The translations under genes and the position numbers were made by a program. Below are positions 1 to 24,522 of a stretch of DNA of 24,522 nucleotides, one piece after another. The stretch's first letter is position 1. Each line of letters begins with the position of its first letter. The stretch lies in IMG/VR virus record IMGVR_UViG_3300006844_000040, positions 1 to 24,522 of that record. One strand, 5' to 3'. The DNA comes from a virus. The notes under the pieces are model-generated. The model had not been told where the DNA came from. It did not search any database and saw only the letters and a list, made by a program, of their open reading frames with translations.

Positions 1-582
1 TTGCCACACCGTGTTGTAGTCAGTGGCGCTAGCCTTGGTGAGTACCGTACCGGCGGCACCCCCCGCAGGAACGCCCTGGCCTGCCGGGCCTTGAGCGCCC
101 GTCGTACCCTGCGGCCCTTGTATGCCTTGTGGACCCGTGTCACCCGTATCGCCCTTTACACCCTGCGGACCCTGTGAACCAGTCGGCCCAGGGTCGCCTT
201 GGATGCCCTGTACGCCTTGAAGTCCTTGTGGCCCCATTGGGCCTTCGGGGCCAGGATCGCCAGTGTCGCCCTTTGGCCCCTGCGCACCAGTAGTACCGGG
301 AGGGCCTTGTGAGCCCGTAGCGCCAGTTGAGCCGGTTGCTCCCGCCGGCCCCGTTGGGCCAACCGGCCCCTGCGGCCCTGGAGTTCCAGCCGTCCAATCG
401 GCTGCACCGTCCGCAGTACCGACTTTGGTTAGAACCTCACCAACGTCACCACCAGGTGGTAAGCCCCCACCGCTCTCGCCCGTTATGAAACTTAGCTGGA
501 GCTGGTCAATGAGTTCACGAGACCACGGGATGAGGTTCTCCTCCTCCCGTAGTCGTGGCAACGGTAGCAGTCTTACCGCCAC
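1..582 (-). CDS. Collagen-like tail fibre protein, partial (C-terminus beyond window)
   Basis: 194 codons are visible, with no stop before the left edge. The first ~65 residues are non-repetitive (start [16 protein letters not shown]). About 35 Gly-X-Y triplets follow ([13 protein letters not shown], later [16 protein letters not shown]), then [20 protein letters not shown]. The motif G-x-VLTK-x-(S/G)-T/A-x-D-x-x-W appears on both sides of the collagen block ([16 protein letters not shown] before it), a linker often seen in phage fibres. Collagen-like triplets form trimeric rods in phage fibres, so a host-contact or fibre role is inferred. The start is GTG at 582, with GGAG six bases upstream, lying inside the last codons of the HicB-like gene. 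An ATG-only search misses this start. Confidence 0.8.
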
Positions 583-761
583 TGCTCGCTCCACCTTTCG
601 GCATCAGCGAAACGACCTAGGTAGTCCTCTTGTGCAAACCGAGCTGCGTCGATCGCTTCCTCAATCGAGGAACCACGACCGACGCAGCCCTTCAACTGCG
701 GAAACCGCACCTCCCAACACTCCCCAGTGTGCTCTATCTCGATGCGGTACCGAGTATCCAT
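573..761 (-). CDS. HicB-like single-domain protein (orphan antitoxin-type fold)
   Basis: 62 aa beginning [26 protein letters not shown]. The pattern Y-x-I-x-I-E...W-x-V-x-FP-x-L-x-GC-x-G...S-I-EEA-x-x-A...Y is the signature of the HicB partial RNase H-like domain. Canonical HicB antitoxins carry an extra C-terminal DNA-binding domain and pair with a HicA toxin. Here the protein stops after the core domain, and no HicA-like reading frame lies beside it. It sits between two virion-protein genes: its ATG overlaps the previous stop (TAATG) and its end overlaps the fibre gene's GTG. It is therefore part of the late operon, not a free-standing toxin-antitoxin locus. Fold assignment is fairly sure; function is unknown. 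Confidence 0.7.
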
Positions 762-1591
762 TACGCCACCACGATGCTGAGTGCTTTGGTGTTGGTCTCT
801 GTCCCTCGGGTGGCCCGGACAGTGAAGTTGGAGGTCCCCGCCGCACTCGGCGTACCTGTGATCGCTCCGGTCGGGCCATTGAGAGCCAGGCCCGCTGGCA
901 GAGTGCCAGCAGAGAGATCCCACGTGACTGCAAGCCCACTATTCGAGGCCAGGATCTGGTTGTAGGGCGTTCCGATGGTGCCAGCCGCAAGTGACGTCGT
1001 GGTGACCAGGAGCGGAATCTGCCCGTACCGGAACGTTACGAAGTCTGTGGTCCGTAGGGAATCGACTGCATCGACCCAAACGACCCACGGAACCTCGTTG
1101 ACAGACTGAAGAATAAGAGCCGACGGAGTCCCTACCGCAGAATCGACGACCACCCGGCTCGGACTCTCGAGGGTTCCCCCCAAGATAGTCGTGCCGATCT
1201 GTCGAGGATCAACGACAGGTTGATTTGTTATCGCAGAGATTACCCCAGCATTGCTGACACCGAAGCCCTTGTAGACCCCGGCGTCTACAAACGCGACAGT
1301 TGAGCCCCCTGCTCCACGTGCCCAGATGGCAGCATTTGGCATACCACCACCATAGATGCCGATCATCGGGTCTCGACCCGGTGTCCAAAGCGGGGCAATG
1401 GGCCGAACGGCTAGAGCCCCTGCATTATTGTAGAGTTCCCTGTAGACGCCATCGGCCCTCTTTAACACGATGAACGAACTGATCGGGGGCTCCCCGATGT
1501 AGAGTCGGGATAGCCCGAGGTTCTCCCTCGGGCTACCGAACGTAGACACGCCCGACCACCGGGCAATGTCCATCTGAGCCTGAGTTTCCAT
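761..1591 (-). CDS. Virion protein with C-terminal putative Ig (He_PIG-like) domain
   Basis: 276 aa. Residues 1-190 are unrecognised, rich in beta-type sequence with many Gly/Val/Thr. Residues ~194-276 (LLVTTTSLAAGTIGTPYN...GLAVTWDLSAGTLPAGLALN...GAITGTPSAAGTSNFTVRA) match the He_PIG class of Ig-like domain: a TPY motif, LPAGL-x-L, G-x-ITGTP-x-x-AGT and F-TV-A. Such domains decorate phage capsids and tails and may bind surface glycans. Its place directly after the major capsid protein and before the fibre suggests a head decoration, tail or adhesion role. The start ATG at 1591 has GGGAG nine bases upstream. Confidence 0.75.
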   Translation of the reverse strand: METQAQMDIARWSGVSTFGSPRENLGLSRLYIGEPPISSFIVLKRADGVYRELYNNAGALAVRPIAPLWTPGRDPMIGIYGGGMPNAAIWARGAGGSTVAFVDAGVYKGFGVSNAGVISAITNQPVVDPRQIGTTILGGTLESPSRVVVDSAVGTPSALILQSVNEVPWVVWVDAVDSLRTTDFVTFRYGQIPLLVTTTSLAAGTIGTPYNQILASNSGLAVTWDLSAGTLPAGLALNGPTGAITGTPSAAGTSNFTVRATRGTETNTKALSIVVA

Positions 1592-1594
1592 GAC

Positions 1595-2503
1595 TCACGC
1601 TCCCTGGGACCCGTAGACCCCCCGCCACTCGCCAGCGCCCGTCGAGAAGCGCTGGAACGCCTTGAACTTGGCGTCGCCCGAGTCGAAGTCGTCGCCGTTC
1701 TGGAACCGAACGGCCTGACGCTCGAAGAAGTTCAGGTCGTGGTCGCCCTTGCCAGCCAGCAGGAACCAGCTGTCCGGGTCCACGATGTAGTGCCCGACCA
1801 TGTAATCAAGGCCCTCTTCACGCAGGGCGTTGATCTCGTTGTTCGAGGTGTACGGCCGGAACTCCGAACCCAGGATCTCCCGTGCAGTCATCTTGAGCTG
1901 AGGCCCGCAGACCAGCAGCTTCGGCTTGATGACGACCGGGATGTCCATCTCATCCGTGAGAGACTCGAAGGAGATGATCGCAGCCTCGAGGGACGTTGGC
2001 GACAAGTCTGCGTCGGTGGCCGCCCGGTTCGATCCTGTCCCTCCCCCGAGCTTGGTGTGCGTCGCACTGAACAACGGCTCGTTCACCCCGAACTTTGGGA
2101 ACCCGAACTCGGTGGTGAAGCCGTTGTTGAGCATGTTGAAGAAGGCCACCTCGCGAGCGTTCCCGCCAGCCTTGGACAGCTCCTTGGTGTTCTTCTTCAT
2201 CACGTTGTACAGGTCGTCTTCCATCATTTCCAAGGTCACACGGAAGCCGAGCCCGTACGTGATGTGGGTGTAGCGCTTCTTCCCACCTTGCCGGAAGTCC
2301 TGATAGACGATGCCCCGGCCCTCTGGCTTGATGGGCATGCTACCGAGGCCGCCAACCTCGAGGTCCTCTTCGTACGCCTTGGAGGACTTCTCCTGGTTAG
2401 CGATGCGGGAATACTCCGCAGGCCGAGCCTCCATCTCCTGGAAGAAGACCTTGCGGAGTCCGGGGGCGAGAAGGTGACTGAATGCACCTGTTACGTTTAC
2501 CAT
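1595..2503 (-). CDS. Major capsid protein
   Basis: 302 aa, starting MVNVTGAFSHLLAPGLRKVFF. It has the expected size and position: after the portal, scaffold-like and decoration-like genes. Its composition fits an HK97-fold capsid subunit: an N-terminal helical segment, then EVGGLGSMPIKPEGRGIVYQD, a long central helix with MMEDDLYNVMKKNTKEL, and a C-terminal ATHTKLGGGT...LLVCGPQLKMTAREIL...Y-x-x-DPDSWFLLAG region typical of phage capsid proteins. The SD AAGGGGG lies 7 bases before the ATG and spans the stop of the preceding gene. The assignment rests on context plus these patterns; no database match was run. Confidence 0.85.
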   Translation of the reverse strand: MVNVTGAFSHLLAPGLRKVFFQEMEARPAEYSRIANQEKSSKAYEEDLEVGGLGSMPIKPEGRGIVYQDFRQGGKKRYTHITYGLGFRVTLEMMEDDLYNVMKKNTKELSKAGGNAREVAFFNMLNNGFTTEFGFPKFGVNEPLFSATHTKLGGGTGSNRAATDADLSPTSLEAAIISFESLTDEMDIPVVIKPKLLVCGPQLKMTAREILGSEFRPYTSNNEINALREEGLDYMVGHYIVDPDSWFLLAGKGDHDLNFFERQAVRFQNGDDFDSGDAKFKAFQRFSTGAGEWRGVYGSQGA

Positions 2504-2515
2504 CTCATATCCCCC

Positions 2516-2956
2516 TTATGCCACGACCGCCAGCTGGCTGCTGCCTTCGATGAACTTGCCACGCACGATCACCTGGCCAGGCGGCAGCGACTGTCCGACC
2601 TCCATGACCAAGAAGTTCCCTGTGCCGGCCACGGCGCCCCACTTCCCACCCACCTTGGTGATCTGTACTTTCGTGCCGATGGTCGCCTGAGTGGCGGTCG
2701 GCATCGCGACACCGAACAGCGTGTCGTCGTTCGCGATCCACACCGGGCACGGCCTTCCGGTCACGCCCGATGCGTTTGCGGCTGCTATGCCCACGAGCGA
2801 CCCAGTGACCGCGAGAGGGCTCGTAGCTACCGACAGAACGCCCGCGGCCAAGACCACGGGCTCTCCAACCTCGAAGGTCTGGGCTGCTGCCTCCGGAAAA
2901 TGAAGCGTGTGCGGGCTGTTGCCCGACACGGTCATTTGCTGCTCAAGTTGCCTCAT
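2516..2956 (-). CDS. Putative capsid decoration/stabilisation protein
   Basis: 146 aa, beta-rich and Gly/Ala/Val-rich, with no membrane segment: MTVSGNSPHTLHFPEAAAQT near the start, then GEPVVLAAGVLSVA, VGIAAANASGVTG, FGVAMPTATQATIGTKVQI and PPGQVIVRGKFIE. A small beta-rich protein encoded immediately upstream of the major capsid gene is usually a head decoration or stabilising protein, so the role is inferred from position and composition. GGAGG precedes the ATG by eight bases and lies in the end of the upstream gene. A tail-adaptor role is less likely. Confidence 0.5.
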   Translation of the reverse strand: MRQLEQQMTVSGNSPHTLHFPEAAAQTFEVGEPVVLAAGVLSVATSPLAVTGSLVGIAAANASGVTGRPCPVWIANDDTLFGVAMPTATQATIGTKVQITKVGGKWGAVAGTGNFLVMEVGQSLPPGQVIVRGKFIEGSSQLAVVA

Positions 2957-2959
2957 GGA

Positions 2960-3406
2960 TCAGTCCTCCAAATCCACATCGTCCCGCGTCACGTTGCCCA
3001 CGTAACCCGGCACGTCCCTGTGCTCTTCGTAGCCCCGACCACCGACCGCGGCCTTGAAGCTCGCGGTTACACCGGTTGCCAGAGCGTCGATCTTCTGCTT
3101 GTTCCTGCGCCTATATTCCTCGTGCAGCTCCTTCGGAATCCGCGCGAGCACTAGGTCCCCTACCTCAACTTGACCGACGACCGACTCGCCAGCCTTCATA
3201 GGCGTGTTGTCTTTGCACACGCCTTCTTCGGCCCCCCCGTTGACGATCTCATATCCGAGAAAGTCACGCTTGCGGGCCATGTTCAGGCGCTCCTTACGGA
3301 GCCACCGATAGTGGTAGTTTGGATCCTTGTTCTCGACAGCGAGCGGGTCGTAGATGCCCGCTGCCATCTTCTTGTCGGCTTCGTCCTTTGTTACTTCGAT
3401 GCCCAT
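2960..3406 (-). CDS. Conserved-position head-region protein, unknown function
   Basis: 148 aa from MGIEVTKDEADKKMAAGIYD. It is soluble and charged, with YHYRWLRKERLNMARKRDFLGYEIV near the middle and IPKELHEEYRRRNKQKIDAL later. The chosen ATG overlaps the scaffold stop (TAATG) and has AAGGCGG just upstream. The frame is open for 23 more codons, but they lie inside the scaffold gene. The gene sits between scaffold and decoration-like genes and is probably co-expressed with head assembly. No catalytic motif is visible. Confidence 0.7.
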   Translation of the reverse strand: MGIEVTKDEADKKMAAGIYDPLAVENKDPNYHYRWLRKERLNMARKRDFLGYEIVNGGAEEGVCKDNTPMKAGESVVGQVEVGDLVLARIPKELHEEYRRRNKQKIDALATGVTASFKAAVGGRGYEEHRDVPGYVGNVTRDDVDLED

Positions 3407-4131
3407 TATGCCGCCTTGCTGCGCCCCTTGTCTTTGCGAGGACGAGTCCCGTCGGGGGTGCCCCACTTGGTCCAATCGTCCTCGGACATCTCGAACGCCT
3501 TCATGATCTCTCGCTCCTCGCGAGTGATTGGCTTGGCCTTCGCCTTTTCGACCTCAGCCGAGCTGGCGCCTTCCGGCTGTGAAGAACGTTCGCGTTCCTG
3601 CTTGCGTGCCTCCTCGACTTCCTCTTCGAGGTGCTGGGAGCGCACGTACTTGAGAGCCGCCGTATACGATCCAGACTTGGCCTTCACGTCCAACGGCATG
3701 TCGCGCATGAACTCATCCACCTCGTCGGCGTACTTGTCGAACATCTTGCCATGCTTCAGCCGAGCCGCTTCGCGTTCGGTATCCGCAGTGCGTCCGAAGT
3801 ACTCCTGCACGATCGGGCCTACCCGGAGCGTCACCAACTCATTCATGGCAGCGACCGGGTCTTCATCGAAGCGGTCCCGAAGCGTCTTGACTTGCTTCTG
3901 GGCGTCGACGTTTCCAGCGTTGGCCGCACGCTGGATCTGCTCCAGGATCACGCTGACTTGGCCACGCGCCGCAGCAGCCTCTTCGAGGCTACGCTGCGTG
4001 ACCCCACGCATCTCCTGGTTTTCGGCTTCCAGGCGGGCTAGTCGCTCAGAGTCCGGAGACTTGTCAGTCCCCTGCTCCGTTGCCTCGTCCTGAGTATCCA
4101 GCTTCTCGTCCTCGTTGTCCCCGTTGATCAT
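3406..4131 (-). CDS. Putative capsid scaffolding protein
   Basis: 241 aa, very hydrophilic and highly charged. It has a disordered acidic N-terminus (MINGDNEDEKLDTQDEATEQ), a heptad-like coiled coil at ~residues 28-60 (LARLEAENQEM...SLEEAAAARGQ), a helical middle, and a Lys/Arg-rich C-terminus (RPRKDKGRSKAA). Acidic, helical proteins with a basic C-terminal tail between portal and capsid genes are typical phage scaffolds. Scaffolds organise procapsid assembly and bind the coat protein through the basic tail. The start ATG has GAGG eight bases before it. The first 68 bases overlap the end of the 104-aa gene. Confidence 0.65.
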   Translation of the reverse strand: MINGDNEDEKLDTQDEATEQGTDKSPDSERLARLEAENQEMRGVTQRSLEEAAAARGQVSVILEQIQRAANAGNVDAQKQVKTLRDRFDEDPVAAMNELVTLRVGPIVQEYFGRTADTEREAARLKHGKMFDKYADEVDEFMRDMPLDVKAKSGSYTAALKYVRSQHLEEEVEEARKQERERSSQPEGASSAEVEKAKAKPITREEREIMKAFEMSEDDWTKWGTPDGTRPRKDKGRSKAA

Positions 4132-4378
4132 TCTCTACCTCGTGTTGCGCCTGTTCCAGACGCTCTACCATCATGTCGCCGAATTCAATGAAGATGTTCA
4201 GCGCGTTGAATTCACCTCGGATTTCGACTACTTCATTCCAGTCCTTAGCCCCCACCAATCTCAGGAGGCATCCCTGCCTCGCCTCCAGGAGGTGCTCCCA
4301 TAGCAGGAGCCACTCCGGCTCCGTTCTGATTCGGTCCAGCGCCTCCTTGAGGTCCTGGGGGTTGTTGGGCATTGGCAT
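4064..4378 (-). CDS. Small helical head-region protein overlapping the portal gene
   Basis: 104 aa from MPMPNNPQDLKEALDRIR. The N-terminal ~65 residues form an amphipathic helical pattern (RTEPEWLLLWEHLLEARQ...VVEIRGEFNALNIFIEF) resembling short phage proteins often found near portal genes. The C-terminus is polar (NDQRGQRGREAGYSG). The first 134 bases overlap the 3' end of the portal gene in another frame, yet the well-formed helix begins inside the overlap, so a downstream start is unlikely. AGGCGG lies six bases before the ATG at 4378; ATG 4372 is a possible alternative. Function is unknown. Confidence 0.65.
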   Translation of the reverse strand: MPMPNNPQDLKEALDRIRTEPEWLLLWEHLLEARQGCLLRLVGAKDWNEVVEIRGEFNALNIFIEFGDMMVERLEQAQHEVENDQRGQRGREAGYSGRGNGAGD

Positions 4379-6149
4379 CGGTGTCCGCCTGCATCTGATC
4401 TGCGAGACTCGGGGGTAGGAGGGTGTCGACCGCACGGATCTCGTAGGTCTGAACGATCATCGACATCAGGTACCTAGCACCGTCGGCCATCTGCACGGCC
4501 ATTTGCTGCACAGGTGGCGGGGTCTGGGGGTTCATCGCAATGCCGCTGATCTGAATGAGCTGCTGGTAGTATTGGGTCAGCGTACCCATCATCGCCATGA
4601 GACCCTGCTTTTCGATCTCGCGGTTGATGGTCGCTGTAGAGGCCGTGAGTTCCATCCCTATGCCGTCGGCAAGGAATTCATCGGGCAGGTTTAGGACCTG
4701 CTCGATGAGCTCACCGTCCTGGCCCTTGACAAAATAGGCCATGCCCGATGGTCTGAACTGGGCATTCAGGATCAAAAGCTTCTTGCCCACGGCTCCCAGG
4801 CAGTCGCGGACGTCCCGAACGTTCAGGTCGAACCGTCGGTTTCCTTCTTGGATGAGCGCGAGTGTACCAGTTGCAGTGGCACGGTTCCCCATGACGTTGG
4901 ACTCTCGGCCCAACTGGTAATCAGCAACTCCGGATCTTCGTTCAGAATACGCAAGGCACGATGTCTCAAGCTGGCGCATTGAGGGGTACACATCGGCCAT
5001 CGGGAGGGTAATGATGTCTTTTGACGGGTCCGGCACTGTAAGAAAGCGTCCAGGCCAGACTTTAGTTCCATTTCTAACCACACCACGCCGCCCGATGAAG
5101 AACCTGGTGTTGGCAAGGGTGGCGTTGTCAACTTGCTGGTTGTGAAGCGTCGAGATTTCCTCCTGAAGTAGTGCAAGCTGCCTGGATATCCCGATTCCAT
5201 CTCGCTTTCCTTCTCTGTCGATGAACTTACCCTTCTTGAAGGGACGCTCACCCATCACATCAGGATTGTAGACGCAACGAGCGATGGTCCTCGTCTCGTG
5301 ATGGTAGGTAATCATTACCGGCACGGGCAGATCGCTACCACCCAAGGGCAGGTCCGCGTAGACCTCATACAGCGTGTTTAGCTTATCTCGAGGCCGAGGA
5401 GCCGCCTCTTCAAGCTCGTTCTGAAGGACCTTTTCCTCCATAGGCGTCATCTCAGCCTTGTGGGCCAGGATCTTGTCCACCTCTTGGTAGACTCGATCAT
5501 GCTTCCTCCATCGAAGCTGGCCATCCGTGAGCCTAATGCGGTGAGCCATCCACTCGGCCTGATTCAGCTCGTCCTCGATGCCAGCCTGACAGATAATGTC
5601 CGCCAGCAGGATATGCTTGACCTGCGGGCGGCGAACTATCTTGTCTCTTGGCCGGGCAGCGCCCGCCGAGATCACGAAGGTTCGGTGGGTAAAGGACTCC
5701 CAGTAAATCTTGAGGTAGGCCCACCCGTGCTTCACGACCTCAACGATCCAGCTACGGATCTGCATGTACATATCGAGCTCGTTGATGCGGGACCACTCCA
5801 TAAAGTCCTGGAGGGGGTGCACGACGGGCTCGAGGTCCTTGATGAGCGCTTGGGCTGACCAGAAGGGCTGGACAGCGAAGATCGTGTTGATGATCCGGGC
5901 AACGATCGAATCGACGGTGATGCCCACAAGCGGGACCACGAGGTTAGCGGCACCGTCCCACGGGAAGGTCTTCCGGGCGGTGATAGGATCACCCATGTAC
6001 AAGCGGTTGGACTCATTGATCCATTCGAGCTTTAGCTCATGTGCATACAGGGCCTCCTCCAGCTCGCTGGAAAGAAACTGAGGCAACCACGACCGATCCT
6101 TCGTTGTCAGCGCGACCGGCGCGCCCGGAATGACCCCCTCGAGTGCCAC
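4245..6149 (-). CDS. Portal protein
   Basis: 634 aa. The portal forms the dodecameric ring at the capsid vertex through which DNA enters and leaves. Features that fit: large size; position two genes before the scaffold; GDPITARKTFPWDGAANLVVPL near the N-terminus; an EEISTLHNQQVDNATLANTR-type clip/stem segment; and QLGRESNVMGNRATATGTL, a pattern common in podo- and siphovirus portals. The last ~49 residues are a Pro/Gly/Gln-rich tail (QQPPGPQGGAGPNQNGAG) encoded in DNA that also encodes the next gene. The start is GTG at 6149, one base past the previous stop, with AAGG upstream. Confidence 0.85.
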   Translation of the reverse strand: MALEGVIPGAPVALTTKDRSWLPQFLSSELEEALYAHELKLEWINESNRLYMGDPITARKTFPWDGAANLVVPLVGITVDSIVARIINTIFAVQPFWSAQALIKDLEPVVHPLQDFMEWSRINELDMYMQIRSWIVEVVKHGWAYLKIYWESFTHRTFVISAGAARPRDKIVRRPQVKHILLADIICQAGIEDELNQAEWMAHRIRLTDGQLRWRKHDRVYQEVDKILAHKAEMTPMEEKVLQNELEEAAPRPRDKLNTLYEVYADLPLGGSDLPVPVMITYHHETRTIARCVYNPDVMGERPFKKGKFIDREGKRDGIGISRQLALLQEEISTLHNQQVDNATLANTRFFIGRRGVVRNGTKVWPGRFLTVPDPSKDIITLPMADVYPSMRQLETSCLAYSERRSGVADYQLGRESNVMGNRATATGTLALIQEGNRRFDLNVRDVRDCLGAVGKKLLILNAQFRPSGMAYFVKGQDGELIEQVLNLPDEFLADGIGMELTASTATINREIEKQGLMAMMGTLTQYYQQLIQISGIAMNPQTPPPVQQMAVQMADGARYLMSMIVQTYEIRAVDTLLPPSLADQMQADTDANAQQPPGPQGGAGPNQNGAGVAPAMGAPPGGEAGMPPEIGGG

Positions 6150-6218
6150 TTACTTGACCTTCGGTGGCTTCTTTTGGGTGTTGCCGCCGCGACGCAGGTT
6201 TGTGTTTGCACGTCCCAT
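6150..6218 (-). CDS. 22-residue basic peptide
   Basis: A very short open frame, MGRANTNLRRGGNTQKK..., ending in PPKVK. It has a near-perfect AGGAGG ribosome binding site eight bases before the ATG and fits exactly between the 137-aa gene stop and the portal GTG. The tight fit and strong SD favour a translated peptide, or at least a leader that couples translation into the portal gene. Function is unknown. Confidence 0.5.
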   Translation of the reverse strand: MGRANTNLRRGGNTQKKPPKVK

Positions 6219-6226
6219 GACTCCTC

Positions 6227-6640
6227 CTACTTGTAGCCCATCTGGTTGACGATGTGGCTTGCTAGACTGGGATCGAAGGTCTTGGGGATGGCAGCGACGC
6301 CACCCGAAGGTCCAGTACCGGAGCTAAGGTGGCCCCCACCGCCGCCCATCGCCTCTTTCATCATACGCTGCATGAGCGTCGATTCGGTCATATCATTGAC
6401 GGAGGCCCCGACGTCCTTCACCAGAGCAGCGAACGCCTTAGCGTTCTGTTCGCGCTCCTCTGGGTCGTCTCCTAAAAAAGAGGAGAAGTCCGCCATCTTC
6501 TTGAAGCCGCCAAGCAGCCCCATGAGGCCAGTGCCTGGAGTCGTCTGACCTGGCATCGGACCCATCATGTTGGGGTCTGGCCGAGGCCCCTCAACGGTCG
6601 AAGCCGAGGTCCCTAGCATGCTTGCCATTTGCTGGCTCAT
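6227..6640 (-). CDS. Unknown protein, Gly/Met-rich, structural operon
   Basis: 137 aa. The N-terminus is MSQQMASMLGTSAST, followed by a Pro/Gly/Met-rich stretch, a helical acidic middle (SSFLGDDPEEREQNAKAFAAL) and a Gly-run (EAMGGGGGHLSS). The start ATG overlaps the upstream stop (TAATG). It lies between an unknown 125-aa gene and the portal. The flexible, glycine-rich make-up suggests a virion or assembly-associated protein, but no family is recognised. Confidence 0.65.
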   Translation of the reverse strand: MSQQMASMLGTSASTVEGPRPDPNMMGPMPGQTTPGTGLMGLLGGFKKMADFSSFLGDDPEEREQNAKAFAALVKDVGASVNDMTESTLMQRMMKEAMGGGGGHLSSGTGPSGGVAAIPKTFDPSLASHIVNQMGYK

Positions 6641-7017
6641 TACCTGTCCTCCTTACCTAACATCAGAGCCCGGTGAGCCGGGGTATAGGCACGTCTGAAA
6701 ACCTTCATCATGCCTTCGCGATCAGAAACGCCAGCATCCGTGAGCAGCTTCATGCGCTCCTGAGCCGACATGCCCCGGGCCATCCTACGTTGCTGTTCGC
6801 GCCTGATTCCAGTTCGTGGGTCCCAAGTCTTGGTACCTAAACCCATACCAGGCGCCAAGAAGTTCGCCTGAAACAAAGCCTGCATAGCCTGCTTCATTTC
6901 GGGGCTTTGATCCGACATAGGTTTGATCTTTCCAGCGTCGCGGCCACCGTAGGGCATCTTCTTTTGTTGCTGCCCAGCATCGGTGGTCGGGGTAGGGTTA
7001 TTTGATTGTTGAGACAT
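6640..7017 (-). CDS. Unknown protein, structural operon
   Basis: 125 aa. It has a disordered Ser/Gln/Thr-rich N-terminus (MSQQSNNPTPTTDAGQQQKK), then a basic region with TKTWDPRTGIRREQQRRMARG and a C-terminal helical part (GVSDREGMMKVFRRAYTPAHRAL). It starts two bases after the preceding stop, and its own stop overlaps the next ATG. It shares the MSQQ start with the next protein, which may be chance. No family is recognised. Confidence 0.65.
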   Translation of the reverse strand: MSQQSNNPTPTTDAGQQQKKMPYGGRDAGKIKPMSDQSPEMKQAMQALFQANFLAPGMGLGTKTWDPRTGIRREQQRRMARGMSAQERMKLLTDAGVSDREGMMKVFRRAYTPAHRALMLGKEDR

Positions 7018-7019
7018 AA

Positions 7020-7403
7020 TCAGAAGTATATCGCGTCTACTTCGACGGAGAAGGGGTCGGCAAGGACGTAGAAGTTATCCCCACTTGCATCTGGTGGCTT
7101 ACGGAGCATCAGAGGAATCTTGCCTGGCCCAGCGGGAACCGTGAAGTACCACCCCCAACCCCCCACAGCTGGAAAGAAGAGCTTGAACGTCGTGGCGCTG
7201 GTAGCGGGCTGGATCTGCCATACCTGGAGGAAGAGGTTGAGTTCACCAGTGGGTGGCCAGAAGAACCGAACCTCCTCGGCGCCGCCATAGATCGACCAAC
7301 GCTCATGACGACCACCCGACGTAGGAGCGACGAAGTCAACGTTCTCTTCTGTGGCAGAATTGGTATCGGTTAAGGAAATAAAGACTCGAGCAGTAGATGG
7401 CAT
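7020..7403 (-). CDS. Putative beta-rich virion protein, unknown
   Basis: 127 aa (MPSTARVFISLTDTNSATEE...), rich in aromatic residues and alternating hydrophobics (VRFFWPPTGELNLFLQVWQIQP, GWGWYFTVPAGPGKIPLML), indicating a beta fold. No signal peptide or membrane helix. GGAG sits nine bases before the ATG. It is the first gene after the G-rich gap following TerL, so it may be a head-tail or decoration component. This is inference from context only. Confidence 0.65.
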   Translation of the reverse strand: MPSTARVFISLTDTNSATEENVDFVAPTSGGRHERWSIYGGAEEVRFFWPPTGELNLFLQVWQIQPATSATTFKLFFPAVGGWGWYFTVPAGPGKIPLMLRKPPDASGDNFYVLADPFSVEVDAIYF

Positions 7404-7437
7404 CAGTTGGGCTCCCTATTCGAGACTTCCGCAGCCG

Positions 7438-7474
7438 CCCCACCCCGCCCCCCACCCCCCCCGCCGGGGGAGGG
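7438..7474 (-). other. G-quadruplex-prone tract between TerL and the next gene
   Basis: On the minus (sense) strand the gap holds G-runs of 8, 6, 4 and 4, each separated by a single T or C. Before them is a short hairpin of five C, a GGC loop and five G. Four long G-runs with one-base loops meet the common criteria for a stable DNA and RNA G-quadruplex. No U-tract follows, so it is not a standard terminator. The rest of the ~100-base gap (7404-7506) shows no gene. Confidence 0.7.
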
Positions 7475-7506
7475 AAGGCTGGTAAGGGTTAAACGTGGGG
7501 ACAGAA

Positions 7507-9045
7507 TCAATACCCAGTTGCACGACACACGCCCTCGTAGACAGGCTGCCGTTCTTCTTCCCGATACTGCACGCGGTCGGGGTGATCCATGTCTGGGCCT
7601 ATCCAGACTTGCGGCCCGTAGGACAAGGCGTCGAGCACGTCAACAGTATCGCCCAACGGAAACGCCTCGAACTCTTCAATCAGTGGCCCGCAGGTTGATC
7701 GACGAATCCAAAGGCGTCCCCGTTCGGCGTACGGCTGTAGACCCCGGATGCGGGACTCTTTGCCTTCCTTTGAGCCAGGCCGGACCTCGCGGACGTTCAG
7801 CCACTTCCCCCGGCGCATACACTCGGCCTCGATGAAGCCCTTGAGGGCCCGTTGGTACGCGACTCCTTCGATGACCACCGATATAGGGTTCCATCGCTCA
7901 GCCATCTCGAAGATCTTGTCGATCATCCGCAGCGGTTGGCTCCGTTCGGCCCACGCCTCGAGGACCAGCACGCGCTCCGCGGCATCGAGCCCCGCGCACA
8001 CCACGGCCGATCGCGCGGCGTAGTTCTTGTCAGCTATCGCCGGATCGACCAGGATCACAGGCACGATTTCGACCGACTTTGGCAAGCCTACGAATTGTAG
8101 CTGGATGCAACCGTTGTCCTCGTCTAGCTGCCACCCGTTGAGCTCGAAGTACCGCAGCCACCCAGGGTCGAACGTCATGTGCTCGGGATCGTACGGTTCG
8201 TTCTGGTACTGGCAACTGAACTTGAACGACCCGATCTTGTTCTTGATCCGCATCAACTCGTTCAGTGGGAACCTGACCGGCCATAGGGTCATGCCCTCCT
8301 TGCTAACGGCCTTCCTGTGAAAGAAGTCGATGTCGTGCTCATGCTCCATGATCCACGCGTACAGATCCTTGTGAGTCCACCGGGTCCCATACGTCTCAAT
8401 CGGGTCCGTGGGGCACTCGAGGAGGCTCTCGCAGTACAGGTACCAGTCGATCGTTTTCTTCATGACCTCGACGCTCTCGCTGGCCTCCTTGCCCACAAGG
8501 TCGTCGAGCTTGATCATCTTGTAGTGGCGGCTAACGACGGCGCCCCCGACGCCCATCACTTCAACGGTGCTCTCGGGGTAGTCCTTCTTTCGCGGGACGA
8601 GCATCTCGCTCTCGCTCCACTTCGTCTTCCCCAGGTCCGGTATGAGCTCCGGGAAGAGCCACCGGAACAACGCGGCGCGCTCGAATACCGCTTGGATACG
8701 GCGGAGGAAGTGGCTCGCGTTCGTGGCCGTCTCGTTCGCGATCAGCAGCCTGATGTTCGAGTCCGCGGCGATCAGCCGTACCGTGTCCGCAATCGTCCAG
8801 ACCGAAGTCTTCAGGTGGTCGCGCGGAACTAGCCCTAGCTTTCTTGTGGAGGGTCCCTCGATCCATCGGCACATCTCCCCATGTAGCTCGGGTGTCAGGT
8901 CGTGAAACCCAATGATTGCCTTCGCCATAAAGTACGTAGACCGCTGCGCCTGCAACCTCAGGTTCTGACGTACCTCCTCCGACCGCTGGCTCATGTCGCC
9001 CGTAGAGGCCGCGAACGTCGCCTGCTCTATGTCGCTAGCAAACAT
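7507..9045 (-). CDS. terL: Terminase large subunit
   Basis: 512 aa. The packaging motor combines an N-terminal ATPase with a C-terminal RNase H-fold nuclease. Visible: a Walker A-like segment GLVPRDHLKTS (residues 71-81, a variant P-loop of the kind many TerL proteins use), Walker B MIKLDD (177-182), a coupling-region candidate YGTRW (219-223), then nuclease acidic residues at VDPAIAD (D334), VVIEG (E393) and DVLDALSY (D472). Length is normal. The start at 9045 has GGTGA six bases before the ATG; M18 (MSQRSEEV) is an alternative. It is separated from TerS by three small genes. Confidence 0.93.
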   Translation of the reverse strand: MFASDIEQATFAASTGDMSQRSEEVRQNLRLQAQRSTYFMAKAIIGFHDLTPELHGEMCRWIEGPSTRKLGLVPRDHLKTSVWTIADTVRLIAADSNIRLLIANETATNASHFLRRIQAVFERAALFRWLFPELIPDLGKTKWSESEMLVPRKKDYPESTVEVMGVGGAVVSRHYKMIKLDDLVGKEASESVEVMKKTIDWYLYCESLLECPTDPIETYGTRWTHKDLYAWIMEHEHDIDFFHRKAVSKEGMTLWPVRFPLNELMRIKNKIGSFKFSCQYQNEPYDPEHMTFDPGWLRYFELNGWQLDEDNGCIQLQFVGLPKSVEIVPVILVDPAIADKNYAARSAVVCAGLDAAERVLVLEAWAERSQPLRMIDKIFEMAERWNPISVVIEGVAYQRALKGFIEAECMRRGKWLNVREVRPGSKEGKESRIRGLQPYAERGRLWIRRSTCGPLIEEFEAFPLGDTVDVLDALSYGPQVWIGPDMDHPDRVQYREEERQPVYEGVCRATGY

Positions 9046-9073
9046 CCTGCTTCACCGATTGAAGCCCCAACCT

Positions 9074-9193
9074 TCAGTCCTTCTTGTCTTCTTTGTCCTC
9101 GAGCTCCTTGAGATCCTCCGCGATCTCCTCGAGCTCCTCTTCCGTTGCTTCGTCTGCCTGGGGCTCTTCCTCGTCTTCCGGTCGCTTGTTCAT
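9074..9193 (-). CDS. 39-residue acidic peptide between terminase genes
   Basis: MNKRPEDEEEPQADEATEEE... is almost entirely Glu/Asp/Lys, forming one predicted charged helix (LEEIAEDLKELEDKEDKKD). AGGAGG precedes the ATG by seven bases and is embedded in the last codons of the 84-aa gene, whose stop is one base away. The strong SD and exact fit support expression. An acidic helical peptide beside the terminase could be an assembly or DNA-mimic factor, but this is speculation. Confidence 0.6.
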   Translation of the reverse strand: MNKRPEDEEEPQADEATEEELEEIAEDLKELEDKEDKKD

Positions 9194-9194
9194 C

Positions 9195-9449
9195 TCAAAA
9201 CCTCCTTATTCCCACTCGTCCGGCCCTGTTCATCAGGTCGGAGAGGTCCGGGTACGGGGTCGCCTCCAGCGTTGGCAGGCTCCTCGCACTCTCCATCTGC
9301 TGCTCGATCAGCCCCGTGCTCGCCCCGCCCACCTCCGCGGGGTCTTTCCGCCACTCGCTCCGGTCCATCCACAGCCGCTTGCGCGAGATCCGCGGGGTGT
9401 TCCTAGGGTACTTCAACGTCACATGCCTCGTCTTGTTCAGTGCCTTCAT
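9195..9449 (-). CDS. Unknown 84-aa basic protein between TerS and TerL
   Basis: MKALNKTRHVTLKYPRNTPR..., with a basic N-terminal half (RISRKRLWMDRSEWRKDP) and a neutral C-terminal half ending DLMNRAGRVGIRRF. It overlaps the 37-aa gene by ATGA and has AAGGGGAAGAA upstream. No cysteine cluster or known motif is visible. It lies in the packaging cluster; function is unknown. Confidence 0.65.
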   Translation of the reverse strand: MKALNKTRHVTLKYPRNTPRISRKRLWMDRSEWRKDPAEVGGASTGLIEQQMESARSLPTLEATPYPDLSDLMNRAGRVGIRRF

Positions 9450-9559
9450 TTCTTCCCCTTCGTTGGTAGAGCCCGAACCATCTTGATGAAGAGGTTCTGA
9501 CCCTTACTCGGTGGTTTCTTCCCCTGCCAGTCGGTCGGTTTCTTCTTCGTAGCGGCCAT
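9446..9559 (-). CDS. 37-residue lysine-rich protein overlapping TerS
   Basis: MAATKKKPTDWQGKKPPSKG..., ending RALPTKGKK; very basic. The ATG at 9559 has GGGGG seven bases upstream. Its first 56 bases overlap the TerS C-terminal codons in another frame, and its stop overlaps the next start (ATGA). It resembles many short Lys-rich phage open frames. Function is unknown. Confidence 0.55.
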   Translation of the reverse strand: MAATKKKPTDWQGKKPPSKGQNLFIKMVRALPTKGKK

Positions 9560-10049
9560 TAGAGCCCCCGTTCGTCACGTCGATCGCCGGCGTCTGGTCA
9601 TGTACCTCTTGTAGCACAGACGCAACATGCGCCAGCGCCTCCGCGTCGATGGTGTGCGTGACTTCTGTTTGGACTTTCGTCGGCGCGCGTTTTCCAGCGC
9701 GATCAAGTATATCTTGCGCCGTCGAAGCCGCTCCCAATTGCGCTCTGACATTTGTCTCCATCGCGAACAGGCGATCCATGACGGTCTTCTCGACCTGAAA
9801 CGCCGTAACCGCCTCGTTCTCAATTGCGGTCGTCAGATGCTTCGCAGACTCCGTGATCTCGTTCACAAACGTAGACTCGAGCGCAATCAGGTATCTCGCA
9901 ACCCGCGGCCGCTTCAGGATGTTCCCGACGGTCATGTAGTCCGCGTCGATGAACCTCGCGATCACGCCCTCCGACATACCCGCTGCCCTCATCAGGGCAA
10001 CCCTCCGCTCGAGGGGCTCGAGCTCCCTGTAATCTAAGTGTCTACTCAT
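9504..10049 (-). CDS. terS: Terminase small subunit (putative)
   Basis: 181 aa. An N-terminal helix-turn-helix-like segment (residues ~12-45, RRVALMRAAGMSEGVIARFIDADYMTVGNILKRPRVARY, given here only as a region) is followed by a long helical/coiled-coil stretch and the AQDILDRAGKRAPTK motif frequent in small terminases, then an acidic tail. TerS recognises packaging DNA and delivers it to TerL. ATG 10049 overlaps the upstream stop (ATGA) and has AAGGGA six bases before it; ATG 10055 is also possible but too close to the SD. Family and position both support the call. Confidence 0.75.
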   Translation of the reverse strand: MSRHLDYRELEPLERRVALMRAAGMSEGVIARFIDADYMTVGNILKRPRVARYLIALESTFVNEITESAKHLTTAIENEAVTAFQVEKTVMDRLFAMETNVRAQLGAASTAQDILDRAGKRAPTKVQTEVTHTIDAEALAHVASVLQEVHDQTPAIDVTNGGSNGRYEEETDRLAGEETTE

Positions 10050-11677
10050 TCCCATTCCCTTACAAATAGATCAATGTCTTCTTCTTTCACGTTCTCAGGA
10101 CTTATCCCTTGCGTGCGTGAGATCACCGCCCTCGCCTCGTTCCTCTTCTCCATCATCGGGTAGTCGTACCGATGCCTTAGACCCAACGGTGGCTCCTCGC
10201 CCCTACTCATGTGGTACTTTCGAAGGAACTCCTCCCGGAGCGCATTCGTCTTCGCGTACTCCGTCTCCATCGCCTGGCCTGGGTATAACCGTGCCAGTTG
10301 ATCATAATCTACCTCTTCCAAGTACCCACTCGGCCTTCCGAATCTGCTGTACTCCGAGATATAGAACGGCCGATTCATTACGTTTTCTAGCTGCCGATGC
10401 CTCGTCCTTTGTGGCTCACCTGGGAACATCGGTTCTGCCTCGTACTCCTCCTGCTGGGCCGCCTGGTACGGGTACATCGGCTCTGCCTCCCAATCGAAAT
10501 CTCCCAGCCGCTGTCCACCCGGCGGTGGGGTAGATCTCTGCTCTGGTGACAGCGCCGTGACCTGCGTGTCCGACGTGTCGATTCGCCCCATTGCCCTCTG
10601 AAGGTCCTCCTCCACCCGAACCTGCAGGTCGTCCATGACGTTGAAGTACTCGTCCCTTGTCGGGATCGGATCATCTAGCGGCACCGGTGACTCCCCCTCT
10701 GCCCTCAACCTCCTGATCTCATTCCTCAACATCCCGTCTCGTTTATCCTGTTCCATCCTCCACGCCGCATCCGATCCGTACGTGTTCTCCATTCGCCGAT
10801 AGTCTTCGTCAGACATGTACCAGTTAAGCGCTTGCGCCCCATGCCTCTGAAGCGCCACCGTCTCGTCCTCGATCGGGCTCACCGCGGCGGCCATCCACGC
10901 GTCGCTGCCGGCGATGCCCCCGTATGTAGACCCTCCAGTATCCGGTGCCATGCTCGTGGGCCCAATCGGCTCCCGATACCTCCTGCTGGGCGGCTTTCCC
11001 TCCCGCGCGGCCTTCTCGAGCATCTTGGGGTGGAACACATTCCTATCGGTCTGACGCTCCCGGATCGGGAGGATCACCTCTTCCAGATGCTGCTTTTGAT
11101 TCTTTACCGTTGCCCCCGAGATCCTATAGAATCGTACCCAGATTGCCTCCGGGAAGTCTGAGCCCGCCTCCCTGAACAGGTGCTTCAACTGCCCTGTTCC
11201 CATCGTCTCTATCTCTTCCCGCCTACCCGTCCAGTCCAGGTACACCTCCTTGATGTCTGGATGGTAGGTCATGCTGATCTTTCCTACCTCGTCCCCATTC
11301 GCGTCCTTGATCTTATAGCTCCCCCCAACGGCATCTACCCAAAGTTTCTCAAGGTTAAACTTCGGGTCCGCGATCTCAGCCCGACCACTCTTCCAGTCGT
11401 GGAGACCACCCGACTTCTGCACGGCCTCCCATATGTTCCCAGCTGTCCTGAACGCCCCCGGCAGCTTCTTCAGGACCCCTGGCCCAGCTGCCCCAAGTGC
11501 ATAATCGGCGGCCATCTCGAGGCCCATCTGCTGGATGGGATGCTTCTCGCCCCACTTCTCGTACTGCTCACTATAGCTCGGCTGGTTCTGGAACAGCATA
11601 CGCTGAACGTCCAGCTCAGCCTGGCGCTCCCTCGATGGCGCCGATGGGGCGCTTTTACCTGGTACTTGCTGGGGCAT
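10046..11677 (-). CDS. Two-part protein: shared N-terminal module plus acetyltransferase-like region
   Basis: 543 aa. Residues 1-98 (MPQQVPGKSAP...YSEQYEKWGEKHPIQQMGLE...LPGAFRTAG) align without gaps to the neighbouring 320-aa protein, with about 64 identical positions by hand count. Residues ~115-190 (VGKISMTYHPDIKEVYLDW...MGTGQLKHLFREAGSDFPEA...YRISGA) resemble the GNAT-like domain in phage proteins with a (L/M)GxxxxxxLxxxxxxxFP-(5-8 residues)-R-(I/V)SGA pattern; this is a tentative family call. The remaining ~350 residues are polar, Pro/Glu/Arg-rich, with two EAEPM(Y/F)P repeats, and unrecognised. It starts by TAATG overlap with its paralogue and ends by ATGA overlap with TerS, so it is co-expressed with packaging genes. 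A virion-internal protein is plausible. Confidence 0.7.
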   Translation of the reverse strand: MPQQVPGKSAPSAPSRERQAELDVQRMLFQNQPSYSEQYEKWGEKHPIQQMGLEMAADYALGAAGPGVLKKLPGAFRTAGNIWEAVQKSGGLHDWKSGRAEIADPKFNLEKLWVDAVGGSYKIKDANGDEVGKISMTYHPDIKEVYLDWTGRREEIETMGTGQLKHLFREAGSDFPEAIWVRFYRISGATVKNQKQHLEEVILPIRERQTDRNVFHPKMLEKAAREGKPPSRRYREPIGPTSMAPDTGGSTYGGIAGSDAWMAAAVSPIEDETVALQRHGAQALNWYMSDEDYRRMENTYGSDAAWRMEQDKRDGMLRNEIRRLRAEGESPVPLDDPIPTRDEYFNVMDDLQVRVEEDLQRAMGRIDTSDTQVTALSPEQRSTPPPGGQRLGDFDWEAEPMYPYQAAQQEEYEAEPMFPGEPQRTRHRQLENVMNRPFYISEYSRFGRPSGYLEEVDYDQLARLYPGQAMETEYAKTNALREEFLRKYHMSRGEEPPLGLRHRYDYPMMEKRNEARAVISRTQGISPENVKEEDIDLFVREWE

Positions 11678-12639
11678 TACTCGTTAATCTTCACTAGTTC
11701 CCACCACGGTGAGTCTGGTGAGTACCTTATCACCGCGTCATACCCCCGAGACTTCGCGAGGCCAGTGATATACCTCTCGTACTTCATCATGGCTCGCTCG
11801 TTCACCATCACCCCCGCGGTTGCCTCCGTAGGCGGCTGCGGCGCATTCGGGTTCGGGTAATAGAGGTTCTCTGCGAGCTTCACAAGCGTTCGTGTCTCTT
11901 GGCTCCCCAACCCAAAAGCCGTGATAAGGTCCGACACCTCATCGTTGGGCTCCCAATCGGGGGTCCCAATCGCTTGCCTATACACGAAGGGCTTCCGTAG
12001 CTCCAGCTCCTCCGCGTCGATTTGCTTTATCATACGCACCTGCTCCTCGTGCGTAGATGGCCCTATACCTCTCTTCTTAGGGTCCACGAACCGTGATGCA
12101 AACTCGGGATTCGGAGAGTAGTGCCGTCCCCTACCCGGCACCACGGGGCTCCTCCCACCTCTATACGCAGTTACCGTATATGGCCCATTCGCCCCTTGAT
12201 CCCGTATGATCTTAGCCCACTCCTGCATCGTGGGCAGCGCGACCTCCTCATCGATAACCTTCTTCAGCGCCTGTGGGTCCCTCTCCACCGGGCGGATCTT
12301 CTCCATAAGCTCGCGCTTCTTTGGGTTCCGGTACTCAGGGGCAACCCCACCCTTCCATCCCTCGAGCTGTCCCGACTGCTGAACTCTCTCCCATACCTCA
12401 CCAGCGGTCCTGGCAATGCCTGGCAGACGCCTCAAGACTCTCGGGCCGCCTACGCCCAACGCGTAGTCCGCCCCAGCTTCTAGGCCCGTCTGCAAGATCG
12501 GGTGCTCTTCGCCCCACTTTTCGTATTGCTCGCTGTAAGTCGGGGCGTGTTGGAACAACAGCTTCATGACCTCTAGTTCATTCTGCTTCTCCCTGTCTGG
12601 CCCCTCAGGAAGGCTCTTGCCTGGTATTTGTTGTGGCAT
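11677..12639 (-). CDS. Two-part protein: shared N-terminal module plus ADP-ribosyltransferase-like region
   Basis: 320 aa. Residues 1-98 are the paralogous module shared with the 543-aa neighbour. The C-terminal half has the layout of ART-type domains found in phage polyvalent or effector proteins: TVTAYRGG (155-162), GRGRHYSPNPEFASRF (169-184, compare G-x-x-YFS-x-x-x-x-A-x-x-F/Y), KPFVY (216-220), and GYDAVIRY (299-306, the usual GYDGVI motif), ending in WWELVKINE (312-320). A catalytic Glu cannot be pinned down by eye. If real, it would transfer ADP-ribose from NAD to a host target. ATG 12639 is chosen because it aligns with the paralogue; a TTG at 12654 is less likely. Only AGG is visible upstream. 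Confidence 0.65.
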   Translation of the reverse strand: MPQQIPGKSLPEGPDREKQNELEVMKLLFQHAPTYSEQYEKWGEEHPILQTGLEAGADYALGVGGPRVLRRLPGIARTAGEVWERVQQSGQLEGWKGGVAPEYRNPKKRELMEKIRPVERDPQALKKVIDEEVALPTMQEWAKIIRDQGANGPYTVTAYRGGRSPVVPGRGRHYSPNPEFASRFVDPKKRGIGPSTHEEQVRMIKQIDAEELELRKPFVYRQAIGTPDWEPNDEVSDLITAFGLGSQETRTLVKLAENLYYPNPNAPQPPTEATAGVMVNERAMMKYERYITGLAKSRGYDAVIRYSPDSPWWELVKINE

Positions 12640-12640
12640 C

Positions 12641-12817
12641 CTAGAAGCTCGCAATTAGGGTGGCGTCGTGAAGGTCAAGCCCGTTGACGACCTGCCTCCG
12701 CATTTCACCGTGGCAATACACTGTGTACACCACTGCATCCGTGTAGAAGTCCTGCCGCCTCTCGACCTTCTCGACGCCACGTTTACACTTCTCGCAGTAC
12801 GGCCACGCCCAGGTCAC
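12641..12817 (-). CDS. 58-aa zinc-ribbon-like protein (GTG start)
   Basis: MTWAWPYCEKCKRGVEKVER..., with Cys8-x2-Cys11 and a later YCHGE (Cys35-His36), compatible with a small metal site. The start is GTG, overlapping the stop of the two-helix membrane protein gene as GTGA. The open frame extends further upstream but only through that gene, so the long version was not used. The stop lies one base before the next ATG. Function is unknown. Confidence 0.6.
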   Translation of the reverse strand: MTWAWPYCEKCKRGVEKVERRQDFYTDAVVYTVYCHGEMRRQVVNGLDLHDATLIASF

Positions 12818-13011
12818 GGCATTGGCACCCGAGCAGTCCCTGAGACCCCGAAGATTGCTAGGACCCAGAATAACAACCAGATCACCAACGCGATGACAAC
12901 CACCGCATTCAGGATCTGTTTGACGTTGGAGTCCATCGGCACGAACGAATTGACCGCCCACAGGAGAACGCCGATGACCACCAGGATCACTATGATCTGA
13001 ATGAGTGGCAT
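12814..13011 (-). CDS. Small two-helix membrane protein
   Basis: 65 aa. Two hydrophobic helices (residues ~3-22, PLIQIIVILVVIGVLLWAV, and ~36-56, AVVVIALVIWLLFWVLAIF) are joined by NSFVPMDSNVKQIL. This layout, MPLI...GVLLW-x-VN-x-x-(I/V)PMD-x-x-x-(I/V)-x-x-ILN, is a known small membrane-protein type in bacterial and phage genomes (I recall the Thivi_2564-type name). It lies a few genes after the endolysin, so a holin or lysis-accessory role is possible but unproven. The start is by TAATG overlap. Confidence 0.7.
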   Translation of the reverse strand: MPLIQIIVILVVIGVLLWAVNSFVPMDSNVKQILNAVVVIALVIWLLFWVLAIFGVSGTARVPMP

Positions 13012-13178
13012 TACTTCTTCCCCTTCTTTTTGACGTGAGCTGGCAGGCCCTTGTGCTTGGTCGATGCGAAGTCCTTGAGCTGCTTCTTTGTCATGTCCAC
13101 GTCAGTCGGCTCCCCAGCTTTCTTCTTCCCGTACTCCATTCCCATGAACCGCTGCTGGGCCTTTGACTTGGCGGGCAT
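13011..13178 (-). CDS. 55-aa basic protein, DUF3008-like
   Basis: MPAKSKAQQRFMGMEYGKKK... then MTKKQLKDFASTKHKGLPAH and a Lys-rich tail. The two motifs, SKAQQRFMGM at the start and DFA-x-TKHKGLP near the end, are the hallmark of a short, widespread phage and bacterial family that I recall as DUF3008. Its molecular role is not established. The ATG is one base after the previous stop, and its stop overlaps the next ATG (TAATG). Confidence 0.7.
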   Translation of the reverse strand: MPAKSKAQQRFMGMEYGKKKAGEPTDVDMTKKQLKDFASTKHKGLPAHVKKKGKK

Positions 13179-13179
13179 G

Positions 13180-13278
13180 TCAGTATGCTACCTTGCCCTT
13201 CTTGGGCTTCTTGACTACGATTACCGGCGAACCTCGCCGCGGGATCGTGACCTCCTTTTCCTTCTTGGGCTTTTTCAT
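13180..13278 (-). CDS. 32-residue lysine-rich peptide
   Basis: MKKPKKEKEVTIPRRGSP..., with a duplicated KKPKK segment at each end (KKPKKEK and KKPKKGK). AAGGAG lies seven bases before the ATG, directly after the endolysin stop. The strong SD and snug fit suggest translation. A short cationic peptide near lysis genes could be anything from a nucleic-acid binder to a cryptic lysis factor. Confidence 0.5.
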   Translation of the reverse strand: MKKPKKEKEVTIPRRGSPVIVVKKPKKGKVAY

Positions 13279-13289
13279 CGCTAGCTCCT

Positions 13290-13850
13290 TTACGTAGCAG
13301 TTAAGGCATTCAGAAACTTCTCCCCATACCCCGCAATCGTGCTGGCCCGATCTGTGCCGTTCACGATGCGCCGCGCGTTGTACCAGTCGGTCTTGTCCTC
13401 GGTGAAGTAGTCCCCTAGGCGCTTGCTTGTGAAGTCCCCATCATACATCCCGTAGATGATAACCTTCTTGGCGATGTCGGGGTCCAGGGCCAGATCTGGG
13501 TTAGACATCATGGCACCACCTAGACCGAGCTTCCTGTCCTGGGCTTGGTAGTTTTCCTTCCACGTGAGCTGCACATAGCCCCGGCCGTACCACGGGTAGT
13601 AGGGCTTCGATTTGAGGTACGAGACGCTTCCATACTCCTTGATCGGCAGCATGGTAAACGCGGTCTCGTGGTAGGTCGTGGCGAGGATGTACGCCAGGCA
13701 ACGCTCGTCGATATGGTACTTCTCTGGCAGCGGGGGATTCTCGAAGTCGTACCAATCGAGGAATACGTTACAACCGTCTACCTGCCCCTGGTCCATCGTG
13801 TTGAACAGGTAGAACTTGATGTTCTCGAAGAAGTAGTCCCGTTGGATCAT
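13290..13850 (-). CDS. Endolysin, glycoside hydrolase family 19 (chitinase-like muramidase)
   Basis: 186 aa, a single catalytic domain without a separate wall-binding domain. Catalytic Glu62 lies in AYILATTYHETAFTMLPI (53-70), followed by EYG, then YYPWYGRGYVQLTWKENY (84-101), the GH19 substrate-groove signature, and RRIVNGTDRA (160-169), another conserved GH19 segment. The enzyme would cleave peptidoglycan glycan strands at lysis. No signal peptide is seen, so release should depend on a holin. The ATG overlaps the stop of the upstream membrane-protein gene (ATGA), implying coupled translation. Confidence 0.9.
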   Translation of the reverse strand: MIQRDYFFENIKFYLFNTMDQGQVDGCNVFLDWYDFENPPLPEKYHIDERCLAYILATTYHETAFTMLPIKEYGSVSYLKSKPYYPWYGRGYVQLTWKENYQAQDRKLGLGGAMMSNPDLALDPDIAKKVIIYGMYDGDFTSKRLGDYFTEDKTDWYNARRIVNGTDRASTIAGYGEKFLNALTAT

Positions 13851-14317
13851 GGGTGCCTCTCCTGCCTGAGCAGCTGGATTCGTTCCTCCTGGAGCTTAAG
13901 CATTTGGGCCGACTGTTCTTGGATGGCCTTGAGAGAGAGGGTCTGCTCCTTCAACTCGTTCGTATGAACGTGCAGCTCGCCCGTGAAAGCCTCGACCACG
14001 TTGGCGTTCTTCTCCATCCGCGTGGTAATATCTATTAGAGTGTCCTGGAAGCGAGTGAGTAGAAACCACAGCAGGACTCCAGCAACTACGACCGGGAAGC
14101 CGACCTGGACAATGGCCCGCGAAGCGACATCTACCCACCCACTCCCAGTTCCATTAGGCACTCCTACTTGCCCTTCTTTTTGGAACCCAACGCGACCGGA
14201 GCGCGGCCTTGGCCGGTCCCGATCCCCACCGTTTTCCCCTTCGGGTTGCACTGGCTTCCCTTGACTGGGTTGCCCTTTGGTGTCTTGTAGCCCATCTACG
14301 TCATCCTGCTTCGGCAT
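13847..14317 (-). CDS. Membrane protein with C-terminal coiled coil; holin/spanin candidate
   Basis: 156 aa. A hydrophilic, Gly/Arg/Pro-rich N-terminal region (~1-66) is followed by one membrane helix (IVQVGFPVVVAGVLLWFLL, ~residues 69-88), then a long helical coiled coil (ITTRMEKNANVVEAF...LSLKAIQEQSAQMLKL). It is coupled to the endolysin gene by ATGA, which supports a lysis role, as holin, antiholin or inner-membrane spanin-like. The long N-terminal cytoplasmic or external part is unusual for a holin. The start at 14317 lacks a good SD and lies inside a 13-bp tandem repeat. Confidence 0.6.
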   Translation of the reverse strand: MPKQDDVDGLQDTKGQPSQGKPVQPEGENGGDRDRPRPRSGRVGFQKEGQVGVPNGTGSGWVDVASRAIVQVGFPVVVAGVLLWFLLTRFQDTLIDITTRMEKNANVVEAFTGELHVHTNELKEQTLSLKAIQEQSAQMLKLQEERIQLLRQERHP

Positions 14318-14341
14318 TCTGCTTCGGCATTCTGCTTCGGC
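14306..14341. repeat. 13-bp tandem repeat spanning the start codon of the membrane-protein gene
   Basis: CTGCTTCGGCATT is present twice, followed by a third copy broken after ten bases. On the minus strand each complete copy carries an ATG, at 14330 and 14317. Thirteen is not a multiple of three, so the two ATGs are in different frames: the upstream one gives a 9-residue peptide that stops just inside the gene, and the downstream one opens the 156-aa frame. Confidence 0.85.
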
Positions 14342-14358
14342 GATAGTTGGGGTCGGCG

Positions 14359-14550
14359 CTACGTCATTGGGTGGACGTCGTCGTCCGTGGTCCACTTGGT
14401 GGCTGGCCCCGCGGGCGTGTCGATGTTCTGGCCCTTCCAGGGGAAGAACCCATACGCTGGGAAGTCGGCTGAGGCGGCCGCGCCGAGCTTGCGCCTCACG
14501 AAGCAAGGCATGGTTGCCGCCATAGAAGCGTAACCTGGATCAAAGGCCAT
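14359..14550 (-). CDS. Unknown 63-aa protein
   Basis: MAFDPGYASMAATMPCFVRR..., with FPAYGFFPWKGQNIDTP in the middle and an acidic end (TTDDDVHPMT). The SD TAGGAGGA starts at the preceding stop and lies eight bases before the ATG. No membrane helix or metal site is seen. It lies just upstream of the lysis group; function is unknown. Confidence 0.6.
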   Translation of the reverse strand: MAFDPGYASMAATMPCFVRRKLGAAASADFPAYGFFPWKGQNIDTPAGPATKWTTDDDVHPMT

Positions 14551-14558
14551 GATTCCTC

Positions 14559-15146
14559 CTAGGGGTACACCTTGTGGTAGTCTTGTTCAAATCGACGTCT
14601 CTGGTCTTCCCAGTACCGAACTGGTGCCGTAGGATCAAACTGCCCGTCTCGCCAAGCCCCTACCCGATCGGCCCATGCGTCGGCTGCCCAGATGAATCGT
14701 TCCCTGTCCTTCCTAGACATGTACATGGCCAACGGGGTAGACACGCCATCCTCGTCGTACGTCGCGTATCCACCCGCCAGGAGTTCCTCCATAGCATCGA
14801 CGGGATCGAACTCCGTTGGGTCCGACTTCCTCCAGGCTTTCATGAAGCCCTTGAGGACCTCTCGGTGCTCCTTCTTCTCTTCCTTGGAGAGCGGCTCAGT
14901 CCGTCGAGGGAAAGCGTACTGGGGGATGTCCTCGCCTGGGTAGGTAGGTTGCCCGCTTCTATTGAGATCTGCGCGCTCGGCATCGCTGGATGCCTTACCA
15001 GCAGCTGACAGCATGGCTTCGCCACGAAGACGCTCCCCTTCCTTTACCTCCGAGTGCGCCTTGGGTCCCCGGTCGGTATTATACAGCTCGACCGTCTTCG
15101 GGTCAAGGCGCCGCCATATAATGTCGCCGTAAACGCCGTAGGGCAC
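14559..15146 (-). CDS. Unknown 195-aa protein
   Basis: Highly charged and soluble: MPYGVYGDIIWRRLDPKTVE..., then LSKEEKKEHREVLKGFMKAW and a C-terminal RYWEDQRRRFEQDYHKVYP. The proposed start is GTG at 15146, three bases after the upstream stop, with no clear SD; an ATG at residue 45 (MLSAAGKA) is the alternative. No family is recognised. Confidence 0.6.
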   Translation of the reverse strand: MPYGVYGDIIWRRLDPKTVELYNTDRGPKAHSEVKEGERLRGEAMLSAAGKASSDAERADLNRSGQPTYPGEDIPQYAFPRRTEPLSKEEKKEHREVLKGFMKAWRKSDPTEFDPVDAMEELLAGGYATYDEDGVSTPLAMYMSRKDRERFIWAADAWADRVGAWRDGQFDPTAPVRYWEDQRRRFEQDYHKVYP

Positions 15147-15149
15147 AGG

Positions 15150-15497
15150 TCAGCTCGAGCGAATCTTGTTCAGCTCGTCTACGGCTGCAGAGCCAGCCTC
15201 CTTGGCCGACTTGAACTTCTTGGCCTTGCCCTTCTCGTCCTTGGCGCTCAGCGCCTCGAGGACCTTCTTGATTTCATCCGCCGAGGGCTGGGGCCGCAGC
15301 GACAAGAGGGCCTCCGTCTGAGCCCTCTCGGCCTGGCTGGGACCTAAGGTCTCGTCTGGCGCGCCGTCCTCGGCGACCCCGGTCTTCGGGCGGGGTTCAT
15401 TTGGCTGGAAATCGTCGGCCAGCTTTGCGGGCTCTGCCTTCGGTGCTGCCTTGTTGGCTGGAGCGTCCGCGCTCCCAGCCCCCGTGTGAGTTGCCAT
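15150..15497 (-). CDS. Unknown 115-aa Ala/Lys/Pro-rich protein
   Basis: MATHTGAGSADAPANKAAPK... The N-terminal ~60 residues look disordered and Ala/Pro-rich. The C-terminal half is helical and charged (SADEIKKVLEALSAKDEKGK...GSAAVDELNKIRSS). AAGGAGGAG lies about eight bases before this ATG. The frame is open for 78 more codons, but they lack an SD and cross the dyad-rich control region. It is the first gene of the leftward structural/lysis operon as drawn here. Confidence 0.65.
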   Translation of the reverse strand: MATHTGAGSADAPANKAAPKAEPAKLADDFQPNEPRPKTGVAEDGAPDETLGPSQAERAQTEALLSLRPQPSADEIKKVLEALSAKDEKGKAKKFKSAKEAGSAAVDELNKIRSS

Positions 15498-15601
15498 CCC
15501 TGACTCCTCCTTGCTGGGCGTAGAATTGCGCCCTATGGGTATATGCAAGGGTCGTGCCAGGTCGAGCGTCAAGCATTGAAATAGAACGAGAACAGGTTTC
15601 G

Positions 15602-15724
15602 TGGAAAGTTCCAAAATTTCTACGCGCTGGTAGAACAGGGGGTACCCTGCGGGTCCCGCAGTTGAAATCTCTCGAGGGGGGTGACAAACGCCGTTCTGGT
15701 CGAGGACGAACGAACGTTCGTTCG
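15602..15724. promoter_or_regulatory. Dyad-rich control region with an 18-bp perfect palindrome
   Basis: Four inverted repeats lie within 123 bases: TGGAA-AG-TTCCA (15602-15613), CAGGG-GGTA-CCCTG (15636-15649), CTGCGGG-T-CCCGCAG (15647-15661), and the perfect palindrome CGAACGAACGTTCGTTCG (15707-15724). The last contains CGAAC-N4-GTTCG in two overlapping registers, the form of the Gram-positive LexA/DinR box. The region lies upstream of the leftward operon starting at 15497. A possible minus promoter nearby (TTGACG at 15569-15574) has only a poor -10, so the transcription start is unknown. Confidence 0.45.
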
Positions 15725-15737
15725 CCAGCATGATCGC

Positions 15738-15770
15738 AAAAAAGGGCGGGAGCCCTGCGACCCCCGCCCT
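15738..15770 (-). terminator. Rho-independent terminator
   Basis: On the minus strand, AGGGCGGG (15770-15763), a 12-base loop and CCCGCCCT (15750-15743) form an 8-bp GC-rich stem, followed directly by TTTTTT. It lies about 20 bases past the stop of the 158-aa gene. It should separate that gene from the downstream leftward operon, which therefore needs its own promoter. Confidence 0.85.
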
Positions 15771-15788
15771 ATCTTGCTACCGCGTCAG

Positions 15789-16265
15789 CTAGCTACGGCG
15801 ACGTGGCGTCGCCGGCGGCGTCGGCGGCGCGACGGGCTCCTCCGGCTCCTCCTCCCTGTCCTCCTCCTCGTCGTCCCCCGACGCGCGCTTCTCGGCTGCC
15901 CGCTTGGCGCGTTGCTCGGCGCGTCGCTCATCCTCGGCGAGTGCATCCGCCCAGTGACGCTCAACCTCTGCGTCGTAATCGTCGCCGAGGGCCTCGCGTG
16001 CTGCGGCCTCGTATTCCACCAACTTGGTATATACCAAGTCGAGCCCGAATTGGTTTTGCTTCACCGTCGGGTCGTACTCCTCGGCCATCCGCGCGAGGAC
16101 CACGAACAGCTTGCGCCAATCCTGCGGGGTCCGCGGGTCGGCCTTGTGGTCCCCGATCACGACCTTGTCGTGACCAATGAAGATGTACGCCTGCGGCTCC
16201 TTGGAGCCCTTGGCCTGTGTTGCCGCCTTGGCGGCCTTCTGAGTCCCGGACGCAAACTTTGGCAT
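15789..16265 (-). CDS. Unknown 158-aa protein, own transcription unit
   Basis: MPKFASGTQKAAKAATQAKG... The N-terminus is basic and Ala/Lys-rich, followed by a core segment (EPQAYIFIGHDKVVIGDHKA...WRKLFVVLARMAEEYDP), a helical stretch, and a strongly acidic tail (SGDDEEEDREEEPEEP) with a proline-rich end. ATG 16265 has GGGAG about ten bases upstream; the frame is open 86 codons further, but through the promoter. Flanked by a sigma70-like promoter and a terminator, it is monocistronic. The six residues PKFASG recur near the start of the J-domain protein at 17740. Function is unknown. Confidence 0.75.
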   Translation of the reverse strand: MPKFASGTQKAAKAATQAKGSKEPQAYIFIGHDKVVIGDHKADPRTPQDWRKLFVVLARMAEEYDPTVKQNQFGLDLVYTKLVEYEAAAREALGDDYDAEVERHWADALAEDERRAEQRAKRAAEKRASGDDEEEDREEEPEEPVAPPTPPATPRRRS

Positions 16266-16362
16266 GGTCGTTGATCTCCCATGATGGTGCGGCCCGTCGG
16301 CGGTCGACGCGAAGGCCAATCCCGCGCGCCCCGTCGATCTGTCAAAAGCAACCATCCCCCTC

Positions 16363-16391
16363 TTTATGCCACGACCCGCCTGGCATGTCAA
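16363..16391 (-). promoter_or_regulatory. Sigma70-like promoter with internal operator-like dyad
   Basis: Minus strand: perfect -35 TTGACA (16391-16386), 17-base spacer, -10 CATAAA (16368-16363), about 100 bases upstream of the 158-aa gene. The spacer is flanked by ATGCCA-N9-TGGCAT (16366-16386), a 6-bp inverted repeat sitting exactly between -35 and -10, where a repressor would block RNA polymerase. A second TTGACA (16345-16340) lies near the expected start of transcription without a matching -10. Confidence 0.65.
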
Positions 16392-16700
16392 GCCCCGTTT
16401 CGCGGGCCGGCTGGCCCGGGCTCGAGCCCGCCAGGCGGCGAGCCCCGGATAGCTAGCTCGATACCTTGCCCGCGGCCAGGAGTGAGTGAGTATATTACTA
16501 ATGGGCACAGAGCAATGGTCCACGTTGGCCGTTCACCAATTGAAGTCGTAGTGAGCGGGGTCACGTTGGAATCTCTCATGCGCGATGTAATTGGTTAATG
16601 TGTGCTTCTGGTATTCTGCGATTCTCCTGGGCTTTGTTGGTCTGGATATAGTGAGTGCTCGACCACGAATTCGTCGTCGCAATAGAATAACCCGATCCAG

Positions 16701-16729
16701 TTGAGAGCTGTGAGCTATATATATGAAAT
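16701..16729 (+). promoter_or_regulatory. Candidate rightward promoter in the AT-rich patch
   Basis: TTGAGA (16701-16706), a 17-base spacer containing a TA-rich run, then TGAAAT (16724-16729). The -35 is good (5 of 6) and the -10 moderate (4 of 6). It lies about 235 bases upstream of the first rightward gene. The AT-rich context raises the chance of a random match. Confidence 0.3.
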
Positions 16730-16884
16730 ATTATATCGTGTATGTAGTCATAACGGTAGAACGCGCTTCTTATCACCTTACACCAAAAGGGGCAAGGGGA
16801 ACAACAGAATAACAGAATCCCACAGTGACCACGCTAGGCTCGAGCACGTGGCCTAGGCACCACAAGGCCCACGAGCCCATAGCA

Positions 16885-16912
16885 TTGGCACTAATTCTGC
16901 ATACAGTATTAG
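16885..16912 (+). promoter_or_regulatory. Candidate promoter for the rightward gene cluster
   Basis: TTGGCA (16885-16890, 5 of 6), 16-base spacer, TATTAG (16907-16912, 4 of 6). It lies about 50 bases upstream of the first rightward ATG at 16964, a good place for the main early promoter. Confidence 0.45.
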
Positions 16913-16963
16913 GGTGCGACCGTTGCACCACGTAACCCCTAACCCAGCATGAGGGACACATAT

Positions 16964-17452
16964 ATGGCATTCCCAAATAAGACAGGCAGGCGAGTGAATT
17001 ACAAGTACCTAGCGAGGTTAGATGAGGCGCTCGAGCTCGTAGGACACAAGGCGAAAGACATACCCGTGCATATCCTACGCTCACCCTGGCCCGTGATCAA
17101 GGACTACATCGAGGACTACCTCAAGCTACGCGTCTGTAGCTGGTGTAAGCTACCTAAGCCCGCTGACCAGATGGCCCCAGTGAGCTCTATGTGCAAGTAT
17201 CATTTCGATATGCTACAGAACAATAAGGAGGCACGACTCAACCTAACCAACCGCACTCATGATGGGATACGCGCCCGCCGGAAGGCAAGCAAGTACGTCG
17301 AGGCCATGCAGGATCTATTGCATCCTGCTAGCGAGCCAGAAAACGGCAATGTTGGCCCTTCAATCCGTGAAGAAGCCAGAAAGCCCACCGCATTCGACAT
17401 CCTCGACCGCGCCGACGTGAGGACCAACAGCCATGAAGACACCAAAGACTGA
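16964..17452 (+). CDS. Unknown 162-aa protein with Cys3His cluster
   Basis: MAFPNKTGRRVNYKYLARLD... The first ~55 residues are helical, and VCSWCKLPKPADQM...SSMCKYHFDM gives Cys58-x2-Cys61...Cys77-x2-His80, a likely zinc site. A basic segment follows (NRTHDGIRARRKASKY). ATG 16964 is used because GAGGG lies eight bases upstream; the ATG at 16949 has no SD. It is the first gene of the rightward arm and could be an early nucleic-acid-binding or takeover protein, though no family is recognised. Confidence 0.7.
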   Translation: MAFPNKTGRRVNYKYLARLDEALELVGHKAKDIPVHILRSPWPVIKDYIEDYLKLRVCSWCKLPKPADQMAPVSSMCKYHFDMLQNNKEARLNLTNRTHDGIRARRKASKYVEAMQDLLHPASEPENGNVGPSIREEARKPTAFDILDRADVRTNSHEDTKD

Positions 17453-17621
17453 GTGCAAGTATTGTGGCTTCTACTGCGGGCAGCCGTGGGACTATCCCGT
17501 CGTGATGAGTGCGTATAACGAGCTAGATCCCCATGAGACCGCTAGGCGCTTCGTCAGGTATTGGTTGAAACGGCCCGCGAAGCGCCCAGTGGGGCACCCT
17601 CGCAGAATCCGTCACTATTGA
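17433..17621 (+). CDS. 62-aa Cys-rich small protein
   Basis: MKTPKTECKYCGFYCGQPWD..., with C-x2-C-x3-C (residues 8, 11, 15), then an Arg-rich C-terminus (RRFVRYWLKRPAKRPVGHPR). It overlaps the previous gene by 20 bases, with AGGA upstream of the ATG. The Cys cluster suggests a metal site, although a fourth ligand is not obvious. Function is unknown. Confidence 0.6.
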   Translation: MKTPKTECKYCGFYCGQPWDYPVVMSAYNELDPHETARRFVRYWLKRPAKRPVGHPRRIRHY

Positions 17622-17646
17622 CTTTTGGCTCGGGATCTGGTACTCT
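17618..17646 (+). promoter_or_regulatory. Candidate promoter upstream of the J-domain gene
   Basis: TTGACT (17618-17623, 5 of 6), 17-base spacer, TACTCT (17641-17646) preceded by TGG, an extended -10 feature. The 12-mer TCTGGTAYTCTG around this -10 also occurs once in the divergent control region (16607-16618). It lies in the ~118-base gap before the gene at 17740, which also holds a small GGGAGC/GCTCCC hairpin. Confidence 0.35.
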
Positions 17647-17739
17647 GTCCCCAGATCAGATGGTCAAGGCGACGGAAATCGACGGGGCAACGATCCCCAC
17701 CACGCAGGGAGCTGGGCTCCCGGCAAAGGAGTGTGACAC

Positions 17740-18081
17740 ATGCCGGCACCAAAATTCGCGTCTGGAAGGGCCAAGCGCGAAGAGGAAGAGCGACGCCGCA
17801 AGGCACGTGAGGACTGGGATCGCCAGCAACGCGAGCGGGACCGCAGGCAGCGCGAGCAATATGAACGCTCTCGAGCCCACGCCAACTCGGGGTATGCCCA
17901 ACGCCTCGCAATCAAGCAAGAGGACAAGGCCGTAGCGATGGAGATCATTAATGCAGGCCATCGCGCCCTGGTCCGCAAGCATCATCCCGACCTCAACCGG
18001 GACGATCCGCAGGCTGCCCACGAGATGATGGTCAAGATCAACCGTGTGATCGAGGCGTTGCGCCTCTCGTTTGGGAGCTAA
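17740..18081 (+). CDS. J-domain-like protein
   Basis: 113 aa. Residues 1-10 (MPAPKFASGR) are followed by a very charged Arg/Glu helix (~11-50), then a J-domain core: INAGHRALVRKHHPDLNRDD (70-89) with the HPD triad at 82-84, followed by AAHEMMVKINRVIEAL. J-domains recruit and stimulate Hsp70/DnaK. Here the domain is C-terminal and seems to lack the full helix I seen in DnaJ. It could direct host DnaK to a phage process or sequester it. AAAGGAG lies about eight bases before the ATG. Confidence 0.8.
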   Translation: MPAPKFASGRAKREEEERRRKAREDWDRQQRERDRRQREQYERSRAHANSGYAQRLAIKQEDKAVAMEIINAGHRALVRKHHPDLNRDDPQAAHEMMVKINRVIEALRLSFGS

Positions 18082-18084
18082 ACC

Positions 18085-18249
18085 ATGAAACTCGACTCTC
18101 TGCTACGCGAAGCCCTTAAGGCGCGGCCCGTTGTGAAGGCCACGGCCAAGGCGATCCAGCGCCCCTCGTTGGCGACCCTTGGCGCGGCCATCCACGAGTA
18201 CGCAAAACTCCACTACGCGAACAATCGCTACGCGAAGGTGATCCGATGA
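18085..18249 (+). CDS. Unknown 54-aa basic protein
   Basis: MKLDSLLREALKARPVVKAT..., ending YAKLHYANNRYAKVIR. Ala/Lys/Arg-rich and helical, with no Cys. GGGAG lies seven bases before the ATG, just after the J-domain stop. Its TGA overlaps the next ATG (ATGA). Function is unknown. Confidence 0.65.
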   Translation: MKLDSLLREALKARPVVKATAKAIQRPSLATLGAAIHEYAKLHYANNRYAKVIR

Positions 18250-18605
18250 TTGGTTTTGCCAAAGGCGTTGGGCCGAAGACGGCCCCATCAACGCGCAAGA
18301 AGACGGGTAAGAAGCGCGGGTCGAATCCCCCTGGGGCGCGAACGCGCCGGGAGCCACCCAAGGTCCCGTTTCGGGACGAGATCGACGACACCCAGTATAG
18401 CTACGTGAGGCCCGGCGCCCCTGTCCTGGCGGATACCCCGGAGCTACGCGCCACGGTCGGCGACGCTCTCCTCGAGATCGCTACCGCCCACCAGATGTAC
18501 GCGGACGCAATCAAGAAGTTCCACGCCCTGGGCCAATTGCCCGTGGCGATCATGGACACGATTCCCAAGCGTCAGCAGCGCTACCTCAGGATTTGGAAGA
18601 AGTAG
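18246..18605 (+). CDS. Unknown 119-aa basic protein
   Basis: MIGFAKGVGPKTAPSTRKKT... A strongly basic, probably disordered N-terminal ~40 residues (KKTGKKRGSNPPGARTRREP) is followed by a more ordered helical part (TPELRATVGDALLEIATAHQ...) and the end QRYLRIWKK. It could bind nucleic acid through the basic tail. It overlaps the previous gene by ATGA. Confidence 0.65.
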   Translation: MIGFAKGVGPKTAPSTRKKTGKKRGSNPPGARTRREPPKVPFRDEIDDTQYSYVRPGAPVLADTPELRATVGDALLEIATAHQMYADAIKKFHALGQLPVAIMDTIPKRQQRYLRIWKK

Positions 18606-18607
18606 TC

Positions 18608-18862
18608 ATGAACTCCCGACCCATCCGCATCTACCCAGACGTCTCGGAGTGGATTCACGCGCGCATGAACGAGCGCCTCAACACACCGAACAAAGTCCTC
18701 CGAGACTTCTTCGGCCTACCCGTGGCCGACAAGCTCACGCGGGCAGCATATCCACGCAAGCCCAAGGTCAGCGGAATGACGCTGATCTTGACCGATGGCC
18801 GTAGGATCGAAGTCCTCCGGCCCCTGGGCGTAAGGCGCCCAACCAAAAGAAAGGAGACATAG
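18608..18862 (+). CDS. Ribbon-helix-helix-like small protein
   Basis: 84 aa. The N-terminal half, RPIRIYPDVSEWIHARMNER and then LNTPNKVLRDFFGLP, has the strand-helix-helix pattern of ribbon-helix-helix DNA-binding proteins: I-R-I-x-x-D-V, then an amphipathic helix, then TPN-x-VLR-x-x-x-GL. The C-terminus is basic (GVRRPTKRKET). ATG 18608 follows the previous stop by two bases with GGAAGAAG upstream. The call is from pattern only; a repressor or accessory role is inferred. Confidence 0.55.
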   Translation: MNSRPIRIYPDVSEWIHARMNERLNTPNKVLRDFFGLPVADKLTRAAYPRKPKVSGMTLILTDGRRIEVLRPLGVRRPTKRKET

Positions 18863-18865
18863 ACG

Positions 18866-19057
18866 ATGAACTTTGACCTCAACGTAGTATCCACCTACAT
18901 GGTGATGGTTGGCATCGACAGCCATCGCCCCCACGTCATGACCTACCTCGAGTTTGGATGCGGCTGCAAGGTCGGCGTCAAGACCGACGGCAGCGTCCAA
19001 CTCTACAGCGCGTCGGCATTCTGCGAGTACCACCGCAACGAGAAGGTGGTGAACTAG
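18866..19057 (+). CDS. 63-aa Cys-rich small phage protein
   Basis: MNFDLNVVSTYMVMVGIDSH..., then FGCGCKVGVKTDGSVQLYSA and FCEYHRNEK. The layout C-x-C...DG...C-x2-H is a common small phage protein pattern and could bind one metal ion. AAGGAG lies in the end of the previous gene. Function is unknown. Confidence 0.6.
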   Translation: MNFDLNVVSTYMVMVGIDSHRPHVMTYLEFGCGCKVGVKTDGSVQLYSASAFCEYHRNEKVVN

Positions 19058-19261
19058 ATGGCGATCAAGTTCGACAAGAAGCAGAAACCGCCAGCCATCG
19101 GTAACAAGAGGTCGTATATCGCCATCTACGGCGATCTACGGGACGACATCAACGCCCTCGCCGCATGGTCGGGCAAGACCCAGCAACAAACGGGCTACGA
19201 GCTCCTCGTCCAGGCAGTTAACGAGGTCATCGCGAAGCTCCCGAAAGGATGGGATAAGTGA
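19058..19261 (+). CDS. Small protein with CopG/Arc-like pattern
   Basis: 67 aa. SYIAIYGDLRDDINALAAWS followed by GKTQQQTGYELLVQAVNEVI resembles a ribbon-helix-helix motif (short strand, helix, turn G-K-T, second helix), preceded by a basic N-terminus. It starts immediately after the previous stop, with AAGGTGG upstream. If real, this gives two such DNA-binding candidates within 650 bases. Confidence 0.5.
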   Translation: MAIKFDKKQKPPAIGNKRSYIAIYGDLRDDINALAAWSGKTQQQTGYELLVQAVNEVIAKLPKGWDK

Positions 19262-19458
19262 TGTTGCTCACGAATGACTACCCCATCGGGTTCCTCCACG
19301 CGTACCGAGGCTTCGCGCCCAAGCTCAAGTTCGAGAGCGAGCACGCGGAGCAGGAGTACAAGAGCGGCTACAAGGACGGCCTCGAGGCCTTCGCGACGGA
19401 CCTCGTCGCACTCGCCGCCAAGAAGAAGGCGATGAAGAAGAAGGGAGGGAAGAAGTGA
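19261..19458 (+). CDS. Unknown 65-aa protein with Lys-rich end
   Basis: MLLTNDYPIGFLHAYRGFAP..., then ESEHAEQEYKSGYKDGLEAF and a Lys-rich tail (AAKKKAMKKKGGKK). A GTG at 19258 just before the ATG could also serve as start. The stop of the previous gene overlaps it (TGATG). Function is unknown. Confidence 0.6.
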   Translation: MLLTNDYPIGFLHAYRGFAPKLKFESEHAEQEYKSGYKDGLEAFATDLVALAAKKKAMKKKGGKK

Positions 19459-19661
19459 TGGCACGCGGGACAAAGCCCCAGACGACCCTCCTCGACGTCC
19501 GCGTCAAGATGGACTCGATGCCCAACCCCGAGGTCAGTGACCGACTCGGCACGATCAAGGGCGTCTACCTCGTCGACGGACGCCCAATGTTCATCATCCT
19601 GATCGACGGCTCGGGCGAGCTCGTCAACTTCCCGTCCGAGTGGTTCAAGGTGCTCCAGTGA
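19458..19661 (+). CDS. Unknown 67-aa protein, SH3-like barrel candidate
   Basis: MARGTKPQTTLLDVRVKMDS..., with beta-type segments GTIKGVYLVDGRPMFIILID and GSGELVNFPSEWFKVLQ. The pattern of short strands and the ending (F)PSEWFKVL suggests a small barrel, which is inference. GGAGG lies nine bases upstream. TGATG overlap with the previous gene. Confidence 0.6.
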   Translation: MARGTKPQTTLLDVRVKMDSMPNPEVSDRLGTIKGVYLVDGRPMFIILIDGSGELVNFPSEWFKVLQ

Positions 19662-19789
19662 CAAGGCTCATCCTGTTGCTGGCCGTCATCCTGGGGGGCT
19701 GCGCCATGCAGCCCCCCTACGACTGCACCACCGACACTGACTGTGAGATGCAATGCATCGCGCGCGGTGACACAGACTGCGCGTACTAG
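19658..19789 (+). CDS. 43-residue small lipoprotein
   Basis: GTG start overlapping the previous stop (GTGA). The N-terminus MTRLILLLAVILGGC is a signal peptide with lipobox L-G-G-C, so Cys15 would be lipidated. The mature part is short and Cys-rich (DCTTDTDCEMQCIARGDTDC). Such lipoproteins are frequent in phages; some are outer-membrane spanin subunits and others act in surface exclusion. Here it lies in the early-type arm, away from the lysis genes. Role unproven. Confidence 0.65.
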   Translation: MTRLILLLAVILGGCAMQPPYDCTTDTDCEMQCIARGDTDCAY

Positions 19790-19805
19790 AAAGGAGACAA
19801 ACAAA

Positions 19806-20084
19806 GTGAACGACAAGAAGATCAAATTCCTCCGTGAGGGTCTCGAGCAGATCCTCAGGGACATGGCCGGGTCAATGCCCGACAGCCCCACGATCATCGG
19901 GGTCGCGGTCGGCGTGGTCTACATTCCCGTCGGGGTCGCGGGCAAGTCCACCGTGGTCACAGGCTATCGCATCGACGATGCGTACACACACCAGGACAGC
20001 GAAGTCCTGCGCGACATCGGCGAGACGCTCCTGAGCTACGGTGGCATCCTCGTGATGCCCCCCAAGCCCGAGAAGGGGAACTAA
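19806..20084 (+). CDS. Unknown 92-aa protein
   Basis: MNDKKIKFLREGLEQILRDM..., then DSPTIIGVAVGVVYIPVGVA and a C-terminus ending MPPKPEKGN. The hydrophobic middle is more likely beta-structured than membrane-spanning. GTG start with AAAGGAG nine bases upstream; the longer frame from 19743 runs through the lipoprotein gene and lacks an SD. Confidence 0.6.
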   Translation: MNDKKIKFLREGLEQILRDMAGSMPDSPTIIGVAVGVVYIPVGVAGKSTVVTGYRIDDAYTHQDSEVLRDIGETLLSYGGILVMPPKPEKGN

Positions 20085-20086
20085 CG

Positions 20087-20161
20087 ATGGACCAACTAGA
20101 CTGGTTCTGCCTCGTGTTCTTCGTCGTAGGCATGTTCTGGATCTTCATGGGCCAGAAGTGA
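20087..20161 (+). CDS. 24-residue single-helix membrane peptide
   Basis: MDQLDWFCLVFFVVGMFWIF plus MGQK: almost entirely one transmembrane helix with a short charged end at each side. AAGGGG lies about nine bases before the ATG, two bases after the previous stop. Very small membrane peptides of this kind can modulate host membrane complexes. Its size makes chance possible, but the SD and fit are good. Confidence 0.5.
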   Translation: MDQLDWFCLVFFVVGMFWIFMGQK

Positions 20162-20250
20162 GATTGTAGCACCGGGGGGCTGGGCGATCAGCCCTCGCAT
20201 GGTGCAATCCCGCACCCACGACGGGCGTAAACGCCCAAGAAAGGTAGAGC
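20162..20250 (+). other. Structured intergenic RNA element with alternative pairings
   Basis: GATTG (20162-20166) pairs with CAATC (20205-20209), and CACC (20170-20173) with GGTG (20201-20204), enclosing an inner stem GGGCT/AGCCC (20177-20181 with 20190-20194). GGTGC (20201-20205) can pair either with GCACC at 20169-20173 or with GCACC at 20212-20216, so two hairpins are mutually exclusive. A third stem-loop GGGCG-TAAA-CGCCC (20223-20236) lies just before the AAGAAAGG SD of the next gene. No U-tract is present. Confidence 0.5.
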
Positions 20251-20541
20251 ATGGAAATCAGCGTGAAGAAGTTGGAAGCCCACGGATTCAGGGTCGAGGC
20301 GTTCGATGACGACGGGCACACGCTCCGGTCCCTGGCAAGCGTCCAGATCGGCCCGATGCCGGGCTGTGGCGGCATCCCCGCCGGGCTCATCAACCAGATC
20401 CGCAGCCTCCTCATGAACCCGGAGTACGGAGATCTGGCCGTCGAGTCCCTGGTCCGTCGCATCCACTCCCTACAGATCCTCGAGTCCATCGAGGCAGCCG
20501 ACGGCCCCAGTGCATGGGCCCGGCACCGGGTGGAGGAGTGA
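20251..20541 (+). CDS. Unknown 96-aa protein
   Basis: MEISVKKLEAHGFRVEAFDD..., then a Gly/Pro segment (GPMPGCGGIPAGLINQIRSL) and a helical C-terminus (AVESLVRRIHSLQILESIEA). Soluble, no clear motif. AAAGG lies about eight bases upstream of the ATG, right after the structured element. Its stop overlaps the next ATG (TGATG). Confidence 0.65.
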   Translation: MEISVKKLEAHGFRVEAFDDDGHTLRSLASVQIGPMPGCGGIPAGLINQIRSLLMNPEYGDLAVESLVRRIHSLQILESIEAADGPSAWARHRVEE

Positions 20542-20711
20542 TGGCAAAGCACAGCGCAACCTTCATCAAGGAACGGGACACCAAGAACACGGTGAGGTAC
20601 GCCGAACAGGTTCCCGAGGATCAGGCACCCATCATCGGGACGATCTACGTCCAGAAGTGGGTCGTCAAGGGAGCCACTGAGATCGTGGTCGTGATCGAAA
20701 CGGAGGACTAA
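20541..20711 (+). CDS. 56-aa small phage protein of a recurrent type
   Basis: MAKHSATFIKERDTKNTVRY..., then PIIGTIYVQKWVVKGATEIV. The combination E-x-x-TKNT-x-R(F/Y)-x-E...IGT-(L/I)-YV-x-K recalls a small, widespread phage and bacterial protein type that I remember without an assigned function. TGATG overlap with the previous gene; GGAGG is very close to the ATG. Confidence 0.65.
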   Translation: MAKHSATFIKERDTKNTVRYAEQVPEDQAPIIGTIYVQKWVVKGATEIVVVIETED

Positions 20712-20714
20712 GCG

Positions 20715-20948
20715 ATGAGCATCCGCGAAGAGATGGACGCAATCATGCAGGAGAGGGCCAAGGCCTTTGGCCGCAAGGAGATCAAGGTCACCCTCACCGT
20801 CAACCAGCTCGTGGCTCTCAAACTCGTCATCGAGGAGGTGCGGGAGGTGCACCAGGTCTCGGAGGAGGATCTCGAGGAAGAATACGAGCTCCACCTGCGG
20901 ACGAGCTACGAGGCCATCGACGAGGCTCTCGACGGGGCAGGCACATGA
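20715..20948 (+). CDS. Unknown 77-aa acidic helical protein
   Basis: MSIREEMDAIMQERAKAFGR..., KVTLTVNQLVALKLVIEEVR and an acidic, Glu-rich C-terminal half (SEEDLEEEYELHLRTSYEAI). Predicted helical. GGAGG lies about nine bases before the ATG. ATGA overlap with the next gene. Function is unknown. Confidence 0.65.
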   Translation: MSIREEMDAIMQERAKAFGRKEIKVTLTVNQLVALKLVIEEVREVHQVSEEDLEEEYELHLRTSYEAIDEALDGAGT

Positions 20949-21115
20949 GGCTCAGCGACCTCTGCACCGGCACCGACCTCTGGATCAAGCCGGGGGACGG
21001 ATGCTACAAGATCTACTACAGACAAGCGGGGACCGATAGCTTGGTCTACGAGACCCGCAGCCTGACGCACGTCGAGATCTTCATCGACGGGTTCAAGGCA
21101 GGGAGGAAGGCATGA
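20945..21115 (+). CDS. Unknown 56-aa protein
   Basis: MRLSDLCTGTDLWIKPGDGC..., YKIYYRQAGTDSLVYETRSL and a basic end (GFKAGRKA). Likely beta-rich. It is held by ATGA overlaps on both sides, strong support for a real gene despite its size. Confidence 0.6.
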   Translation: MRLSDLCTGTDLWIKPGDGCYKIYYRQAGTDSLVYETRSLTHVEIFIDGFKAGRKA

Positions 21116-21357
21116 AGATCGACGCGAGCAAGGACTTCGAGACGATCTCCTCGAGGATCGACGCCGTCAAGTTGGCGGCCGACTTCACGGGTGACGACGA
21201 GGTTCTCAAGGACATGGTGGTCGTCTTTTGTCAACTGCTGACCAACATGTACAAGACGATCCCCACGACCAAGGGCGATGCGTACGTGGTCCTCACCAAG
21301 GACCTATACGACAAGGTGCTCCAGCAGCACGGGCTCAAGCGAGTCGTGGAGGACTGA
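21112..21357 (+). CDS. Unknown 81-aa protein
   Basis: MKIDASKDFETISSRIDAVK..., LAADFTGDDEVLKDMVVVFC and a C-terminus VLTKDLYDKVLQQHGLKRVV. Helical and soluble. GGGAGGAAGG lies before the ATG. Overlapped at both ends (ATGA; TGATG). Function is unknown. Confidence 0.65.
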   Translation: MKIDASKDFETISSRIDAVKLAADFTGDDEVLKDMVVVFCQLLTNMYKTIPTTKGDAYVVLTKDLYDKVLQQHGLKRVVED

Positions 21358-21611
21358 TGAGGTTCCAGGTAAAGCTGGTCGCGATGGCCCCCGTCGAATC
21401 AATCACGGAGGTCGAAGCGGAAGACGAGAAGGACGCCCGCATCAAGGCCATAGCGTTGGCCCGCGCGGCGCTCGACCCGAAGAACCCGAACCCCCCTCGT
21501 GTGTACTGGGACATCGGTGACAGCGAGGGATCAGGGATCCAGGACGGCAGCGTAACCACCGAGGAGGTCATCAACCTCGACGAGATCGAGCACCGTGAGC
21601 CGTGGGAATGA
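21357..21611 (+). CDS. Unknown 84-aa protein
   Basis: MRFQVKLVAMAPVESITEVE..., AEDEKDARIKAIALARAALD, then a Pro-rich loop and an acidic C-terminus. The first strand-helix unit with EVEAEDEKDARIKAIALA looks like a small alpha/beta fold in which the sequence (I/V)-x-V-(E/x)-A-x-x-x-x-x-A-x-x-x-A is common among short phage proteins. GGAGG lies close upstream. Confidence 0.6.
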   Translation: MRFQVKLVAMAPVESITEVEAEDEKDARIKAIALARAALDPKNPNPPRVYWDIGDSEGSGIQDGSVTTEEVINLDEIEHREPWE

Positions 21612-21642
21612 AGGGAGGTGAGGCCGAATGATTGACCCTGGG

Positions 21643-21701
21643 GGCGCAACGGCCAACGTGTTCAAGGGTTGGACACGCGTTATCCACGAGGCCGTTGCGC
21701 C
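21643..21701 (+). other. Perfect 12-bp inverted repeat forming a long hairpin
   Basis: GGCGCAACGGCC (21643-21654) and its exact reverse complement GGCCGTTGCGCC (21690-21701) flank an inner stem: AAC/GTT plus GTGT/ACAC (21655-21661 with 21673-21681, two-base bulge). An 11-base loop closes it. The hairpin ends about 20 bases before the ATG of the zinc-ribbon gene, whose SD AAAGGAGG lies just after it. It would be inside the coding sequence if the alternative start at 21628 is used. Confidence 0.65.
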
Positions 21702-21720
21702 AACAGGGAAAGGAGGCAAG

Positions 21721-21855
21721 ATGCCAAACAAGTGCAAGTGTGGTGGTGACTACTACCAAGTGTGGGAGACGCGCAGCGCCTTTGCCGTAAGGTGCAACAA
21801 GTGCAAGGCGAAGCACATCCAACGCAAAAGGAGAGCAAAGAAGATATGGGCATAA
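21721..21855 (+). CDS. 44-aa zinc-ribbon protein
   Basis: MPNKCKCGGDYYQVWETRSA, then VRCNKCKAKHIQRKRRAKKI. CxCGG and CNKC give a four-cysteine zinc ribbon (Cys5, Cys7, Cys36, Cys39) with a basic tail, suggesting nucleic-acid binding. ATG 21721 has AAAGGAGG five bases upstream. An in-frame ATG at 21628 also has a good SD (GGGAGG) and would add 31 residues, encoded by the inverted repeat; the shorter form is preferred but not certain. Confidence 0.7.
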   Translation: MPNKCKCGGDYYQVWETRSAFAVRCNKCKAKHIQRKRRAKKIWA

Positions 21856-22118
21856 AATTCGAATCAGCCAAACCAAGCCAGTACAAGTTCTGGCACGCGC
21901 TGGCCGTGTACCTGTTCCCTGGCATAGCGCCGCCGGTCCACCCGGCGTCGTTCAACGATCTGGCATCGGAGATGTACAAGAGGTTCGGTGGCTGTGCCCG
22001 CAATCTGTCCGTGCTGGCCAAGAGTGACACCGACAGGGAACTCCTGGTCGCCCAGCTCCACGAGCTGCGGGCATGGGTAAGGGAGGCGTTCAACGCAATC
22101 AAGGAGGTGAAACCATGA
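21846..22118 (+). CDS. Unknown 90-aa protein
   Basis: MGIKFESAKPSQYKFWHALA..., VYLFPGIAPPVHPASFNDLA, then a helical C-terminus (VAQLHELRAWVREAFNAIKE). Ten-base overlap with the zinc-ribbon gene. AAGGAG lies at a longish distance, and a second purine stretch is nearer. Frame open upstream to 21762, but within the neighbour. Function is unknown. Confidence 0.6.
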   Translation: MGIKFESAKPSQYKFWHALAVYLFPGIAPPVHPASFNDLASEMYKRFGGCARNLSVLAKSDTDRELLVAQLHELRAWVREAFNAIKEVKP

Positions 22119-22354
22119 CTGACAAAGAGCTGATACTCAACCCGGACAAGTGGTCCAAGTGGCCGATGCTGCCCCTCAAGAGGCAGGCATCGTACAGCCC
22201 CGACTGCGGCCTCATCGTGGGCGACCCCATCGGTGACGTCGTGTACTTCGTGCCGAACGTGAACATCTGGCACCCAGACAAGGAGAAGATCGAGAAGACC
22301 GGACGCAATGTCCGGGTCGACGAGCTGCTCAAGGAAGGGTGGGTGGTGGACTAA
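22115..22354 (+). CDS. Unknown 79-aa protein
   Basis: MTDKELILNPDKWSKWPMLP..., LKRQASYSPDCGLIVGDPIG, then VVYFVPNVNIWHP and a C-terminus VRVDELLKEGWVVD. The N-terminal L-x-x-P-x-x-W-x-x-WP-x-LP-x-KR pattern occurs in small phage proteins I recall without function. AAGGAGGTG lies seven bases before the ATG, and ATGA couples it to the previous gene. Confidence 0.65.
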   Translation: MTDKELILNPDKWSKWPMLPLKRQASYSPDCGLIVGDPIGDVVYFVPNVNIWHPDKEKIEKTGRNVRVDELLKEGWVVD

Positions 22355-22501
22355 TTGGATACAGCGACCGAGCATCGGGGCTATTGCCGTCTCATAGACG
22401 GCAGGCCATGCTCGTGCACCACAGCGTGGGCACTAGCGGATGGGAGCTGTCCTTGTGCCCCGGGCATCATGTCGAATCCCATCCACAGAATAGGAGAACC
22501 A
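22355..22501 (+). other. Intergenic leader with a long imperfect hairpin
   Basis: CGAGCAT (22369-22375) pairs with ATGCTCG (22408-22414), GGCT (22379-22382) with GGCC (22404-22407, one wobble), and TGCCGTCT with AGACGGCA (22385-22392 and 22396-22403) around a three-base CAT loop. The structure begins 15 bases after the previous stop and has no U-tract. The reading frame of the next gene is open here from a TTG at 22355, and a 33-codon frame (22408-22509) exists, but neither has a convincing SD. Confidence 0.6.
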
Positions 22502-22849
22502 ATGCATAGCACAGACATATGCCTCGCGATCCAGAAGTACCTGCCCAAGCGTGCGGAGGGCGCGCTTCACCACTTCGTGAAAACGAACCCCCATATGGAT
22601 GGGGCACAGTGGGCAGACGCCCTCCATCTCATGGTGGAGTCCGACGCTCACTGTGACCTGACCGAGGCGATCTACGGCGACCTCAAGCCCATTGTCCCAC
22701 TTGGGACCGAGCTGTGGATCTCGCCAATCTTCATCACCCTGCTGTACTACAACAAGGGCCACGTCCCGTACGCAACTGAGGTCGCGTACTATCACGGGTT
22801 CGTGACGGGCCTCTATCAGAGGGACATGCAGGACAAGGCAACGCCGTAG
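22502..22849 (+). CDS. Unknown 115-aa protein
   Basis: MHSTDICLAIQKYLPKRAEG..., HLMVESDAHCDLTEAIYGDL, LWISPIFITLLYYNKGHVPY and a C-terminus LYQRDMQDKATP. Predicted mostly helical; the hydrophobic segment near residue 80 is too short and interrupted for a confident membrane helix. GGAG lies six bases before the ATG. Flanked on both sides by structured gaps, so it may be separately controlled. Confidence 0.65.
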   Translation: MHSTDICLAIQKYLPKRAEGALHHFVKTNPHMDGAQWADALHLMVESDAHCDLTEAIYGDLKPIVPLGTELWISPIFITLLYYNKGHVPYATEVAYYHGFVTGLYQRDMQDKATP

Positions 22850-22853
22850 CCCG

Positions 22854-22902
22854 GTGGGGCCTTCACCAATTGAAGGCCCCACTAAGGTGCCACGTTGGCA
22901 CC
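22854..22902 (+). other. Two consecutive perfect hairpins with five-base loops
   Basis: GTGGGGCCTTCA-CCAAT-TGAAGGCCCCAC (22854-22882, 12-bp stem; the arms are 22854-22865 and 22871-22882) is followed three bases later by GGTGCC-ACGTT-GGCACC (22886-22902, 6-bp stem). They begin five bases after a stop codon and have no U-tract, so they may be an unusual terminator, a processing site or an operator. The core 14-mer TTCACCAATTGAAG also occurs at 16532-16545. Confidence 0.6.
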
Positions 22903-22943
22903 CAGCGGGTGCGAAGCCACCCCATAACCCGAAAGGAGAAGCG

Positions 22944-23117
22944 ATGGAAGGATCGATCAAGGGCACCAAGCCCTCCAACGACCGAACGCTCAAGAGAATC
23001 AAGGGCATCCTCCGAGCCCTAGATCGGGGGGATATCACCGCTACTGAGGCGCTCAGTAGCATCAAGCGGGTTTGGCGGGAGGAGGCCACAGCAGAGGCCA
23101 GGAGGAGTGAGGCGTGA
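22944..23117 (+). CDS. Unknown 57-aa protein
   Basis: MEGSIKGTKPSNDRTLKRIK..., GILRALDRGDITATEALSSI, then a charged helix (KRVWREEATAEARRSEA). Helical, soluble. AAAGGAG lies six bases before the ATG. GTGA overlap with the next gene. Function is unknown. Confidence 0.65.
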   Translation: MEGSIKGTKPSNDRTLKRIKGILRALDRGDITATEALSSIKRVWREEATAEARRSEA

Positions 23118-23521
23118 GGTACGAACTATTCATGGAGTGTCGGGGAGGCGGGCGGCATGCCCTCCAGACTCTCATGATCATCAAGCTCAAGGATGGGTCG
23201 TTCAGACTCCAGCAACGGTGCGTGAACTGCAAGACGTTCAAGTACCCCCACTGGGGCCCGAACGGCAAGATCCTTGGCACCGCGACGTACAAGCACTCTC
23301 AGATCTACAGGGAGTTCTTGAACAGTCACGACCCAACCGAAGCACGGCTAGAGATTCTAGCCAGCGACATCAAAAAAGTGGAGGCTCCAACCGATGGAAG
23401 TTACAGTTCTGTTCTGCGACAAGTGCCCCGGCCTAAAAAAGGCCGTGGTCGTACTCTCACTCCTAAACGGGCACGCGACAAAAGACGCGCCGCGGCTCGA
23501 TCTGTGCGCCGGGCACGCTAA
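23114..23521 (+). CDS. Unknown 135-aa protein with Cys pair and basic tail
   Basis: GTG start overlapping the previous stop (GTGA). MRYELFMECRGGGRHALQTL..., then QQRCVNCKTFKYPHWGPNGK with Cys36-x2-Cys39. The last ~45 residues are increasingly Arg/Lys-rich (PKKGRGRTLTPKRARDKRRA). That tail (final ~128 bases) overlaps the start of the next gene in another frame, so its composition may partly be a by-product of the overlap. Function is unknown. Confidence 0.65.
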   Translation: MRYELFMECRGGGRHALQTLMIIKLKDGSFRLQQRCVNCKTFKYPHWGPNGKILGTATYKHSQIYREFLNSHDPTEARLEILASDIKKVEAPTDGSYSSVLRQVPRPKKGRGRTLTPKRARDKRRAAARSVRRAR

Positions 23522-23834
23522 CCAGATGTACAGGAACTTCGCGCCCCGCAAGCGGTCCAAGGTGGCGCACGGTCACCCAGGGCCGGCGACCAAGAAGGCC
23601 AAGGCCCCAGATCGCGTGTCCACCAACCCACGGGTCATCGCGGCCAAGGCGGTGAGGGTCAAGATGGTCGAGTTCGCCAAGGCACCCGTCTCGCGCAAGC
23701 AGATGATGGAGAAGTTCAAGGTCAACGAGGCGCTCATGGGCTACTACCTCGGCGTGCTCGTCAAGGATGGCAGCCTCAAGAAGGTCGGCAAGGGCAACAA
23801 GATTACGTACGTGCGGGCAAAGGAGGGGGCATGA
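23394..23834 (+). CDS. Zinc-finger plus winged-helix-like regulator
   Basis: 146 aa. N-terminal metal site: LFCDKC (Cys8, Cys11) and DLCAGH (Cys38, His41), spaced as in small phage and actinobacterial-type Cys2-CysHis modules. A Lys/Arg/Pro linker follows (~52-78), then residues ~82-142 (AKAPVSRKQMMEKFKVNEAL...YYLGVLVKDGSLKKVGKGNK, region 95-135) with the helix-turn-helix plus wing pattern of winged-helix DNA-binding domains. A DNA-binding regulator is inferred. GGAGG lies eight bases before the ATG. It overlaps the previous gene by 128 bases and the next by ATGA. Confidence 0.7.
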   Translation: MEVTVLFCDKCPGLKKAVVVLSLLNGHATKDAPRLDLCAGHANQMYRNFAPRKRSKVAHGHPGPATKKAKAPDRVSTNPRVIAAKAVRVKMVEFAKAPVSRKQMMEKFKVNEALMGYYLGVLVKDGSLKKVGKGNKITYVRAKEGA

Positions 23835-24064
23835 GTAGGAAGGATGACGAGGTTCACACGCAGCTTGGCCGGGAGCATGTCCGCTCGGGTATGCCTCGGT
23901 ACAGGTACCAGGATCAGCGGCTGCAGGAGCTGTACGACAGGGGCTACAATGATCCTGACGAGCCCATGTTCGAGCCCGAGGCGTACAACCGACACCGCTG
24001 CCAGGCTTGTGGTAAGTCCATGACCAACACCTACTACAAGTACTGCAGCACTTGCAGGGCATGA
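23831..24064 (+). CDS. 77-aa protein with C-terminal zinc ribbon
   Basis: MSRKDDEVHTQLGREHVRSG..., a polar N-terminal part with YRYQDQRLQELYDRGYNDPD, then a C-terminal CQACGKSMTNTYYKYCSTC with two CxxC pairs (residues 57/60 and 72/75), a clear four-Cys zinc ribbon. AGGAGG lies a few bases before the ATG. ATGA overlaps at both ends. Confidence 0.7.
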   Translation: MSRKDDEVHTQLGREHVRSGMPRYRYQDQRLQELYDRGYNDPDEPMFEPEAYNRHRCQACGKSMTNTYYKYCSTCRA

Positions 24065-24237
24065 TGGAGTGGGTAACGGCCTACATCCTTCACCAGAAGG
24101 AGTCTACCAAGAAGTACAAGGCAGGCTTCTACTGGGTGGACGAGACGGGGGATCTCAACGGGCCACTCGACACCGTCGAGCAGGCACAGATCGAGCTTGA
24201 TGCCTACGTCGATTGGCTCGAGAAAGGAGACAAATAA
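24061..24237 (+). CDS. Unknown 58-aa protein
   Basis: MMEWVTAYILHQKESTKKYK..., AGFYWVDETGDLNGPLDTVE, then a helical end (LDAYVDWLEKGDK). The tract F-Y-W-x-D-x-x-G...GP-x-x-T-x-x-x-A resembles small phage proteins with a short beta meander, but no family is claimed. Start at ATG 24061 (ATGA overlap); ATG 24064 is equally possible. Stop overlaps the next ATG. Confidence 0.6.
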   Translation: MMEWVTAYILHQKESTKKYKAGFYWVDETGDLNGPLDTVEQAQIELDAYVDWLEKGDK

Positions 24238-24515
24238 TGGGTGCAAACTCAAAGACCAAGCAACTCCAGAAGTTCCTGCTGCGTAAGGTCATGTTGCTCC
24301 AAGACAACATGATCCAGTGGGCCAAGGCCGACGAGTTCCTCGGCTTCGAGCACGTACTGAGGCAGGAGCAGGTCGAGGCCATCAGGGCCGGCGACACCAC
24401 CAAGGCCGTCGAGCTTCACAACAAGAGGATCGACTGCCTGAAAGCCGCGCTGGAGATCCTGGAACTCTGTCCGGCGTGCGGGCCTCACGATGCCCCGGCG
24501 GCCGACGGAACTTGA
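24237..24515 (+). CDS. Unknown 92-aa helical protein
   Basis: MGANSKTKQLQKFLLRKVML..., LQDNMIQWAKADEFLGFEHV, HNKRIDCLKAALEILELCPA, with CPAC near the C-terminus. Mostly helical. AAAGGAG lies nine bases before the ATG (TAATG). The stop is seven bases from the right edge; GTG at 24517 might begin another gene that leaves the window. Confidence 0.7.
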   Translation: MGANSKTKQLQKFLLRKVMLLQDNMIQWAKADEFLGFEHVLRQEQVEAIRAGDTTKAVELHNKRIDCLKAALEILELCPACGPHDAPAADGT

Positions 24516-24522
24516 TGTGATC

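Follow-up and report, generated by a model that had tools for sequence, protein, structure and literature searches.

What occupies the short interval between a 24-aa ORF and a 96-aa gene in the genome of a tailed phage, and how could it act on the second gene? The window analysed here, a stretch of 24,522 nt, is a 24.5-kb IMG/VR virus record, probably a fragment, from a tailed phage that encodes its portal, terminase and capsid proteins on the minus strand. The first-pass annotation described this interval as a riboswitch-like element in which GGTGC (20201-20205) can pair with either of two GCACC copies (20169-20173 or 20212-20216), followed by a GGGCG/CGCCC hairpin (20223-20236) and the Shine-Dalgarno (SD) sequence AGAAAGG (20238-20244). 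All these bases are found at these places (Table 1). The observation is confirmed and its interpretation is partly supported, as detailed below. The stop codon of the 24-aa ORF (TGA, 20159-20161) adjoins the 5′ edge of the element. The predicted folding energy of the region is -43.0 kcal/mol, compared with -35.6 kcal/mol for dinucleotide shuffles (z -2.1, 6/200). Single-sequence folding is thus predicted to beat chance only modestly, and homologues were therefore sought.

Table 1. Features of the locus, with their positions in the window.
Feature	Position	Strand	Basis or remark
24-aa ORF MDQLDWFCLVFFVVGMFWIFMGQK	20087-20161	+	Read from sequence; predicted membrane microprotein
GAUU, 5′ strand of P1/pseudoknot (partner AAUC, 20206-20209)	20162-20165	+	98.6% paired, 87 sequences
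NCAGC box (GTAGC in the window)	20166-20170	+	Unpaired in the P3 fold; conserved in alignments A1, A3 and A4
P2 hairpin (20175-20183 with 20188-20196)	20175-20196	+	Covariation and fold
P3 hairpin, GGUGC[AAUCCC]GCACC	20201-20216	+	Compensatory changes, 87 sequences
H3, optional stem-loop between P3 and SD	20223-20236	+	Complementary stem of other sequence at the same place in three relatives
SD sequence AGAAAGG	20238-20244	+	Sequence
Downstream gene, 96 aa	20251-20541	+	ORF, start ATG at 20251; no known family

A scan of IMG/VR with the 16-mer GGTGCAATCCCGCACC gave 66 matches. In about half of them, GATTNCAGC or a close variant occurs together with a hairpin, the 16-mer, a SD sequence and a start codon. 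This half comprises leaders of genes for inovirus coat proteins (Pfam Phage_Coat_B), leaders of DUF932 genes and kin of the window's own phage. A less strict pattern and the covariance models R1 and R2 then widened the family. Its members are compact (about 55 nt) and are composed, from 5′ to 3′, of GAUUNCAGC, a variable hairpin (P2) and a second hairpin (P3) of the form NNNGC[AAUCNN]GCNNN, followed by the SD sequence and the start codon; the AAUC in the P3 loop doubles as the 3′ strand of P1/pseudoknot. A large subgroup has the form TGATTGCAGC - P2 - NCGGCAATCMTGCCGN. Positions 20162-20216 score 50.7 bits with R1 and 46.4 bits with R2, values that follow by construction since the window is a seed of both models; independent support for its membership comes from the pattern-found relatives and from compensatory changes. 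On the coding strand, the covariance model matches nowhere else in the window. The site at 18825-18852 that had been taken for a second copy, a hairpin GGGCGTAAGGCGCCC followed by AGAAAGGAG (GGGCG..CGCCC plus AGAAAGG), falls within the 3′ end of an ORF (18593-18862) and has no GAUUNCAGC/P2/P3 core.

Carriers of the element are many environmental phage contigs, filamentous (inovirus) and tailed phages alike. About 12 copies are present within 8 kb of a 65.5-kb tailed phage (L311) and about 11 in L312, approximate numbers because weak and opposite-strand model matches were discounted by eye. Both phages have roughly one element per gene junction, before unrelated genes. In the multi-copy operon of L311, the region 3047-4825 encodes an AAA ATPase (phrog_8638) that is 48-49% identical to a Mycobacterium smegmatis phage protein. 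The element is rare in GTDB genomes: the exact pattern was found in 5 out of 84,980, all Burkholderiales or Nitrosomonas, and model R2 matched 11/125 genomes of the Nitrosomonas family, 5/369 in a sample of its class and 3/398 in a sample of its phylum. The known hosts of carriers are Burkholderiales or Nitrosomonadaceae. Some weak order-level matches turned out to correspond to another palindrome and were rejected. Four Burkholderiales genomes (L167, L168, L169 and L172) carry a palindrome of the type GATTGCAGCGCAAAGGCG...CGCTTTTGCAGTGTAATCCC, which in several cases matches the model on both strands; this repeat is outside the element family.

No covariance model of Rfam 15 matched the element in the window or its relatives, in gathering-threshold or E-value searches, the sole match in this set being a tRNA at another place in L065. 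Among named isolate phages, nothing was found with the window gene, an inovirus coat protein or one element sequence as query; the element is missing from six named phages that have related genes, a single 14-bit match among them being judged to be chance. A search of an open-access library of papers found no description of the element. The family itself is firmly supported, and its novelty is likely, although not proven.

The 96-aa gene has orthologues in three relatives (L016, L046 and L065; 28-37% identity), each directly 3′ of an element. In these ortholog-bearing relatives, the stem sequence of H3 differs and its complementarity is kept (GGGAUGC/GCAUCCC, GGGUUGC/GCAACCC). A relative with 82% terminase identity (39.9-kb record) has neither the 96-aa gene nor the element. 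AlphaFold models the 96-aa protein with low confidence (pLDDT 63.5). In another contig, L099, the element (918-975) precedes a gene for a 252-aa protein with many AAESAAxSAA-type repeats.

The covariation analysis that the first-pass annotation had proposed as a check decisively bears out a structured cis-acting RNA: compensatory changes accompany its recurrence across unrelated phages, and it lies, as described, just 5′ of the SD sequence. In alignment A4 (87 sequences), compensatory changes are present in 10 out of 10 pairs of P2 and in three out of five pairs of P3, the other two being invariant; the pairing of 20201-20205 with 20212-20216 was correctly recognized and corresponds to P3. The covariation score of P2/P3 is 0.595; shuffles (500 shuffles) gave 0.167, and slid controls did not exceed 0.14. 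The first selection filter included P3 pairing; P2, unfiltered in this first step, is therefore the cleaner covariation test there. Later sets were obtained via the models or a P2 filter. G.U exceeds A.C in P2 (26 versus 5), which shows that selection acts on the coding-strand RNA. The length of P2 (20-50 nt) is not kept to multiples of three, and stop-codon readthrough was rejected for this reason. A tRNA remnant, considered because GGUGCAAUCC resembles a T-loop, was also rejected: it has no ARAGORN or Rfam match, and the covariation of P3 is that of a 5-bp stem.

The near-constant pairing of GAUU with AAUC (Table 1) is accompanied by changes on both sides in three of its four pairs (6 cells compared with 0.5 in shuffles). 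Variants of the GAUC:GAUC type occur in L311 and in the separate contigs L339/L375 and L393, which were sought with the compensated pattern; an AAUU:AAUU variant occurs in L303 and a GAAU:AUUC variant in L311 (copy 1685). The models R1 and R2 score these letters as unpaired, so that model searches are biased against compensated GAUU:AAUC changes. A scan for GAAU/AUUC gave nine matches, none of them a real element; the GAAU:AUUC change thus rests on copies within one phage, L311, in which copy 1685 shows it in full and copy 1906 shows it at the changed pair, the first pair needing a bulge. A scan for GACU/AGUC compensation found none, the sole real element in the set (L190) being uncompensated.

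The element is anchored to the stop codon that ends the gene before it. An upstream ORF (at least 25 aa) ends within 9 nt of GAUU in 57 out of 67 copies, with the arrangement U|GAUU in 40. The median distance from P3 is 6 nt to the SD sequence and 18.5 nt to the start codon, and the examined copies are oriented towards the downstream gene, followed by its SD sequence and start. This anatomy would fit the RNA-unfolding type of translationally coupled gene pair; the anchoring could also merely reflect the compactness of phage genomes.

Competing folds are supported, as had been suggested, with P3 as one of them and a helix other than that first assigned as its competitor. The helix proposed between 20169-20173 and 20201-20205 does not covary and shows 63.2% pairing, compared with 61.1% in shuffled columns. 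The competitor of P3 is instead P1, formed by GAUU(GUA) at 20162-20168 with (UGC)AAUC at 20203-20209. Vienna folding favours the nested P1+P2 structure in most sequences (mean probability 0.72 for P1 and 0.24 for P3), although P3 clearly covaries. When P1 and P3 are each imposed in turn, the two energies lie a median of 1.3 kcal/mol apart; the two folds are thus predicted to be nearly isoenergetic. GAUU:AAUC and P3 could also coexist as a H-type pseudoknot, in which 2 nt would be left to bridge the 4-bp helix in 83 out of 87 sequences. We judge such a loop to be tight and therefore prefer, without proof, an alternation of P1 and P3. When A8:U46 of P1 is lost (A4 columns), G6:C48 is present in 42 out of 43 sequences, compared with 13 out of 44 otherwise. 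This pattern fits a conservation of P1 length; the split follows two subgroups and may have been inherited from one event.

The SD sequence is predicted to be unpaired with a mean probability of 0.52 when P1 is formed, 0.55 when P3 is formed and 0.45 in a shuffled-element control. Neither predicted fold masks the SD sequence, and the earlier idea of a riboswitch or attenuator that sequesters the ribosome binding site (RBS) is therefore unsupported. Nor does the region read as an intrinsic terminator or transcription attenuator, P3 and H3 being followed by the purine-rich SD sequence and by no U-run.

Our preferred reading, put forward tentatively, is that the element is a stop-codon-anchored intercistronic cis-acting RNA switch of phage operons, which adjusts translation initiation at the following gene. 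It could adopt two folds, one nested, with P1 (GAUU:AAUC) around P2, the other with P2 followed by P3, in which GAUU:AAUC might be retained as a H-type pseudoknot. Since the upstream stop lies in or against GAUU, a ribosome terminating there should cover GAUUNCAGC, as judged from the size of a ribosome footprint, and break P1, which would release AAUC and favour P3. The fold beside the SD sequence would thereby report upstream translation and set initiation about 6 nt after P3, by either coupling or insulating the two genes; that ribosomes drive such a switch, and which way it acts on the next gene, is what we infer from this arrangement. The covariation in P2, P3 and GAUU:AAUC, the stop anchoring and the presence of about one element per junction in L311 and L312 speak for such a switch; the equal SD accessibility predicted for both folds speaks against it. 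We find it rather doubtful that these elements form an undescribed class of portable stop-anchored switches at nearly every operon junction, each termination setting the next initiation, common to ssDNA filamentous and dsDNA tailed phages.

The main rival, which we consider unlikely but worth serious attention, is an mRNA processing or stability element, cut by a host endoribonuclease or stopping an exonuclease, such that each gene obtains its own stable piece of mRNA. The density in L311 and L312, where nearly each junction has about one copy, the location immediately behind one gene and ahead of the following one, the nested P1+P2 fold, which amounts to an interrupted hairpin of about 16-20 bp, and the presence of the element before the inovirus coat gene, expected to be highly expressed, would all suit this role. 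However, the unpaired conserved CAGC and the covarying P3 would be superfluous if the element simply served as a substrate of RNase III or as a barrier to an exonuclease, and the short distance to the SD sequence suggests a role in initiation.

The conserved letters in GAUUNCAGC and GCAAUC, together with the known hosts, could alternatively point to a binding site for a RNA-binding protein of the host or phage, or for the ribosome itself, used as a translational operator or enhancer. The presence of the element in both filamentous and tailed phages makes it more likely that a trans-acting factor would be host-encoded. We regard this explanation as improbable: it has no candidate factor, and the conserved GAUU and AAUC change together, which shows that base pairing is maintained at these positions and not merely the letters. 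Slightly more improbable still is a small-molecule riboswitch with a compact pseudoknot aptamer made of GAUU:AAUC and P3, as conserved unpaired bases, a H-type topology with an inserted hairpin and a location 5′ of the SD sequence might suggest; many copies per operon precede unrelated genes, terminating ribosomes would run into the first strand, the SD sequence is unmasked in both predicted folds and Rfam offers no match. Finally, a palindrome that acts at the DNA level (as a terminator, a packaging site or a recombination site) or is there by coincidence, or conservation as coding sequence, is very improbable, even if the element is rich in inverted repeats and carried by ssDNA inoviruses, given the excess of G.U over A.C in P2, the lack of a U-run 3′ of the element, the orientation of examined copies towards a downstream SD sequence and start, their location between ORFs and P2 lengths that are not multiples of three.

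If the family holds up, unrelated phage types have in common a conserved, covarying cis-acting RNA that is absent from Rfam and present in up to about 12 copies per genome. As a compact natural intergenic part, the element would allow a direct test of the influence of terminating ribosomes on the next gene in compact phage genomes.

Several known systems share features with the element. The SAM-II, preQ1-II and fluoride riboswitches are compact and place a H-type pseudoknot before the SD sequence, a topology and location like those of the element; in contrast to them, the element has no Rfam match, occurs in multiple copies inside operons and leaves the SD sequence outside the fold. RNase III sites process the polycistronic mRNA of phage T7 between genes and, like the element, are hairpins of about 60 nt present in several copies between genes of one operon, but they lack conserved letters such as GAUUNCAGC/GCAAUC and a second competing hairpin. 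A pseudoknot switch was reportedly described by Asano and Mizobuchi in 1998 for repY-repZ (repA) of IncI, IncB and IncL/M plasmids. In repY-repZ, initiation at the downstream gene depends on termination at the upstream one and on the pairing of a short loop, as we propose for the element; the sequence, size and topology differ, and repY-repZ are plasmid replication genes under antisense RNA control. Mutually exclusive folds also control initiation on the timP mRNA, the active one containing a pseudoknot (PMC11228461). Unlike the element, timP is a single gene, of a type I toxin-antitoxin system, whose inactive fold masks the RBS and which is controlled by an antisense sRNA (PMC11228461). Coupling by RNA unfolding is known at a similar stop-start spacing in rpmI-rplT (+52 nt; PMC12548453). 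In rpmI-rplT and in MS2 coat-lysis (PMC12548453), as proposed for the element, an upstream ribosome alters folding before the downstream start, with a stop-start spacing that fits two ribosomes (about 70 nt for the element). Those are single gene-specific structures that mask the RBS, whereas the element is portable, precedes many unrelated genes and is predicted to leave the SD sequence unmasked.
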